Source: Clostridia bacterium (lineage in GTDB: Bacteria > Bacillota > Clostridia > Christensenellales > Aristaeellaceae). From it: 62,583 nucleotides of DNA. How positions within the stretch are numbered: position 1 is the stretch's first letter; every line of letters begins with the position of its first letter. Position numbers and translations under genes: made by a program. Below the pieces are notes generated by a model. The model was not told where the DNA came from. It ran no database searches and was given only the letters and a program-made list of their open reading frames with translations. Positions 1-62,583 of this stretch are shown piece by piece. The DNA is taken from assembly GCA_017430225.1 (NCBI GenBank), contig JAFRNK010000111.1, positions 1 through 62,583 on the forward strand. The letters run 5' to 3'.

Positions 1-266
1 CTTTTCCTCTCGCACCTACGGTGCTCCCGGGCGGAAAAGGTGCAAGGAAAGCATTTTTGCTCTCGCAGGGCAAGCTCTGCTTCGCAAAAATGCTCCTCGC
101 ACCGCACATGTCGCTGCTGCGGATTACACTTGGAGGGGCTGTGGCCCCTCCAAACCTCCCGGAGTTTTCTGATTGCCTGACACTTTTTGTTGCACAATCT
201 ATTTGAAAAAACGATATGCCTGAAAAGAGAGGGGATGTTGCTGATGATCTTCTGCAACATCCCCTT
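1..266 (+). repeat. Dispersed structured repeat, family A, copy 1 (cut by window edge)
   Basis: This stretch recurs in inverted orientation at 23891-24173 with high similarity over its whole length. It contains a long imperfect stem (arms around 40-65 and 80-103), a short GC-rich hairpin whose arms are TGGAGGGGC and GCCCCTCCA (about 131-152), and a closing hairpin GGGGATGTTGC/GCAACATCCCC at 231-264. It lies just downstream of the GH51 gene on the minus strand, so the closing hairpin may also help end that transcript. No protein is supported. The element probably starts left of the window. Confidence 0.75.
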
Positions 267-291
267 ACGTTATTACTATGTTTGCCCGATA

Positions 292-1827
<1,536 letters not shown>

Positions 1828-1840
1828 TCAGACTGAAAAC

Positions 1841-1869
1841 ATATTACCGCGGGGGACTGCCGTTGTCAA
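1841..1869 (-). promoter_or_regulatory. Promoter for the GH51 gene
   Basis: On the minus strand TTGACA (1864-1869) and TAATAT (1841-1846) are separated by 17 bases, with the start codon about 40 bases downstream. It is divergent from the promoter at 1891-1919. Confidence 0.75.
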
Positions 1870-1890
1870 GAAATAACATCACCTTTTCTC

Positions 1891-1919
1891 TTGTCTTTCA
1901 GGCTTTCCCGCGGTATAAT
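1891..1919 (+). promoter_or_regulatory. Promoter for the DUF1292-uvrC operon
   Basis: TTGTCT (1891-1896), a 17-base spacer and TATAAT (1914-1919) stand about 30 bases before the DUF1292 start codon. Confidence 0.75.
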
Positions 1920-1950
1920 CAGGATGAAATACTCAAAGGAGGCAGCGGAT

Positions 1951-2241
1951 ATGGACGATGAACTGGATATTGTCACTCTGGAGGACGAAAACGGAGGCGA
2001 AATTTCGCTGCGCGTCGAGCGCTACTTCTATTTCAACGGGGACGAGTACGTGATCCTCTCCACTGACCTGGAAGGCACCGCCGAGGACCCGGACCGTTAC
2101 GTGATGCGCGTGACGCCCGTCGAAGGTGAAGAGGAGATGGAGGAGTTCACCCCCATCGAGGACGAAGAACTGGAACAGCGGTTGATCAAGGCCGCGGAAA
2201 CCGTGCTGGACAGCACCGGCCTTGACGAAGAAGAGGAATGA
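1951..2241 (+). CDS. DUF1292 family protein
   Basis: This is a small acidic protein of 96 residues. The opening MDDELDIVTLEDENGGE and the following aromatic strand (RYFYFNGDEYVIL) fit the DUF1292 (YrzB-like) family, which is widespread in Firmicutes and has no established biochemical role. The start at 1951 follows AAAGGAGG by 9 bases. Its TGA overlaps the uvrC ATG (ATGA), so the two are translationally coupled. In other Firmicutes the family usually sits in a different operon, so the uvrC pairing says little about function. Confidence 0.85.
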   Translation: MDDELDIVTLEDENGGEISLRVERYFYFNGDEYVILSTDLEGTAEDPDRYVMRVTPVEGEEEMEEFTPIEDEELEQRLIKAAETVLDSTGLDEEEE

Positions 2242-4067
2242 ACGACACCCTCCAGCTGAAAATCAAAAATCTGCCTGACAGTCCGGGCTGCTATCTGATG
2301 AAGGAGCGCGGACAGATCATCTACGTGGGCAAGGCGGTCAACCTGAAGAACCGGGTACGGAGCTATTTCCAGAATTCGTACCACACGCCGAAGGTCGCTG
2401 CCATGGTCGCCCGCGTGGATGATTTTGATATTGTCCTCGCGCGGACCAACCTGGAAGCCCTGCTGCTGGAATGCAACCTGATCAAGCTACACCGGCCTTT
2501 CTACAACATCCTGCTCAAGGACGACAAGGGCTACCCCTACATCCGCGTGGACGTACAGTCGCCCTACCCGCGGGTGACGCTCGCGCGGCGCACCGCCAAG
2601 GACGGCGCGCGGTATTTCGGCCCCTACATCGGCGCGAGCGCGGTCCGCGACGTGCTGGACCTGCTGCGCAAGACCTTCAAACTGCGCACCTGCCGGCAGG
2701 AGCTGCCGCGCAAGACCCCCGGCCGGCCTTGCATGAACTACGAGATCGGCCGCTGCCTCGCGCCTTGCGCCGGGCTGTGCACCCAGGAGGAATACCGCCT
2801 GCAGGTGCTGCGGGCGCTCTCCTTCCTGAACGGGGATTACCAGGCAGTCCGCGACGAGCTGACCGCTGAAATGAAAGAGGCGGCAAGGAAGCTCGAGTTC
2901 GAGCGCGCCGCCCAGATCCGCGACCGCATTGCGGACATCGACGGCCTGCAGGAGCGCCAGCAGGTCAACAGCACGGAAGCGCTGGACCGCGACGTGATCG
3001 CCCTGAGCCGGGACGACCTGGACGCGATGGCCGCGGTGCTGCTGATCCGCGCGGGCAAGATGGTCGGCGGCGAAACCTACGCCCTCGAAGGCGCAGGCGC
3101 GGACGCGCCGGACGAAGTCCTCGCGGCTTTCCTGTTGCAGTACTACGACGGGCGGAAGCCCGCCCGCGAGGTCCTGTGCGAAAGCCTGCCCGAGGACGCC
3201 GAGGGGCTGGAGGACTACCTGCGCGAACGCCGCCAGGCGGCCTGCACGCTGCTCACCCCGCAGCGCGGGGAAAAGCGCGCCCTGATCCTGATGGCGAAGA
3301 AGAATGCCGACGACGCTCTGTACAAGCGCAACCAGCAGGCGGAAATCAAACGCCAGCGCACCGTCGGCGCGTGCGAGGAGCTCGGCAAAGTGCTCGGCAT
3401 GAAGACCGTGCCGCGCCGCATCGAGGGCTACGACATCTCCAACACCCAGGGCGTGCTGTCCGTGGCCAGCATGGTCGTGTTCATCGACGGCGAGCCCGCG
3501 AAAAAGGAATACCGGCACTACCGCATCAAGACTGTCGAAGGCGCGAACGACTTTGCGTCCATGAACGAGGTGCTCGGCCGGCGCTTCCGCCGCGCCGTGA
3601 GCGAAGACCCGAACGAAAAGTGGCCCATGCCGGACCTGGTGCTGATTGACGGCGGCCCGGAGCAATTGCGCTTCGCGCGCACCGCTATGCTCGCCGCCGG
3701 CGCGGACGTGCCGATGTTCGGCCTCGCCAAGCGCATGGAGGAGATCTTCCTGCCCGACCGGGAGGAATCCATCCTCCTGGACCGCAAGAGCCCCGCTCTG
3801 CACCTGATCCAGCGTGTGCGCGACGAGAGCCACCGTTTCGCCATCACCTTCCACACCGGGCTGCGCGGGAAGGCCAGTGTCCACAGCCAGCTGGAGGATA
3901 TCCCCGGCATCGGCCCCTCGCGCCGCCGCGCGCTCCTGACCCATTTCGGCAGCATCAAAGCCATGCGCGAAGCGACCCTGGAAGAGCTGACGGAAGTCCA
4001 GGGCATGAACAAAACCGCCGGGGAAGCCCTGTACCAGTGGATGCACAAGGGCGAACAGGCAGGATAA
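2238..4067 (+). CDS. uvrC: UvrABC system protein C
   Basis: UvrC makes the two incisions in nucleotide excision repair after UvrA/UvrB mark a lesion. The 609-residue protein has the full family layout: an N-terminal GIY-YIG nuclease region (PGCYLM...IIYVGKAVNLKNRV, residues about 13-40), a cysteine cluster, a UVR segment (residues about 200-235), the RNase H-like second nuclease (GYDISNTQG, about 396-404, with the motif LVLIDGGPEQL further on) and a C-terminal helix-hairpin-helix (DIPGIGPSRRRALL). It is coupled to DUF1292 by an ATGA overlap and followed 44 bases later by a GH1 gene on the same strand. Length is typical. Confidence 0.97.
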   Translation: MNDTLQLKIKNLPDSPGCYLMKERGQIIYVGKAVNLKNRVRSYFQNSYHTPKVAAMVARVDDFDIVLARTNLEALLLECNLIKLHRPFYNILLKDDKGYPYIRVDVQSPYPRVTLARRTAKDGARYFGPYIGASAVRDVLDLLRKTFKLRTCRQELPRKTPGRPCMNYEIGRCLAPCAGLCTQEEYRLQVLRALSFLNGDYQAVRDELTAEMKEAARKLEFERAAQIRDRIADIDGLQERQQVNSTEALDRDVIALSRDDLDAMAAVLLIRAGKMVGGETYALEGAGADAPDEVLAAFLLQYYDGRKPAREVLCESLPEDAEGLEDYLRERRQAACTLLTPQRGEKRALILMAKKNADDALYKRNQQAEIKRQRTVGACEELGKVLGMKTVPRRIEGYDISNTQGVLSVASMVVFIDGEPAKKEYRHYRIKTVEGANDFASMNEVLGRRFRRAVSEDPNEKWPMPDLVLIDGGPEQLRFARTAMLAAGADVPMFGLAKRMEEIFLPDREESILLDRKSPALHLIQRVRDESHRFAITFHTGLRGKASVHSQLEDIPGIGPSRRRALLTHFGSIKAMREATLEELTEVQGMNKTAGEALYQWMHKGEQAG

Positions 4068-4111
4068 CAGCATGAATATCGGCCGTCAAAACAGGAAAAG
4101 GAGACGCTGAC

Positions 4112-5470
4112 ATGAGTTTTTCGAAAGATTTTATCTGGGGTACAGCCACCGCGTCCTTCCAGATCGAAGGCGCCTGGAACGAGGACGGCAAAAGCCCCAG
4201 CATCTGGGACGAATTGTGTGAGCAGCCCGGGAAGATCCAGGACAAGTCTGACGGCAAAACCGCCTGTGACCATTATCACCGGTTTGAGGAAGACGTCGCC
4301 CTGATGGCGGCGCACGGCATCCGCAACTACCGTTTTTCCGTCTCCTGGCCCCGGATCCTGCCCGAAGGAACGGGAAAAGTGAACGAAGCGGGCGTCGCCT
4401 TTTATGACCGGCTGATCAACTGCCTGTTGGAGCACGGCATCCGCCCGTGGCTGACCATCTACCACTGGGATCTTCCCGCGTGCCTGCAGCGGAAAGGCGG
4501 CTGGCTGAACGAAGAAATGCCGGACTGGTTCGCGGAGTACACCGGCGTCCTGGCGGAGCGTTTCGGCGACCGGGTCAAGGACTTCATCACCATCAACGAG
4601 CCCCAGTGCATCATCGGGATGGGCTACGTGCTTGGGCTGCACGCTCCGAGCCTGAAGCTCGGGCACCGGGACCAGGTCATCGCCTGCCATAATCTGCTGA
4701 AGAGCCACGGCCGCGCCAGCATCGTCCTGCGGGAGAAGGTCAGGGACGTCCGAGTAGGCTACGCGCCCTGCGCCGGTCCGGCGGTCCCGAAGGATGAAAG
4801 CAACCCGGCAGACGTGGAAGCCGCCCGCAAAGCCTATTTCAAGATGAACGACAAGACTCCCGCCTTTTCCGTCACCTGGTTCAGCGATCCGGTCATCCTG
4901 GGCAGCTATCCGGAGGATGGCCTGAAGCTGTACGGCCAGTACCTGCCCGCGGGCTGGGAAAAGGATCTGGAGCTGATCCACCAGGTGCCCGACTTCTATA
5001 CCCAGAATATCTACGAAGGCGAAGAATTCCGCGCGGCGGACAACGCGGACGGCTTTGAGCAGGTTCCCTATCCTCTCGGCCATCCCCGGACGTCCTTCGG
5101 CTGGCCGGTGACGCCCCGGGCCCTGTACTGGGGGCCGCGCTTCCTCTGGGAGCGGTACCGCCTGCCCTTCATCATCTCCGAAAACGGCATGGCCTGCCAT
5201 GACTGGGTGATGCTGGACGGTAAAGTCCATGACCCGAACCGAATCGATTATATCCGCCGCTATCTGCGGGAACTGCGCCGGGCCAGCGAAGACGGCGTGG
5301 ACATCCGCGGTTACTTCTACTGGAGCCTGCTGGACAACTTTGAGTGGGCAAAGGGCTATACGGAGCGTTTCGGCCTGGTCTATGTGGACTACGCCACGGG
5401 CAAACGCACGCCCAAGGACAGTCTCGGCTGGTATGCCGAAACCATCTGTGCCAACGGGGATAACCTGTGA
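4112..5470 (+). CDS. Beta-glucosidase / 6-phospho-beta-glucosidase, GH1
   Basis: A 452-residue GH1 glycosidase. The acid/base Glu163 (TINEPQ) and nucleophile Glu357 (ISENGM) of this retaining family are both present, and the N-terminus (FIWGTATASFQIEGAWNEDGK) is typical. There is no secretion signal, so it should hydrolyse imported beta-glucosides such as cellobiose in the cytoplasm. The sequence near the C-terminus has the WSLLDNFEWAKGY pattern usual for unphosphorylated beta-glucosidases, which I favour over the phospho-enzyme. The start follows AAAAGGAGA at 4095-4104. It ends just before a strong terminator, so it may be the last gene of the uvrC transcript. Confidence 0.93.
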   Translation: MSFSKDFIWGTATASFQIEGAWNEDGKSPSIWDELCEQPGKIQDKSDGKTACDHYHRFEEDVALMAAHGIRNYRFSVSWPRILPEGTGKVNEAGVAFYDRLINCLLEHGIRPWLTIYHWDLPACLQRKGGWLNEEMPDWFAEYTGVLAERFGDRVKDFITINEPQCIIGMGYVLGLHAPSLKLGHRDQVIACHNLLKSHGRASIVLREKVRDVRVGYAPCAGPAVPKDESNPADVEAARKAYFKMNDKTPAFSVTWFSDPVILGSYPEDGLKLYGQYLPAGWEKDLELIHQVPDFYTQNIYEGEEFRAADNADGFEQVPYPLGHPRTSFGWPVTPRALYWGPRFLWERYRLPFIISENGMACHDWVMLDGKVHDPNRIDYIRRYLRELRRASEDGVDIRGYFYWSLLDNFEWAKGYTERFGLVYVDYATGKRTPKDSLGWYAETICANGDNL

Positions 5471-5485
5471 TCAGGCTTTAGGTCA

Positions 5486-5537
5486 ATAAACGCCCTCATC
5501 CGACCGATTCATTGTCGGATGAGGGCTGTTTATTTTG
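5486..5537. terminator. Bidirectional intrinsic terminator
   Basis: A stem of about 14 pairs (CGCCCTCATCCGAC with GTCGGATGAGGGCTG) is flanked by AATAAA and TTTATTTT. It lies between convergent genes and can serve both the GH1 gene and the beta-helix protein gene. Confidence 0.85.
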
Positions 5538-5552
5538 TTACGATCTTTTGAC

Positions 5553-6986
5553 TTACCGGATGCCTTCCAAAGCTTCACCGTTCACATACAGTTTGTATCC
5601 GTTGCCGACGACGTTCGCGGTATTGCCGGAAAACTCGCTGATATACGTGTCCGCGGTCAGCGTCCAGGTGCTGGTATCGTCAAGGATCACGGAAACGGTG
5701 CCGATTTCTGAGGATACCGTCTCGCCCTTCGCGTTTTCGATTTCACCGCTGAAACTGCCCTCAAAAGTTGAACCGTTTTTCAGCGTCAGGGTCATGGTGG
5801 AATTGTCGCCCACAAGGATGGTGCCCTTCAGAGCCTGTGCGTCCGCGACCAATTCCGCGATGTTGGAAGCGCCGCTCCAGCCGTCGTCACAGACGGAAAG
5901 AAGCACATCACTGCCTTCATTGACCAGCTTCACGCCGGACAGCGCAATGACTGTATGCGTGTTGGTAACATGGAACATATGCCCGCTCAGGCTGGTCAGG
6001 CTGCCGCCCGTCATGGTAAAGGCGGAAGTGCCGCTGTCCGCGTCGCCGGACATGGACTGATAGATCATGATCGTGTCCAGGAAGGTCGCGTGGCTGTTGC
6101 ACTGCGTGTTGTTCGCGGTCATGTCGCAATTGATCAGCGTAATGCTGTTTTTGCCCTCGATGCACACTCCCTCGGAAAGATTGCTGGTCAGCGCCGCGTT
6201 GCTCACAGTGATGTCCGCGGTGGAGTAAATCGCAGGAGAGCCCAGCCCATTGGAAGTATAGGTGCCGCCGTCCACGACGACCGTGCCGCCGCCGCGGTCG
6301 GTGCGGATCGCCGCGGAAGACTTGCCGGAAGTATTCACGGTCAGGTTGCTGGCATAGGTAACGCCTCCGCCCGTGGTCATAATGCCGCCGGAGCCGTCGC
6401 CGGTCGTGGTGATGGACGTGTCGGAGATGACCACCGTCGTTCCGTCGCCCACAGCACCGTTCCTGCCGCCGTTACCGCCGTAGGAGAAGACGCCGTTCGC
6501 ACCGGAAGCGGACGTTTCGATTGTCCCGCCGGTGATCGTGGCCGTGGAACCGCCCATGACCAGCACCGCCGCGTTCAGGCCGTAGAAGTTGCAGTTATCT
6601 CCGCCGTCGGAATCGCCGGATTTGGTCACATAGATATTATTGAGATCGACCTCGTCCGACGTATTGACGATCAGCGCGCTCTCGTCAGCGGTCACGGACA
6701 CATAAACCTGATCGCTGAGTTCCGCCGCTTCTGTGATTTCCGCGGCCGCTTTATATTCAAAGGACGCCGTTCCGCCTCCGGGAGGGGTGCCCCCGCCGAA
6801 GCCGCCCGGCCCGCCGGGCATGCCGTCCGGCGGATCTCCCGGGGGATCGCCTGCGGGCGGCTCGCCCATATCCCAATCGGGCGGCGGACCGCCGGGACCT
6901 TTGGAAGCCTGATTATCTTCAGCAAACGCCGCTGCCGCAGAAACTGCCAGCATCAGCGCCATCATCAACGCAAGAAACCTTTTCAT
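5553..6986 (-). CDS. Secreted right-handed beta-helix protein
   Basis: A 477-residue protein with a clear signal peptide (KRFLALMMALMLAVSAAAAFA, cut near residue 22), then a Pro/Gly-rich linker to about residue 65, then repeated short beta-strands rich in Thr, Ser, Gly and Asn such as ATITGGTIETS, TVVISDTSI and SITLINCDM. This pattern is that of a right-handed parallel beta-helix. No catalytic residues of pectate lyases or similar enzymes can be assigned, and there is no anchor at the C-terminus. The start at 6986 follows GGAGG by 8 bases; the frame extends nine codons upstream. Possible roles are adhesin or polysaccharide binding; the function is unknown. Confidence 0.8.
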   Translation of the reverse strand: MKRFLALMMALMLAVSAAAAFAEDNQASKGPGGPPPDWDMGEPPAGDPPGDPPDGMPGGPGGFGGGTPPGGGTASFEYKAAAEITEAAELSDQVYVSVTADESALIVNTSDEVDLNNIYVTKSGDSDGGDNCNFYGLNAAVLVMGGSTATITGGTIETSASGANGVFSYGGNGGRNGAVGDGTTVVISDTSITTTGDGSGGIMTTGGGVTYASNLTVNTSGKSSAAIRTDRGGGTVVVDGGTYTSNGLGSPAIYSTADITVSNAALTSNLSEGVCIEGKNSITLINCDMTANNTQCNSHATFLDTIMIYQSMSGDADSGTSAFTMTGGSLTSLSGHMFHVTNTHTVIALSGVKLVNEGSDVLLSVCDDGWSGASNIAELVADAQALKGTILVGDNSTMTLTLKNGSTFEGSFSGEIENAKGETVSSEIGTVSVILDDTSTWTLTADTYISEFSGNTANVVGNGYKLYVNGEALEGIR

Positions 6987-7071
6987 TCTGCTTACCTCCG
7001 TCGCTGCTTTCATTCAGCGGGTTTTTTCCGCTGACAGGTACATATTACCGGACAAAGCTTAAAGAATCATT

Positions 7072-7102
7072 AAAAAAACCAGACCTTTCGATCTGGTTTT
7101 TT
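7072..7102 (-). terminator. Intrinsic terminator after the coiled-coil protein gene
   Basis: AAAACCAGA and TCTGGTTTT form a short stem followed by T-rich sequence on both strands. It lies 15 bases past the stop of the gene at 7117. Confidence 0.75.
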
Positions 7103-7116
7103 GAAATATTTCTGAA

Positions 7117-8124
7117 TTATTCCACCGTCACCGCGTCCTCGGTCGGGGCATCCGCTTCTGTGCCGTCGGCAGTTTCTTCAGCAGGAATCTCCTCCGCAGG
7201 AACTTCTTCTGCGGGCTTCTCTTCAGCGGGGGTTTTTTCGGCCTTGGGTGCTTCCTCTGCGGGTTTTTCTTCCGCGGCGGGTTCTTCTTCGACAGCCGCC
7301 GGTTCTGCTGCTTCAGCAGTTTCTTCTGCCGGCGCGGCTTCCGCGGGCTCCTCTTCAGCTTTGGGCGCTTCCTCAGCCGGTTCAGCTACTGCTGTTTCTT
7401 CCACAGGTTCCTCGGTCGGTACTTCCTCCGCAGGCACCTCTTCGGCAGGCGGATTGATCACTGCGAACAGGGTGCGCAGGCTGTCAGCAACCGCGTTGAA
7501 CTTTGCTTCCGCCTTTTCTTTGGCGGTCACGGCTTCCGTCAGCTGGGCCTTGACGTCTTCCAGTTCCACGGTCAGGGCTTCGTTTGCCGTGATCAGCTCC
7601 ACATTCTGTGTGAGCTCCGTTTCCGCCTTGGCACTGAGCTGGGTCAGCTGTTCCGTCAGGATTTCCACATTCTGTTCGGCGTCGTTCGCGCGGGTCTGGA
7701 CGTCTTCCAGGGTCTGCTGCGCTGCGGCGAGCTGTTCGGTCAGCGTCTGGGCGCTCTCTTCCGCGGTCACGGCGCGGGTGACGGCGCTTTCGATCGTCTC
7801 AGCGGATTCTTTCAGCTGGTCTTCCGCGTCCTTGATCTGGGTTTCCATTTCACTTTGAATGGATGCCAGCTTTTCCTCAGCTTCCGCTGCTTTCTGCTCT
7901 GCGGCGGCCAGGAGGCCTTCGAGTTCAGCGACACGCGCTTCGGCAGCGTTCTTGCCGTCTTCCATTTCTTTTACTTCTTTGGCCGTCGCCTGAATGGAAC
8001 GGTCATATGCTTCTACCCTTTCGGCCAATTCGGTCTTCTGACCGTTCAGGTTGTTCCATACGAGGCAAAGCGCAACGACTGCAATCAACAGGCATGAACT
8101 GACGATAATGATAGCTTTCTTCAT
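7117..8124 (-). CDS. Membrane-anchored coiled-coil protein with a Glu/Pro/Ala tail
   Basis: A 335-residue protein of unknown function. Residues about 3-22 form one hydrophobic segment (signal anchor). Residues about 25-225 are a long heptad-rich coiled coil (many Glu, Ala, Gln, Leu). The last 100 residues are low-complexity repeats built on AEEVPAEE and AEEKPAEE. The start at 8124 (MKKAII) has GGAG 11 bases upstream; a GTG four codons earlier is too close to that site. The gene follows the barnase gene by 70 bases on the same strand. The acidic Pro/Glu tail resembles that of the surface protein at 59748, which suggests a cell-wall-spanning or spacer role. Confidence 0.7.
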   Translation of the reverse strand: MKKAIIIVSSCLLIAVVALCLVWNNLNGQKTELAERVEAYDRSIQATAKEVKEMEDGKNAAEARVAELEGLLAAAEQKAAEAEEKLASIQSEMETQIKDAEDQLKESAETIESAVTRAVTAEESAQTLTEQLAAAQQTLEDVQTRANDAEQNVEILTEQLTQLSAKAETELTQNVELITANEALTVELEDVKAQLTEAVTAKEKAEAKFNAVADSLRTLFAVINPPAEEVPAEEVPTEEPVEETAVAEPAEEAPKAEEEPAEAAPAEETAEAAEPAAVEEEPAAEEKPAEEAPKAEKTPAEEKPAEEVPAEEIPAEETADGTEADAPTEDAVTVE

Positions 8125-8194
8125 AACTGCCGGCACTCCTTTTGATGATTCTTATATGTTTCAGGAACGGAAACTCCGTCCTGATCATGCTTAT

Positions 8195-8734
8195 TTACGG
8201 CCCCGCCCGCGTCTCAGGTTCGGTAATGTCTTCAAAAGTGTTATAGTGGTCTTCGGTATAATAGATCAGCCCGTCGCTTGAAAATACGATGCGTTTCGCG
8301 CCGCGGCTCTTCCCGTTGTAATCGATATCGCACTCGTACCAGCGCCTGCCAGGAGCGTCCGGCAGCTGGCCTTCGTAATTGCCGAAGCGGCTGCCGCCGA
8401 TGCTCTTGCCCGGCGCGTATCTCCACACACTGTCGTTCCCGTTGCCGCTCCAGCCAAGGTTCTGCGCGTCCCGCTTGGAAATATAATTGGACGGCAGTTT
8501 ATGATAAGTCCGGATATAAGCGGCAACATGCTCCTTGTCGGTATATTCGCCGCCTTCCGTGACGACGATATCCGGCTCCGCAGTCGGCGCGGGCGTGACT
8601 GTCGCCGTCGCCTGTACGCGGGGGGTCGCCGTATTTTTCTTTTTTTTCGAGCGCGCCTGTGCCGGTGCAGCTGCCGCTGTCAGCAGCAGCAGGGCGAGCA
8701 GCAGCGCCGATAAGCGCTTTCCCTGTCCAGTCAT
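8195..8734 (-). CDS. Secreted barnase-type ribonuclease
   Basis: A guanyl-preferring extracellular RNase of the barnase (N1/T1) family, 179 residues. A signal peptide covers residues 1-27, then a Lys-rich and Thr/Pro-rich linker to about 54, then the RNase domain. Signature blocks match barnase: VAAYIRTYHKLPSNYISK, APGKSIGGSRFGNYEG, RRWYECDIDY and DHYNTF. Catalytic residues are Glu134, Arg148 and His163; the spacings of 14 and 15 residues equal those of barnase Glu73-Arg87-His102. It starts 14 bases after dnaN on the same strand, so it probably shares the dnaN transcript. The matching inhibitor (barstar) is 3.6 kb away at 12328 on the other strand. Confidence 0.93.
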   Translation of the reverse strand: MTGQGKRLSALLLALLLLTAAAAPAQARSKKKKNTATPRVQATATVTPAPTAEPDIVVTEGGEYTDKEHVAAYIRTYHKLPSNYISKRDAQNLGWSGNGNDSVWRYAPGKSIGGSRFGNYEGQLPDAPGRRWYECDIDYNGKSRGAKRIVFSSDGLIYYTEDHYNTFEDITEPETRAGP

Positions 8735-8748
8735 GAATCGGCCTCGTA

Positions 8749-9870
8749 TTACTCAAACGTCCTGATCGGCAGCACCAGGAAGATGAACTGGTTGCCTTCT
8801 TTCGGCCTCACGATGCAGGGAGACACGTTCGTTTGGAAGCACATGCGGATCTCTTCCGATTCCACGTTGCGGATAACGTCCATCAGGTACTGGGAATTGA
8901 AGGAAATCCTCAGCGGCTGACCGTGGAAAATGACCGGCAGGTCTTCACGCACGTCACCGCGCTCGGCACGGGAGTTCATGTGCAGGCCCGTTTCCCCGAT
9001 TTCCATGGTAATCAGGTTGCTCTTTCCTTCGCGCGCCATCAGGCTGCAGCGCTCCAGCGCGTCGTACAGCGGGCCTTTTTCAAGCTCGATCTCCGTCTGC
9101 GCGGAGCTCGGCAGGATGTGCTTGTAATCGATGAATTCGCCGATCAGCAGCGTGGTATACATCTTGACCGCGCCGAAGCTGACAATCACGTGGGACGCGT
9201 TATAGGTCAGCGTCACGTCCGTTTCGTCGTCCGGGAGGATCTTGCTGAGTTCGTTCAGGATCCGACCGGAAATAATGACGCTCGTGAATTCTTTCCCGCC
9301 GGGAATGGTGTTCTCTGCATCAATGTTCATCAGCGCCATGCGGAAACCATCGATGCTGACGAGCCGCGTCTCGTTCGCGTAGAACTCCATCAGGATGCCG
9401 GTCAGCGTTTTGCGGCTTTCGTCTGTGGAAACCGCGAACATCACGCGGGAGATCGCGTTGCGCAGCTTGTTGGCGGGCAGATGGATTTCCTGGGCGTTGG
9501 AAATTTCCCTGAGCTCGGGAAAATCTTCCGCGTTCATCCCCATCATATTCGTCTTGCTGCCCAGGCTGGTGATGCGGGCGACGTTGCTGTCTTCCACAGT
9601 AAAGGTAACCAGGCCCACGTTCTGACGGCGAATCAGTTCAGAGAGCAGTTTGGCGGGAAAAACCGTCACACCGGGCGTACGGACGTCCGCGTCGACGATG
9701 GCGCGGATAGTCATTTCACCGTCGGTGGCGGTAATGGTCAGCGTATTGTCCTTCGCGTCGATCAGCACGCCGTTGTAAATGTTCTTGACGGGCCGCGCCG
9801 CGAGAGCATGCGTGACCAGACTGAGCCCTCTGCTCATTTCATTTGTATTGACAATAAATTCCTGTAACAC
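8749..9870 (-). CDS. dnaN: DNA polymerase III beta subunit (sliding clamp)
   Basis: The clamp tethers the replicative polymerase to DNA. The 373-residue length, the three-domain pattern, LLSELIRRQ and the C-terminal hydrophobic pocket strand ending IFLVLPIRTFE all fit DnaN. The start is GTG at 9870, placed after AGGAAAGGA; the frame has an ATG only 11 codons later, inside the conserved first strand. dnaA, recF and gyrB, usual neighbours of dnaN, are not in this window; instead the next gene upstream is the divergent exoA. The intergenic region upstream contains DnaA-box-like sites. Barnase follows 14 bases after the stop. Confidence 0.95.
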   Translation of the reverse strand: MLQEFIVNTNEMSRGLSLVTHALAARPVKNIYNGVLIDAKDNTLTITATDGEMTIRAIVDADVRTPGVTVFPAKLLSELIRRQNVGLVTFTVEDSNVARITSLGSKTNMMGMNAEDFPELREISNAQEIHLPANKLRNAISRVMFAVSTDESRKTLTGILMEFYANETRLVSIDGFRMALMNIDAENTIPGGKEFTSVIISGRILNELSKILPDDETDVTLTYNASHVIVSFGAVKMYTTLLIGEFIDYKHILPSSAQTEIELEKGPLYDALERCSLMAREGKSNLITMEIGETGLHMNSRAERGDVREDLPVIFHGQPLRISFNSQYLMDVIRNVESEEIRMCFQTNVSPCIVRPKEGNQFIFLVLPIRTFE

Positions 9871-9954
9871 GGGAGTGTCCTTTCCTCGGTCAGGGCGGAG
9901 AGATGATTATTATTGAATATAAAAACCAGTCGTCATCTAAGAGCCTGCCGAAAT

Positions 9955-10217
9955 TGTGCATAAACTGAAAAATGAATGATGCGAGCGGCGTTTTATAAGA
10001 TCGTGGGCTATGGATAAACGTCATAAAAGCCGAGGGATGAATTGCTGACGAAATGATGCGACCTGAAAAACGCGCGCTTTTTCGTCTTTTATTATGACAT
10101 AAAAGGACGTTTTTTTCAAGTTTTATTTATCAGGCACAGGCGCTTTTACATATTTTCCACAGGAAGGCAGGGATGTTTGTGAGTTCATATCCGGGGTTGT
10201 TGACAACCTGTGGAAAT
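9955..10217. promoter_or_regulatory. Cluster of DnaA-box-like sites between dnaN and exoA
   Basis: Four 9-mers resemble the box TTWTNCACA. TTATGCACA (9955-9963, minus strand) and TTTTCCACA (10153-10161, plus strand) match it exactly. TTATCCATA (10009-10017, minus) and ATTTCCACA (10209-10217, minus) each have one mismatch. The 387-base gap is AT-rich around 10080-10130. This could be part of a replication origin or a DnaA-responsive control region for dnaN and exoA. I see no gene in the gap. Confidence 0.5.
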
Positions 10218-10228
10218 CCAATTAAAAT
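10200..10228 (+). promoter_or_regulatory. Promoter for exoA
   Basis: TTGACA (10200-10205), a 17-base spacer and TAAAAT (10223-10228). A DnaA-box-like 9-mer (10209-10217) lies in the spacer, so DnaA could block this promoter. Confidence 0.75.
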
Positions 10229-10257
10229 AGATGACAGTGCAGAAGGGAGCGATCGTT

Positions 10258-11010
10258 ATGAAACTGATTTCCTGGAACGTGAACGGTTTGCGCGCGTGCA
10301 TGACCAAGGGATTTGAGGATATTTTCAGGAGCCTCGATGCGGATATCTTCTGCTTGCAGGAGACGAAGCTGCAGGAAGGGCAGATGGATTTCGCGCCGGA
10401 AGGCTACCATGCTTACTGGAATTATGCGGAAAAGAAAGGTTACTCCGGCACGGCGGTATTCTCCAAAACGGAACCGAAGGAAGTCCGGTACGGGATCGGA
10501 CAGGACGAGTTCGATCACGAAGGGCGCGTGATCGCGCTGGATATGGGGGATTACTGGTTCCTGACGGTCTATGTGCCAAACTCCCAGGACGAACTGAAGC
10601 GGCTCGATTACCGCATGGCGTGGGAAGACGCGTTTTTAGGATATATCGAGGGACTGAGAAAGGAAAAACCGGTCATCTTCTGCGGCGATCTCAACGTCGC
10701 GCACCAGCCGATTGATCTGAAAAACCCGTCGTCGAACCACCAGAACGCGGGATTCACGGACGAGGAACGCGGAAAGTTTTCCGACCTGCTGGCAGCGGGA
10801 TATGTGGACAGTTTCCGTTACCTGCACCCGGACGAGAAAGACCAGTATTCCTGGTGGAGCTACCGCTTCAGGGCGCGTGAGAGGAACGCGGGCTGGCGTA
10901 TCGACTATTTTATCCTGTCAAATGAACTGAAAGACAGGATCGCCGGCGCGTCCATCCATCAGGAAATCTTCGGATCCGACCACTGCCCTGTCGAGCTTGA
11001 ACTGAAATGA
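10258..11010 (+). CDS. exoA: Exodeoxyribonuclease III / AP endonuclease
   Basis: A 250-residue enzyme of the ExoIII (Xth/ExoA) family that cuts at abasic sites in base excision repair and trims 3' ends. Family motifs are complete: WNVNGLRA near the N-terminus, LQETKLQ (metal ligand Glu), GDLNVAH and the C-terminal GSDHCPVELEL with the catalytic Asp-His. The start at 10258 follows AAGGGAG; the frame is open for nine codons before it. The stop overlaps the next start (ATGA). Confidence 0.96.
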   Translation: MKLISWNVNGLRACMTKGFEDIFRSLDADIFCLQETKLQEGQMDFAPEGYHAYWNYAEKKGYSGTAVFSKTEPKEVRYGIGQDEFDHEGRVIALDMGDYWFLTVYVPNSQDELKRLDYRMAWEDAFLGYIEGLRKEKPVIFCGDLNVAHQPIDLKNPSSNHQNAGFTDEERGKFSDLLAAGYVDSFRYLHPDEKDQYSWWSYRFRARERNAGWRIDYFILSNELKDRIAGASIHQEIFGSDHCPVELELK

Positions 11011-12311
11011 AAGCGATGATGAGAGTATTCCTGCTTTTCCTGGCGCTGGCGTTGCTGGTGACAGTATCCGCAGCGGCTGAGGAGAGGACGTTTACGGGAT
11101 TCACCGTCAAGGAGACGAGGGCGGGAAAGCTTGCCGAAGGCGTGGATTACTCGTTTTACGAGCTGCTGCCGCCGGACGGCAATATCAACCACGGACAGCG
11201 GATCAGCCTGATCGAGGTACAGGGCGAAGCGCTCCTGAACACCCGGCTCCTGGCGGTTCCGGGCAGTCCCACGCGGATCCACAAAGGCCTGAAGGCGCTG
11301 ACGGCCATCCTGGACGACGTGCAGGCCGGGACTAAAGGCGTGATCCTGGCGGGCGTCAACGGTGACTTTTTCGATATGGCCTGGGGCGGGAACGTCGGAA
11401 ACCTGAAAACGGAAAACGAGTGGCTGACGGCGGGGGAATTCCCGGACGGATGGGCCTGCGGGATGACGGCGGAGGGCGAACCGCTCATCGGTCAGCCTCG
11501 GGCGGAAATAACGCTCACCATGCCGGACGGGGAAGAAGTGCCGGTCAACGCGCTGAACGCGCCGAGGTCAGATACGCCCCGGATGGACTGTTCGCCTGAA
11601 AACGTGAGGACGGCCCGCAAGGACAATTTTCTGGTACTGTATACCGATGCGTACAGCCGCGCGACGGATACGCCCGGCGGCGGCACGGAAGTGATCCTGA
11701 AACCCGGCGGCGCGCTGACCGGGAAGGGCATCCTGAGTGCGGTTGTGGAAAAAGTCGCGAAGCAGCCGAAAAAGGGCGGCACGAAGATCCCAAATAGCAG
11801 GATGGTCCTGTCCGGTGCCGGGGACAGCGCAAAGCTGCTGCGGAAACTGAAAGCGGGAGACACCGTACAGCTGAGTATCAGTGTTCAGCCGCCGTTTGAC
11901 CGCGCGGAAATCATCATCGGCGGCGGAAGGCCGGACGGCGGGCCGCTGCTGATGAAAGACGGAGAACTGACGAATCTGGAGCCGATGAAGGCAATCTCGG
12001 ACGACGTCGTGTATTTTTACCGGCACCATCCGCGCACCGTGTTCGCGATCAGGGAGGACGGCAGCTATTTCCTGCTTGCAGTCGAAGGCAACCGCAGCGG
12101 CAGTTTCGGAATGACCCTGGAAGAAATGCAGGTGCTTTTGACGGACCTGGACGCTTATACCGCGCTCAACCTGGACGGCGGCCCGTCCACGACGATGGCG
12201 ATCAGGGTCAACGACCGCCTGAAAGCAGTGACCGACACGACCGGCGGCAAGGGCAGGCTCACGCCGGTGGGCAGTGCTCTGGTTCTTGTAACGAAAACGA
12301 ATCAACAGTAA
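11007..12311 (+). CDS. Secreted phosphodiester glycosidase family protein (NAGPA-like)
   Basis: A 434-residue exported protein: signal peptide at residues 1-24 (VFLLFLALALLVTVSAAA), then a NAGPA (DUF2233) domain. The family hallmarks are VNGDFFDM around residue 113 and NLDGGPSTTMAI near the C-terminus, which supply the active-site Asp and Gly-rich loop. Members cleave or are predicted to cleave GlcNAc-1-phosphodiester bonds; in Firmicutes they may act on wall polymers. It is translationally coupled to exoA by ATGA and followed after 16 bases by barstar. Confidence 0.88.
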   Translation: MKAMMRVFLLFLALALLVTVSAAAEERTFTGFTVKETRAGKLAEGVDYSFYELLPPDGNINHGQRISLIEVQGEALLNTRLLAVPGSPTRIHKGLKALTAILDDVQAGTKGVILAGVNGDFFDMAWGGNVGNLKTENEWLTAGEFPDGWACGMTAEGEPLIGQPRAEITLTMPDGEEVPVNALNAPRSDTPRMDCSPENVRTARKDNFLVLYTDAYSRATDTPGGGTEVILKPGGALTGKGILSAVVEKVAKQPKKGGTKIPNSRMVLSGAGDSAKLLRKLKAGDTVQLSISVQPPFDRAEIIIGGGRPDGGPLLMKDGELTNLEPMKAISDDVVYFYRHHPRTVFAIREDGSYFLLAVEGNRSGSFGMTLEEMQVLLTDLDAYTALNLDGGPSTTMAIRVNDRLKAVTDTTGGKGRLTPVGSALVLVTKTNQQ

Positions 12312-12327
12312 TACTGGAGGAAGATAA

Positions 12328-12582
12328 ATGTACATTCTGGACGGCGCCATGATGAATACCAAAGCAAACGCGCATCAGCACATGCAGGACGAAATGGGAT
12401 TCCCGGCATATTACGGGAAAAACCTGGACGCGCTCTACGACTGCCTGACGGACCTGACCGGGGAGATCCGGCTTTACCATGCGGCGGAAATGCGCCGCAG
12501 CCTGCCGGGCTACGCAGAAAAAATACTGCGCGTCTTTTCGGACGCGCAGTCGGATATGCTTAGGATTGAAATCGTCGATTGA
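12328..12582 (+). CDS. Barstar family RNase inhibitor
   Basis: An 84-residue cytoplasmic inhibitor of barnase-type RNases. It has the barstar recognition helix YYGKNLDALYDCL, including Asp34 and Asp38, which correspond to barstar Asp35 and Asp39 that bind the RNase active site. The GGAGGAAG site lies 7 bases before ATG. It is on the opposite strand and 3.6 kb from the barnase gene (8195-8734), in a different transcript, unlike a typical toxin-antitoxin pair. That separation fits a secreted RNase with a constitutively made intracellular safeguard. Its stop abuts the convergent DUF308 gene with no space. Confidence 0.9.
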   Translation: MYILDGAMMNTKANAHQHMQDEMGFPAYYGKNLDALYDCLTDLTGEIRLYHAAEMRRSLPGYAEKILRVFSDAQSDMLRIEIVD

Positions 12583-13089
12583 TCAGCCGCGGAGAACTTT
12601 TTCTCCGATGAAGCCGGTCGCGGCAGTATAAATGAGGGCGATGCCGCAGGCGGTCACGACCCAGTTGGTCGCGGCATGGGAGAACGCGATGATAATGCCG
12701 ACGACGATGGAAACGATGCTCAGGATATACATCGTTTTGTTGCCGGAGGCCTGGTTGGACCTGTTGATCCAGTTGACGCCGGACACGACCAGCACGATGC
12801 CGATGATCATGTTGATGATACGGTCAAAGGTGCCGGGATTCCGCATGATCCAGAGGCCGACGATGAACATGGCGATGCCGCCGGCGACGCCGATCAGGTC
12901 CTCCATACCGTCTTTACGGGCCTGCCACCAGCCGTATACGCTCGCCGCGCCGGCCAGCATGAGGCCGATGCCGAAGACCGCGTAAACGATATTCTTTGCA
13001 GTCTGACGGAAAAAGAGCAGAAATAAACCGAGGATGCCGAGGATCACCCAACGGGAGAGGATGCCGGCATTTTTGTTGTCGAAAGACAT
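12583..13089 (-). CDS. DUF308 (HdeD-like) membrane protein
   Basis: A 168-residue membrane protein with six predicted hydrophobic segments in three pairs (for example VILGILGLFLLFFR, FGIGLMLAGAASVYGW, IAMFIVGLWIM, IIGIVLVVSGVNWI). The internal repeat pattern and NPGTFDRIINMIIGIVLVVSG fit the DUF308/HdeD family, whose biochemical function is not established. The start at 13089 follows AAGGAGG by 8 bases. It has its own promoter (13139-13167). Its TGA directly abuts the barstar TGA. Confidence 0.82.
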   Translation of the reverse strand: MSFDNKNAGILSRWVILGILGLFLLFFRQTAKNIVYAVFGIGLMLAGAASVYGWWQARKDGMEDLIGVAGGIAMFIVGLWIMRNPGTFDRIINMIIGIVLVVSGVNWINRSNQASGNKTMYILSIVSIVVGIIIAFSHAATNWVVTACGIALIYTAATGFIGEKVLRG

Positions 13090-13138
13090 ACAGGGAACCT
13101 CCTTCATTAAAGTTCTGACGATCCGATGGATCAGGAAG

Positions 13139-13167
13139 ATTATACCACCGGCGGTTTTTTTTGTACA
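13139..13167 (-). promoter_or_regulatory. Promoter for the DUF308 gene
   Basis: On the minus strand TGTACA (13162-13167), a 17-base spacer and TATAAT (13139-13144). Confidence 0.65.
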
Positions 13168-13227
13168 GCGGCATGGTCGTGACAGAACATAAAATGATAT
13201 GGTCTGCCGTATGATCTGACCAATGAT

Positions 13228-15177
13228 CTATTCCGCTTGGTCCAATTTGAAACGGCTGAGCGGTTCGTAACCCATGGGCGCGACCAGATTGTCCCAATCG
13301 TCCGGCAGGAGGATTTCAAAGGTCACGTATCCTCCGCCCGGCAGGACCATGAACTTGTTGCGCGCCCTGTCGCCGGCGATCAGCATGGCGGTTTCTCCGG
13401 GGTTCATCGCGGCGATCGTCCAGATCTGCTTCTGTTTTGTCACACCCTTCAGCCATTCTGGGGTGTCGGTCATGGCAGCCTGCTCCGCGTCGGTATGGAT
13501 CAGGCGGCGGTAATATTCTTCAAAGGTATATTTGTCGCTTTGCACGCTTCCGGTATTGGCCCAGTAATTGGCATACGTACGCATGTACAGCGGCCGGCGT
13601 GCCGTTTCGATGAGATCGTTTTCAAGGGCTTCCTTGCTGGAATAAGCCTGAGCCAGGTCCTTGGCGACAGGTTCGGTCAGAAGCACGGTGCGGTAAACCT
13701 GGGGATTGGTGTTGCCAAGGCCGTTCTGCTGTTTTTCCGTAATATCGAAGGCCAGCAGCTGCATGATCCGCTCCGGATCGTTGGTGGCCGGAGTCACGTT
13801 GTTGCCCCAGGCCAGAGCAGAGGCGGCAGTCACGGTATTGTCGTCCCAGCCGTAGCCCTGCGCCACGTGATAAGGCGTCCAGCCGACGCACAGGCAGGCT
13901 TCCTCGTCTTCCGCAAAGGCAAAAGGCGTAAGATAACCGAAGGTGCCCATCCGGTTTTCTTTGACATAATAGCCGCCCAGGTTCAGCATCATCAGGTCGA
14001 TGAAGCGGCCCAGGGCTTTATTTTTCTGTTCGCTGATCATCCCCTGTCCGCAATCGATCCCAAGCTGCCGGGCCAGGGGGCCGTTGAGCCACGCGTAGGG
14101 CGACCAGCCGTGCGTGCTGGCGAGCGGCCGCCGCCATTCGCCGCTGCCCAGGGCTTGGGTCAGCGCGATACAGACAGGCGTCAGCTCTTTGGGCACCCCG
14201 GCCATCACAGCGTTCACGACAGCGGTGTATACTGTGCATTCCCGATAGGCCAGGGCATATATGCCGAGCACGTCGGAAGCGGCATAAGGCGTGAAGCGCA
14301 GGTATTCCCGGACAAGCGCGTCCGTCGGAGGCACGACGGGCAGGCCGTCTGTCCAGTCGTTCACCTGGCAGAACTCCTGGACTTCGTCAAATGTACCTGT
14401 ATAAACGACTTCGTCGTACGGGCGTTTTCCGGCTGAAGCGAACTGATCGGTTTCTTCCTGGGATACAGGCGCGGTGAGAGCGGTCACGATCTGCGGCCAG
14501 ACTGTTTCACGGGTATTGCGGCGCAGTTCTTCTTCCGAGTGCGAAGCAAAGGCGCCGGGATATTCAGCGGTGCGCAGCACGGGCACGCCCCGGTTGACGC
14601 CGGAGGAATGGATCTGAGCGATAAAAGTCGGCGCGCCGACGGTAACGGTGGGGATCCCCAGATATTCTGCCGCGATGGCGGAACCGGATTCTTTGGTCGT
14701 GCACAGGCCGCAGCCGCAGTTGCCTGATATTACCGCGTCGATCCCCAATTCCTGCAGCCTGTTTTGGAAAGAACGGGTCTGGCTGCTTTGCCCGAATACG
14801 GAATAGGGGCCGCCGCTGCCCACGTCCTGGAACATGTAAACTTGCGCGTCCGGATAGTTTTCACGGATGCATTTCTGCAATTCGTCGTGCGTAACGGATG
14901 CCATGAAACTCCCGCCGACCAGAGCGATTTTTTTCCCGGCCAGCGTGTCCAGCCGTGGCGCCTGCGCGATCATATCGACCGCGTGGTAACCCACCGGTGA
15001 AACGACAGCGTACACCGGCTGATTCGATTCGTTGACGGTGGGGATGGGACAGGCGTCTGTGCCGCAGCTGTCGGGAACGAGCAGCGGAGACGCTGCTGCC
15101 GGCTGGAGCAGCAAAAGGACCGCGAGCAGGCCGGCCATCGCTTTTCCCGTCAGTTTTTTCAGATATATAAGGCTCAT
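13228..15177 (-). CDS. Secreted two-domain UGSC-family-like protein
   Basis: A 649-residue exported protein; residues 1-29 are a signal peptide. Residues about 80-250 look like a Rossmann-type domain (KKIALVGGSFMAS) with the Cys motif NCGCGLCT (Cys154, Cys156, Cys159), similar to the UGSC family, in which the first position is Sec or Cys. Residues about 265-600 carry the block WTDGLPVVPPTDALV and NAVMAGVPKELTPV, which I recognise from proteins usually encoded next to UGSC genes; here both are fused. No in-frame UGA is present, so no selenocysteine. Function is unknown; a redox role is only suggested by the cysteines. The start follows AAAGGAG at 15177. Confidence 0.65.
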   Translation of the reverse strand: MSLIYLKKLTGKAMAGLLAVLLLLQPAAASPLLVPDSCGTDACPIPTVNESNQPVYAVVSPVGYHAVDMIAQAPRLDTLAGKKIALVGGSFMASVTHDELQKCIRENYPDAQVYMFQDVGSGGPYSVFGQSSQTRSFQNRLQELGIDAVISGNCGCGLCTTKESGSAIAAEYLGIPTVTVGAPTFIAQIHSSGVNRGVPVLRTAEYPGAFASHSEEELRRNTRETVWPQIVTALTAPVSQEETDQFASAGKRPYDEVVYTGTFDEVQEFCQVNDWTDGLPVVPPTDALVREYLRFTPYAASDVLGIYALAYRECTVYTAVVNAVMAGVPKELTPVCIALTQALGSGEWRRPLASTHGWSPYAWLNGPLARQLGIDCGQGMISEQKNKALGRFIDLMMLNLGGYYVKENRMGTFGYLTPFAFAEDEEACLCVGWTPYHVAQGYGWDDNTVTAASALAWGNNVTPATNDPERIMQLLAFDITEKQQNGLGNTNPQVYRTVLLTEPVAKDLAQAYSSKEALENDLIETARRPLYMRTYANYWANTGSVQSDKYTFEEYYRRLIHTDAEQAAMTDTPEWLKGVTKQKQIWTIAAMNPGETAMLIAGDRARNKFMVLPGGGYVTFEILLPDDWDNLVAPMGYEPLSRFKLDQAE

Positions 15178-15369
15178 AGGGACTCCTTTCGCCGATCGAA
15201 GCAAACCCATACCGATTTTTATAATTCTTTGAAAAGGCCGAAATCTCCTGCATCGCAGCGGCGGCCGAGTTGTAAAATCTCCTCATTTCAGTTTTCTGTG
15301 AGCATTGTGACGGTGCTAAAAGTTCATGGTTTTGAAATGCAACAATTAAGCTTTCGTAACAGACATACA

Positions 15370-15398
15370 TTGAGATTCAATATTCGTTATGATATACT
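15370..15398 (+). promoter_or_regulatory. Promoter for pdp
   Basis: TTGAGA (15370-15375), 17 bases, TATACT (15393-15398), then AGGGGGTGA as the ribosome site. Confidence 0.7.
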
Positions 15399-15427
15399 TA
15401 CACTGTGTATTAAGGGGGTGAAAGGGT

Positions 15428-16753
15428 ATGGATTTTCTCTCGGCAATCACTGCGAAGAAATTCGGAAAAACGCTGACTACACAGCAGATTCAGGAATTTG
15501 CGCAGGCGGCGGCTGAAGGAACGGTACCCGATTATCAGCTGGCGGCCATGCTGATGGCGATCCGCCTGAACGGCATGGACGCGCGGGAAACCGCGGACCT
15601 GACGATGGCGATGGCCCAGTCCGGTGAGATGCTGGATCCCGACGTCGGCGGTGTGCCTGTGGATAAACACTCCACCGGCGGCGTCGGTGACACGACCACC
15701 CTGGTACTCGCGCCCCTGGTGGCGAGCTGCGGCGGCAAGGTGCTCAAAATGAGCGGCCGCGGGCTCGGGCACACGGGCGGTACGGTAGATAAGCTGGAAT
15801 CCATTCCCGGCATGCAAACCAGCCTGCCGAAGGAAAGATTCGTGGAAATCGTGCGCACCGTGGGCTGCGCGGTCGTCGGCCAGAGCACGGAGCTCGCGCC
15901 GGCGGACAAGCGGCTCTATGCCCTGCGCGACGTGACCTCGACCGTCGATTCGATCCCGCTGATCGCGTCTTCCATCCTGTCCAAGAAGTTCGCGTCCGGC
16001 GCGAAAGCGCTGGTACTGGACGTCAAATACGGCACCGGCGCGGTCATGCACAGCCTGGAAAACTCCATGGCACTGGCGAAGACCATGGTGGAGATCGGCA
16101 CGCACGCCGGACGGCAGGTCACCGCGGTGCTGACCGGCATGGAAGAACCGCTGGGGACGCACGTCGGCAACTCGCTGGAAGTCAAGGAAGCGATCGACAT
16201 CCTGTCCGGACGCGCAGGCGGCGACCTGAAAAAGGTCGCGATCTACTTGGGCGCGCACATGCTGTGCGCGGCGGGCGTCACGGCCAACATGACGGAAGCG
16301 GACGAGAAACTCCGCGCTGCGCTCGACAGCGGCGCGGGCCTCAATAAGTTTGCGGAAATGATTGAGGCGCAGGGCGGCGATCCGAGGGTCACAGAAGACG
16401 TGAACCTGCTGCCCCAGGCGCCCATCAAACGCGTCGTGACCGCGGATCATTCCGGCATCGTCACTTCGATGAACACGCGCCAGCTGGGCCTCATCGCCCT
16501 GAGCCTCGGCGCGGGCCGCCGGACCAAGGAAGACGTGATTGACCCGTCTGTCGGCTTTATCATGCACGTTCGCCTCGGCGACCGCGTCAACCTCGGGGAT
16601 CCGCTGGCGGAAATCCACGCGCGCAGCGAAGTCGAATACCGGCACGCGGAGTCGGCGATCCGCGATACGATCAAAATTACCGAAAGCGAGCCTGCCCCGC
16701 ATCCGCTGATTTACGCGGTCCTGACGCGGGAAGGAACGATGCTGTTCCAATAA
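15428..16753 (+). CDS. pdp: Pyrimidine-nucleoside phosphorylase
   Basis: A 441-residue enzyme of the thymidine/pyrimidine nucleoside phosphorylase family, which splits thymidine or uridine with phosphate to give the base and sugar-1-phosphate (salvage). The phosphate-binding signature is clear: VDKHSTGGVGDTTTLVLAPLVA around residue 77, then MSGRGLGHTGGTVDKLE, and the C-terminal barrel-sandwich domain GRRTKEDVIDPSVGF. The start at 15428 is 8 bases after AGGGGGTGAAAGG. A monocistronic promoter precedes it; the next gene starts 23 bases after the stop. Pdp rather than DeoA is chosen by the Firmicute setting, not by a decisive residue. Confidence 0.94.
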   Translation: MDFLSAITAKKFGKTLTTQQIQEFAQAAAEGTVPDYQLAAMLMAIRLNGMDARETADLTMAMAQSGEMLDPDVGGVPVDKHSTGGVGDTTTLVLAPLVASCGGKVLKMSGRGLGHTGGTVDKLESIPGMQTSLPKERFVEIVRTVGCAVVGQSTELAPADKRLYALRDVTSTVDSIPLIASSILSKKFASGAKALVLDVKYGTGAVMHSLENSMALAKTMVEIGTHAGRQVTAVLTGMEEPLGTHVGNSLEVKEAIDILSGRAGGDLKKVAIYLGAHMLCAAGVTANMTEADEKLRAALDSGAGLNKFAEMIEAQGGDPRVTEDVNLLPQAPIKRVVTADHSGIVTSMNTRQLGLIALSLGAGRRTKEDVIDPSVGFIMHVRLGDRVNLGDPLAEIHARSEVEYRHAESAIRDTIKITESEPAPHPLIYAVLTREGTMLFQ

Positions 16754-16776
16754 TATAAGGGGGACTTCTGATAACC

Positions 16777-17952
16777 ATGATGAAAAGAGTTTTCGCGGTG
16801 CTCCTGGCTTTGTCTCTGGCGGCGGCCTGTGTGCCTGCGGCCTTTGGCGAAGCGGAAGCGCTGAGCAGGAATGAGCTGAACGCATGGCGCGACCAGCTTC
16901 TCAAGGACAGCATTGCGGACAACCGCTACGCGTCCGAATCGATGGAAGACGGAGCCTATTCGCTGACCTTCGACTGGTATACGCTGATTGCGGATACGCA
17001 GCGGCTGTCCAGCGCGACGCGCATCATGAGCGTGTTTTACGAGATGGTGCCGGACGAGGACGAAGTGACGCCCGCGGATATCCGCGGCCTGCGCCCCGGC
17101 GACACCGTGGAAAAACTGCTGGCCGCCTGGCCGAACGAGAACGAGAGCCTGGCCGGCACCCGCGAAGAAGCGGTGTTGTACCAGACGGGCGGACTGCCCG
17201 GACAGGCATCCGCCGGCGTGCTCAAGCGCAACGGCCAGCGGGCCGAATCCGTGACCTACAGCCTGTACCAGATGACCACCAACGGCGTCAGCCTGAGCAA
17301 GGTCACCTATACGCTGACCGCGGGCATCATCGATACGATCACCGTCGAATTTGACGGCGAGCTGCTGACCCTGGCGGACGCGCAGGACGAGATCGCGGCC
17401 ATCCTCGACGTGCAAGCGACGACGGAGTTCTCCGCCTTCCTTTCCAACGGCGACAGCATGGAAGCGGAGGTCTTCAACAGCGACGACCTGCTCTTCTCCG
17501 GGATCGACTTCCTGAGCGTCACTCCCGACGACCTGATAGCGCTGCTGGGCGATGACTTTGCCGAAGAATGGGCCGAGGACGGCGACCGCCTGATCCGCGT
17601 TATGGAGTGGCAGGCGATGACCGCGGTCTTCATCTGCGAAGCGGACAAGACGCCGATCAGCGTCGACAACATCTCGATGGACGAAGACCTGCTGACCGGC
17701 CCGCGCGGCCTGATCGTGGGCGATACGCTCGACGTGATCCTCGGCCGCTTCTGCTATGAAGCGACCGGCACCGATGGCATCCACACCTGGCTGTACGGCG
17801 ACGTCACGGCAGGCAGCTACGGTGTCATGGATTCTGAGTACCCCGGCCAGGCGGAAGTGCACTACGTGCAGACCGTGGACGGCAAACGCGTGGAAATGAT
17901 CCTGTACGTCACCGAAGGCATGCTGAGGACGATTACGCTGCAGATGCAGTAA
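16777..17952 (+). CDS. Secreted protein of unknown function
   Basis: A 391-residue exported protein with a signal peptide (VFAVLLALSLAAACVPAAFG) cut near residue 25. The mature part is acidic. I recognise no family, but the region around residues 95-215 (PADIRGLRPGDTVEKLLAAWPNEN) and a later similar stretch (GPRGLIVGDTLDVILGRF, about 309-326) look like two related modules, each with a LxxGDTxxxIL motif seen in small secreted domains that repeat a G-D-T turn. A cysteine in the signal region is not in a good lipobox. The start could also be one codon later (MKRVF). Ribosome site AGGGGGAC. Confidence 0.7.
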   Translation: MMKRVFAVLLALSLAAACVPAAFGEAEALSRNELNAWRDQLLKDSIADNRYASESMEDGAYSLTFDWYTLIADTQRLSSATRIMSVFYEMVPDEDEVTPADIRGLRPGDTVEKLLAAWPNENESLAGTREEAVLYQTGGLPGQASAGVLKRNGQRAESVTYSLYQMTTNGVSLSKVTYTLTAGIIDTITVEFDGELLTLADAQDEIAAILDVQATTEFSAFLSNGDSMEAEVFNSDDLLFSGIDFLSVTPDDLIALLGDDFAEEWAEDGDRLIRVMEWQAMTAVFICEADKTPISVDNISMDEDLLTGPRGLIVGDTLDVILGRFCYEATGTDGIHTWLYGDVTAGSYGVMDSEYPGQAEVHYVQTVDGKRVEMILYVTEGMLRTITLQMQ

Positions 17953-17978
17953 ACCAAGTCAGGAATTATGAAGGAGGA

Positions 17979-18070
17979 GTGAGGAGCTGATGAAGAAACG
18001 CTGCAGGCGTTTCGATAGCAGCTCATCATCCGTGCCCTTTATGGGTACTCATCGCTTCTGATTCCTCACT
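17979..18070. repeat. Dispersed hairpin repeat, family B, copy 1
   Basis: AGTGAGGAGCTGATGAAG at the left and CTTCTGATTCCTCACT at the right form imperfect inverted ends. Inside is a hairpin GAAACGC/GCGTTTC (17995-18013). Layout and end sequence resemble the longer element at 44076-44253. Confidence 0.55.
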
Positions 18071-18114
18071 ATTTCAAATTACTTGAGCCCTTCCCGGGGC
18101 TTGGAGGTTGTATC

Positions 18115-20955
18115 ATGAGAATTGACCTGACCTGTCCGGTTGAGCTGTGGCATTTCAGAATGCCGACGGCTGAATCGCCGTTCTGCACGGTCCAGTTATA
18201 TAATCTGTCCGAAAAGACGGTCGTCAGTATCCAGGCGTGCTACCTGTGCTATGACGCTAACGGCGAGCAGACCGCCCGCCACGTGGAGCGCGTGCAGGGC
18301 CTGGAAGCGCCGACCCGCTGCGCGTTTGAGATGTCCGTCCGCGTAGAGGAAGGCATCGACGCCAGCGGCATGGAGCTGCTGATCGAGAAGGTCTGGTTTG
18401 ACGACGGCACCGTATGGCGCCGCGGCGCGACGCACATGACGGAATATGCTCTGCCCGCGCCGCCGGATCCCAAGCGCCTGGCCATCCTGCGCGAACTCGC
18501 CGGCGCGGACGCGTCGGTCTGCCCCTCCGACCAGGGCACGGTGTGGATCTGCGTCTGCGGACGGCCGAATCCCGCGGGTATGGAAATCTGCTCCCGCTGC
18601 CTGCGCGCCAAGCACGCCGTATTTACCAACTACAATGAGTCTGTGATCGAAAAGATCTGCTCCGAGCGCGAATCGGACGAGGAAGAAAAGGCGCGCATCG
18701 CCCACGAAGAACAGAAACAGAAGGACGACGAAGACAAGAAGAAGAAGCAGGTCAAACACCGCCGTAACAAGCGCATCCTGATCACCCTGATCTGCCTGCT
18801 CCTGGCCGCCGCGATCGGATTCGGCGGATACTTCTACGTATTGCCCTGGTACCGCTACACGATGGCGGAGCGGGAGCTGGACAACCTGAATTACGCGTCC
18901 GCGCGGCAGTCTTTCCTCGAGCTCGGGGATTACTCGAACGCCGCGGAAATGGTGAAGGAATGCGACTACCGCGAGGCGCAGGCCGCGCTGGCGGGCGACA
19001 CTTATACCTCTCTCCGCGCCGCGCAGGACAGTTTTGACGCGCTGGGCGGCTACAAGGACAGCGCGGATCTCGCGAAGGAAGCGCGCTACAAGCAGGCGCA
19101 GAAACGCCTGAACGCCGGGGAATACGACACGGCGTACGCGATTTTCGGCGAGACGGCCGGCTACAAGGACAGCAATGAGAAGCAGCTCCTGTGCGTATAC
19201 CAGCGCGCGAAGCGCAATATGGACGCGGGAGATTACGAAAAAGCGCGGGAAGACTTCCTGACGCTGGGCAATTATGAAGACGCCGCGACGCAGGCGGACG
19301 AGTGCCTGTACATCCCCGCCCTGTCGGCGCTGGCGGACGCGCGTCCCGAGGACGCCATCGAGCCGCTGCTCACCCTGGGCAATTACCGCAACAGCGCGAT
19401 CCGGCTGAAGGAAGCGTACTACGGCGTGGGCAACCAGCTGTTTGACCAGGGCCGGTACGAGGAAGCTGCGGAATACTTCCTGCTGGCCGACGATTATATG
19501 GACGCCTACCGCCTGGCCACCCGCTGCCTGTACCAGCCCGCGGTGGAGGCGATGGACGAAGGCCGCTATCTCGAAGCGGCGGAGATGTTTGAAAAGATCG
19601 TCACCTTTGAGGATTCCGAGAAGCTGATGAAGCAGTGCTACCTGAACGCCGCGCTGCAGAAGATCGAAGAGGGCGAGTATGCCGAGGCCGAGGAACTGCT
19701 GACCAAGGCCGGGGACATCGAAGGCGTGGAAGACGCCCGCAAGGAGACCGTCTACAAACCCGCCATGGCGCTCATGGAAGCGGAAGAATACGAGAGCGCC
19801 CGCGAACAGTTCCTGACCATCGCCGGTTACAAGGACGTGGACGAGTACCTGACGGAGATCAACTACCGGCTGGGCCTCAAGGCGTTTGAGGAGAAGGATT
19901 ACGAGCTGGCGGTCAATCTGTTCACGGACGCGGCTGACTTTGCGGACAGCGGGGAAAAGCTGAACGAGGCGCGGTATTATTACGCGCAGCAGCTGCTGGA
20001 CCAGAACAAGCCGGTCCAGGCGGCGGAACTGCTGACCCTGCTGGGCGATTACGAGGACAGCGCCACTTTCCGCGAGCAGGCGATCTACGCGCAGGCACAG
20101 GCCGCGATGGCGGAAGAGCGCTGGGCGGACGCGCACGCGCTGCTCGAACAGATCCCGGAATACGCCTATACGAGTGAAAGCCTGCGCGAAAGCGCCTACC
20201 AGGAAGCCATGGCGGCCCTGAACGAGGGCGACGACCAGCGCGCCTACGAGCTGCTTGGGACCGTCCGGGATTACAAGGACGCGGAAGATATCTACAATGA
20301 GCTGGCTTACCGGATCGCGACCGCGGAAAAGGAAGCGGGCAACCTGAGCGGGGCGGCGGAAATCTTCAACACCATCGGCGATTACAAGGACGCGACCGAG
20401 CAGGCCGAGACGAGTTACGACGACTACTATCAGGACGCTTACGATGCCGCGAAGAAGGCGGCCGGGGAGCGGAAATGGGCGGAAGTCATCGCGGCGCTGG
20501 ATGGGCTGGACCTGAACACCGCGAGCACGAAGTACGCGGACCTAAAGGACATCTGGCAGGAAGCGGCCTATGAGTACGCCGAGCAGCTCTACAACAGCGA
20601 CAAGCCTTACGAGGCCTATGCTTATTACACCCAGCTGCTGGACTATAAGGACGTCGCCAGCAAGAAGATCACGCGCCGCGCCTACCAGGTGATCGGCGTA
20701 TGGCAGACCTCCCGCGGCGACAAGTTCGTCTTCAACAGCGACGGCACCTGTGAAATCAACGGAAAGTCGCAGTACTACACGGTCAAGAACTGGTCCCTGC
20801 GCACGGGCAATGCCGCCAACGACCTGGACACCATGTACCGCATCCTTTCGATCAACAACACGGCGACGCGCATGTCGCTGCGCGTGACCAAGGGCAGCAA
20901 CCCGGGCAAGAACTACGCGCTTGTCCGCCAGACGGAAGAAGCCGGAGAAGAATAA
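18115..20955 (+). CDS. Zinc-ribbon, single-span membrane protein with about 16 TPR-like repeats
   Basis: A 946-residue protein. Residues 1-140 are a beta-rich domain. Residues 146-162 are a CxC...CxxC zinc ribbon (Cys146, 148, 159, 162). A charged Lys/Glu stretch (about 180-218) precedes one membrane span (about 219-240). The rest to residue 850 is a tandem array of units of about 36-38 residues with the pattern G-x-Y-x-x-A-x-x-x-F-x-x-L-G-x-Y-x-D-A, a TPR-like alpha-solenoid. The C-terminal 90 residues (GVWQTSRGDKFVFNSDGTCEI) look like a small beta domain. By topology the zinc ribbon is cytoplasmic and the repeats outside. It may be a scaffold; function unknown. ATG follows GGAGG at 18103-18107. 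Confidence 0.82.
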   Translation: MRIDLTCPVELWHFRMPTAESPFCTVQLYNLSEKTVVSIQACYLCYDANGEQTARHVERVQGLEAPTRCAFEMSVRVEEGIDASGMELLIEKVWFDDGTVWRRGATHMTEYALPAPPDPKRLAILRELAGADASVCPSDQGTVWICVCGRPNPAGMEICSRCLRAKHAVFTNYNESVIEKICSERESDEEEKARIAHEEQKQKDDEDKKKKQVKHRRNKRILITLICLLLAAAIGFGGYFYVLPWYRYTMAERELDNLNYASARQSFLELGDYSNAAEMVKECDYREAQAALAGDTYTSLRAAQDSFDALGGYKDSADLAKEARYKQAQKRLNAGEYDTAYAIFGETAGYKDSNEKQLLCVYQRAKRNMDAGDYEKAREDFLTLGNYEDAATQADECLYIPALSALADARPEDAIEPLLTLGNYRNSAIRLKEAYYGVGNQLFDQGRYEEAAEYFLLADDYMDAYRLATRCLYQPAVEAMDEGRYLEAAEMFEKIVTFEDSEKLMKQCYLNAALQKIEEGEYAEAEELLTKAGDIEGVEDARKETVYKPAMALMEAEEYESAREQFLTIAGYKDVDEYLTEINYRLGLKAFEEKDYELAVNLFTDAADFADSGEKLNEARYYYAQQLLDQNKPVQAAELLTLLGDYEDSATFREQAIYAQAQAAMAEERWADAHALLEQIPEYAYTSESLRESAYQEAMAALNEGDDQRAYELLGTVRDYKDAEDIYNELAYRIATAEKEAGNLSGAAEIFNTIGDYKDATEQAETSYDDYYQDAYDAAKKAAGERKWAEVIAALDGLDLNTASTKYADLKDIWQEAAYEYAEQLYNSDKPYEAYAYYTQLLDYKDVASKKITRRAYQVIGVWQTSRGDKFVFNSDGTCEINGKSQYYTVKNWSLRTGNAANDLDTMYRILSINNTATRMSLRVTKGSNPGKNYALVRQTEEAGEE

Positions 20956-20957
20956 GC

Positions 20958-22154
20958 ATGCCGCAGGCACTGCAGAACTGGTTTGCCCCTTACAGAGGGG
21001 ATATTGACGAAAAACACCTGGACGTCCTCGACGGCGTCCGGGTGCTTCTTAGTTTTATTGTCGGCTGGTACCACATCTGGCAGCAGAGCTGGCTCATGCC
21101 CATCGGAGTGATCGGCGGGGTCTATGTGAACCTCGACTACATCCCCCGCAGCGGTTACGCGGCGGTGGACGGGTTGATCTTCCTGAGCGGGCTGCTGATG
21201 TTCCTGCCTTACGCGGGCACGGAGCGCTCGCCCCGGCCGCTGCAGTATTACCGGAGGCGGCTGATCCGCATCGCGCCGGCGTACGTGCTGGCGATCGTGG
21301 TCTCCTTCTTTCTGGACGCGCTGCCGGCGCACCGATACGCCACCGTGTGGGAGGCCGTGCGCGACCTGCTGGCGCACTTTACCTTTACGCACACCCTGTT
21401 CCCGTTTTCCTATACGGGTTCGCCGCTGAACGGCGTATTGTGGACGCTGGCGGTGGAAATGCAGGCTTACCTACTCTTCCCGTGGGTCTGCCGGCTGTAC
21501 CAGAAGCGCCCCGTACTGACCGGCGCGGGCATGCTGGCGATCGCGTTCGGCTACCGCTATTATGTGAGCGGGCTGGAGGATACCGCGCTGCTGATCAACC
21601 AGCTGCCGGCGTTCCTGGACATCTATCTGTTCGGGTTCGTTTCCGCCGGCGCGATCGTGGCGCTCCGGCAGCGGCTCCGCGGGGAGAACAATACGGAAAA
21701 GCTGTTCTTTACGATCCTCCTGGTGTTGGCAGGCGCGATGTACCTGCAGCTGATGAAGGGCCAGGCCGCAGAGAACGGCATCGAAAACATCCGACTGGGG
21801 CAGATGGACCGGCGGTTCATGATCGGCGCGGCGCTGAGCGTATTCTCCGTCAGCGCGTGTTTTTCCCTGCCGGCGGTGCGCTTCCTGCTGGGCAACCGGC
21901 TGATGCGCTTCCTCTCCGTCCTGTCCTACGAGTTCTACATCTGGCACCAGAACCTGGCTGTACACCTCAAGGAGTGGAAACTGATCCCGTCCGTCTCCGA
22001 AACCCCCTGGTACGACGGCGAGACCGCCTGGCAGTGGCCTTATACGATCTGCTGCTTCCTGCTCCCGCTGATCCTTGCGGTCGTCTTGACATACGGATAT
22101 GAAAGGCCGGTGAAGAGGTGGCTGGAGAAGAGGGAAAGCAGGAATTGTCATTGA
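20958..22154 (+). CDS. Membrane acyltransferase, acyltransferase-3 (OafA/YrhL) family
   Basis: A 398-residue integral membrane protein with about ten hydrophobic segments. The early motif GWYHIWQQSW holds the family histidine, and YYRRRLIRIAPAYVLAI (about residues 97-113) with the preceding GLIFLSGLLMFLP matches the acyltransferase-3 fold that transfers acetyl or other acyl groups to surface sugars. It begins two bases after the stop of the TPR protein, so the two are in one transcript and may work on the same envelope structure. The acceptor is unknown. Confidence 0.88.
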   Translation: MPQALQNWFAPYRGDIDEKHLDVLDGVRVLLSFIVGWYHIWQQSWLMPIGVIGGVYVNLDYIPRSGYAAVDGLIFLSGLLMFLPYAGTERSPRPLQYYRRRLIRIAPAYVLAIVVSFFLDALPAHRYATVWEAVRDLLAHFTFTHTLFPFSYTGSPLNGVLWTLAVEMQAYLLFPWVCRLYQKRPVLTGAGMLAIAFGYRYYVSGLEDTALLINQLPAFLDIYLFGFVSAGAIVALRQRLRGENNTEKLFFTILLVLAGAMYLQLMKGQAAENGIENIRLGQMDRRFMIGAALSVFSVSACFSLPAVRFLLGNRLMRFLSVLSYEFYIWHQNLAVHLKEWKLIPSVSETPWYDGETAWQWPYTICCFLLPLILAVVLTYGYERPVKRWLEKRESRNCH

Positions 22155-22159
22155 ACTCA

Positions 22160-22188
22160 TTGCGCTGTCATCGAGTTTTTATTATAAT
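22160..22188 (+). promoter_or_regulatory. Promoter for the PPOX-type gene
   Basis: TTGCGC (22160-22165), 17 bases, TATAAT (22183-22188). Confidence 0.65.
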
Positions 22189-22225
22189 ACACATACACAA
22201 TTGATCAAGAAAAGGAGGCTATCAA

Positions 22226-22627
22226 ATGAGCAGTATTGAAAAAGTCTATCAGTTTCTGGAAGAAGCGCAGACCTACTATCTGGCGACGGTCGAAGGGGAT
22301 CAGCCGCGGGTGAGGCCCTTCGGAACGGCGCTGCTGTACGAAGGCAAGCTCTACATCCAGACCGGCAAGGTGAAGCCGGTTTCCAAACAGATCGCGGCGA
22401 ATCCGAAAGTCGAGATCTGTGCGTTCAAGGACGGCACATGGCTGCGGCTCGCCGGTGAGCTGGTGAACGATGACCGTCGCGAGGCCAAGGCCGCCATGCT
22501 GGACAAGATGCCCTCACTGAAGGCGATGTACAGCGCGGACGACGACAACACGCAGGTGCTGTATTTCAAAAACGCCACGGCGACCTTCAGTTCGTTCACG
22601 GCTGCGCCGGAAACAGTGTCATTCTGA
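22226..22627 (+). CDS. Pyridoxamine 5'-phosphate oxidase-like flavin protein
   Basis: A 133-residue split-barrel protein of the PNPOx-like family (FMN-binding general stress type). Visible family elements: TYYLATVEGDQPRVRPFGTAL near the N-terminus, LYIQTGKVKPVSKQI and NPKVEICAF. Members bind FMN or F420/heme; the true substrate is unknown and it is too short to be the vitamin B6 oxidase. Ribosome site AAAAGGAGG 8 bases before ATG. It is monocistronic, with promoter 22160-22188 and terminator 22669-22717. Confidence 0.88.
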   Translation: MSSIEKVYQFLEEAQTYYLATVEGDQPRVRPFGTALLYEGKLYIQTGKVKPVSKQIAANPKVEICAFKDGTWLRLAGELVNDDRREAKAAMLDKMPSLKAMYSADDDNTQVLYFKNATATFSSFTAAPETVSF

Positions 22628-22668
22628 GTAAGAAGGAAAAAGGCAAAAAGAATAAGGTTCGATTATAG

Positions 22669-22717
22669 CAAAAACTGCCGGGAAGGGCCGTAAGGCTTTG
22701 ACCGGCAGTTTTTATTT
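22669..22717 (+). terminator. Intrinsic terminator
   Basis: AAAAACTGCCGG (22670-22681) pairs with CCGGCAGTTTTT (22702-22713), followed by TATTT. Confidence 0.85.
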
Positions 22718-22866
22718 GGGCAACTGTTAACGAATTGTGAAGTTGGGGTCATCAATTGTTCCATCTTGATCGGCAGTGAGCAAAAACGCGATCAATCGGC
22801 GAAAACGGCTGATAATACATCAGAAAACGATCATCATTCACCGCGTTTTCGCGGTTCAGATTGTCC

Positions 22867-22896
22867 TTGCCAGAGAGGTTTTCCGCGGCTTATAAT
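22867..22896 (+). promoter_or_regulatory. Promoter for the HTH/ArpU-like gene pair
   Basis: TTGCCA (22867-22872), 18-base spacer, TATAAT (22891-22896), 41 bases before the start codon. Confidence 0.6.
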
Positions 22897-22936
22897 CATC
22901 CCGCAACCCCGGGGAAAAACGCGAAAGGAAGTGACG

Positions 22937-23380
22937 ATGATGTATTTGGCATACCCCGCGCCGGACGATGAAGAGCAGGCGCGGAGCGTGGAACCGCTGC
23001 AGGCGCATATCCGCCTGGCGATTGAAATGGAACCCAGGCGGTTCATGATGAAACGGCGCGGGAAGATCCGGCGTCTCCCGCCTGCGAGGAAGGGTTCGAA
23101 CGATCCCCTGCGGCTGGTCCGGCGGAAGAGTGCACAGCCCCGGGCGATCAAAGCGCCCGCGGCGCTTTCGGGAGGGTATGAACCGGAACGCCTGCTGCGC
23201 GACGCGCTCAGCGAGGCGCGCAGGCACGGGATGACGCTGGATATCCTGGCGGAGAGGGTCGGGCTGTCGGAAAGGACGCTCCGCCGGCGGCTGAAAACGC
23301 CGGAAGTACTGCCGCTGGGCGAATACTGCAGGATCATACAGGCAGCGCAAGGAGAGTGCGATGGAAAGAAAAACCCTTGA
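22937..23380 (+). CDS. Small HTH protein, phage-regulator-like
   Basis: A 147-residue basic protein. The N-terminal 85 residues have no recognisable fold. Residues about 95-135 form a helix-turn-helix of the Cro/XRE type (LDILAERVGLSERTLRRRLKTPE followed by LGEYCRIIQAAQ). The start at 22937 (MMYLAY) follows AAAGGAAGTGA. The stop lies 20 bases inside the following gene. The pair HTH plus ArpU-like is common in Firmicute phages at the end of the replication module; here no other phage gene is adjacent. Confidence 0.65.
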   Translation: MMYLAYPAPDDEEQARSVEPLQAHIRLAIEMEPRRFMMKRRGKIRRLPPARKGSNDPLRLVRRKSAQPRAIKAPAALSGGYEPERLLRDALSEARRHGMTLDILAERVGLSERTLRRRLKTPEVLPLGEYCRIIQAAQGECDGKKNP

Positions 23381-23867
23381 ACAAAAACTGTGGCGCTACC
23401 GTTCGGACAAGGCCCGGGCGGAGTACCTGCGCCGCTACATCCCGCTCATGGAAAAACGCCTCGCAGAGCTGAAGGAGGAAGCCTTCCAGAGCATCGGCAA
23501 AGCGCTGCCGCCGGACGCGGTGCGTACGGCTTCCGGGCCGGGTGATCCCACGGCGCTGCTGGGGATGCGCGCCGCGGAGGACGCGCTGACGGAAGAGATG
23601 CGCCTCTTCCGCAACCGGCTGTGGATGCTGAGGCGGGAAAGCGCGTCGCTCGACGCGCAGCTCGCGCTGACGGACTGCCTGCTTTCGTCTCTGACAGACG
23701 AGAGCCGGTACCTGCTGACGGAACGGTATATCAAGCACCTGAGCTGGCCGGAACTGGCCAGGCGCTACGCGAAGCATTATCACGTGGATTATACCCCGCT
23801 GACCCTGCGCCGCCGCAGCGCGCAGGCGCTGGACGCGCTTTGCGGGACGTGCGAGATGGCAGGATAA
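23361..23867 (+). CDS. ArpU/RinA-like phage transcriptional regulator
   Basis: A 168-residue helical protein. The first 120 residues are a charged coiled region; the C-terminal part LTDESRYLLTERYIKHLSWPELARRY (about 111-137) resembles sigma-70 region 4 and the ArpU family of late-gene regulators of Firmicute phages. Ribosome site AAGGAG 6 bases before ATG; start overlaps the HTH gene by 20 bases. It is followed immediately by repeat family A copy 2. Assignment to ArpU is by pattern and not by a full alignment. Confidence 0.6.
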   Translation: MERKTLEQKLWRYRSDKARAEYLRRYIPLMEKRLAELKEEAFQSIGKALPPDAVRTASGPGDPTALLGMRAAEDALTEEMRLFRNRLWMLRRESASLDAQLALTDCLLSSLTDESRYLLTERYIKHLSWPELARRYAKHYHVDYTPLTLRRRSAQALDALCGTCEMAG

Positions 23868-23890
23868 TCGTAAAATCGAAGTAAAAGAAT

Positions 23891-24173
23891 AAGGGGATGT
23901 TGCAGAAGATAATATGCAACATCCGCTTTCTTTCCAATGTATATCGATTTTCTGTATATCGATTTTCCAAATGGATTGTGCAACAAAGAGTATAGGGCAA
24001 TCGGGAAACTCCGGGAGGTTTGGAGGGGCCGCAGCCACTCCAAGTATAATCCGCAGCAGCGACATGTGCGGTGCGAGGAGCATTTTTGCGAAGCAGAGCT
24101 TGCCCTGCGAGAGCAAAAATGCTTTCCTTGCACCTTTTCCGCCCGGGAGTCCCGAAGGGACGAGAGGAAAAGG
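23891..24173 (-). repeat. Dispersed structured repeat, family A, copy 2
   Basis: This is the inverted counterpart of 1-266. The same hairpins are present: the GGGGATGTTGC/GCAACATCC end hairpin, the long stem around the GCATTTTTGC/GCAAAAATGC arms, and TGGAG-GGC/GCC-CTCCA with changes that keep pairing possible (a G-T pair). It separates the convergent ArpU-like gene and the AraC-type gene. To its right (24174-24228) are two more short hairpins, GATCAAAT/ATTTGATC and GGGTTGT/ACAACCC. Confidence 0.75.
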
Positions 24174-24228
24174 TGTTCTGTCGATCAAATGGAGTATCTA
24201 TTTGATCGAAGGGGTTGTGCAACAACCC

Positions 24229-25170
24229 TTAATTTTCCGCTTCTTTGGCGTGGAAGATCGGCATGTTGATGTCCGCATTGACCATGGTGCCGTAGATGGC
24301 GCGGAACTGGGTGGGGGTGCATTTCTTCTGCTCCCGGAACACGCGGTTGAAGGTGGCGACGCTGCCGAAGCCGGAGGACTGCGCGATTTCGTGGATCGGC
24401 TGGATGGTGCGGATCAGCAGGTTGGACGCCGCGTTCAGGCGCTTGACCAGCAGGTATTCCGAGAAGGAGACACCGGCGAATTCCTTGAAGACGCGGGAGA
24501 AATAATACTTGGAGAAGCCCGCGAACGCCGCCGCGTCGGAAAGGCAGATATCGTCCATATAATGCTCGGAAATGTAGGTCATGACGCTGTTCATGATCTC
24601 GGGATCGATGCGCTTGCGGGCAGCGGGGGTGTGCGGGGCGGCCGTGTCCAGGTACTGCCGGCCCAGCAGGGCGTAGACCTGCATCAGGTAAGCGTAGCAC
24701 TGGGTATTCCACATGGATTTTTTCTGGAAATAGCAGTCGATAGCTTCCATCAGCTGATGGCAGACCTGTTCGCGCAGGTCTGTTTTGTCCTGCAGATAGA
24801 TCGGGTGCTGCGTCATGAAGCTGACCTGCGGCATATCCTGGAGCGTATAGAGCGGGCTTGGCTCGAACAGCAGCAGGTAGCGCAGGGTATCGTCCGTTTC
24901 CGTCAGCGCGTGCGGGCAGCCCGAGGGGATGAAGAGGATCTGCCCCGGCTGGACGCGGTAGGTCTGGTCGGGCAGCTGATAAATGGCAGTGCCGCGCTGT
25001 AGCAGGATGACTTCGATGGCGGAATGGACGTGGTTGTCGTAATGCCCCGCGACGTCGGACGCCCAGATGCGGACAGACGAATGCTCCCGATAGGTGATGT
25101 ATTCCTGCTTTCCGTGCAGGATGCGGAACCCGTCCGGGAAACGGCTGTTGTCAGTAGTTTCGTTTGCCAT
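24229..25170 (-). CDS. AraC-family transcriptional regulator
   Basis: A 313-residue regulator. Residues about 25-110 form a cupin-type sensor (HYDNHVHSAIEVILLQRGTAIYQL, then VQPGQILFIPSGCPHAL). The C-terminal 100 residues have the two AraC helix-turn-helix motifs (LSDAAAFAGFSKYYFSRVFKE and IHEIAQSSGFGSVATFNRVFRE). It should respond to a sugar or related metabolite. The target is not evident; the next gene on the right is carA, transcribed away from it across a 597-base gap. Start at 25170 with AAAGG 11 bases before it. Confidence 0.92.
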   Translation of the reverse strand: MANETTDNSRFPDGFRILHGKQEYITYREHSSVRIWASDVAGHYDNHVHSAIEVILLQRGTAIYQLPDQTYRVQPGQILFIPSGCPHALTETDDTLRYLLLFEPSPLYTLQDMPQVSFMTQHPIYLQDKTDLREQVCHQLMEAIDCYFQKKSMWNTQCYAYLMQVYALLGRQYLDTAAPHTPAARKRIDPEIMNSVMTYISEHYMDDICLSDAAAFAGFSKYYFSRVFKEFAGVSFSEYLLVKRLNAASNLLIRTIQPIHEIAQSSGFGSVATFNRVFREQKKCTPTQFRAIYGTMVNADINMPIFHAKEAEN

Positions 25171-25681
25171 AGAAACCAGCCTTTCACTTTCTCAAATATT
25201 GTTAATTATGCCAATTATACGTATAAGCAACAATGTAAAATTGGGTATACAGTACTCGCGGCTTGCGGGGAATATGATCATTCGTTGCTCCGCAAAAGGA
25301 GACTCAATGGTCGGCAATTGCGCTTTATCAAAGTAAAGAAGCCGGAAAATAACGATAATTCGCCATTTTAACGCCTGAAAACGCGAAAAAGCCAGGATGT
25401 ATAAATTGGTATCCGAAGAGTTGAATACGGCACGCGGATCCGCTGGCTGACGAGCCTATTATATCAAAATAAGCTGAAAAAACAAGAACTTTTCAGAATT
25501 GAGACAACTTCTGCGCAGGACAGCACGAATAATGATCACCTGATCTGCGCGGACCAGACACAAAAACAGAGCAGCAACAGATGTATAAAAATGCGCATAA
25601 AGTGATGTCGGAGAATGTGAACGGCGGATTGCAGGAAAACCGCCAAACCCCCGCAGTCATTGCCTTTTTATCGTACTTTAA
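25171..25681. other. Gene-free AT-rich interval
   Basis: About 510 bases between the divergent AraC-type gene and the carA promoter. A possible AraC-gene promoter (TTGTTG, 17 bases, CATAAT on the minus strand) lies close to 25200-25230. GCCAG and CTGGC at about 25391 and 25442 could close a loose hairpin. I recognise no riboswitch, RNA gene or convincing reading frame. Confidence 0.4.
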
Positions 25682-25740
25682 TTGCCAAACCATCGGATAT
25701 CATGTAAAATAGGCGCGCGAAGGGTTTGGCCTTTGCGCGC
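25682..25740 (+). promoter_or_regulatory. carA promoter with 5'-terminal hairpin
   Basis: TTGCCA (25682-25687), 17 bases, TAAAAT (25705-25710). The predicted transcript would begin almost exactly at a hairpin GCGCGCGAAGG/CCTTTGCGCGC (25713-25740, one G-U pair). There is no U-tract, so it is not a terminator; a 5' mRNA-stabilising stem or a protein-binding leader are possible. Confidence 0.65.
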
Positions 25741-25767
25741 TATTCATGTGGATTGATGAGGATTGTC

Positions 25768-26826
25768 ATGGCTAAAACAGCTTATCTTGTATTGAGCAAC
25801 GGCGCCGTGTTTAAGGGCCGCCGGATTGGCGCGGAAGTCGACCGGATCGGGGAACTGGTGTTCACCACCGGCATGGAAGGCTATATCGAGACCCTGACCG
25901 ACCCGAGCTATTACGGGCAGATCGTGACCCAGTCATTCCCCCTGATCGGGAATTACGGGATTATCGAGGAGGATTTCGAGGGCGAGAGCGCGCTCTTCGG
26001 CTACGTATGCCGGGAGATTTCGGATACGCCCTCCAATTTCCGGTGCCAGTATACGGTGGACGAGTACCTGCGCCGCAAAGGCATCCCCGGCATCGTGGGG
26101 GTGGATACGCGGCAGATTGTGCGCATCACCCGTGAAGAGGGCGTCATGAACGCCGTCATCTGCAGCAGCGTGCCGGAAGACCTGAGCGCTATCCGCAACT
26201 ACGCTGTGGTAAACGCCGTGAAGAGCGTGACCTGCGCCGCGCCGGCGGACTGGCCCGCGGAGGGGGAACAGAAACACCGCGTGACCCTGATCGACTACGG
26301 CATGAAGCGCAACATCGTGCGCAGCCTGCAGTGCCGAGGCTGCGCGGTGCACGTAGTGCCGGCGGACACGCTCGCCGAGAAGGTCCTCGCGGAGGATCCG
26401 GACGGGATCATGCTCTCCAACGGCCCGGGCGACCCGAAGGAGAACGTCGGCCCCATCGCTGAACTCAAAAAGCTCATCGGGAAGAAGCCGGTCTTCGGCA
26501 TTTGCCTGGGCCACCAGCTGACCGCGCTGGCCCTGGGCGGGGATACCGTCAAGCTCAAGTACGGCCACCGCGGCGGCAACCAGCCCGTGCGGGAACTCGG
26601 AACCGGCCGCACCTGGATCACCAGCCAGAACCACGGCTACGCGGTGGTGGCGGACAGCCTGAAGGGCGTGGGCGAGGAGTCTTTTGTGAACGCCAATGAC
26701 GGCTCCTGCGAAGGCATGCGCTATCCCGGCCTGAATTGCCTGACGGTGCAGTTCCATCCCGAAGCCTGCTCTGGGCCGAAGGACACGGGATTCCTGTTCG
26801 ACAGGTTTATGGAAATGATGAAATAG
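25768..26826 (+). CDS. carA: Carbamoyl-phosphate synthase small (glutaminase) subunit
   Basis: CarA hydrolyses glutamine and passes ammonia to CarB for carbamoyl phosphate, used in pyrimidine and arginine synthesis. The 352-residue protein has the N-terminal CarA domain (TTGMEGYIETLTDPSY) and a class I glutamine amidotransferase with GICLGHQL (nucleophile Cys) and the FHPEACSGP block. The start at 25768 (MAKTAY) follows GAGGA; the frame continues 14 codons upstream without a better site. It is separated from carB by a 1-kb ATPase gene, which is unusual because carA and carB are normally adjacent. Confidence 0.96.
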   Translation: MAKTAYLVLSNGAVFKGRRIGAEVDRIGELVFTTGMEGYIETLTDPSYYGQIVTQSFPLIGNYGIIEEDFEGESALFGYVCREISDTPSNFRCQYTVDEYLRRKGIPGIVGVDTRQIVRITREEGVMNAVICSSVPEDLSAIRNYAVVNAVKSVTCAAPADWPAEGEQKHRVTLIDYGMKRNIVRSLQCRGCAVHVVPADTLAEKVLAEDPDGIMLSNGPGDPKENVGPIAELKKLIGKKPVFGICLGHQLTALALGGDTVKLKYGHRGGNQPVRELGTGRTWITSQNHGYAVVADSLKGVGEESFVNANDGSCEGMRYPGLNCLTVQFHPEACSGPKDTGFLFDRFMEMMK

Positions 26827-26953
26827 AAAAAGTAAGAAGCAGGAATTGAAGGTATCGGGAATAAATCATAAGGAATAAGGATTTTACTTTTGATTTTATG
26901 ATAAATTGTGGATTCTGCAATAGTTTTGCTATCTTTAAAAACGCTTTCGTACC

Positions 26954-26982
26954 TTGACAAAACAGTAAACGAACAGTAAAAT
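26954..26982 (+). promoter_or_regulatory. Promoter of the ATPase gene, overlapped by iterons
   Basis: TTGACA (26954-26959), exactly 17 bases, TAAAAT (26977-26982). The first CAGTAAA lies in the spacer and the second overlaps the -10 box, so anything binding the repeats should block RNA polymerase. Confidence 0.8.
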
Positions 26983-27056
26983 ATTTCAGGACAGTAAACG
27001 GACAGTAAAGAATTTTGAAACAGTAAACGAACAGTAAAAGATTTTTGAACAGTAAA
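26963..27056 (+). repeat. Iteron-like direct repeats (29-bp period)
   Basis: The heptamer CAGTAAA occurs seven times, at 26963, 26974, 26992, 27003, 27021, 27032 and 27050. Spacing alternates 11 and 18 bases, giving a strict 29-bp tandem unit made of two heptamers one helical turn apart. The unit is CAGTAAACGAACAGTAAA plus 11 AT-rich bases. It spans the ATPase promoter and ends 30 bases before the start codon. Confidence 0.9.
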
Positions 27057-27086
27057 ACGGAACGCGGTGAATTCAAGGAGGGTCTG

Positions 27087-28133
27087 ATGTCTAATCCATA
27101 CACGCTGGTTTTCGGTCAGCCGCCGCTTGAAGTAGTGGAGCGTACGGCGCAGGCGGAGCGGATCGTCAGCGATTTCTGCCAGGAGAGGCCTTCCAATTAC
27201 CTGAATCTGGTCACCGGCATCCGCGGATGCGGGAAAACGGTATTCATTACCCAGATCGCCCACCGTCTGCGGGAAAAGCCGGAGTGGATTGTCGTTGATC
27301 TGAATGCGCAGAGGGATCTGTTGTACAGCCTGGCTGCCAAACTGGCGAGCCACCAGACCCTGAGCCAGTGGTTTCAGGAAGCGGAGATCAACCTGCAGGC
27401 GTTCGGCGTGAATGTGGGGCTGAAAAAAGCGCCCGCGGCGACAGATATTGAGGATGTTCTGATCAGGATGCTGCGCAGCATCCAAAAGCATCATCTCCGC
27501 GTACTGGTGACCATCGATGAAGCGACCAACAGCCGTGAAATCAGGGCTTTTGCAAGCGCTTACCAGATTTTTATCCGGGAAGGACTGCCGGTTTTCCTGC
27601 TGATGACGGGTCTGTATCACCAGATCGAACGCCTGCGCAACGCAGAGGGAATGACCTTTCTGGAACGGGCGCCGCGCACGGTATTGGCGCCGCTGAGCTT
27701 TATCCCCATGGTCCGCAAGTATATGGAAACGCTGAAAATCTCCGAGGAGAAAGCGACCCGCCTGGCAAAAGCGACCAAAGGATATGCGTTTGCCTTCCAG
27801 ACTGTCGGTTATTTCTGCTGGGAATACCCTGAAAATGAGAATGAAGCGATGTCCCGCGCCAGAGATTACCTGTCGGAATTCGCATATCAGAAAATCTGGT
27901 CTGAACTTTCCAAGAATGACCGGGATGTCGTACTGGCTGTTCAGCGGGTTCCATCCGGTGAAATCTCAGGCATACGCAGTATCCTCGGATGGACCAGCAA
28001 TCAGTTCAATCCCTATCGCGACCGGCTGCTGAAAACAGGGGTACTGATGAGTCCCCAGTCAGGATATGTATCATTGGCGCTGCCCTGGTTTGGGGAAGTG
28101 GCGGTGAATTTTGAGGAGATAAACAATGCCTAA
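27087..28133 (+). CDS. AAA/STAND-type ATPase with C-terminal winged helix, inside the car operon
   Basis: A 348-residue ATPase. Walker A is GIRGCGKT (about residues 48-55) and Walker B is RVLVTIDEA (about 139-147). The middle resembles AAA/Orc-type ATPases (IPMVRKYMETLKISEEKATRLAKA). The C-terminal 70 residues (SKNDRDVVLAVQ, SILGWTSNQFNPYRDRLLKTGVL) look like a winged helix. So it could bind DNA, and the repeats over its own promoter are the obvious candidate target. Start at 27087 follows AAGGAGGG. The stop overlaps the carB start by 8 bases. It is not part of carbamoyl phosphate synthesis in any organism I know. Family function is unknown to me. Confidence 0.8.
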   Translation: MSNPYTLVFGQPPLEVVERTAQAERIVSDFCQERPSNYLNLVTGIRGCGKTVFITQIAHRLREKPEWIVVDLNAQRDLLYSLAAKLASHQTLSQWFQEAEINLQAFGVNVGLKKAPAATDIEDVLIRMLRSIQKHHLRVLVTIDEATNSREIRAFASAYQIFIREGLPVFLLMTGLYHQIERLRNAEGMTFLERAPRTVLAPLSFIPMVRKYMETLKISEEKATRLAKATKGYAFAFQTVGYFCWEYPENENEAMSRARDYLSEFAYQKIWSELSKNDRDVVLAVQRVPSGEISGIRSILGWTSNQFNPYRDRLLKTGVLMSPQSGYVSLALPWFGEVAVNFEEINNA

Positions 28134-31100
28134 AGACGCAACCATCCGCAAAGTGCTGATGATCGGCTCGGGGCCGATCGTGATCGGGCAGGCGGCGGAA
28201 TTTGACTACGCGGGTGCGCAGGCCTGCCGGGTGCTCAGGGACGAGGGTATCAATGTGGTGCTGGTGAACTCGAACCCGGCCACCATCATGACCGACAAGC
28301 ATCTGGCGGACGAGATCTACCTGGAACCGCTGACCGTGGAGACGGTGGCGCGCATCATCGAGAAGGAGCGGCCGGACGGGCTGCTGGCGGGGCTGGGCGG
28401 CCAGACGGCGCTGACCCTGGCCATGCAGCTGAGCAGATTCGGCGTGCTGGAAAAGTACGGCGTGCGCCTGCTGGGCAGCCCCATCGAGGCCATCGAGCGC
28501 GCGGAGGACCGGGAAAAATTCCGCGAGACGATGGAAGCCCTGGGCGAGCCCTGTGTGCCCTCCGAGATCGCGGAAACGCTGGAGGACGCGGTGAAAGCCG
28601 CTTCCGATATCGGCTATCCGGTCATCGTGCGTCCGGCCTACACCCTGGGCGGCAGCGGCGGCGGCATCGCCGGCAGCGAGGACGAGCTGCGTGTCATTGC
28701 GCGCACGGGCCTGGAGCTTTCGCCCATCACCCAGGTGCTGATCGAAAAGTGCATCTCCGGCTGGAAAGAGATCGAATTTGAGACCATGCGGGACGGCGCG
28801 GGCAACGTGATCGCCGTCTGCTCCATGGAAAACGTGGATCCCGTGGGCGTGCATACCGGCGATTCCATCGTGGTGGCCCCGGCGCTGACCCTGTCGGACA
28901 AGGAATACCAGATGCTGCGCAGCGCCTCCCTCCGGATGATCGAGGCCATCGGCATCGTGGGCGGGTGCAACTGCCAGTTCGCGTTGAATCCGGACAGCTT
29001 CGAGTACGCGGTGATCGAGGTCAACCCGCGCGTATCCCGGTCTTCGGCCCTGGCCAGCAAGGCCACGGGCTATCCCATCGCCAAGCTGACCACTCGCATC
29101 GCCCTGGGCTACACCCTGGACGAGATCGCCAACGACATCACCGGAAAAACCTGCGCCTGCTTCGAGCCGACGCTGGACTACGTAGTGGTCAAGTACCCCA
29201 AGTGGCCTTTCGACAAGTTCTCCGGCGCTTCCCGCCGCCTTGGCACGCAGATGAAGGCCACCGGCGAGGTCATGGCCATCGGCCAGTGCTTCGAGGAAGC
29301 CCTGATGAAGGCGGTGCGCGGCGCGGAGATCGGGCTGAACACGCTGAATGCGGCGCCGCTGAACAGCGACACGCTGGACGAACGCCTCAATGCGCAGGAC
29401 GACCGGCGGCTGTTTACCGTGTTCGAGGCCTTGAAAGCGGGCCGGACGGTGGACGAGCTGTACGCCGTGACGAAGATTGACCGTTGGTTCCTGTACCGGC
29501 TGCAGTACATGGCGCAGTTTGAAGAAAACCTGAAAAGCGGCCTGACGGAGGAAAAATACCGCGAGGCCAAGCGCCTGGGATATCCGGACGATGCGGTCCG
29601 GAAGCTCAGCGGGGCGGCGGAGCTGCCCGCTCATCAGATGAGTTATAAAATGGTGGATACCTGCGGCGCGGAGTTCGCCGCGGAGACGCCGTATTTCTAC
29701 AGCTGCCCGTCCGGCTTCTGTGAGAGCCGGGCGCTGCCTCGCAGCGGCAAGCCGGTCATCGCGGTGCTGGGCTCCGGCCCTATCCGCATCGGCCAGGGCA
29801 TTGAGTTCGATTACAGCTCGGTGCACTGCGTCTGGACGCTCAGGGAAATGGGCTACGATGTGGTCATCATCAACAACAACCCGGAAACCGTGTCCACGGA
29901 CTATGACACGGCGGACCGGCTGTACTTCGAGCCCCTGTACCCCGAAGACGTGATGAACATCCTGCGGGTGGAGAATCCCATCGGCGTGGTGGTGGCCTTC
30001 GGTGGGCAGACAGCTATCAAGCTGACGAAATTCCTGGACGGGCAGGGTATCCGCATCCTGGGCACCAGCGCGGAGGGCATCGACCTGGCGGAGGACCGCG
30101 AGCGCTTCGACGCGCTGCTGGAGCGGTTCCGCATCCGGCGCCCGCGGGGGCATTCCGTGCGCACCCTGGAGGAAGCGGTCCATGCTGCGGAGGATCTGGG
30201 CTATCCGGTGCTCCTGAGGCCCTCCTACGTCATCGGCGGGCAGAACATGACCATCTCCCGCGGGGAGAAGGACACGGTGGCTTACATGGAGCGCATCCTG
30301 GCGGGCGGCATCGAGAATCCGGTGCTCATCGACCAGTACCTGCCCGGCATCGAGCTGGAGGTTGACGTGATCTCCGACGGCGAGGACGTGCTCATCCCCG
30401 GCATCATGGAGCACATCGAGCGCGCGGGCGTGCACTCGGGCGACTCCATCGCGGTCTATCCGCCCTACAACCTGAACGACATCGACTTAAAGCGCGTATG
30501 CGACTGCTCCGAAAAACTGGCGCTGGCGCTGGGCACCAAGGGCCTGGTGAACATCCAGTACCTGATTTACGAGAACGAATTGTACGTCATCGAGGTCAAT
30601 CCCCGGGCTTCCCGCACGATCCCCTACATCAGCAAGGTGACCCAGGTGCCCATGGTGGATCTGGCGGCTCGGGTGATGCTGGGCGAACGCCTGACCGACC
30701 TGGGCTACGGTACCGGGCTGTACCGCACGCCGCCCTATACGGCGGTGAAGGTGCCGGTATTCTCTTTCGAGAAGCTGAACGACGCGAACTCCATCCTCGG
30801 TCCGGAAATGAAGTCCACCGGCGAGGTGCTGGGCATCGGCAAGACCGTCAGCGAGGCCCTGTTCAAGGGCCTGACCGCCGCGGGCTTCACCGTGCCGGAT
30901 CTGCACGGGCACGAACGGGGCATCCTGATCAGCGTGGCGGAAAACGATTATGAGGACATCCTCTCCCTGGCGAAGCGCTTCAGCGATCTGGGGCTGACCC
31001 TGTATGCCACCACCGGGACGGCGGAATCCATTCGCCGCATGGGCATCCCCGTGCAGCCCGTGAAGAACGCCACCGAGTCCGGCGAGATCCGCGAGCTGAT

Positions 31101-32157
31101 GGAAAGCGGCGCGCTGAGCTACATCATCTACACCGGCGCGGTGCAGGACACCACGGTGGGCGACTATACGCTGCTCCACCGCCGGGCCATGCAGCTGGGC
31201 ATTCCCTGCCTGACGTCGCTGGACACCGCAAACGCGCTGGCGGGCATCATCGAGAGCCGCTTCACCGGGCGGAATACGGAGCTGGTGGACATTAACGCCA
31301 TGCGCGCCTGGCGGCAGAAGATCCACTTTGCCAAGATGCACTCCTGCGGCAACGACTATATCTTTGTGGAGAACTTCGACGGCGGCATCACCTGCCCCGA
31401 ATCCCTGTGCGTGTCGCTGTGCGCGCCGCACTATGGCATCGGCGGCGACGGCATCGTGCTGATCGAGCACAGCCGGGTGGCGGACGCGAAAATGCGCTCC
31501 TTCAACCGCGACGGCAGCGAGGGGCGCATGGCGGGCAACAACCTGCGCTGCGTGGCCAAGTACCTGTACGACAAAGGTTACGTGCGCAGCGAGTTCATGT
31601 CCATCGAGACGGCCTCGGGCGTCCACCGGGTTCGGGTCTACCTGCGGGACGGAAAGGTCAGTTCCGTCACCGCGGATATGGGTCCGGCCAGCCTGAAGGC
31701 TGAAGAGATCCCGGTGGTCAGCAATCAGCCCACGGTGGTCAATCGGGCGGTGACCATCGGCGGCCGGGAATGGAACATCACCTGCGTGTCCGTGGGCAAC
31801 CCCCACTGCGTGGTGTTCATGGACGGCATCGACGGCCTGGACGTGGGCGCCGTCGGGCCCCAGTTCGAATATGCCTCCCTGTTCCCGGAGCGCGTCAATA
31901 CCGAGTTCGTGCGCGTGGTCAACCGCACCTGCCTCAGGATGCGCGTGTGGGAGCGCGGCAACGGCGAGACCCTGGCCTGCGGCACGGGCGCCTGCGCCGC
32001 GGTGGCCGCCGCCATCGAGAACGGCTACTGCGCGTCGGACACTGACGTACTGGTCAAGGTCAAGGGCGGCGACCTGACGGTACGCTGCAGCGCGGAGAAC
32101 AATATCACCCTCACCGGCGAAGCGGTGCTCGTTTATGAAGGAGAGTTTGAATACTGA
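28126..32157 (+). CDS. carB: CarB-DapF fusion: carbamoyl-phosphate synthase large subunit with a diaminopimelate epimerase domain
   Basis: A 1343-residue fusion. Residues 1 to about 1060 are a complete CarB: two ATP-grasp halves (GSGPIVIGQAAEFDYAG and, in the second half, GSGPIRIGQGIEFDYSS), NPRVSRSSALASKATGYP, and the MGS-like allosteric domain ending VDINAMRAW. Residues 1066-1343 match DapF: KMHSCGNDYIFV, GIGGDGIVLIE, DGSEGRM, CGTGACAAVAAA. In DapF two cysteines do the proton exchange. The second is present (Cys1285). The first, normally in MCGN, is Ala1136 here (RMAGNN). The start overlaps the ATPase stop. Only one start is seen for the whole frame, although an internal start cannot be excluded. 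Confidence 0.92.
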   Translation: MPKDATIRKVLMIGSGPIVIGQAAEFDYAGAQACRVLRDEGINVVLVNSNPATIMTDKHLADEIYLEPLTVETVARIIEKERPDGLLAGLGGQTALTLAMQLSRFGVLEKYGVRLLGSPIEAIERAEDREKFRETMEALGEPCVPSEIAETLEDAVKAASDIGYPVIVRPAYTLGGSGGGIAGSEDELRVIARTGLELSPITQVLIEKCISGWKEIEFETMRDGAGNVIAVCSMENVDPVGVHTGDSIVVAPALTLSDKEYQMLRSASLRMIEAIGIVGGCNCQFALNPDSFEYAVIEVNPRVSRSSALASKATGYPIAKLTTRIALGYTLDEIANDITGKTCACFEPTLDYVVVKYPKWPFDKFSGASRRLGTQMKATGEVMAIGQCFEEALMKAVRGAEIGLNTLNAAPLNSDTLDERLNAQDDRRLFTVFEALKAGRTVDELYAVTKIDRWFLYRLQYMAQFEENLKSGLTEEKYREAKRLGYPDDAVRKLSGAAELPAHQMSYKMVDTCGAEFAAETPYFYSCPSGFCESRALPRSGKPVIAVLGSGPIRIGQGIEFDYSSVHCVWTLREMGYDVVIINNNPETVSTDYDTADRLYFEPLYPEDVMNILRVENPIGVVVAFGGQTAIKLTKFLDGQGIRILGTSAEGIDLAEDRERFDALLERFRIRRPRGHSVRTLEEAVHAAEDLGYPVLLRPSYVIGGQNMTISRGEKDTVAYMERILAGGIENPVLIDQYLPGIELEVDVISDGEDVLIPGIMEHIERAGVHSGDSIAVYPPYNLNDIDLKRVCDCSEKLALALGTKGLVNIQYLIYENELYVIEVNPRASRTIPYISKVTQVPMVDLAARVMLGERLTDLGYGTGLYRTPPYTAVKVPVFSFEKLNDANSILGPEMKSTGEVLGIGKTVSEALFKGLTAAGFTVPDLHGHERGILISVAENDYEDILSLAKRFSDLGLTLYATTGTAESIRRMGIPVQPVKNATESGEIRELMESGALSYIIYTGAVQDTTVGDYTLLHRRAMQLGIPCLTSLDTANALAGIIESRFTGRNTELVDINAMRAWRQKIHFAKMHSCGNDYIFVENFDGGITCPESLCVSLCAPHYGIGGDGIVLIEHSRVADAKMRSFNRDGSEGRMAGNNLRCVAKYLYDKGYVRSEFMSIETASGVHRVRVYLRDGKVSSVTADMGPASLKAEEIPVVSNQPTVVNRAVTIGGREWNITCVSVGNPHCVVFMDGIDGLDVGAVGPQFEYASLFPERVNTEFVRVVNRTCLRMRVWERGNGETLACGTGACAAVAAAIENGYCASDTDVLVKVKGGDLTVRCSAENNITLTGEAVLVYEGEFEY

Positions 32158-32181
32158 GAAACAAGGAAAAAGGAGATATTG

Positions 32182-33009
32182 ATGCTGCAATTCGGAATGC
32201 CGACGCTCATTGAGAACCGCACGCTGGAGGACAACGCCGCCCTGTGCGCCAGCCTGGGACTCAGGTTCGTCGAGCTGAATATGAATTTCCCGGAATACCA
32301 GGTGGAATGCCTGGAGCAGACGGATTTCCTGCTGCGGACCGCGGAACGGTACGGCATCTATTACACCGTCCATCTGGACGAAAACCTGAACATCGCGGAT
32401 TTCAACCGCCTCGTGACAGGCGCGTATCTGGAGACCGTGCGCCGGTCTGTTTCAGCGGCAAAGAAACTCCTGTGCCTGCGCGCCAGGTACGGGGACGAAA
32501 GCCAGCCCCTGACCCTGAATATGCACATGAACCACGGCATTTACATCACCCTGCCAGACCGCAAGGTGCAGATGTACGAGCGGGATTTTGAGACCTATAT
32601 GAAATCCTTCGCCGCGTTTCGTGCCCTGTGCGAGGACTGGATCGGGGACAGCGATATCATGATCGCCGTGGAAAACACCGACGGATTCCGCGATTATGAG
32701 AAGAAGGCCGTCGAGTACCTGCTGGAGAGCCCGAAGTTCGGCCTGACCTGGGATATCGGACACTCGAAAGCGGTCCGCGAGAAGGACGTACCGTTTATTC
32801 TCGGGCATCGGGAGCATTTGATCCACTTTCACATTCACGACGGGACGGAAACGCCGCCCAGGAACCACCTCGCGCTCAGCGACGGGGAGATCGATCTCGG
32901 AGAGCGGCTGCGCCTGGCCGAAAGCAGGAACGCGCGCTGCGTCCTCGAGACGAAGACTGTCGACGCGCTGAAACGGTCGGTGCAGTGGCTGCGGGAACAA
33001 TATTATTAA
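32182..33009 (+). CDS. Sugar phosphate isomerase/epimerase family protein (AP endonuclease 2-like TIM barrel)
   Basis: A 275-residue TIM-barrel protein. The pattern LRFVELNMNFPEYQ, TVHLDENLNIADF, IAVENTDGF, LTWDIGHSKAV and HFHIHDG follows the xylose-isomerase-like/AP endonuclease 2 superfamily with metal ligands His, Glu, Asp and His on successive strands. Substrate is unknown. ATG at 32182 has AAAGGAG 6 bases upstream. It follows carB-dapF by 24 bases and probably shares its transcript, but no pathway link is obvious. Confidence 0.82.
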   Translation: MLQFGMPTLIENRTLEDNAALCASLGLRFVELNMNFPEYQVECLEQTDFLLRTAERYGIYYTVHLDENLNIADFNRLVTGAYLETVRRSVSAAKKLLCLRARYGDESQPLTLNMHMNHGIYITLPDRKVQMYERDFETYMKSFAAFRALCEDWIGDSDIMIAVENTDGFRDYEKKAVEYLLESPKFGLTWDIGHSKAVREKDVPFILGHREHLIHFHIHDGTETPPRNHLALSDGEIDLGERLRLAESRNARCVLETKTVDALKRSVQWLREQYY

Positions 33010-33023
33010 AGGAGCTGAAGAAA

Positions 33024-33137
33024 ATGGATATGAACATTCTTTTGGGACTGTAGGATTTCAGGAACGGTATCGGCGCGTTCCTGACGGATTTTCTGGCGAA
33101 AATGACCTTTCTGGGCGAACTGAATTCAGTATGGTGA
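33024..33137 (+). pseudogene. Remnant of a PAP2-type phosphatase N-terminus
   Basis: Starting at an ATG 10 bases after AAAGGAG, the frame reads MDMNILLGL, then TAG (33051), then DFRNGIGAFLTDFLAKMTF and LGELNSVW, then TGA. This resembles the first 40 residues of clostridial PAP2-family membrane phosphatases, in which the TAG position is usually a sense codon (a CAG to TAG change would explain it). The rest of the gene is missing. I read it as gene debris, not as recoding. Confidence 0.5.
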
Positions 33138-33733
33138 GTTTCTCTGACCTGATGAAGCAATACGGCCGAGGCGCGGCGGCCCCTGAAGCGGGGCCTGCGG
33201 AGGAGACCGGCGCTGTCGACACCTACTTCGTCACCCGTCCGGATAACGGCACGAACATGGTTTTCCTGCCCTTTGCGGATCAGATCCTGTTCGACAGTTA
33301 CAATCTTTTTACCGCGAAGCCCGGCGTCACTTCCCTGGTGGCGGCCATGGACCTGCCGGAGCCGGAGGAAGTGGATTTTCTGGGAGAGTTCAACGAACTG
33401 TTGAAACAGGCGGAAGAGATCACCGCCCGCGGCGAAACGGTCCCGGATGATTTCTTCGATGATTTATATGCCAGGAGCGACCCGGCGTACGGCCGCCGTT
33501 TCTTTGTCAATGCAGGCCGTTCCTTCAACCGGCACGGCAGCGGGACCTACCTGGATCTCGGCGCGTACGGCATTCACCTGTACAGCATCGGCGGGGAGTG
33601 CTATATCCCGTTCCAGACCATGAACGACCTGTTCATGAATCAAAACTATCTGCAGTATATTTACAACGGCAGGACGGTCATCGGCGCGAGCTACGGCTGT
33701 GCGCTGCTGGAGCTGATCCACAATACCAAATAA
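33131..33733 (+). CDS. Uncharacterised protein, possible fragment of an S41-peptidase-type N-terminal region
   Basis: A 200-residue open frame without signal peptide or good ribosome site. Residues about 105-195 (FFDDLYARSDPAYG, TYLDLGAYGIHLYSIGGECYIPFQTMNDLFM and YNGRTVIG) resemble the region that precedes the protease core in secreted S41 family peptidases of Clostridia. The protease domain with its Ser/Lys pair is absent. With the PAP2-like remnant immediately upstream in another frame, this looks like a deletion junction. It may still be made as a short protein. Confidence 0.5.
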   Translation: MVSFSDLMKQYGRGAAAPEAGPAEETGAVDTYFVTRPDNGTNMVFLPFADQILFDSYNLFTAKPGVTSLVAAMDLPEPEEVDFLGEFNELLKQAEEITARGETVPDDFFDDLYARSDPAYGRRFFVNAGRSFNRHGSGTYLDLGAYGIHLYSIGGECYIPFQTMNDLFMNQNYLQYIYNGRTVIGASYGCALLELIHNTK

Positions 33734-33753
33734 TAGTATAACGAACAGGAATC

Positions 33754-33793
33754 GGGGGAAAACCAGCTGGAGACGGCGGCTTCCCCTTTTTTG
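33754..33793 (+). terminator. Possible intrinsic terminator
   Basis: GGGGGAA (33754 on) and TTCCCC (about 33781-33786) flank an inner loop and are followed by TTTTTT. Confidence 0.45.
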
Positions 33794-33878
33794 ATTGTCG
33801 GTGCTTTTCTGAAAGGGAAAAAGATGGTATAATTCCATTCAGGCCGGCAAGGTCGGAAAGCGGATCAGGAGGCACACC

Positions 33879-34673
33879 ATGTACGGAGCGATTTTAGGGG
33901 ACATCATCGGATCCCCGTATGAATTCGACAGGGGCGGCAAGACGAAGGATTTCCCACTGTTTGTTCCGAGTTCCGGGTACACGGACGATACCGTGATGAC
34001 GGTGGCGGTGGCGGAAGCGCTGATGAAGACGGTCGGGAAAGACGATATCTCCGTGAAGTACGAAGTGCAGCGCGCCATGCAGAAGTGGGGGCGGCGATAC
34101 CCTTACGCGGGCTACGGCGTGCGCTTCCGTTCGTGGCTTCACGATAAGGATCCCGAGCCCTACAACAGTTACGGGAACGGCTCCGCCATGCGGGTGTCGG
34201 CCGCCGGATGGCTGTGTGACACCGTTGAGGAGACGCGGCGTCTCGCGCGGCTGACCGCGGAGGTTACGCACAACCATCCGGAGGGCATCAAAGGCGCGGA
34301 GTCGACGGCGTGCGCGATCTTCCTGGCGCGGACGGGCAGCGGAAAAGAAGCGATCAAAGAGTATATCGTCCGGGAGTTCGGTTACGACCTGTCGCGCACC
34401 TGCGATGAGATCCGGCCCAAATACTGCCATGTGGAAAGCTGCCAGGAGACGGTGCCGGAGGCAATCACAGCCTTCCTGGAGGGGACGGGTTTCGAGGACG
34501 TCATCCGCACGGCGGTTTCGCTGGGCGGGGACTGCGATACGCTGACCTGCATCGCCGGCAGTATGGCCGAGGCCTTCTACGGCGTGCCGGAGGAGCTGAA
34601 AGAGGAATGCCTGAAGCGGCTGCCGGAGGATATCGCCGCGGTGGTGAAGAAATTCGACGGTTTCCGCAAATGA
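33879..34673 (+). CDS. ADP-ribosylglycohydrolase family protein
   Basis: A 264-residue protein of the DraG/ARH family, which removes ADP-ribose from proteins or nucleic acids. Motifs: GAILGDIIGSPYEF at the N-terminus, GYTDDTVMTVAVAEAL with the metal-binding TDD, and SLGGDCDTLTCIAGSMAEAFYG with the second metal site. There is no partner ADP-ribosyltransferase nearby, so its substrate is open. A TATAAT box lies at 33828-33833, with a weak -35. The start at 33879 follows AGGAGGCACACC. A strong terminator lies at 34743-34770. Confidence 0.92.
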   Translation: MYGAILGDIIGSPYEFDRGGKTKDFPLFVPSSGYTDDTVMTVAVAEALMKTVGKDDISVKYEVQRAMQKWGRRYPYAGYGVRFRSWLHDKDPEPYNSYGNGSAMRVSAAGWLCDTVEETRRLARLTAEVTHNHPEGIKGAESTACAIFLARTGSGKEAIKEYIVREFGYDLSRTCDEIRPKYCHVESCQETVPEAITAFLEGTGFEDVIRTAVSLGGDCDTLTCIAGSMAEAFYGVPEELKEECLKRLPEDIAAVVKKFDGFRK

Positions 34674-34742
34674 TACGAAAATGATACGGTTTTGATCGCA
34701 TTTTGATCCTTTACAGAGGAAAACGGAATATGCTACGATAAG

Positions 34743-34770
34743 AATACCCGGAACGACCGGGTATTTTTAT
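34743..34770 (+). terminator. Intrinsic terminator
   Basis: AATACCCGG (34743-34751) pairs with CCGGGTATT (34757-34765), followed by TTTAT. It closes the ADP-ribosylglycohydrolase unit. Confidence 0.85.
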
Positions 34771-34773
34771 ATT

Positions 34774-34924
34774 GATTCTCACCTGAATCATGCACATCTG
34801 CGGGCGGTTTCTGCGACATCTCTGCGTCACCCATCCTCACCGTATTTCCGGATACGCTTTCGGACGGCTTCCTTGATCTGTCTCAGAATCCATCCCGCAT
34901 ATGTACATTCATCAGATGAGAATC
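34774..34924 (+). other. Inverted-repeat-bounded interval, possible structured leader of the tail cassette
   Basis: GATTCTCACCTGA (34774-34786) pairs with TCAGATGAGAATC (34912-34924), 12 of 13 positions, closing a 125-base interior. Inside, TCTGCG occurs three times (about 34798-34834), and CGTAT/ATACG can form a short hairpin near 34844-34857. The right arm ends 24 bases before the first tail gene, just ahead of its ribosome site. No known riboswitch is recognised. It may alternatively be a small inserted element. Confidence 0.45.
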
Positions 34925-34947
34925 AGTATTATTTTTGGAGGTGTATC

Positions 34948-35352
34948 ATGCCACAGAACAATGTTGGTACGCGGAGCCCGGGCATCCGGGTGAGCGTGGA
35001 CGGGACGCAGGTCGGCGCGGTATACGGGCTGAAGTGCCCGGAACTGGCGGCCGAAGCGGTGGACGCGACGCCGCTCGACGCGGGCTGGAGCGTCCGGAAG
35101 CCGGTCAGGAAATACGCGGGAGACCTGCGGCTGACCATGCTGCTGAAAGCGGGCGACGCCGGACAGGCGCTGCTGGTCGGGAAGTACCGGACAGCGGAAA
35201 CGGTCACGATGAGCCTGGACGTTCCGGGCGGCCAGAGACTTGCCTGGCAGGGCTGGGTGAGCGCCGTCGCGCTGACAGCAGCGCATCCGGATGCGCCGGT
35301 GTCGCTGGAAGCGGCGGTCTGTGTGAGCGGGGAAGCGGAGGTGACTGCGTGA
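34948..35352 (+). CDS. Phage major tail (tube) protein-like
   Basis: A 134-residue protein. The pattern GIRVSVDGTQVGAVYGLKC, then AEAVDATPLDAGWSVRKPVRKYAG and a series of strands ending in a Val/Ala-rich sheet, is that of siphophage tail-tube proteins. ATG at 34948 is 7 bases after TGGAGG. Its stop overlaps the next start (GTGA). It is the first gene of a compact four-gene set. No head genes, terminase, integrase or tape measure are found near it. Confidence 0.65.
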   Translation: MPQNNVGTRSPGIRVSVDGTQVGAVYGLKCPELAAEAVDATPLDAGWSVRKPVRKYAGDLRLTMLLKAGDAGQALLVGKYRTAETVTMSLDVPGGQRLAWQGWVSAVALTAAHPDAPVSLEAAVCVSGEAEVTA

Positions 35353-35522
35353 ATCCTGAAACGAACGGACGCCTGGAGCCTGAAAAACAGCTTGACGCGG
35401 AGGAACAGGAGCGCGGGCGGCTGCCCTTTGACCGCCGCGAGTGGGCGCTGATGAACGCCGAAGCGCAGGACAGCCTGCGCCGGCAGTACGGAAGGGAGGT
35501 CCGGAGTCATGCTGACGATTGA
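35349..35522 (+). CDS. Small acidic protein in the tail cassette
   Basis: A 57-residue protein starting at GTG, overlapping the tail tube stop by four bases (GTGA). It is highly charged (EPEKQLDAEEQERGRLPFDRREWALM). Tail-assembly chaperones occupy this place in siphophages, but this one is too short to identify. It overlaps the next gene by 14 bases. Confidence 0.55.
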   Translation: MNPETNGRLEPEKQLDAEEQERGRLPFDRREWALMNAEAQDSLRRQYGREVRSHADD

Positions 35523-35862
35523 CGGACTGGTGCTGCCGACACCGGCAGCGCTGAAAATGAGCTATGAGAGCGTCGGGCGTATGGAAACCACAGCGGACGG
35601 CGCGCTGGCCGCGGACCGGCTGGCGGTGAAACGCCGGGTGAGCCTGACGTGGCGCGGCCTCGGACGGACCGAAGCGGCGCAGGTATTGTCCGCGCTGACG
35701 GACGGTGTGCTCCTGACGGTCGCGCTGCCGGATCCGAAGGCCGGAGCGCAGGCGAGCCTGACAATGATCCTGGTCAGCCTGGACGCGGACCTGATGACGG
35801 TGGAAAGCGGCGGCAGCCCCGGCTGCTGCAGGGATATCACCGCCGTACTGAGGGAGAGGTGA
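35509..35862 (+). CDS. Phage tail protein, DUF6711-like
   Basis: A 117-residue protein. Its opening (MLTIDGLVLPTPAALKMSYES), the middle (DRLAVKRRVSLTWRGLGRTEA) and DGVLLTVALPDPKAG resemble a family of small siphophage tail proteins that lie between the tape measure and the hub. Start at 35509 follows AAGGGAGG. It overlaps the previous gene, so no tape-measure gene can lie between. The next gene starts four bases after its stop. Confidence 0.6.
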   Translation: MLTIDGLVLPTPAALKMSYESVGRMETTADGALAADRLAVKRRVSLTWRGLGRTEAAQVLSALTDGVLLTVALPDPKAGAQASLTMILVSLDADLMTVESGGSPGCCRDITAVLRER

Positions 35863-35866
35863 GCGC

Positions 35867-37366
35867 ATGGCGACTTTGTATCTGAACGCGAGGGACTTCT
35901 ACCTGAAATCCACGTGGACGGGCACCGAAAGCGGCAGCACAGTGCGGTATACGACGCCGTCCATCGCGCGGGAGTACGTGACCTATGCCGCAAGCCAGCT
36001 GCCGCGGGGCGCGGCGGTTCAGCAGGCGATCCTGCGCGTGAGCGCGAGCATCGGCTATACCGGCGGAATCCTGACGGTCAACGGATCGACCGCGCTCGAG
36101 CAGGAGGTTACCCGGCTGTTCATCCCGGACAGCGCGGGGAACTATCCGGACCTGACGCTGGCCTTTACCTACCGGGCATACGGCGGGCAGGGCGGCGAGG
36201 GCAGCCACATGTCGACCACGCATGTGCACAGCGCGGTCATCACCGTGACCTATGAGGCGGGCGACAGCCAGGCGGCGGATACCCGTGCGGCACTGTGGCG
36301 GGCGGCCTGCGCGCCGAACCGCGGGATGGCGCCGTTTGCGGCCCTGTATTTTCCCGACGGCAGCGAGCAGGCGCTGGGACCGGGCGAAATCGTGTCTTTC
36401 CAGCTGGACGAGGGCTGCGGCGACGGGCCGCTCCTGGGTCAGGCGCCCGCGGCGGTGCTCTCGCTGCGGCTGGCGAACGCCGGGCACGAATGGTATCCCA
36501 GCGGCAGCCTGCGGGGCAGCCGCGCCTTGCTCGGCGCGTCGGTCATCATGCGGATGCGCGTGCAGACGGAGCTGGGGCCGGTGCAGGTGCCGCTGGGCAC
36601 CTTTTACATCGACGAGATGCGCGGGAACGAGAACGACGCCTATCTGGAACTGCGGGGCTTCGACGCGATGGCGAACGCGCTGGAAAACGTCTGGAACGAT
36701 ACGACGTCCTATCCGGCGATGTTGACGGACATCCTCGCGAACATCGCCGCCGCCGCGGGGATCGGGGTGGAAGGCGTGCTCGCGTGCAACCGCAGCCAGG
36801 TGATCAGCCGGAAACCGGACTGGGGCGAAGGCTGCACGCTCCGCCAGGCGCTGATGCAGGTATGCGGCGCGGGCGGCGCGTACGCGTACATCACGCGGAC
36901 GGGGCGCCTGGGCATTGCCCCGGCCCGTCCGGACTACGGCGACGCGCTGGCCATGACGGCCGCGCACTATATGCAGCTCAGGCACGACGAGCGGGAGTTT
37001 GTCTTCAACCGTGTGACGGCGTGGCCGCGCGGTACGGCGGACCCGGAGGACGCGGTGACCGACGCCGTGGATGCGGCTCTGCCTGCCCGGCCCCAGAACA
37101 CGCTGACCATCAGGAACAACGCCCTGCTGACGGGCGGCAGCGCGCAGACGCAGGCGCTGCTGGGCGGGCTGAAAACAATGATGACCGGCGCGCGGTGGCA
37201 GGCGCTGCGCCTGACGTGGCGCGGCGACCCGCAGCAGACCGTCGGCCGGGCGATCTTTCTGACCGACCAGGACGGGCGGGTCTTACGGTCGTTTATCGCG
37301 GGTCAGTCATTGTGCTGGGACAGGGGCTTCTTTGCCCGGGCGGTATGCCGTGTTGATTTTTCGTAA
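35867..37366 (+). CDS. Phage tail hub/tip-like protein
   Basis: A 499-residue protein. Residues 1-130 look like a jelly-roll beta domain (LYLNARDFYLKSTWTG, AVQQAILRVSASIGYTGG). Residues about 140-420 resemble the phage tail hub (gp27/Tal N-terminal type): GPGEIVSFQLDEGC, LGTFYIDEMRGNENDAYLELRGFDA, MLTDILANIAAAAGI, and YITRTGRLGIAP. There is no peptidase or lysozyme domain at the C-terminus and no collar or receptor-binding protein after it. The following ABC transporter has its own promoter. GC and codon use look like the neighbouring genes. Confidence 0.6.
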   Translation: MATLYLNARDFYLKSTWTGTESGSTVRYTTPSIAREYVTYAASQLPRGAAVQQAILRVSASIGYTGGILTVNGSTALEQEVTRLFIPDSAGNYPDLTLAFTYRAYGGQGGEGSHMSTTHVHSAVITVTYEAGDSQAADTRAALWRAACAPNRGMAPFAALYFPDGSEQALGPGEIVSFQLDEGCGDGPLLGQAPAAVLSLRLANAGHEWYPSGSLRGSRALLGASVIMRMRVQTELGPVQVPLGTFYIDEMRGNENDAYLELRGFDAMANALENVWNDTTSYPAMLTDILANIAAAAGIGVEGVLACNRSQVISRKPDWGEGCTLRQALMQVCGAGGAYAYITRTGRLGIAPARPDYGDALAMTAAHYMQLRHDEREFVFNRVTAWPRGTADPEDAVTDAVDAALPARPQNTLTIRNNALLTGGSAQTQALLGGLKTMMTGARWQALRLTWRGDPQQTVGRAIFLTDQDGRVLRSFIAGQSLCWDRGFFARAVCRVDFS

Positions 37367-37393
37367 AAATTTCAATTGAAAATCATTAAAAGA

Positions 37394-37422
37394 TTGACTT
37401 TTTGGGAAAATTGTGATATTCT
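37394..37422 (+). promoter_or_regulatory. Promoter of the ABC transporter operon
   Basis: TTGACT (37394-37399), 17 bases, TATTCT (37417-37422), then about 70 bases to the TTG start. Confidence 0.75.
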
Positions 37423-37494
37423 TCTCCAGCAAAAGTTCTAAAAACATGTAGCGTTATTTGTGTATACAAAAAACAGGCCGGGAGGTGACGGCAG

Positions 37495-38487
37495 TTGCAG
37501 AAAAAAGAAGTGGCCATGACCCATCAGCAGCCGGGGAAAAAGCGCAAGAGATTTTCGCTGGACGACCTGCAGCTGTTTTTCCTGAGCCTGCCGACGACCA
37601 TCTGGTATCTGCTGTTCTGCTATATCCCGATGTTCGGTATCCTCATCGCGTTCAAAAAGTATAAAGTCTCGCCGGGCAAGGGCTTTTTGTGGAGCCTGAT
37701 CCACAACAGCCCCTGGTGCGGTCTGGACAATTTCAAATTCCTGTTTTCGTCCAACGCGAAAACGACCGTCGCCATGTTCCGCAACACGGTTTGTTACAAT
37801 ATCGTGTTCATTATTCTGGGCATAGTTATTCCGGTCTCTCTGGCGATCGTTATTTCACATCTGTATTCAAAGCGGCTGGCCAAGGTCTGCCAGACGGCGA
37901 TCTTCCTGCCCCACTTCCTGAGCTGGGTTATCGTCGGCTATTTTGTATATGCGTTCCTGGCCACCAAAGAAGGCCTGGTCAACAATGTCCTGCTCAGTCT
38001 TGGCTCCAAACCGGTCCGATGGTATCAGAAAGAAGCCATGAATTACTGGCCGTTTTTCCTGACCTTCCTGAACGTGTGGAAGGGCGTCGGATACAACATG
38101 ATCGTCTATATGGCCTCTATTCAGGGCATTGACGGCAGCCTGTACGAAGCGGCGGTCATCGACGGCGCGAGCAAGCACCAGCAGACCAAATACATCACGC
38201 TGCCGCTGCTGAAGCCGGTCATCATCATCATGTTCATCATGGCGGTGGGCCGCATCTTCAATTCGGACTTCGGCCTCTTCTACAAGACGACCCGCAATTC
38301 CACTTCCCTGTACAACGTTTATGTTACGCTGGACGTATATGTGTATAACTCCCTGTTCAATTCCACCATCCCGACGTACGGCTACGCGTCTGCCGCCGGA
38401 TTCATGCAGAGCGTGCTCGGCTGCATCACGCTGATGACGGCCAACGCCATCGTGCGCAAGGTGGACAACGAGAACGCGTTCTTCTGA
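37495..38487 (+). CDS. Oligosaccharide ABC transporter permease (LplB-like)
   Basis: A 330-residue membrane protein with six predicted spans. It carries the permease EAA loop (YEAAVIDGASKHQQTKYITLPLLKP), which contacts the ATPase. It is the LplB-type subunit of a CUT1-like importer. The start is TTG at 37495, 6 bases after GGGAGGTGA; an ATG seven codons later has no site. No ATP-binding subunit is encoded in this cluster, so a shared ATPase (MsmK-like) is expected. It is followed by the second permease and binding protein. Confidence 0.92.
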   Translation: MQKKEVAMTHQQPGKKRKRFSLDDLQLFFLSLPTTIWYLLFCYIPMFGILIAFKKYKVSPGKGFLWSLIHNSPWCGLDNFKFLFSSNAKTTVAMFRNTVCYNIVFIILGIVIPVSLAIVISHLYSKRLAKVCQTAIFLPHFLSWVIVGYFVYAFLATKEGLVNNVLLSLGSKPVRWYQKEAMNYWPFFLTFLNVWKGVGYNMIVYMASIQGIDGSLYEAAVIDGASKHQQTKYITLPLLKPVIIIMFIMAVGRIFNSDFGLFYKTTRNSTSLYNVYVTLDVYVYNSLFNSTIPTYGYASAAGFMQSVLGCITLMTANAIVRKVDNENAFF

Positions 38488-38504
38488 GAAAGGAGGGAAA
38501 CGGA

Positions 38505-39473
38505 TTGGCACGTAAAAAAGAAGTCGAAGCTTACAACGAGCTGGACGCGAAGAAAAATGCCTCCAATATGAGCGATGGCATGATACGTTTCAACCGGGTC
38601 TCTCCCGGTACCAACGTCCTGTACTCCCTGCTGTTCATCCTTTTGGCGCTGGTCTGCGTGCTGCCTGTAATATTCGTCATCATCATTTCATTCACTTCTG
38701 AGAATTCTATCGGTCAGTATGGTTACAGTTTCTTCCCCAGGGAACTGTCCATGTCCGCTTACAGGTACGTATGGAACATGCGCAGCCTTGTAGGCCGGGC
38801 ATTTGTCAACTCCATCGGCATTACACTGGTCGGTACGGCGCTGGGCGTCATCCTGACCTCGACGATGGGTTACGCGCTGTCCAGAAGGACATATAAGCTC
38901 CGCGGATTCTTTACGTATTTCATCTTTATCCCCATGCTGTTCCACGGCGGCGTGCTTTCGTCCTATGTGGTCAATACGCAGGTGCTGGGCCTCAAGGATA
39001 CGTACTGGATCCTGATCCTGCCGATGGCGTGTTCGAGTTTCTATATCATCATCATGCGCACCTTCTTTACCTCGACGGTGCCGGATGAGATGATCGAATC
39101 CGGCAAGATCGACGGCGCGAGCCAGCTGAGGATCTTCGTCCAGCTGGTGCTGCCCATCTGCCTGCCGGCCATTGCCACCATCGCGCTCTTCCTGACCTTC
39201 GCGTACTGGAACGAGTGGTACCTGGCCAGCATCTACATTTCTTCCAACCGCTCGGATCTGTTCCCGCTGCAGTTCGTGCTGGTCAGTATCGAGCAGAAGA
39301 TCAGTTTCCTGATCAACAATGCCAGCAACATCGGCGCAGACGCGCAGGACGTGCCCAGCGAGACCATGCGCATGGCGATCGTGGTCATCGCGGTCGTGCC
39401 GATCATGTTCTCTTATCCCTTCTTCCAGAAGTATTACATTTCCGGCCTGACGGTCGGCGCGGTGAAGGGCTGA
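38505..39473 (+). CDS. Oligosaccharide ABC transporter permease (LplC-like)
   Basis: A 322-residue membrane protein with an N-terminal cytoplasmic segment and six spans. The EAA motif is MIESGKIDGASQLRIFVQLVLPI. Start is TTG at 38505 with AGGAGGG upstream; the first ATG in frame is 17 codons later. It pairs with the LplB-like permease 17 bases upstream. Confidence 0.92.
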   Translation: MARKKEVEAYNELDAKKNASNMSDGMIRFNRVSPGTNVLYSLLFILLALVCVLPVIFVIIISFTSENSIGQYGYSFFPRELSMSAYRYVWNMRSLVGRAFVNSIGITLVGTALGVILTSTMGYALSRRTYKLRGFFTYFIFIPMLFHGGVLSSYVVNTQVLGLKDTYWILILPMACSSFYIIIMRTFFTSTVPDEMIESGKIDGASQLRIFVQLVLPICLPAIATIALFLTFAYWNEWYLASIYISSNRSDLFPLQFVLVSIEQKISFLINNASNIGADAQDVPSETMRMAIVVIAVVPIMFSYPFFQKYYISGLTVGAVKG

Positions 39474-39546
39474 TTTTAGGCTATAACGGCTCCAAAGGTC
39501 GGTACAGACTTTGTCCGTTAGCAAAATATTATAGGAGGTACCCCAT

Positions 39547-41013
39547 ATGAAGAAACTGCTTGCAATCCTGTTGGCCGCGATGATGCTTATGTCCATGGTA
39601 AGCTTTGCCGCAGCTGACGAACCCGTCCATCTGGTCTGGTGGCTGTTCACCTCCGCAGATGCTCCCGTTGATTGGCCCGAAGTCGAAGCCAAGCTGAACG
39701 AGATCAGCGCGGAAAAGATCGGCGTTACCTGCGAGTACAAGTGGATGACTGGTGACCAGATCAACCTGGCTCGCGAGAGTGGTGAGTATTTCGACATCGC
39801 TTTCACCTGCGGCTGGTACAATGACTATGCTACCAACGTAGCGTCCGGCAACTTCCTGGATATCGCTCAGCTGATCGAAGAATACGGCCAGGATATGAAG
39901 AAGCTCATGCCCGACAACATCTGGGCCGGCGTCAAGAAGGGCGATGCCATCTACGGCGTACCGCACGTCAAGGACTACGGCAAGGAAGTCTTCTGGATTC
40001 TGGATACCGATTTCTTCGTAGACGAACTGGGCCTCGATCCCACCAGCTATGAAGCGCAGCACATCGGCTTCGAAGAAATGGGCGACTACATGGCGAAGTA
40101 TGTTGAGCTCCATCCCGGCGAAATCCCGCTGAAGATGAACAAAGCCGGTGCGACCAGCTGGTCCAACTGCCTGCTCGACTGGATCTCCATGGAATACTAC
40201 ATCGGCCTGGATTGGGAAAAGAAGGGCACCGATGAAGAGCTGGTCGTCAAGTCCGCGCTGGATGTCCCCGCGTTCACCAAGCGCCTGGAGACCCTGCATG
40301 ACTGGTACCTGAAGGGCTACATCAACCAGGATGCCGCTGTCACCGAGTCCATGCCGCGTTCCATCGCGGGTGTCGTGCAGTCCGGCCAGGGCTGGTTCGG
40401 CGCTGAAACCGTCTGGGCAAATGCCAAAAAGAAGGCCTGCTTCATCTCCCGTTACGACGGCCCGACCCTGGACACCGACGGTCTGATCGGCTCCGTGTCC
40501 TCCATCAGCAGCACCTCCAATCATCCTGTTGAAGCGATGAAGCTGATCAACCTGATGAACAGCGACGAAGAATACCGCACCATCGCCCGTTACGGCATCG
40601 AAGGCAAGCACTATGAAGTGGTTGAACCCGGCATCGTCCGCAGGACCGACCTGGGCAACGCCAACATGAGCCTGGCCGCTTATGCGGAAGGTTCCTACGC
40701 GCTGGGCCCCGTCGAAGCCTCTGCTTTCGAGTCCGTGCCCGCCAACCCCAACCAGTGGACTGAGCTGGTCGAGCGCTATGAGAAGGAAGCTGTTGTTTCC
40801 TCCGCGATCGGCTTCATGTTCGATATCTCCCCCGTTGCCGATCAGTGCCTGGCGATGAAGAACATCTGGGAGCAGTACATCTATGAACTGCAGACCGGTA
40901 CTTCTGACCCCGCTGAAGTCATTCCCGAGCTGAAGGCCGAACTGGAAGGCGTTGGCCTGAACGATGTGCTGGCTGAAGCGCAGCGTCAGCTGAATGAATT
41001 CATGGGCAAATAA
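39547..41013 (+). CDS. ABC transporter substrate-binding protein with DUF3502 tail
   Basis: A 488-residue exported binding protein. Residues 1-22 are a signal peptide (LLAILLAAMMLMSMVSFAAA), but I find no cysteine lipobox, unlike most LplA relatives, so anchoring is unclear. The mature domain is a periplasmic-binding type 1 fold. The C-terminus (GFMFDISPVADQCLAMKNIWEQYI) fits DUF3502. Ribosome site GGAGG 8 bases before ATG. It lies in the same operon as the two permeases and ends at a strong terminator. Confidence 0.92.
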   Translation: MKKLLAILLAAMMLMSMVSFAAADEPVHLVWWLFTSADAPVDWPEVEAKLNEISAEKIGVTCEYKWMTGDQINLARESGEYFDIAFTCGWYNDYATNVASGNFLDIAQLIEEYGQDMKKLMPDNIWAGVKKGDAIYGVPHVKDYGKEVFWILDTDFFVDELGLDPTSYEAQHIGFEEMGDYMAKYVELHPGEIPLKMNKAGATSWSNCLLDWISMEYYIGLDWEKKGTDEELVVKSALDVPAFTKRLETLHDWYLKGYINQDAAVTESMPRSIAGVVQSGQGWFGAETVWANAKKKACFISRYDGPTLDTDGLIGSVSSISSTSNHPVEAMKLINLMNSDEEYRTIARYGIEGKHYEVVEPGIVRRTDLGNANMSLAAYAEGSYALGPVEASAFESVPANPNQWTELVERYEKEAVVSSAIGFMFDISPVADQCLAMKNIWEQYIYELQTGTSDPAEVIPELKAELEGVGLNDVLAEAQRQLNEFMGK

Positions 41014-41060
41014 TTGCTGCTTGAATCAACCCATTCTCCGGTCCAGACAATGACCTGAGA

Positions 41061-41104
41061 AAAGCATCAGGGGCCGTTTCCACCGGAGACGGCCCCGCTT
41101 TTAC
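41061..41104 (+). terminator. Intrinsic terminator after the ABC operon
   Basis: GGGGCCGTTTCC (41070-41081) pairs with GGAGACGGCCCC (41085-41096), then CGCTTTTA. Some read-through to the next gene is possible. Confidence 0.85.
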
Positions 41105-41137
41105 ACTTATAGCTTAAATGCTGAAAAACGGTGATCT

Positions 41138-42289
41138 ATGAACACGAAACCAAAGGTTTTATCCGGCATCGACCGTCTTGACCTGGCGGACGGTGTACTG
41201 CGCGGCAGGCGCGTCGGCCTGATGACCAACCAGACCGGGATCGACCGGCATTTCCGCAGCACGATCGACCTGCTGCACGGGCGGTACTGCCTGACGGCGC
41301 TGTTCGCGGTGGAGCACGGCATCCGCGGGGACGTGCAGGCCGGCCAGGCGTACGAAACGCGGCCGGATCCCGAGACGGGCGTGCCGGTGTACGCGGTGTA
41401 CGGGAAGACGCACCGCCTGACGCCTGAAATGCTGGCGGCGTTCGACGTCTTCTGCTTCGACATGCAGGACGTGGGCGCGAGGTTTTATACCTACCTGTAC
41501 GCCCTTTCCTATGCGATGGAGGAGTGCGCGAAGGCGGGCAAGCCGGTGGTGGTCTTCGACCGCATCAATCCGCTGGGCGGGGAGCGCGTAGAAGGGGCTG
41601 TCCTCGACCCGCGCTTTGCCAGCTATGTGGGGGCTTATCCGCTGCCGACGCGGTACGGGCTGACCATCGGCGAGTACGCGCTGTGGGTCAGGGATCACCT
41701 GCGCCTTGATCTTGATTTGACAGTGATTCCGCTGGAAGGCTGGAAGCGCGGCATGTACGGCGACGAGATTGACCTGCCGTGGGTAGCGCCATCCCCCAAC
41801 TGCGCCAGCCTGCACACGGCGTTTGCCTATGTGGGCACCTGCGTGTTCGAGGGCACGAACGTCTCGGAAGGCCGGGGCACGACCATGCCGTTTGAGTATA
41901 TCGGCGCGCCGTGGATCGACGCGGACCGGCTCGCGGCGCGGATGCGGGAGCACGGGCTGCCGGGGCTCTGGTTCCGGCCGGTTTCTTTTACGCCGGCTGC
42001 GTCCAAGTACGCGGGCGAATCCTGCCATGGCGTCCAGGTGCACATCACGGACCGCCGCGAGGCGCGGGTGGTCGAAGGCGGCCTGACGCTGCTGGACGAG
42101 ATCCGCGCTTTGTATCCGGACAAGCTGGAATATATCCCCAGCACGATGGGCGCGTGGTTTATCGACAAGCTGCTGGGCACGGACGCCTACCGGCTCGGGC
42201 AGTACGACGCCCATGCGCTGATGGAAGCGCACAGGCCCGCGCGGGAAGCGTTTACGGAAGCGCGGAAGCCCTTCCTGCTGTACGATTGA
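41138..42289 (+). CDS. namZ: DUF1343 / NamZ-type exo-beta-N-acetylmuramidase
   Basis: A 383-residue protein of the DUF1343 family, to which B. subtilis NamZ belongs. NamZ removes terminal MurNAc from muropeptide fragments. Conserved blocks include VGLMTNQTGID, EHGIRGDVQAG, QDVGARFYTYLY, PSPNCAS and EGTNVSEGRGTTMPFE. No signal peptide is present, so this copy should act inside the cell on imported fragments. The following genes (GNAT, PIG-L-like, NagZ-like) fit a salvage cluster for amino-sugar oligosaccharides. Confidence 0.85.
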   Translation: MNTKPKVLSGIDRLDLADGVLRGRRVGLMTNQTGIDRHFRSTIDLLHGRYCLTALFAVEHGIRGDVQAGQAYETRPDPETGVPVYAVYGKTHRLTPEMLAAFDVFCFDMQDVGARFYTYLYALSYAMEECAKAGKPVVVFDRINPLGGERVEGAVLDPRFASYVGAYPLPTRYGLTIGEYALWVRDHLRLDLDLTVIPLEGWKRGMYGDEIDLPWVAPSPNCASLHTAFAYVGTCVFEGTNVSEGRGTTMPFEYIGAPWIDADRLAARMREHGLPGLWFRPVSFTPAASKYAGESCHGVQVHITDRREARVVEGGLTLLDEIRALYPDKLEYIPSTMGAWFIDKLLGTDAYRLGQYDAHALMEAHRPAREAFTEARKPFLLYD

Positions 42290-42304
42290 GTAAAGGAGCC
42301 GCCT

Positions 42305-43348
42305 ATGCTGATTCGTCCTTTTCTTCCGACAGACATCCCCGCCGCGATCAGGGTCTGGAACGAGTGCGTCCGACAGGGCGAGGTATTGTACGCACCGATG
42401 ACGGAGGAACGCTTCGGGAAGACGTTTTTTGACCGCGAAGGCTGCGAACCGGACTGCATGTTTGCCGCGGAGTCGGAGGGCCGGCTGTGCGGGTTCGTCC
42501 ATGGCGTGCCGCCGGAAAGTTTCCGGGGCGGAAAACCCGGAAACGCGTATTTGACGGTGCTTCTGGACGATGCGGCTTCGCGCGGGCAGGGAGTCGGAAA
42601 AGCCTTGCTGGAAGCGCTGTGCGGGCACATGAAGGCCCGCGGCGCGGCGACGCTGTTCATCTCCAGCGTCAATCCGGTCAACCTGAGCTGGATTATTCCC
42701 GATACGCCGGGACACGACCATAACAATATGCCCGGCCTGGACGAGGACTGCGCCGGTGCGGGATTCTTCCTGCACGAAGGGTTTGAGCGGCGGTACAGCG
42801 AGGTGGCGATGTATATCGACCTGTCCGATTACCGCATGAGCCCGAAAGTGCCTGCCCTGCAGGAAAAGCTGCGGCAGGAGGGGATCGTGACCGGACCCTA
42901 CGACCCGGCGCTGCATTGCGGCTTCGACCGGCTGTGCGACCGGGTGGGCAGCGAGTACTGGCGCGACGTGCTGCGGACGGAAATCGCCGCGTGGGAAGCC
43001 GGAGAGCCGAACGCGGACAGCCGCTTCTGGGCGGACGGCATCCGGCCTGCCGGTCCGCGCGTCCTGCTGACGGCCACGCACGAGGGCGAAATCGTCGGTT
43101 TTACCGGACCGGTGGACCTGCAGAAGAGCGGCCGCGGCTGGTTTACGGGCATCTGCACGGATCCCGAATACGGACGGCGCGGCATCGCGACGGTGCTGTT
43201 CAACCTGCTGCTGCAGGCGTTCCGGGAGGAAGGCGCGCAGTTTACCACGCTGTTTACCGGCATGGAGAATCCGGCGAAGAAGATCTATACGGAAGCCGGG
43301 CTGCGGCCGGCGAGGGCGTTTACGCTGATGGCAAAACCCCTGGACTGA
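42305..43348 (+). CDS. Double-domain GNAT acetyltransferase
   Basis: A 347-residue protein with two GNAT folds. The first (residues about 1-165) has the acetyl-CoA loop RGQGVGKALLEALCGHMKARG. The second (about 180-347) has RRGIATVLFNLLLQAFREEG. It has a good ribosome site (AAAGGAG) and starts 15 bases after namZ. The acceptor is unknown; the context suggests a sugar or a peptide fragment. One domain may be non-catalytic; I cannot tell which. Confidence 0.85.
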   Translation: MLIRPFLPTDIPAAIRVWNECVRQGEVLYAPMTEERFGKTFFDREGCEPDCMFAAESEGRLCGFVHGVPPESFRGGKPGNAYLTVLLDDAASRGQGVGKALLEALCGHMKARGAATLFISSVNPVNLSWIIPDTPGHDHNNMPGLDEDCAGAGFFLHEGFERRYSEVAMYIDLSDYRMSPKVPALQEKLRQEGIVTGPYDPALHCGFDRLCDRVGSEYWRDVLRTEIAAWEAGEPNADSRFWADGIRPAGPRVLLTATHEGEIVGFTGPVDLQKSGRGWFTGICTDPEYGRRGIATVLFNLLLQAFREEGAQFTTLFTGMENPAKKIYTEAGLRPARAFTLMAKPLD

Positions 43349-43379
43349 CAGGGTTATCATCATACAGGAGGATCATTAT

Positions 43380-44072
43380 ATGCCCAAGACGATCATGGCT
43401 GTCGGCGCGCATACGGGCGACGCGCAGCTCACCTGCGGCATGCTGCTGGCCAAGCACGCGATGGCCGGCGACCGTGTGGTCATCGTGGACCTGACGGCCG
43501 GAGAGCGCGGTACGCCCGCGGGCTGGACGGTGTCGGATTTCCGCGCCTACAACGTGGAGTGCGCGGCCAGGTTCGCGCAAAAGATCGGCGGCGAATCCAT
43601 CGTGCTGGACACCCCGGACGGCGAACTGTACGACACCAAGGAAGCCGAGCTGGCGCTGGCGACGCTCATGCGGCAGTACCAGGCGGACGCGGTGCTGTAC
43701 CACTGGAAAAACAGCCTGCACAAGGATCATGAGGCGGCGCACAGGATCACCGACAACGCGATCTTTTACGCCTCGCTGCGCACCTTCGAGCATCCGCTGC
43801 CGGCCGCGCCGATCCGCCGTTTCATGTGCGCGGAGAACTGGGAGGACGAGCCGGAGTTCATGCCCTACTACTGGTTCGACGTGACCGAGGCCTTCCCCGT
43901 ATGGAAAGAAGCGATCAGAGAGCTGTGGCTCGCCGAGCACAGCACGAGCTTCAAGTACCTGCGCTACTACGAGGCGCTGAGCATCGTGCGCGGCGCGCGC
44001 ATCGGTGTCGACCACGCGACCTGTTTCGGCACTTCGCCCACAGCGAAGCGGCAGAAGCTGGAACTGCTGTAA
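43380..44072 (+). CDS. PIG-L/LmbE-family protein with an altered active-site motif
   Basis: A 230-residue protein of the PIG-L/LmbE de-N-acetylase family. The family motif AHPDDxE reads AHTGDAQ here: the zinc His and second Asp remain, but the first Asp (the usual general base) is Gly and the Glu is Gln. The C-terminal zinc His motif is present (HKDHEAAH). LTAGERGTPAGW is conserved. It may be a deacetylase with a different base or a binding protein. ATG follows AGGAGG. It is the last of three closely packed genes (namZ, GNAT, PIG-L). Confidence 0.8.
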   Translation: MPKTIMAVGAHTGDAQLTCGMLLAKHAMAGDRVVIVDLTAGERGTPAGWTVSDFRAYNVECAARFAQKIGGESIVLDTPDGELYDTKEAELALATLMRQYQADAVLYHWKNSLHKDHEAAHRITDNAIFYASLRTFEHPLPAAPIRRFMCAENWEDEPEFMPYYWFDVTEAFPVWKEAIRELWLAEHSTSFKYLRYYEALSIVRGARIGVDHATCFGTSPTAKRQKLELL

Positions 44073-44075
44073 GGA

Positions 44076-44253
44076 AGTGAGGAGTTAGGAGTGAGGAAGT
44101 AGTAGTTCAGGATGAAATCGCTGAAGCGATTTCTTTGATAAAAAGCTCATATGCCATATCGCCGCGCAGCGGCCGCAAGAATCAGACAAACGCTGTAGCC
44201 AGGCGGAAGCGGTTGAACCTGAACTCCTCACTCCTACTTCCTAACTCCTCACT
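44076..44253. repeat. Dispersed hairpin repeat, family B, copy 2
   Basis: The arms 44076-44111 and 44218-44253 are inverted copies built from GTGAGGAGTTAGGA with a few mismatches. Inside is the hairpin GAAATCGCT/AGCGATTTC (about 44114-44133). The outer and inner hairpins match family B at 17979-18070 in order. No protein is encoded. The element lies between the PIG-L and GH3 genes. Confidence 0.7.
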
Positions 44254-44297
44254 AAAACTCAACTGACATTATAAAAGCTTAAATTGGAGGTATTGTC

Positions 44298-45764
44298 ATG
44301 GATCCCAGACTGATGATCGGCCAGCGTCTGGCCGTGGGCTTTGACGGCCCGACCATCCCGCAGGACTTTGTCGACCTGGTGCGCGAGTACAAGGTGGGCA
44401 ACGTCATCCTGTTCCGCAGGAACGTGCAGAGCTTCGAGCAGCTGCGCACGCTGTGCGCGGACATCCGCGCACTGATCGTGCGCGAAACGGGCATCGAGCC
44501 CTACATCATGATCGACGAAGAGTGCGGGCGCGTGTCCAGGCTTGAGCACATCGCCGTGAAGACGCCGTGCGTGCTGGCCATCGGCGCGACCGGAGACCCG
44601 GAGAACGCCCGGAAGATCGGACGGCTCATCGGCGAAGAACTGCGGGCGGCGGGCGTCAACTTCAACCTGGCGCCGGTGCTCGACTGCCTGACGCATCCCG
44701 AAGCCGCGGGCGGCAACCGCAGCTTTGCCACGGAGCCCGAGAAGGTCGCTGAATTCGGCGTCGCCTATATCCAGGGTGTGCAGGAGACGGGCGTCCTGGC
44801 CTGCGGCAAGCATTTCCCCGGACACGGCGATACCGACGTGGACTCCCACCTGGCGCTGCCGGTCGTGGACAAGCCGGCCGAGGTCGTCTGGAACCGCGAA
44901 CTGGTCAGCTTCCGTGCGGGCATCGCGGCGGGACTGAAAGCGATCATGTCCGCGCACGTGGTCTTCCCGGCCTTTGAGCCGGAGCGCATCCCGGGCACGG
45001 TGTCGCGCAACGTAATCACCGGCCTCATGCGTGAGAAGCTCGGGTTCAAGGGGATCATCCTGAGCGACGGCATGGAAATGAACGCGGTCATGGATATGTT
45101 CGGCATCGAGGAAGGCACCCGCCGCGCGCTGGCGGCTGGCATCGATATCGCGCTCATCTGCCATTCGGCGGACCAGGCCCGCGCCGCGTGCAATTACCTG
45201 TACAAGTCGCTGGACAACGGCACCTTCGACCCGGCGGAAATGGAGGAGCGGTTCCGGCATATCGTGGAGCGCAAGCAGAGCCTGCCGCTGGCCGCGGGAG
45301 ACGGAAGCGAGTTCGGGAACGAGCAGCAGAAAGCGACGGCGAGGGAAGTCATGCGCAAAGCAGTGCGAGTGTGCCATGCGCCGGACGACAGGCCGCTGCC
45401 GAAGCTGGGCGCGGATACGGTCTTCCTGGGCGTCGACGCGCGCGCGGAATCCTTCGCCAGCGACAACGTGCCCCTGAACGGCGCTCTCTGCTGTGCGGAA
45501 GCGTTCGGCGGGAAGTACATCGGACTTGACGAGGATGTGCCGGAAGGCACGAAGAAGGCAGTCGTCTTCCTGACCCGCCATCCCGACCTGCAGAAGGCGA
45601 TCGACGCCGCCTGCCGCATGGCGGACGCCGGGATCGAAGTGATCGCTGTGGACATGAACGTGCCCTACATCCTGAAGGGCCTGCCGGAAAAAACCTGGCA
45701 GATCGAGGCATGGCAGTATGACGAGCTTTCCCTCGCGCCGGTCATGGAGCTGCTGAAAGCGTAA
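44298..45764 (+). CDS. nagZ: GH3 beta-N-acetylhexosaminidase (NagZ-like)
   Basis: A 488-residue GH3 enzyme without a signal peptide. The NagZ-type loop KHFPGHGDTDVDSHLALP holds the catalytic Asp-His dyad, and the nucleophile Asp lies in GIILSDGMEM. NagZ releases GlcNAc from the nonreducing end of GlcNAc-MurNAc fragments. Together with NamZ upstream this gives both steps needed to break the chain to single amino sugars. About 150 extra residues follow the catalytic barrel. ATG follows TTGGAGG. Confidence 0.88.
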   Translation: MDPRLMIGQRLAVGFDGPTIPQDFVDLVREYKVGNVILFRRNVQSFEQLRTLCADIRALIVRETGIEPYIMIDEECGRVSRLEHIAVKTPCVLAIGATGDPENARKIGRLIGEELRAAGVNFNLAPVLDCLTHPEAAGGNRSFATEPEKVAEFGVAYIQGVQETGVLACGKHFPGHGDTDVDSHLALPVVDKPAEVVWNRELVSFRAGIAAGLKAIMSAHVVFPAFEPERIPGTVSRNVITGLMREKLGFKGIILSDGMEMNAVMDMFGIEEGTRRALAAGIDIALICHSADQARAACNYLYKSLDNGTFDPAEMEERFRHIVERKQSLPLAAGDGSEFGNEQQKATAREVMRKAVRVCHAPDDRPLPKLGADTVFLGVDARAESFASDNVPLNGALCCAEAFGGKYIGLDEDVPEGTKKAVVFLTRHPDLQKAIDAACRMADAGIEVIAVDMNVPYILKGLPEKTWQIEAWQYDELSLAPVMELLKA

Positions 45765-45800
45765 AACCATAAAAGGAACTATTGCACAAATTATTGAATA

Positions 45801-46149
45801 CCCTCATCTGTCACGCCTGCGGCGTGACAATGTTCCTCAATTCGGCATTGTCGCGCTTCGCGCTCTGTGCCTCATTGCGGCTTCACCCGCCTTCATTGCC
45901 CACTGGGGGCGGCGGCCTCCGCCGCCCCCGAGATCGGGGGGAAGGCTTTTTTATGCTAATCAAGCAGTGTTTATAAAATGGATTCACTCTCTTCTTGTTT
46001 TTTCGGACGGTTCAAAGAGCATATTATAGGCTTTTTATAATCTTTGGAGAAGTTTGAATGATGGGAGCATAACTATTTGAGAGCACGAAACAAAAGCCTT
46101 CCCCCGATCTCGGGGGAAGGTGGCCGAACGTAGTGAGGTCGGATGAGGG
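45801..46149. repeat. Dispersed palindromic element, family C
   Basis: The ends are CCCTCATC (45801-45808) and GATGAGGG (46142-46149). A second inverted pair, CCGAGATCGGGGGGAAGGC and GCCTTCCCCCGATCTCGG (about 45928-45946 and 46096-46113), encloses an AT-rich centre with a CCGCC hairpin at 45905-45929. Similar end sequences are common in dispersed elements of gut Clostridia. No protein is encoded (short open frames on both strands lack ribosome sites). Confidence 0.7.
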
Positions 46150-46192
46150 CAGCTTTGCTGATATGCAGCAATCTCTTTTTCGGTTTATGGCG

Positions 46193-46879
46193 TTACGGCT
46201 TGCACCGTTGGCAGGGCGTATATCCCTGGTCGATCAGGGACGTGCGGGTGGTGATGGTGGTCTTTTTGTTTTCCGCGGCGGTCCTGTCGAGCTCGGAACA
46301 GCCGGGCAGGTGGAATTTCATGGTTTTCGTGTTCAGGACGTAGCGTTTTCTGACGGCCGTGGGAGTCGCGGTCGCTTTCCTGGATCTCGGGGTCGGCGAA
46401 GGCGTGGCCGTGATCTTTTTCGTCGGCCTGGGTGTCGCGGTGGGTGCCGGCGTGGCCTGGGCGGTAAAGACGTTGGCCTTGGCGTCGGCGGCCAGGGCCC
46501 GCAGCGCAGCTGAAGACGACGCGTCTGACGCGACGGTGATCAGCCCGGCGACGGTCAGCTGATAAAAACCGGTTTCGCGGATATAGCCTTCCCTGATAGC
46601 ATTGCCGCTGACATAGCGAATCCTGAGCCAGTTTATCTTGTTGTAGGTCTGGGAGGTCAGGATCGCGCAGACCTGATAATCATTGAGCTGATCGGAAGCG
46701 GTCCTGGCGGTCACCGATTTATAGACAGGGATTCCTGAACCGTCGTTCATGTGCGCGATGCCGAACGGCACGGAACGGTTGAGGGGTTCCGTCAGTTCGT
46801 CTGCGGCGGAACAGGAGCAGAGACCGATCAGCAAAGCCATGATGAGGAAAGCAGCGAAAACGGCTCGTTTTTTGTTCAT
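46193..46879 (-). CDS. Lipoprotein with SH3-like region and C-terminal Ada-type zinc-binding module
   Basis: A 228-residue exported protein. Residues 1-21 form a signal peptide with a lipobox around LIGLCSC. Residues about 30-125 look like an SH3-type wall-binding module. Then a Thr/Pro-rich linker leads to a C-terminal block (KFHLPGCSELDRTAAEN and GYTPCQRCKP) with the Cys-Cys-Cys pattern of the zinc-binding module found at the end of nuclease-like secreted proteins. Start at 46879 follows AGGAGG; it overlaps the MATE stop (ATGA), so the two are in one operon. Confidence 0.78.
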   Translation of the reverse strand: MNKKRAVFAAFLIMALLIGLCSCSAADELTEPLNRSVPFGIAHMNDGSGIPVYKSVTARTASDQLNDYQVCAILTSQTYNKINWLRIRYVSGNAIREGYIRETGFYQLTVAGLITVASDASSSAALRALAADAKANVFTAQATPAPTATPRPTKKITATPSPTPRSRKATATPTAVRKRYVLNTKTMKFHLPGCSELDRTAAENKKTTITTRTSLIDQGYTPCQRCKP

Positions 46880-48246
46880 GCGGGTGCCTCCTGGTTGGTT
46901 TTGATCAGCTTTTTCGCCCTGACGCGGAACGCGGCCGCGCGCAGCAGCCACTCCATGGCCAGGGCGATCCACAGGCCCGGGACGCCGAGGCCGAGCCGGA
47001 CCGTCAGCAGATAGCCCAGCGCGCAGCGGCCGAGCGCCAGGGCGAGCACCGAAACGGCGCTGGCATACGTGCTTTCGCCCACGATGCGCAGGGTCATCGG
47101 CAATACGTTCGAATCACACCACAGGAAGGGCATGGCGACTGCGGCGATGGACAGCGCGGTATAGACGATCGCGGTGCCCTGTTCCGTCGCGTGGTACAGG
47201 CGCAGCAGGAGCGGCATCAGCGGGTACAGCACCAGCAGGGTGGCCAGCTGGACGAAACGCCCGATGCGGATGATGTTGCGGCTGTACTGCCAGGTCAGGT
47301 CTGTCCGTTTTGCGCCGTAGCACTGGCCGCAGACGGTGCTGGCCAGGGAGACCATCGCGGTGCCGGTGATGGTGAACAGGTTCAGGATGGAATTGGAAAC
47401 CGCGTGCGCGGCCAGGTCCGTGGTGGTCAGGTGCGCAAGATAAACCTGAACCAGCAGCATCCCGCCCTGGGTGAGCAGGGATTCGAGCGCGAGCGGCAGG
47501 CCGAGTGCCGCGATCTCGCGGGTCACCGCGGGCCGGAAATGCAGGAAATCGCTGATGCGGACGTGATACACGTTGTGCGTCAGCAGCCAGACGAGCGCCA
47601 GCCCCATGCCCAGCACGCGCGCGATGATGTAGGAGAAGCCCGATCCGTCCACGCCCAGGTGAAAGACGTTGATCAGCAGCAGGCTCAGTACCAGGTGGGC
47701 GACGTTGATCACAACGGTCAGGAGCAGGCTTGAGCGTGTATCGCCCAAACTGCGGAAAACGCAGAAGATCGCGTTAAAAATCGAAAATGGGATGAATGAA
47801 ATGGCCATCAGCCGCATATAGCGGATCGCGTACTCCTTCAGCAGCGGTTCCACACTGGGATACAGCAGGCTGACCAGCGGCTCCGAAAACGCGAAGAGCA
47901 AGGTACTCAGGATAATGGCGATGCCGCCGCAGAGCCCGGTAACTTCCCCGATGGCAAGGCGCACCGCGTTCATATCCCCGCTGCCCTTGGCGCGGGAGAC
48001 GATGATCGTGCCGCCGGTGGCCAGCGACGTGAATATGATCGACACCATGCCGTTGACCGTTCCGACCATGGAGACCGCTGCGATCGCCGCTTCGCCGATG
48101 GAAGAGACCAGTGCCGTGGATATGACGGAAATAAAACAAATAAAGAACGAATCCAGCACGAGGGTCAGGTACATATTCCGCAGCACCGGATAACCGAATT
48201 GCTCTGTCGTCAGCAATTGGTTCAGCTTGCGGTCGAGTCGCTGCAT
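46876..48246 (-). CDS. MATE family efflux transporter
   Basis: A 456-residue membrane protein with twelve predicted spans in two similar halves (VSMVGTVNGMVSIIFTSLATGGTIIVSRAKG and, later, the matching VSLASTVCGQCYGAKR). These Gly-rich loops are typical of MATE exporters, which use Na+ or H+ to expel drugs or metabolites. The start at 48246 (MQRLDRKLN) follows CGGAGG; about 80 further codons upstream are open but contain no better start and overlap truA's promoter region. Its substrate cannot be told. Confidence 0.93.
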   Translation of the reverse strand: MQRLDRKLNQLLTTEQFGYPVLRNMYLTLVLDSFFICFISVISTALVSSIGEAAIAAVSMVGTVNGMVSIIFTSLATGGTIIVSRAKGSGDMNAVRLAIGEVTGLCGGIAIILSTLLFAFSEPLVSLLYPSVEPLLKEYAIRYMRLMAISFIPFSIFNAIFCVFRSLGDTRSSLLLTVVINVAHLVLSLLLINVFHLGVDGSGFSYIIARVLGMGLALVWLLTHNVYHVRISDFLHFRPAVTREIAALGLPLALESLLTQGGMLLVQVYLAHLTTTDLAAHAVSNSILNLFTITGTAMVSLASTVCGQCYGAKRTDLTWQYSRNIIRIGRFVQLATLLVLYPLMPLLLRLYHATEQGTAIVYTALSIAAVAMPFLWCDSNVLPMTLRIVGESTYASAVSVLALALGRCALGYLLTVRLGLGVPGLWIALAMEWLLRAAAFRVRAKKLIKTNQEAPA

Positions 48247-48304
48247 GATGGACCTCCGAGGGATGCGTTCCCTGTACTTGTAAGCCATGAAATCTGCTGA
48301 GAGC

Positions 48305-48333
48305 AGTATAGCAGAAAGCGGGAGCAAAGTAAA
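48305..48333 (-). promoter_or_regulatory. Promoter of the MATE-lipoprotein operon
   Basis: On the minus strand TTTACT (48328-48333), 17 bases, TATACT (48305-48310). Confidence 0.65.
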
Positions 48334-48448
48334 TAGACCGGCTACCCAAAACAAAAAGGATGTGTTATACTGATAGTTGGTAATACGGTTGGAACATGTG
48401 TGGCTGTCGTAAGGCAGTCCGGACAGTTTGAAAGGATACAGCGCTTGT

Positions 48449-49186
48449 ATGAAACGGCTGAAACTGACCCTGGCGTATGAGGGCACGCGCTACGACGGCT
48501 GGCAGCGGCAGGGAAATACCGAAAATACGGTGCAGGGAAGGCTGGAAGCGCTGCTGTCCCGTACTGTTGGCGAGGCGGTGGAAGTTCACGGTTGCGGACG
48601 CACGGACGCCGGCGTGCATGCGCGGATGCAGGTCTGCCACTTCGATGTTTCGGACAGGATGAGTGTGCCTGAACTGCTTTCAGCGCTCAGGCAGTATCTG
48701 CCGGAGGACATCGCCGCGCTGGCGCTGGCGGAAACGGAGCCGCGGTTTCACGCGCGGCTGAGCTGCCGGGAAAAGACTTACGTCTATCGGATCAATACCG
48801 GGGAGACGCGGGATGTGTTCCGGCGGCGGTTTGAGCTATTCGCGCCAGGAAGCCTGGACGAAACCGCGATGGCGGAGGCGGCACGGCTGCTGACCGGGAT
48901 GCACGACTACCGCGCGTTTACGAACAATCACCGGACGAAGAAATCGACAGTCCGCACGGTGACCGGGATCAGGCTGACGCGGGACGGCGAACTGCTGAGC
49001 CTGTGGTTTACGGGGGACGGATTTCTGTACAACATGGTGCGCATCATGACGGGAACGCTGCTGGAAGTGGGCGAAGGAAAGCGAAGGCCTCAGGACATGA
49101 CGGCCATACTCGAGTCCCTCGACCGCGCTCAGGCGGGCCCGATGGCACCGGCGCAGGGACTGACACTGTGGGAGGTCAAGTATTGA
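48449..49186 (+). CDS. truA: tRNA pseudouridine synthase A
   Basis: TruA makes pseudouridine at tRNA positions 38-40. The 245-residue protein has the catalytic Asp53 in GCGRTDAGVHA, YEGTRYDGWQRQ at the N-terminus, and the C-terminal FLYNMVRIMTGTLLEVGEG motif. ATG at 48449 is preferred over a TTG seven codons upstream; the ribosome site (AAAGGA) lies 13 bases before it. The stop overlaps the TTG start of the SNF2 gene. Confidence 0.95.
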   Translation: MKRLKLTLAYEGTRYDGWQRQGNTENTVQGRLEALLSRTVGEAVEVHGCGRTDAGVHARMQVCHFDVSDRMSVPELLSALRQYLPEDIAALALAETEPRFHARLSCREKTYVYRINTGETRDVFRRRFELFAPGSLDETAMAEAARLLTGMHDYRAFTNNHRTKKSTVRTVTGIRLTRDGELLSLWFTGDGFLYNMVRIMTGTLLEVGEGKRRPQDMTAILESLDRAQAGPMAPAQGLTLWEVKY

Positions 49187-52008
49187 ACGGAACGGAATAC
49201 CGCGGCGATCCACTGCTTTCACTGAGCGATCAGCTGCTGAGCGAACGCCTGCCGCTGGACCTTGAGCCGATTCTGGTCATCCGCCCGGAACGGACGGAGA
49301 TCGCGCTGAACGTAATCGACGACCGGCGGCACGCGGTGAGGCAGATGCGGCGCTTCCTGACGGAGTGGCGCGAAGGCCGGAGGCTCATGCTGGATGGGCG
49401 GACGTCCATCGATCTTACGGAATGGCGGTTTCATCGGAAGGATCAGGCGTTTTTGAATGAACTAAGCCTGATTTTCGCGGAATCGGACGACGAATTGCAC
49501 ATCGTCGACGGCGGGCGCTGCCTGCCGCTCAGTGAGTCTGCGCTGCGGCGCGTGCTGGAGCTGTTGTCCAGGCGGAAATTCATCCTGTTCAAAGACCGGA
49601 AGAAGACCCGCCTGACGGGCGTGCAGGAAGGCGAACTGCCGCTGGTATGCCAGGTTTCGGGCAGCGTGCGCGAGCTGCAGGCGCAGATCACGCTCGAAGG
49701 CGAACTGCGCGCGCTGACAAGGGACGGGCAATACGTGCTGTGGCAGAACGCCGTGTGGCGGCTGCCGGAAAAGCAGCGCATCCTGCTCAGCCGGATCGGG
49801 AGCGATCTCGAAAAAGAAAACGCTGTTTATCTGTACCGCGGCCAGGAGGTCAGCCGGTTCCTGAATTCTGCCCTGCCGCTCCTCTATGACGCCATGGCGG
49901 TCAGCCTGGACGGGCAGCTGACGTCCCAACTCAGGCGGTTCAAGCTGCGGGCGAAGATCTACCTGGACCGCCGCGGCGCGGACGTGGAAGCGCGGCTGCG
50001 CTACCTGTATGACCGATACGAGATCAACCCGTTCGCACCCGAGCCGGAAGCGGTGATGCTGTACCGCGACGCGGTCTCGGAGGCGGAGATCATGCGCTGT
50101 CTTTCGGATGCCGGGTTCCACGTGCAGGGCGGCGAAGCGGTGCTGCACGAGACGGAGGGCATCTGGTACCTGATGCATGAAGGCGTGGCGAGGCTCGAAG
50201 GGCTCGCGGAGGTCTTCATGAGCCGCGACTTTGTCAACCTGAAGCCGCACCAGCCGCGCCTGAACGGGCGCATGACCGCGCACGGCGGCGGGATCCAGCT
50301 TGAAATGCTGGACGGGGACCGGCCGATCGACGAGCTGTATCCGCTGATGCGAGCAATCTATGAAAAACAGCACTATTACCGGCTGCGCACCGGCGAATTC
50401 CTTGAACTGACCGGCCTTGAAGGCTGGGAGGACCTTGCGCGCGCGCTGACGGAGGACGAGCAGGCCGACCGGGAGGCGCTGGCGGAAGACAGCCGCCCGC
50501 TGTCCGCTTTCCGTGCCAGCTACCTCAAGCACCTGCTGGAAGAGGCCGACCTGCCGTATACCGCGGACGAGCGGACGGAAGAACTGACCAGCTTCAAATA
50601 TCAGGCGCCGCCGCCCGCGATCGCAGAGCTGAAGCGGTACCAGAGCATAGGCTACCAGTGGCTGATGATGCTCGACCACCTGCAGATGGGCGGCATTCTC
50701 GCGGATGAAATGGGCCTGGGCAAGACGGTGCAGACCATTGCCGCGATCGAGCGCGTGAACGCGCTGGAAGCTGACTGCGCACCTTCTCTCATCGTATCGC
50801 CGACCTCCCTGATCTATAACTGGGCGCGGGAGTTTTCACGTTTCGCGCCGCAGCTCAAGGTGCAGATCATCCAGGGCTCCCAGCCGGAGCGCGAGGCGAT
50901 CTACCAGGCGATGGCAGAAACGCCCGCGCAGGTGCTCATTACGAGTTATCCGCTGCTCCGGCGCGATATCGAGCAGGCGGAACGGCTAAACCTGCGCTTC
51001 GCCGTCCTGGACGAGGCGCAGCAGATCAAGAATATGCAGTCCGTCTCCGCACGCACGGTCAAGCGCCTCAACGCGCGTACGCGCGTCGCGCTCACGGGCA
51101 CCCCGCTGGAGAACCACGTCGGGGAGCTCTGGTCGCTGATGGACTTCTGCCTGCCGGGATACCTGCCCCGGTACGGCATTTTCCTGCGCCGGTACGACGA
51201 AGAGGGCGACCTGGACGACCTGCGTCGACGCATCCGGCCTTTCCTGCTGCGCCGCGTCAAGGAGGACGTGCTCGCGGAACTGCCTGAACGGCTGGAGACG
51301 ATGCTCTTCGCCGAGATGACGGAGGCACAGAAGAAGGTTTACGACGCGGTGGTATGGCAGTGCCGCAGCCGCCTGGAGCGCACGGTGCGCGAACGCGGCT
51401 TCGACCGCGCGCAGGTCGAGATCCTGTCCGCGATGACCCAGCTCAGGGAAATCTGCTGCCATCCGGCGCTGTGCATGGACGGATATATCGAAGGCTCCGG
51501 CAAGGAAGAACTGTTCATCGACATCGCGCTGCCCGCGCTGGCGGCTGGGCACCGGATGCTGGTGTTCTCACAGTTCACGCGCATGCTGAACCTGCTGGAA
51601 CAGCGGCTGCACGCAGAAGGGGTCACAACCTTGTACCTGGACGGCGCGACGCCGACTTCCGAACGTCAGGAGTTGACCGAGCGGTTCAACAACGGCGAGG
51701 GACAGGTCTTCCTGATCTCGCTGAAAGCGGGCGGCACGGGCCTCAACCTGACAGGCGCGGACATGGTCATTCATTACGACCCGTGGTGGAATCCCACCTC
51801 GCAGGAGCAGGCGACTTCCCGCGCCCACCGCCTGGGCCAGACGCGGCCGGTGACCGTGCTCAGCCTGGTCACCCACGGCACGATCGAGGAGCAGGTGGTC
51901 CGCCTCGGTGAACGCAAGAAGAATCTTTTCGACCGCCTGATCACGCCGGGCGAAGCCCTGCCCGACGCGCTGACGCAGGACGAGATCATGGGGCTGTTCA
52001 GGAACTGA
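49183..52008 (+). CDS. SNF2-type DEAD/DEAH-box ATPase
   Basis: A 941-residue SWI/SNF-family ATPase. The catalytic core occupies the last 460 residues: Walker A in DEMGLGKTVQT (residues 508-518), LDEAQQIKN (610 on), TGTPLENHVGELWSLMDF, and LISLKAGGTGLNLTGAD with HYDPWWNP and RAHRLGQTR. The N-terminal 450 residues fit the SNF2-associated bacterial domain. The start is TTG at 49183, seven bases after GGGAGGT and overlapping truA's stop (TTGA); the frame opens 60 codons earlier but inside truA. No SWIM zinc motif is present. It remodels DNA or protein-DNA complexes; the target is unknown. Confidence 0.93.
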   Translation: MNGTEYRGDPLLSLSDQLLSERLPLDLEPILVIRPERTEIALNVIDDRRHAVRQMRRFLTEWREGRRLMLDGRTSIDLTEWRFHRKDQAFLNELSLIFAESDDELHIVDGGRCLPLSESALRRVLELLSRRKFILFKDRKKTRLTGVQEGELPLVCQVSGSVRELQAQITLEGELRALTRDGQYVLWQNAVWRLPEKQRILLSRIGSDLEKENAVYLYRGQEVSRFLNSALPLLYDAMAVSLDGQLTSQLRRFKLRAKIYLDRRGADVEARLRYLYDRYEINPFAPEPEAVMLYRDAVSEAEIMRCLSDAGFHVQGGEAVLHETEGIWYLMHEGVARLEGLAEVFMSRDFVNLKPHQPRLNGRMTAHGGGIQLEMLDGDRPIDELYPLMRAIYEKQHYYRLRTGEFLELTGLEGWEDLARALTEDEQADREALAEDSRPLSAFRASYLKHLLEEADLPYTADERTEELTSFKYQAPPPAIAELKRYQSIGYQWLMMLDHLQMGGILADEMGLGKTVQTIAAIERVNALEADCAPSLIVSPTSLIYNWAREFSRFAPQLKVQIIQGSQPEREAIYQAMAETPAQVLITSYPLLRRDIEQAERLNLRFAVLDEAQQIKNMQSVSARTVKRLNARTRVALTGTPLENHVGELWSLMDFCLPGYLPRYGIFLRRYDEEGDLDDLRRRIRPFLLRRVKEDVLAELPERLETMLFAEMTEAQKKVYDAVVWQCRSRLERTVRERGFDRAQVEILSAMTQLREICCHPALCMDGYIEGSGKEELFIDIALPALAAGHRMLVFSQFTRMLNLLEQRLHAEGVTTLYLDGATPTSERQELTERFNNGEGQVFLISLKAGGTGLNLTGADMVIHYDPWWNPTSQEQATSRAHRLGQTRPVTVLSLVTHGTIEEQVVRLGERKKNLFDRLITPGEALPDALTQDEIMGLFRN

Positions 52009-52062
52009 GTATTGTCACTGTTATACTCGTTTCATAAAGAATCATGCGAAGGAGATCTCTAT

Positions 52063-52791
52063 ATGTCACATCGTGTTACGCGCACATTGGCCGCCCTTAT
52101 CATTGTGCTGTGCCTGGCAAACTCGGTTTCCGCTCTTGCGGACAACACACGATACAGGGAGTATCCCGAAAGAGCAGTCGCGCGGATGTATGTCAAGTAT
52201 AACTGCCGCTGCGAGCGCGTCGGGAACGGCACCATGGTCGGACGCCGCGGCCTGATCACAGCGGGCCACCTGCTGGTCTGCCCGTATCACGGCCAATGGG
52301 CAAATACGATCCAGTTCAAATTCGGGGTCAAGAACAGCAAAAACTGTATCTACACCTATACGGGAAGTTATCACATATACGTGTATGATACTTTCAAACA
52401 GTCCAATGGCACAGTTAAGTACAGCGCAGAAAACAACATTGGCTATGTCATCTTCGACAAGAACGTCGGCGACACGACCGGATGGTACGGAATCTACGCG
52501 CCGAGCGCCTACGACCTGACAGGCGAGTGGTACCATTGGATGGGATACAAGAACTGGGAGATGTGGGCCGATTACGGATTCCTGAACGCCAGCGACAACA
52601 GCAATGTTTTCAGCTTCAACAGCTATCAGGACGCGTATTTCCAGGGATCCGGCATCTACAACTGGGACGAAGGCTGCGAAGGACCGACACTCGTCGGCGT
52701 ATACATCAGTGACGAGAACGGAAAATGCTACGGCCGGAAGGTCACGCAAAACGTGATCGACGATATGCGCAAGCACGGCGCGTTCAACTGA
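52063..52791 (+). CDS. Secreted chymotrypsin-like protein with a Cys at the nucleophile position
   Basis: A 242-residue exported protein. Residues 1-26 are a signal peptide. The rest fits the clan PA (chymotrypsin) fold: RRGLITAGHLL gives the catalytic His69. The usual Asp before a strand (nDxA) reads NNIGYVIF, with Asn125. The nucleophile motif GxSGGP reads EGCEGP, with Cys205. So the pattern is His-Asn-Cys, as in viral 3C-like cysteine proteases or an inactive relative. Further cysteines (48, 50, 73, 95, 222) may form disulfides. Start at 52063 follows GAAGGAGA. The gene follows the SNF2 gene by 54 bases. Confidence 0.68.
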   Translation: MSHRVTRTLAALIIVLCLANSVSALADNTRYREYPERAVARMYVKYNCRCERVGNGTMVGRRGLITAGHLLVCPYHGQWANTIQFKFGVKNSKNCIYTYTGSYHIYVYDTFKQSNGTVKYSAENNIGYVIFDKNVGDTTGWYGIYAPSAYDLTGEWYHWMGYKNWEMWADYGFLNASDNSNVFSFNSYQDAYFQGSGIYNWDEGCEGPTLVGVYISDENGKCYGRKVTQNVIDDMRKHGAFN

Positions 52792-52796
52792 CTGTT

Positions 52797-53387
52797 ATGT
52801 GCGGACGCTTTTATGTGCCGGAAGATGATATGGACGAGATGATCGTCCGGATCGTCGAAGCGGCGGACGCGCGCGCCGGGCGGCTGGAAAACGGGCCGGT
52901 GGCGCGGGGCGAGGTTTTCCCGATGCAGAACGTGGCTGCGCTGGCGCTTTCTCGGACCGGGCAGAAAGACGCCTTTCTCATGCGCTGGGGATACACCCTC
53001 GGAAACGGGAAACAGCTGATCAACACGCGCAGCGAGACGGCGCACGAAAAACCTTTGTTCAGGGACTCCTTCGCGCACAGGCGCTGCCTGATTCCCGCGG
53101 CGTATTATTTCGAATGGCAGCGCAGCGGACCGGAGAAGCAGCGTTTCGCGCTGCGGCCGGCCTGGGACGGCCCGGTCTGGCTGATGGGCATCTACCGGTA
53201 TGAAGAAGGCCGGCGCCTGCCCGTGCTCTCGATCCTGACGCGGCCGGCCGCGCCGGAAATCGCGTTTATCCACGACAGGATGCCGGCTATCTGCCCGCCG
53301 GACAGGACGGACGAGTGGCTGGACCCGAGCGCGGAGCCGCAATTATTGACGTCCCTGCCGCAGCCGATGCAGTATCGGGCGGGCTGA
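52797..53387 (+). CDS. SRAP-type abasic-site protein (YedK/HMCES family)
   Basis: A 196-residue SRAP domain protein. Met1 is followed by the catalytic Cys2 (MCGRF), and NTRSETAHEKPLF, RRCLIPAAYYFEWQ and LTRPAAPEIAFIHDRMP with His around residue 160 are conserved. SRAP proteins cross-link to abasic sites in single-stranded DNA and protect them. The start is 5 bases after the protease-like gene stop with no clear ribosome site, so translation probably depends on the upstream gene. Confidence 0.92.
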   Translation: MCGRFYVPEDDMDEMIVRIVEAADARAGRLENGPVARGEVFPMQNVAALALSRTGQKDAFLMRWGYTLGNGKQLINTRSETAHEKPLFRDSFAHRRCLIPAAYYFEWQRSGPEKQRFALRPAWDGPVWLMGIYRYEEGRRLPVLSILTRPAAPEIAFIHDRMPAICPPDRTDEWLDPSAEPQLLTSLPQPMQYRAG

Positions 53388-53395
53388 AAAAAGCA

Positions 53396-53424
53396 TTGAC
53401 AAACCGGGCGAAAGATGATATTTT
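53396..53424 (+). promoter_or_regulatory. Promoter of the antiporter riboswitch transcript
   Basis: TTGACA (53396-53401), 17 bases, TATTTT (53419-53424). It begins 9 bases after the SRAP stop. Confidence 0.75.
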
Positions 53425-53430
53425 GAGCGG

Positions 53431-53535
53431 GTGCAAGGGAGTAGCCGAACGCCGGGCGACCGGTGGGTTTGCGACCGTCAGCCGTCCGCGCGCAGCCGCG
53501 GGCCGGAACAAATGAGATGGCAAGACTTGCGCTGT
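53431..53535 (+). ncRNA. yybP-ykoY-type (manganese) riboswitch
   Basis: The 5' strand GCAAGGGAGTAGC (53433 on) contains the conserved GGGAGUAG-like element, and its GCAAG (53433-53437) pairs with CTTGC (53526-53530) to close the aptamer. The internal arms are GC-rich. In this family the 3' strand reads GCAAGACCUUUGC; here it is GCAAGACTTGC. It lies directly upstream of a cation antiporter, the usual context. I judged this by motif and pairing only; no covariance model was run. Confidence 0.65.
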
Positions 53536-53563
53536 GACAATGGGCATGGCGCAGGTCTTTTTC
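53523..53563 (+). terminator. Riboswitch expression-platform terminator
   Basis: AGACTTGCGC (53523-53532) pairs with GCGCAGGTCT (53549-53558), one G-U pair, followed by a run of T (53558-53562). The left arm shares CTTGC with the aptamer's closing stem, so the two structures are mutually exclusive. Confidence 0.75.
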
Positions 53564-53606
53564 TGTAACGCCGGTGTCCGATAACAAGAAAGAAGGTATT
53601 TGATTT

Positions 53607-54578
53607 ATGCTCGTACCCGTATTGCTGTTTATTCTCGGCCTCGTCTGCCTGATCAAGGGTGGCGACTGGTTTGTGGACGGCGCTATCGGCCTGGCCCGGC
53701 GCTTCCATGTGCCGGAGATCCTGATCGGTGCAACGGTCGTTTCCATCGGCACGACGCTGCCGGAAGTCATGGTCTCCGCGGCGGGCGCGCTCGAGGGACA
53801 CGGCCAGATCGCGTACGGCAACGCGATCGGCTCGGTCATCTGCAACACCGCGCTCATTTCCGCGCTGACGATCGCCGTGCGTCCGGGAAAGACGGACTCC
53901 CGGAGCCTGCGGCTGCCTGTGATCTTCTTCTTCATCGCCGCCTTCATCTTTGCGGGCGTGGCCTACACGACGGGCCAGTTCACGCGGCCGGTCGGACTGA
54001 TCCTGCTCAGCATGTTCGTCGTCTACATGGTGCTGAGCGTATACTCCCTCAAAAAGAATCCCGCCCCCGCGGAACCCGCGGAAGCGGAAGAAACTGAAGC
54101 GGAAATGCCGTTGGGCAAGAGCATCATCCTGCTGGTTATCGGCGCGGCACTGATCGCGGTCGGCGCTCGGCTGCTGGTGGACAACGGCACCCTGATCGCG
54201 GAAGCGCTGGGCGTACCCGAATCCGTGATCGCGCTGACTTTCGTCGCGCTGGGCACCTCGCTGCCGGAGCTGGTGACGGCCATCACCTCGCTGGCGAAAG
54301 GCCACGGGTCGCTCTCCCTCGGCAACGTCATCGGGGCGAACCTGTTCAACCTGGTCCTGGTATCCGGGCTCTCCATAACGCTCAATCCCTTCGGGATCCC
54401 CGACGGAAGCAAGATCGGCGGCGTCAGCGCCAGCCTGGTGCTGGATATCCCGGTGATGTTCTTCGTGATGGCGCTCATGACCCTGCCCGCACTGTTCAAG
54501 GGCAGGCTCTACCGCGCGCAGGGCATCATCCTGCTGCTGGTTTACGCGGCCTTCTGCATCACCCAATTTGCGATGTGA
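53607..54578 (+). CDS. Calcium/sodium antiporter (CaCA family)
   Basis: A 323-residue membrane protein with two inverted repeats, each holding the cation-binding loop: GTTLPEVMVSAAGALEGHGQIAYGNAIGSVICN (first) and GTSLPELVTAITSLAKGHGSLSLGNVIGANLFN (second). These are the alpha-1 and alpha-2 motifs of the YrbG/CaCA exchangers. Because it is preceded by a manganese-type riboswitch, manganese or calcium export is likely. Ribosome site AGAAGG precedes the ATG by 9 bases. The gene converges with addA. Confidence 0.92.
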   Translation: MLVPVLLFILGLVCLIKGGDWFVDGAIGLARRFHVPEILIGATVVSIGTTLPEVMVSAAGALEGHGQIAYGNAIGSVICNTALISALTIAVRPGKTDSRSLRLPVIFFFIAAFIFAGVAYTTGQFTRPVGLILLSMFVVYMVLSVYSLKKNPAPAEPAEAEETEAEMPLGKSIILLVIGAALIAVGARLLVDNGTLIAEALGVPESVIALTFVALGTSLPELVTAITSLAKGHGSLSLGNVIGANLFNLVLVSGLSITLNPFGIPDGSKIGGVSASLVLDIPVMFFVMALMTLPALFKGRLYRAQGIILLLVYAAFCITQFAM

Positions 54579-57500
54579 TCAGCCGATCTCAGCCCATTCA
54601 CCCAACAGAACGGAATAAACATACGTCTCCCGCACCGGGATGCCTGTCAGGGCGCTGAGCGCCTTGCGGTACCAGGTCAGCTGGTCGCGGTAGCGGTCAA
54701 TCAGCACGGATGCCTTATCAACGGCATCCGTTTTATAATCCACCAGGATCCATGCGCCGTCCTCGATAAAGCAGAGGTCGATCACACCCTGCAGGTAAGC
54801 GTCCGGCTGCGCCTTGAGCGCGAAGGACCATTCGCGGCGTACTTCAGGACTCCGCAGGGCCCTTTGCCCCAGCCCGGACTCAAAGAATTTGAGCAGCTGC
54901 CGCGGACGTACGGCATCGCGCTCCTGCGCGGTCAGCAGCTTCTTTTCGCGCATCTGATCCAGCAGGGCGCCGATCAGGGCCTCGTTCAGGGCTTTCGGGT
55001 TGCGCAGCAGGTCATACGGGATCAGGCCGAGCGCTTTGTGGACGGCGGACCCGCGTTCTGCGGGCGTCAGGACGCGCTCCTGCATGAAGCGGGGATGGCG
55101 CTCCAATGTTTCACGTGAAACATTGCGTTTTTTCTCGGGCGTTTCTTCCTGGTCGTCCTCAGTGACCGGCCGGTGGCTCAGCGCGCTGACGGAGACTTTG
55201 AGCGGCTGCGGTTCAGGGATGACCGCGCTCAGCCGGGCTTTCAGCGCGGGGTCGACGTAACCCGTTTCGGGCACCGGCCAGCCGCCTGTTCCGGCCTGCA
55301 CGTCATCCTGCAGGCGTTCGAGCGGCTCAAGGGTCACGCGCCAGCGGGAACCGTTCGGCGCGGTAAAGCTCTGGTCTCCGTCCGGCGTACCAAGCCTGAG
55401 CGCAGGGACGATCCAGTCCAGCATGCAGGCCGCGTCAAGGGCGGCGCCGGGGTCGGAAAGGGCGCGCCATTTCTCGGCTGCGGTATGGAAAACGGCCGGC
55501 GCGCCGTACATGATCAGCCGCTCCTTGGCGCGGGTCATGGCGACGTACAGGATGCGCGCCTCCTCGGCTTTCGCCTTGCGGTCGAGGCTCGCCTCCATCG
55601 CGTATTCCGTCACAGTGCGGCGTTCGATGCGCTCTTCCGCGTTGACCATACTGAGCGCGATGCCGAGGTCGCGGTCGAGCATCGGCTGTTCCGCGCTGAC
55701 CGAGCGAAAGCGTTTCGCGAGTCCCGCCAGGAAAACGACCGGGAATTCAAGGCCCTTGGACTTGTGCATGGTCATGATGCGCACCACGTCTTCCTGATCG
55801 CTCAGGGATTTCGCCGTGCGGCTGTCGTCTGAGCTTGCGCGCAGGTCGGTCCTGGTGAGGAAGTCGAACAGCGTTACGCTTTCGCCAGCCTTTTCGCACA
55901 GAAGGCGCAGATTCGCCTGCCGGTCCGCGCCGTCCTCAGCCGCGCCGGCGAGGAAATAGATCCCGGATTCGTCGAGCAGCAGGCGGATGAAATCCTCAAG
56001 CGGCATGTGCGCGCACAGGAAGCGCCAGCGGTCGAATGTCTTTATGAAGTCCGCCGCTTTCTTTCCGAGCGGCGTGTCGGGCTGTTTCGCACAGTCGAAG
56101 AATACCTTGTGATAGGGCGTCTTCGGGGAAGTATCTTTAATGCGGACCGTCGCGAGCTCTCGCTCGGTGAAGCCGAAGCAGGGCACGCGGCACGCGCCGA
56201 GCAGGGGCAGGTCCTGGTAGGGATTGTCGATGACGCGCAGCAGGTTCATGACGTCCTGGATCTCGCGCAGTTCGTAATACTGCGCGTCGGCATCCGCGTA
56301 GACGGGAATGCCCGCCTGCTGGAGCGCGGAAGCGTAGACCGCAGCTCGGCCCGCCGCGCTGCGCAGCAAAATCACGATGTCGCGGTAGCGGTAACGCCCG
56401 CGCGTGGGCTGATCGGGAGAGCGCTCCCGCATGAGCTGCTGGATACGCTCTGCGATGAAGCGTGCTTCCCAGGCGGAACTGTCCTTCACGCGCTGCTCTT
56501 CGCCGGTTTCCTCGTCGGCGGAAACGAGCAGGCGCAGCTCGGTTTCCGGGCCTTCTGCCGCGCTGGGACCGGGTTTCAGCGCGGCGGCCTCATCGTATTC
56601 GATCTCGAGCGCGTTCTCGTGCATGACGTGCGAAAACACGAGATTGACAGAGCTGAGCACATTCCTGGCGGAGCGGAAATTCTGCTGCAGCAGGATCTTG
56701 CGCTCGGAATGCCCCTTCTCCAGTGGGTAGCGCGCGTACTTGTCCATGAACAGGCCGGGGTCGGCCTGGCGGAAGCGGTAGATGCTCTGCTTGACGTCGC
56801 CGACGAGGAAGAGCTGGTTGCCCCGGTGCAGGGCCTGGATGATCTCCTCCTGGATGGGGCTCACGTCCTGGTATTCGTCGATGAACAGCGCGTCAAAGGA
56901 CTCGGAAAGCTCCGCGGCGACATGCTCCTCACGGAGCAGGCGGAGACAGAAATGCTCCAGGTCGTTGTAATCGAGTACGTTCCGCTCGTTCTTCAGCGCC
57001 TGGAAGCGGTCCTGGATCGCTTTCGCCAGCTGGTATAGCCCCCTGGACAGGCGGGTCGCGAGCGCGTTGTCGGCGAGCGCCTGTCCGTCGTCGGTCGGCA
57101 GCGGTTCGACCGCGGCCTTCATCTGCTCCTTCCAGCGGTCGCGCAGCGTGAGATAGGCGGCCTTCGCCTCTTCGTCGTCTACGTCGGTCTTTTTCCCGCG
57201 TGGGATCACGGAAAACTTGACATTCCCGCCGCGCAGGAGGCCCTGCTCCGCGTCATTCAGATAATCGTCCAGCAGCGCGCGGTCCGCGGCGAGCGCTTTT
57301 TCAAAGCGAGCGGGCGTCAGCGGGTCGCGCAGGCGTTCTTCGCAGAGATCGAGCGTCCGGCCGGCTTCACGCAGGCGGCGGACGGTCATCTCCATGAGCA
57401 GCCGGAAGGCCGGCAATTCGTCCAGTTTTCCCTCGAACGGCGTCGTCACGCGCTCCGCCCAGTCCCATGGGTCGGGCATCGACAGCAGGAATTTGCGCAG

Positions 57501-57992
57501 CCTTTCGCACATCCCGAGGATCACGTCCGGCGCTGCGGTATCGAACAGGTATTCCTGCTCGTCGGTCGGCGCAGCGTAAGCGGCCTCCATGGCTTCTTCG
57601 TCGGCCTTGTTGAGCAGCCGTTCCAGCAGCGCCTCGTCCCCGATGCGCGCGAGCGGGTCGATGCCGATCAGTTCGAAGTGCTGGCGGATCACGGTCTGGC
57701 AGAAGGTGTGCAGCGTGGAGATCTTTGCCCGGCCCATCCGCTGCTGCTGGCGGTACAGGTGCGGGTCAGAAATCTCTTTTTCCAGCGCGTCGCTGATGCG
57801 TTCGCGCATCTCCGCGGCTGCCGCGCGCGTAAAAGTGACGATCAGCAGACGCGTGATATCCCCGCCCTGCCGCAGCATACGCAGGACGCGCGCTACCAGC
57901 ACTGCGGTTTTGCCGGAACCCGCGGCGGCGCTGACCAGCAGTTCAGGCTGGTCGGATTCGATCGCGTCCAGTTGTTCGGGAGTCCAGTCCAT
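54579..57992 (-). CDS. addA: ATP-dependent helicase/nuclease subunit A (AddA)
   Basis: AddA is the UvrD-like helicase and nuclease of the AddAB double-strand-break repair complex. The N-terminal motif I is VSAAAGSGKTAVLV; motifs FTRAAAAEMRERI and YVAMTRAKERL follow, and the C-terminal nuclease motif is ILVDYKTD. I place the start at 57992 (MDWTPEQ) because GAGGA lies 5 bases before; a second ATG at 58007 adds five codons. The usual partner addB is not adjacent, so it must be elsewhere or replaced. Two parS palindromes lie within (55107) and just before (58008) the gene. Confidence 0.94.
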   Translation of the reverse strand: MDWTPEQLDAIESDQPELLVSAAAGSGKTAVLVARVLRMLRQGGDITRLLIVTFTRAAAAEMRERISDALEKEISDPHLYRQQQRMGRAKISTLHTFCQTVIRQHFELIGIDPLARIGDEALLERLLNKADEEAMEAAYAAPTDEQEYLFDTAAPDVILGMCERLRKFLLSMPDPWDWAERVTTPFEGKLDELPAFRLLMEMTVRRLREAGRTLDLCEERLRDPLTPARFEKALAADRALLDDYLNDAEQGLLRGGNVKFSVIPRGKKTDVDDEEAKAAYLTLRDRWKEQMKAAVEPLPTDDGQALADNALATRLSRGLYQLAKAIQDRFQALKNERNVLDYNDLEHFCLRLLREEHVAAELSESFDALFIDEYQDVSPIQEEIIQALHRGNQLFLVGDVKQSIYRFRQADPGLFMDKYARYPLEKGHSERKILLQQNFRSARNVLSSVNLVFSHVMHENALEIEYDEAAALKPGPSAAEGPETELRLLVSADEETGEEQRVKDSSAWEARFIAERIQQLMRERSPDQPTRGRYRYRDIVILLRSAAGRAAVYASALQQAGIPVYADADAQYYELREIQDVMNLLRVIDNPYQDLPLLGACRVPCFGFTERELATVRIKDTSPKTPYHKVFFDCAKQPDTPLGKKAADFIKTFDRWRFLCAHMPLEDFIRLLLDESGIYFLAGAAEDGADRQANLRLLCEKAGESVTLFDFLTRTDLRASSDDSRTAKSLSDQEDVVRIMTMHKSKGLEFPVVFLAGLAKRFRSVSAEQPMLDRDLGIALSMVNAEERIERRTVTEYAMEASLDRKAKAEEARILYVAMTRAKERLIMYGAPAVFHTAAEKWRALSDPGAALDAACMLDWIVPALRLGTPDGDQSFTAPNGSRWRVTLEPLERLQDDVQAGTGGWPVPETGYVDPALKARLSAVIPEPQPLKVSVSALSHRPVTEDDQEETPEKKRNVSRETLERHPRFMQERVLTPAERGSAVHKALGLIPYDLLRNPKALNEALIGALLDQMREKKLLTAQERDAVRPRQLLKFFESGLGQRALRSPEVRREWSFALKAQPDAYLQGVIDLCFIEDGAWILVDYKTDAVDKASVLIDRYRDQLTWYRKALSALTGIPVRETYVYSVLLGEWAEIG
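55107..55122. promoter_or_regulatory. parS site 1 (inside addA)
   Basis: TGTTTCACGTGAAACA is a perfect 16-bp palindrome identical to the consensus bound by ParB/Spo0J in Firmicutes. It encodes part of AddA (NVSRETL), so it is kept within a coding region. Confidence 0.88.
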
Positions 57993-58007
57993 ACGTTCCT
58001 CGGTCAT

Positions 58008-58023
58008 TGTTTCACGTGAAACA
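58008..58023. promoter_or_regulatory. parS site 2 (upstream of addA)
   Basis: A second perfect copy of TGTTTCACGTGAAACA, 2.9 kb from the first. It lies between the addA promoter and start codon, so ParB binding may also affect addA expression. Confidence 0.88.
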
Positions 58024-58041
58024 TTGAAGTAAAACGATCAA

Positions 58042-58070
58042 TTTATCTGTAGTATCAGGGAAATTGTCAA
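58042..58070 (-). promoter_or_regulatory. Possible addA promoter
   Basis: On the minus strand TTGACA (58065-58070), 17 bases, GATAAA (58042-58047). It starts just past the argF stop, so addA may be expressed both alone and with argF. Confidence 0.55.
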
Positions 58071-59066
58071 TCAGGCGCCGGCGACCGTCGCGGCGATGAC
58101 CGCCTTGATGGTGTGCATGCGGTTTTCCGCCTCGTCGAAGACGATGGAGCGCGGGCCTTCGAAGACCTCGTCGGTGACTTCCATCGCGGCGAGGCCGTAT
58201 TTTTCATGGATTTCACGGCCGATTTCAGTATTCAGGTCGTGGAAGGCGGGCAGGCAGTGCATGAAGCGGCAGTCAGGGCCGGCCAGCGCCATCAGCGAGG
58301 CACTCACCTGGTAGGGCTTGAGCGCTGAAATGCGCTCCTGCCAGACGGCATCCGGTTCGCCCATGGAGACCCAGACGTCTGTATACAGTATGTCCGCGCC
58401 TTTCACGGCTTCGGCCGGGTCTTCGGAGAAGCTGAGCACTGCCCCGGTCTGCGACGCGATGGCCGAGCAGCGGGTGCGCAGGTTTTCGTCAGGCCAGTAG
58501 GCGCGCGGCGCGCAGGCGGTAAAGCGCAGACCCATCTTCGCGCAGCCGACCATCAGGCTGTTGCCCATGTTGTAGCGCGCGTCGCCGAGGTACACGAGCT
58601 TGCGCCCGCGCAGGCTGCCGAAGTGCTCGCGGATGGTCAGCAGGTCGGCCAATACCTGGGTCGGATGGAACTCGTTGGTCAGGCCGTTCAGCACCGGCAT
58701 GCCGGAGTAGCGCGCGAGGTCCTCGACGATCTCCTGGCCGTAGCCGCGGTATTCGATGGCGTCGTACATGCGGCCGAGTACCCGCGCGGTGTCGGCGATG
58801 GATTCCTTCTTGCCCATCTGGGAGCTCTTGGGGTCCAGGTAGGTGCTGTGCATGCCCAGGTCCGCCGCGGCGACCTCAAACGCGCAGCGCGTGCGGGTGG
58901 ACGTCTTTTCGAACACAAGGGCGATGTGTTTGCCCTCGCAGAGCCGGTGCGGAAGACCGGCCTTTTTTTGTGCCTTTAGCTGTGCCGCGAGGTCGATCAG
59001 CTTTTCGATCTCCTCAGGCGTGTAATCGAGCAGTGTCAGGAAAGAGCGGCCTTTGATGGTATTCAT
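58071..59066 (-). CDS. argF: Ornithine carbamoyltransferase
   Basis: ArgF joins carbamoyl phosphate and ornithine to citrulline in arginine synthesis. The 331-residue protein has the carbamoyl-phosphate motif [21 protein letters not shown] and the ornithine loop [10 protein letters not shown]. The start at 59066 (MNTIKGRS) follows AAGGAGG; the frame is open upstream without a better site. Carbamoyl phosphate comes from the CarAB products encoded 26-33 kb upstream. Only argF of the arginine pathway is here. Confidence 0.96.
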
Positions 59067-59113
59067 AAACGATCCTCCTTCGCGAAATTCGATGCGTGCG
59101 TTGATTTCGCCTG

Positions 59114-59143
59114 ATTTTACTATAGATCGGGCGGATGAGTCAA
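59114..59143 (-). promoter_or_regulatory. argF promoter
   Basis: On the minus strand TTGACT (59138-59143), 18 bases, TAAAAT (59114-59119). Confidence 0.7.
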
Positions 59144-59217
59144 GGGAAGGAATGCTCCGGCAACATTCGTGAAGTGTTATCAGAATATGTTGTACATTTG
59201 CTTTTTTGTTAATAATC

Positions 59218-59256
59218 AAATATTCTATAATTAATTAAAAATATTCTATGATTAAT
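59218..59256. repeat. Direct repeat upstream of argF
   Basis: AAATATTCTATAATTAAT and AAATATTCTATGATTAAT (about 59218-59235 and 59239-59256) are 21 bp apart, two helical turns. They lie between the argF promoter and the divergent promoter at 59296 and could bind a regulator. They do not clearly match the ARG box. Confidence 0.5.
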
Positions 59257-59295
59257 GAATGTTACATAAAACTATAAAAAACATGAAAAAAACTA

Positions 59296-59324
59296 TTGCA
59301 AAAATTGTTAAATTCCTGTAAAAT
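59296..59324 (+). promoter_or_regulatory. Promoter of the surface protein transcript
   Basis: TTGCAA (59296-59301), 17 bases, TAAAAT (59319-59324). It implies an mRNA leader of about 415 bases before the start at 59748. Confidence 0.65.
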
Positions 59325-59330
59325 GTTGAG

Positions 59331-59747
59331 CTTGGAGGAGTCTGCAATTTCAACTCCTGAATCCCATGAAAACCGTGATGCGGTCGATGTTTACGCGGTC
59401 TGCAAACGATTGCGGAAACTGATCGCCCGGTGCAATCAGAGAGTTTTCCCTGCTATGGGCGCCTTGCGCGTCGCGTGAAATCGGGCTGTATATATCATCA
59501 GATTTTGCGATATATCCTTATTGTAACAATAGGGAGAGTGTGCGCAGAACCGGATATATCCCCAGCCCGGGAATATCAGGGTTACGTGTACGGCCGGAAA
59601 AAAATGAAAAAAAGATGGATGAAACTATCCATATGACCGGATTTGTAACCTTGTGGGGATAAAATGATGTCAAGTAGCGGGAGTGCTCCTGAATGCAGCT
59701 TTCCTACTAAAATAAGCGCAAATGGCGCAAAGATAGGAGATTAAACG
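59331..59747 (+). other. Long 5' leader of the surface protein gene, unassigned structured RNA
   Basis: From the predicted start to the ATG the leader has several pairings, for example GGAGT/ACTCC near 59335-59360, and a nested hairpin before the start codon: TCCTA (about 59700) pairs with TAGGA (about 59736), enclosing GCGC/GCGC. The second arm contains the ribosome site AGGAG, so that pairing would shut off translation. I recognise no known riboswitch class and no reading frame. Confidence 0.45.
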
Positions 59748-61541
59748 ATGGAAAACATGCGCAGAACGATCTCGATGCTGTTGGTAGCCGTGATGCTGCT
59801 GGGTATCCCGGCCGCGAACTTCGCGGAAGAGCTCCCTGTGGAGCCTGCTGCTGTCGAGGAGACAGTGGTTGAGGCGCCCGTGGCGGAGCCCGCTCCCGAA
59901 CAGCCTGTACCAGTTGAGCAGCCGGCCGCGGAAGAACCCAAAGCCGAGGAAGCTCCTGTTGTTGTAGAAGAGCCGAAGGCTGAAGTAGCTCCTGCGGTTG
60001 TGGAAGCTCCGGCTGCGGAAGAACCCAAAGCTGAGGAAGCCCCTGTTGTAGAAGAACCTGTGGCCGAAGAACCTGTAGCCGAGAAACCCGTGGTCGAAGA
60101 ACCGGTCGCGGAAGAACCCGCCGTCGAAGCACCCGTCGTGGAAGAGCCGGTGATCGAAGAACCGGTTGTTGAAGAACCTGTGGCCGAAGAGCCCGTCGCA
60201 GAAGAGCCCGTGGTCGAAGAACCGGTTGCCGAAGAGCCCGTGATCGAAGAACCGGTTGCCGAAGAGCCCGTCGCAGAAGAGCCCGTGGCCGAAGAACCGA
60301 TTGTCGAGGAACCCGTAGTCGAAGAAACGGCCGTGGAAGAACCTGTGGTCGAAGAGCCGGCGGAAGCTTTCACCGCCAATGTTAAGGTCCGCGCTTTCAA
60401 GGAAGCGGATCTCCGCCTGGGCATGGATGCTTATCTGATGGCGGAAGTCAGCGACGCGAACATGAGCTACACTGTGACCTGGCAGAGCCGTGAAAATGAT
60501 GAAAAGCCGTGGGAAGATATCGCCTTCGTCGGCGAGACTTACCAGATGAAGCTGACCGAGGACGCAGCGAAGCTCGAATACCGCTGCATCCTGACCGGTA
60601 CCGACGGCAACAAGATTATCAGCAAGGGCTACCGTTTCCCGAACAGCATTTATCCCGTTGCGGCGCCGAAGGCCGAAGAACCGGTTATTGAAGAAACTCC
60701 TGTTGTCGAAGAGCCCATGGCTGAAGAACTGGTTGCAGAAGAGCCCGTGGTTGAAGAACCGGCGGCGGAAGAGCCCGAGGCTGAGGAACCCGCGGCTGTA
60801 ACGGAGCCGGAGGCTCCTGCTGCTGAGTTCACCTTTGCCCCGGTTGCTGAAACTCCCGTTGCGGAAGAACCGGTCGTTGTAGTCTCCGTTGTGGAAGAAG
60901 TACCTGCAGTAGAAGAACCTGTTGAGGAAGAACCTGCAGTTGAAGAAGAATCCCCCGCCTTCACCTTCGCGCCTGCTCCCGAAGCAGTTGAAGAAGAACC
61001 TGCGGAAGAAATCGAATTAGAAGACAACGAGACCCCTCTCGGCTTGGTTGAGCCCCAGACCATCGTGCTGGAAAACAACGAGACCGAAGTCAACGTCCGT
61101 GAAGGCGCCGACGGCCTGGCCGCGATCTTCACCTCCCTGCCTGAAGGCGCGGAAGTGACCGTGGTCGACTTCGACGGCGACTGGGCTACTGTAATCATCG
61201 ACGGCCAGCTCGGTTACATCTACAAGGATGACATCGCCGGATATCTGGATCTCACGGAAGAAGAACCTGCTGAAGAACCCGTCGAAGCGGAAGCTCCCAA
61301 GGCTGAGCCCAAGGTCACCATCTTCACCTCCCGCCGTTCCGTCATGGAAGAAGGCGAGCCCGTCTACCTGACCAGCAAGCTGGAAGGCTTCGAAGACTAC
61401 ACCGAGTTCATGTACATCTGGTACTGCGACAAGGGCAATGGCTTTGAGGTAGTCGAAGGCGCCAACGAAGCGACCTACACTTTCTCCGCCAACGCCGAGT
61501 CCCTGACCTGGGGCTGGCAGCTGGAAGTGCTCTGCCGCTGA
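59748..61541 (+). CDS. Secreted repetitive surface protein with Ig-like and SH3b modules
   Basis: A 597-residue protein. Residues 1-26 are a signal peptide. Two long Val/Pro/Glu stretches, built on EEPV and VEEPVAEEP (about 28-200 and 305-420), flank an Ig-like module (VKVRAFKEADLRLG...). The C-terminal part has an SH3b-like domain (NVREGADGLAAIFTSLPEGAEV...GYIYKDD) and a second Ig-like module (FTSRRSVMEEGEPVYL). There is no LPXTG motif or transmembrane anchor, so wall attachment may rely on SH3b or charge. It ends at a strong terminator (61548-61590). Confidence 0.8.
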   Translation: MENMRRTISMLLVAVMLLGIPAANFAEELPVEPAAVEETVVEAPVAEPAPEQPVPVEQPAAEEPKAEEAPVVVEEPKAEVAPAVVEAPAAEEPKAEEAPVVEEPVAEEPVAEKPVVEEPVAEEPAVEAPVVEEPVIEEPVVEEPVAEEPVAEEPVVEEPVAEEPVIEEPVAEEPVAEEPVAEEPIVEEPVVEETAVEEPVVEEPAEAFTANVKVRAFKEADLRLGMDAYLMAEVSDANMSYTVTWQSRENDEKPWEDIAFVGETYQMKLTEDAAKLEYRCILTGTDGNKIISKGYRFPNSIYPVAAPKAEEPVIEETPVVEEPMAEELVAEEPVVEEPAAEEPEAEEPAAVTEPEAPAAEFTFAPVAETPVAEEPVVVVSVVEEVPAVEEPVEEEPAVEEESPAFTFAPAPEAVEEEPAEEIELEDNETPLGLVEPQTIVLENNETEVNVREGADGLAAIFTSLPEGAEVTVVDFDGDWATVIIDGQLGYIYKDDIAGYLDLTEEEPAEEPVEAEAPKAEPKVTIFTSRRSVMEEGEPVYLTSKLEGFEDYTEFMYIWYCDKGNGFEVVEGANEATYTFSANAESLTWGWQLEVLCR

Positions 61542-61547
61542 GCTTAA

Positions 61548-61590
61548 TAAAATCCTCTCCTGCGGGCTTTCATCCGCCCGCAGGATTTTG
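61548..61590 (+). terminator. Intrinsic terminator
   Basis: CTCCTGCGGGC (61557-61567) pairs with GCCCGCAGGAT (61576-61586), followed by TTTTG. Confidence 0.85.
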
Positions 61591-61769
61591 AGCGTTAATA
61601 AGGAATTAGCTAGATTACACAATAGTTGAATACCGGCAGGTGGGTATCCTGCCCAATCATACAAAATAGAATTGTCACCCCCAGTCTTCAAAATTCGACG
61701 TTTACTACCAAATCATCGTCTCCCGGATAATTGCATTTCTTACCCCAAAACACATTGGAGGTCTCTAGT

Positions 61770-62583
61770 ATGAAACGGTTTTTCGCTCTGATCCTTGTAC
61801 TGGCTATGATGTTCCAGCTCTTCCCGATGGCGGCGCTGTCAGAAGACGGCATCGTAATCGACGGCTGGAAATCTTACAAGGCAGCGCCGCTTCTGCGCGC
61901 TGAGAATGGATACGCCACTGTCACCTGGATAATTGGCGATGAAACGGGTAGGTTCGATGTTGACACCAGCGCTGGTGTGCTGCTGTCAGACATCATTCCC
62001 TCTTCGCCGAAGCAGGAAGGCTATCACTTTATAGCCTGGCTTGACGGAGAAGGTAATCCCGTTGATCCCAGCACAGTGACGATCACGGAGGATATAACCG
62101 TTACGGCGGAATTTAAAGAGATCGTCTATCATACGGTCACTTTCAAGGTGGACAGCAATACTGTTAAAGAAGTGACCCTGGAAGACGAAGCGACCATTGG
62201 CAGCAAGAACATGCCGGATGATCCGACCAAGGAAGGCTATCGTTTCGATGGCTGGTTTGCGAGCGGAAGTGAAGTCACCGCAGAGACAACAGTCACTGCG
62301 GATATGACCGTTGTGGCGAAGTTCACTGAACTGATCACGGTGACCTTTGACTGGTCAAGCGATGAAGAAATCCTCCAGGCTGTGATTCAGGTTGCCAAGG
62401 GCAATGCTATTGGTTCGCAACTGCCTGAAGTACCCGAAAACCCCGGCTGGACAGGCAAGTGGGTCGAGCAGGGCAGCAGCATGACCGAAGTCACCGCTGA
62501 GACAGTAGTGACAGAGGCTTTTACCGCTGTTCCTGACTATGAAATGATCAAATATATCGTAACTTACCTGAAAGAGGACGGCA
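61770..62583 (+). CDS. Secreted InlB B-repeat surface protein, 3' end outside window
   Basis: The open frame runs off the right edge (271 codons visible). Residues 1-24 are a signal peptide (KRFFALILVLAMMFQLFPMAALS). Three repeats of about 65-70 residues follow, each with the pattern xVTFxxxxxxxxxxVxxGxxIxxxxxPxxxGYxFxGWxxxGxxV...xxTVxAxF of the InlB B-repeat/Listeria-Bacteroides family (for example EGYHFIAWLDGEGNPV and EGYRFDGWFASGSEV). Such repeats form extended stalks on cell-surface adhesins. Ribosome site TTGGAGG, 8 bases before ATG. Confidence 0.88.
   Translation, partial: MKRFFALILVLAMMFQLFPMAALSEDGIVIDGWKSYKAAPLLRAENGYATVTWIIGDETGRFDVDTSAGVLLSDIIPSSPKQEGYHFIAWLDGEGNPVDPSTVTITEDITVTAEFKEIVYHTVTFKVDSNTVKEVTLEDEATIGSKNMPDDPTKEGYRFDGWFASGSEVTAETTVTADMTVVAKFTELITVTFDWSSDEEILQAVIQVAKGNAIGSQLPEVPENPGWTGKWVEQGSSMTEVTAETVVTEAFTAVPDYEMIKYIVTYLKEDG

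Follow-up and report, generated by a model that had tools for sequence, protein, structure and literature searches.

A solitary STAND/AAA-type ATPase gene between carA and carB and the tandem repeat array that probably serves as its own operator

The window, which is the whole stretch of 62,583 nucleotides that was analysed, contains an orphan STAND/AAA-type ATPase gene (27087..28133, 348 aa) between the host genes carA (25768..26826) and carB (28126..32157), with all three genes on the forward strand. The ATPase ORF starts with the ATG at 27087 and ends with the TAA at 28131-28133. The ATG of carB at 28126 precedes this stop, which confirms the 8-nt overlap of the two genes, ATGCCTAA (28126..28133, forward strand). 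The third-position GC of the ATPase gene is 0.65, compared with 0.84 for carA and 0.88 for carB. A low-GC stretch at 26827-27086 (32.7% GC) holds a repeat array and a promoter. The carB product is fused at its C terminus to a diaminopimelate epimerase (DapF) domain, as matched in Pfam (PF01678, E 2e-54). At a distance from these genes, long tandem repeats of 15, 45 and 60 bp with GAAGAACCCGTGGTC units occupy 60051-61287 in coding-like sequence.

The array consists of seven CAGTAAA words on the forward strand (26963..27056), which start at 26963, 26974, 26992, 27003, 27021, 27032 and 27050. The spacings of 11, 18, 11, 18, 11 and 18 bp give the strict 29-bp tandem period of the original prediction, and Tandem Repeats Finder (TRF) likewise calls a period of 29 at 26961-27056. 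The pattern ACAGTAAANNNACAGTAAA, allowing up to two mismatches, has three matches in the window, all within the array, for 0.01 expected from shuffles. The source genome (2.65 Mb in 131 contigs, 82% complete) contains one copy of the ATPase gene and one array, and ACAGTAAA pairs 1-25 nt apart occur genome-wide in the array only (six matches; none for the reversed-pattern control). The promoter of the ATPase gene is interwoven with the first two CAGTAAA words. Its -35 element TTGACA (26954..26959, forward strand) is perfect and is followed by a 17-nt spacer, as had been described. The -10 element TAAAAT (26977..26982, forward strand), which is largely made of repeat site 2, matches TATAAT at 5 of 6 positions. 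An RNA element was also considered for the array and rejected, as Rfam gave no match at the gathering score in 24500-29000.

The ATPase has Pfam matches to AAA_16, ATPase_2, AAA_14 and AAA_22. The sequence GIRGCGKT (residues 44-51; 27216..27239, forward strand), which we take to be the Walker A motif, has R46, G47, G49 and K50 invariant in alignment A1, and VTIDEA (residues 141-146; 27507..27524, forward strand), presumably a Walker B-like motif, has an invariant D144 and E145 in at least 90% of members. The pattern of A1 also places a winged helix-turn-helix at about residues 270-340 (27894..28106, forward strand; bounds judged by eye). The P-loop matches and the A1 pattern agree with the earlier assignment as an AAA/STAND ATPase with a C-terminal winged helix. 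The winged-helix part has weak profile matches to BlaI-/ArsR-type repressors among PDB sequences (E 0.045-0.8), and the profile search of these sequences gave nothing convincing, with a best E of 0.0011 to FtsY over the P-loop. The protein has the P-loop domain of the STAND ATPases PF01637, PF13191 and PF13173, with GxRGxGKT and hhhDE, and passes the cut-off of PF13173 (28.8 vs. 27 bits). It falls below those of PF01637 (29.3 vs. 33.2 bits), which some of its relatives pass, and PF13191 (32.4 vs. 32.6 bits). All 65 members of alignment A2, which comprises 65 of 72 possible rows and was used for Pfam only, match ATPase_2, AAA_16 and AAA_14 at E ≤0.01. No convincing whole-protein model was found in Pfam, NCBIfam, PHROGs or PADLOC, and Pfam reported no effector domain in the window ATPase.

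Comparison with seven other genomes of the genus showed that carA runs directly into carB with no insert in four of them (G001, G002, G003 and G006). The ends of carA and carB overlap in these four genomes; thus there is no intergenic space to replace, and the earlier description of the insert as a replacement of intergenic space is inexact. The carA stop of G001 has the same position inside ATGCCTAA as the stop of the ATPase gene in the window, and the ATPase gene appears to have taken the place of carA next to the carB start codon. A gene would thereby have become established precisely at the start codon of carB, a biosynthetic gene that is left intact. Since the ATPase copy lies exactly at this junction, translation of carB probably starts from the end of the ATPase message, and carB would be co-regulated as a side effect. 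The remaining genomes of the genus differ at this place. No carA was found in G005, and G004 has a carA-carB spacer of 188 nt with a long inverted repeat (L188), which is a third kind of insert at the junction in the genus. In G007 (L187, 1889-3191) a TTGACA is followed by a four-site CAGTAAA array, a partial copy of the carB start, a YhcG/DUF1016 nuclease gene and the intact carB, a layout that looks as if the nuclease gene had been inserted with target duplication. L187 also contains an ORF of 1342 aa, nearly the same length as the carB-DapF gene of the window. The G007 genome gave no match to the ATPase.

The gene is distributed patchily. Among 60 near genomes, a set that holds the seven others of the genus, it was found only in its own. 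A draw from the class gave 12 of 391 genomes, with the own genome included and one weak match (5.5e-4), and a draw from the phylum gave 4 of 299 at E 1e-20, again with the own genome included. In the main other family of the class, presumably the Lachnospiraceae, 66 of 397 genomes have matches, some of them partial or weak, at up to five places per genome. A profile-guided scan of named genomes matched at least 571 relatives, of which the 80 kept are mostly from Lachnospiraceae and other Clostridia, with some from Olsenella, Eggerthellaceae and the like. More distant relatives occur on 39 plasmid records, at least 23 of which we take to be from actinobacterial genera such as Arthrobacter and Rhodococcus, and are named there 'ATP-binding protein', 'AAA family ATPase' or 'hypothetical protein'. 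No phage homologue was found in annotated phages, nor in IMG/VR by a single-protein scan; the profile found two. In the tblastn search for homologues, matches of fewer than 200 aligned residues or below 50 bits were excluded, and L017 and L178 gave no match.

The neighbours of the homologues include mnmE, dtd, a glycosyltransferase gene and many others. Of 160 downstream neighbours, 96 lie on the same strand, of these 31 within 30 nt and 12 overlapping. The Pfam analysis covered 110 downstream and 103 of 110 upstream ORFs (seven were excluded by hand) from a crude ORF picker, which in the window took a spurious antisense ORF rather than carA as the upstream gene. Even the commonest Pfam families occur in at most 3 of the 110 downstream and 3 of the 103 upstream ORFs; thus no dedicated partner is seen for the ATPase. 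The 25 commonest Pfam families of these ORFs include no transposase. Phage_integrase occurs in 3 of the 103 upstream ORFs, and an IS gene lies next to or near the homologue within 4 kb at 2 of 11 plasmid loci. The family presumably resembles TniB/TnsC-like transposon AAA ATPases (AAA_22), beside which a transposase gene would be expected. The patchy distribution, the differing third-position GC and the lack of a recurring partner make a selfish gene plausible.

The same comparisons bear on the suggestion that the ATPase is a new regulator of the car operon, dedicated to carbamoyl-phosphate synthesis and acting via the coupled translation of carB. The overlap with carB and the promoter of its own are what such a regulator might have. 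However, no carA or carB was found in the examined flanks of the closest homologues (0 of 11 loci, two of which are the same place), four genomes of the genus manage without any insert, and the homologues adjoin many different genes in which no Pfam family recurs, with the gene itself restricted to its own genome among the 60 near ones. A car-specific regulator was rejected on the missing recurrence of neighbours, and we regard this role as very improbable.

The original prediction would have been refuted by homologues without upstream repeats in nearly all genomes, and the opposite was found. The 184 distinct ORFs were reduced to 181 non-redundant homologues by removing near-duplicates and those with less than 160 nt of upstream sequence, and repeated heptamers in the 180 nt before each start codon were scored against 200 dinucleotide shuffles of the same upstream sequence. 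The repeat score lies above all 200 shuffles in 168 of the 181 homologues and above at least 95% of them in 175, with a median score of 41 compared with a shuffled mean of 2.5. A score of at least 13 is reached by 168 of the 181 homologues and by 8 of 461 upstream regions of other ORFs in the same loci, where the highest score is 77; this control replaced an initial one of 601 regions, which could overlap the arrays. Seven of the 13 homologues that are not above every shuffle are distant plasmid homologues, and most of the 11 distant plasmid homologues carry short repeats as judged by eye. The repeat word varies by lineage and includes CAGTAAA, TGATAAA, CTATAAA, GTTATAA, AGTATAT, ATTATAT, TTATGA, GTTGTGG, GATAACA and others. 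The arrays mostly have 5-8 sites with words of 7-8 bp and lie 5' of the gene. The gene of the window has the traits of this family, namely full-length homology over ~348 aa with P-loop and winged helix, promoter repeats of 11/18/29 bp and an Asn-Pro pair together with the word AGTAAA.

A transposable unit with an array at either end of the gene was considered and rejected. Within 400 nt 3' of the gene, three or more sites of the own motif occur in none of 175 members and two or more same-strand sites in five; the corresponding same-strand numbers in 497 background windows are two with at least three sites and three with at least two. Canonical ATPase_2 genes of the same genomes differ from the family in that their repeats are different and longer, or missing (10 examined). 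Four of these ten (L475, L477, L478 and L480) have private upstream repeats of 14-21 nt that are partly inverted, and self-operators may be common across the ATPase superfamily.

The distances between the sites are shared across the family in spite of the varying words. The common lags are 10 (155 of 181 homologues), 19 (138), 29 (149), 39 (129), 58 (111) and 68 (89), and the 461 control upstream regions have no lag peaks of the 10/19/29 type. A fit of the array spacing gave 9.72 bp per site, and the signal is gone at 10.5, the value of B-DNA. Thus, the fit and the shared lags define an array unit of 29 bp in which two of three slots are filled, and the 11/18 arrangement of the window is a variant of the usual 10/19. 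The earlier statement that paired sites lie one turn apart is therefore approximate. The paired sites of the window are 11 bp apart, those of relatives mostly 10 bp, and the array as a whole follows ~9.7 bp per site.

If the ATPase itself binds its array, residues of the winged helix should vary with the repeat word, and such covariation was observed. The analysis was carried out on 165 of the 181 members, with at least four sites and 320-420 aa. After the removal of whole-protein identity, the columns that correlate best with motif similarity among 305 are P309 (r 0.355) and N308 (r 0.336); the column correlations have a mean of 0.003 and an s.d. of 0.07, and the next columns are I101 in the ATPase domain (0.236) and R297 (0.197). 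Both residues (codons 28008..28013, forward strand) belong to the stretch 'SNQFNPYRDRL', at the presumed position of the recognition helix in the C-terminal winged helix. The AGTAAA word accompanies 56 of 57 members with Asn-Pro at 308-309, compared with 2 of 108 members without this pair. On a tree of 328 branches built from the ATPase part only, Asn-Pro changes 11 times and the AGTAAA word 12 times, and 10 of the 11 Asn-Pro changes share branch and direction with changes of the word. N308 alone is common to 11 of the 12 motif-change branches, the top of 513 residue traits (the next best reaches 6), and P309 alone to just two. Independent pairs on well-supported branches number only three, which all agree and are not significant by themselves, and the register of each motif followed a guide order, a procedure that may bias related members towards agreement. 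A second trait pair, P309 against a looser motif class, yielded two supported pairs and was left out of the argument. Together with the arrays, the covariation strongly supports the predicted cooperative binding of the repeats by the ATPase itself, as judged by sequence comparison.

Further analysis showed that the overlap of array and promoter is not particular to the window. An exact TTGACA lies within 60 nt of the first site in 74 of 167 arrays with at least four sites, so that the promoter geometry rests on these 74 and the other 93 have no exact TTGACA in this range. The 80 TTGACA occurrences near arrays compare with 6.15 expected, and 57 of the 80 lie 5-11 nt before site 1. A -10 element with at least 4 of 6 matches follows at 16-18 nt in 68 of the 74 arrays, and site 2 overlaps the -10 element in 51. 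A protein on sites 1 and 2 would cover the core of a strong sigma-70-like promoter; thus autorepression is the simplest reading of the overlap, and the suggestion of a self-regulating gene gains support from this geometry.

The proposed mechanism would work as follows. The C-terminal winged helix would read a word of 7-8 bp, and the ATPase domains would join protomers into a row that matches the words ~9.7 bp apart over and downstream of the promoter. The row would occupy two sites and then skip a slot, giving the 29-bp unit. Site 1 fills the spacer between the -35 and -10 elements and site 2 forms part of the -10 box, and their occupancy would exclude RNA polymerase, by which the ATPase would repress its own gene. 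The formation of the oligomer is probably controlled by the ATPase domain, and the nucleotide state of the ATPase would be the likely switch. From the arrays, the covariation, the promoter geometry and the scattered distribution, we consider it probable that the gene encodes a solitary, horizontally transferred STAND/AAA-type ATPase with its own operator, which assembles on the array and represses itself.

A promoter covered by direct repeats could also be read the other way, with the ATPase as a positive regulator of its own promoter, in the manner of SARP/AfsR on 11-bp direct repeats next to sigma. As described in PMC10936776, AfsR is likewise a STAND protein, its winged helix binds two 11-bp direct repeats, and repeats overlying a promoter can serve activation by SARP regulators. 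However, AfsR works at a poor -35 element according to the same source, whereas an exact TTGACA is present at 74 of the 167 arrays, followed in 68 of these 74 by a -10 element with at least 4 of 6 matches that is usually covered by site 2. Activation therefore seems quite unlikely, and autorepression is the reading that we follow.

Arrays were also found without the gene. Triple CAGTAAA arrays occur in 12 of 397 genomes and lie directly before an ATPase by coordinates in 7 of the 12; two others (G524 and G579) were set aside as probable chance or simple-repeat matches. In G830 an array with promoter-like DNA lacks an ATPase gene, and in G730 an array precedes a TetR gene. G448 (C28), which also has a CAGTAAA-type ATPase, contains a second, solo CAGTAAA array (L322, 1501-1545) before an ORF without a Pfam match, in the place of AbiEi, and AbiEii. 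In G600 (C80; L315, 1045-1545) a three-site array lies ~45 nt after an ATPase remnant, the only array seen 3' of an ATPase piece, which suggests a deletion or a nested insertion of such elements. Two phage contigs (L029, 8951-8998; L076, 5042-5089) carry a four-site 11/18 CAGTAAA array with spacing and spacer like those of the window, and on account of this likeness they alone were retained from the viral matches. The 500-nt stretch around this array is identical in both, which identifies one phage in two contigs, and the array precedes a 187-aa ORF without a Pfam match; the adjoining ORFs presumably encode an anaerobic ribonucleotide reductase activator and a dUTPase. No ATPase match was found in these two records, by a weak test. 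As arrays occur without the gene in G007, G830, G730, G448 and the phage, these may be remnants, borrowed operators or decoys, and some may act in trans.

The neighbours of these solo arrays raise the alternative of a single-gene defence or conflict module, with an array that regulates the module and sometimes neighbouring defence genes, and with phages that carry decoys. The STAND-type ATPase would suit such a module, as would the solo arrays upstream of the AbiEii ORF pair in G448 and the YhcG/DUF1016 nuclease gene in G007, the 11/18-type array in a phage, and single downstream neighbours that match Wadjet JetA, PsyrT and other PADLOC families. However, the PADLOC matches of the ATPase are weak and fall on the P-loop stretch (best 1.7e-4; three members scanned), no effector domain was reported, and no defence family occurs in more than 2 of the 110 downstream ORFs. 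The viral triple-CAGTAAA pattern gave 25 stretches, not above the reversed control of at least 120, so that this count is uninformative as to decoys. We consider a defence role unlikely.

With the gene read as a self-repressing element with its own operator, a broader proposition can be put forward tentatively. The family might represent undescribed one-gene selfish elements, in which the ATPase would polymerise on its own array of 29-bp units and overwind the DNA to ~9.7 bp per protomer, and in which a readable code from helix to word would allow copies to diverge into private operators; the array would be the cis part, able to persist after loss of the gene or to be taken up by phages and toxin-antitoxin operons. 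On the reading of an ATPase that binds its own array, the plasmid relatives and the at least 571 matched stretches in unannotated genomes gain a predicted property, namely that each binds the repeats before its own gene. The residue-word pairs found in nature at two positions of one helix would be suitable material for working out a protein-DNA recognition code. A specific filament geometry is predicted by the unusual spacing of 9.7 bp.

Several known systems share parts of this arrangement. In ParR/parC and the omega/heptad-repeat partition systems, an autorepressor specifically recognises its own short direct repeats in the promoter and binds them cooperatively. These systems differ in that the ATPase is encoded by a separate gene, the binders are ribbon-helix-helix proteins and the setting is a plasmid. 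Iteron Rep proteins are not known to contain a P-loop ATPase. They resemble the family in the winged helix, the tandem repeats and the repression of their own gene, the last by the title of an autorepressor paper cited in PMC4980987, and differ in the length of the iterons, in the two winged helices of RepE and in the adjoining origin.

The likeness to iterons could extend to function, as in the original suggestion of a replication-like initiator. In that case the ATPase would act as initiator or segregation motor on an array that serves replication or partition, and would repress its own gene only incidentally, as happens in iteron plasmids. The same-strand tandem repeats are cognate to one protein, overlap its own promoter and lie only 5' of the gene, homologues occur on the 39 plasmid records, and iteron plasmids use winged-helix Rep proteins with 2-7 iterons, as given in PMC4980987. 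However, the non-plasmid members are single genes among ordinary genes, and the iterons described there are mostly 17-22 bp and up to 76 bp long, compared with sites of 7-8 bp at ~9.7 bp. An incompatibility signal is also missing: copies within one genome have equal motifs in 3 of 63 pairs, with 2.7 expected from permutation, which gives no sign of avoidance. A replication or partition element thus appears distinctly improbable, and autorepression on a private array remains our preferred reading.

SARP/AfsR, as described in PMC10936776, likewise combines a STAND protein and a winged helix, which occupies direct repeats 11 bp apart that overlap the promoter. It is unlike the window ATPase in its N-terminal OmpR-type DNA-binding domain with BTA and TPR, in having two repeats and in activating another gene; the window ATPase has no OmpR-type or BTA domain in Pfam, and its predicted DNA-binding part is C-terminal. 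No description of such arrays was found among the open-access full texts searched. By analogy, the ATPase on its array would work in the manner of autorepressors of iteron or partition systems, and its join of a STAND ATPase to a winged helix on direct repeats recalls AfsR, but it fails defining features of each. Autoregulated DNA-binding ATPases are already known, and what would be new is the combination of a solitary mobile gene, a private coevolving array and a 9.7-bp geometry.
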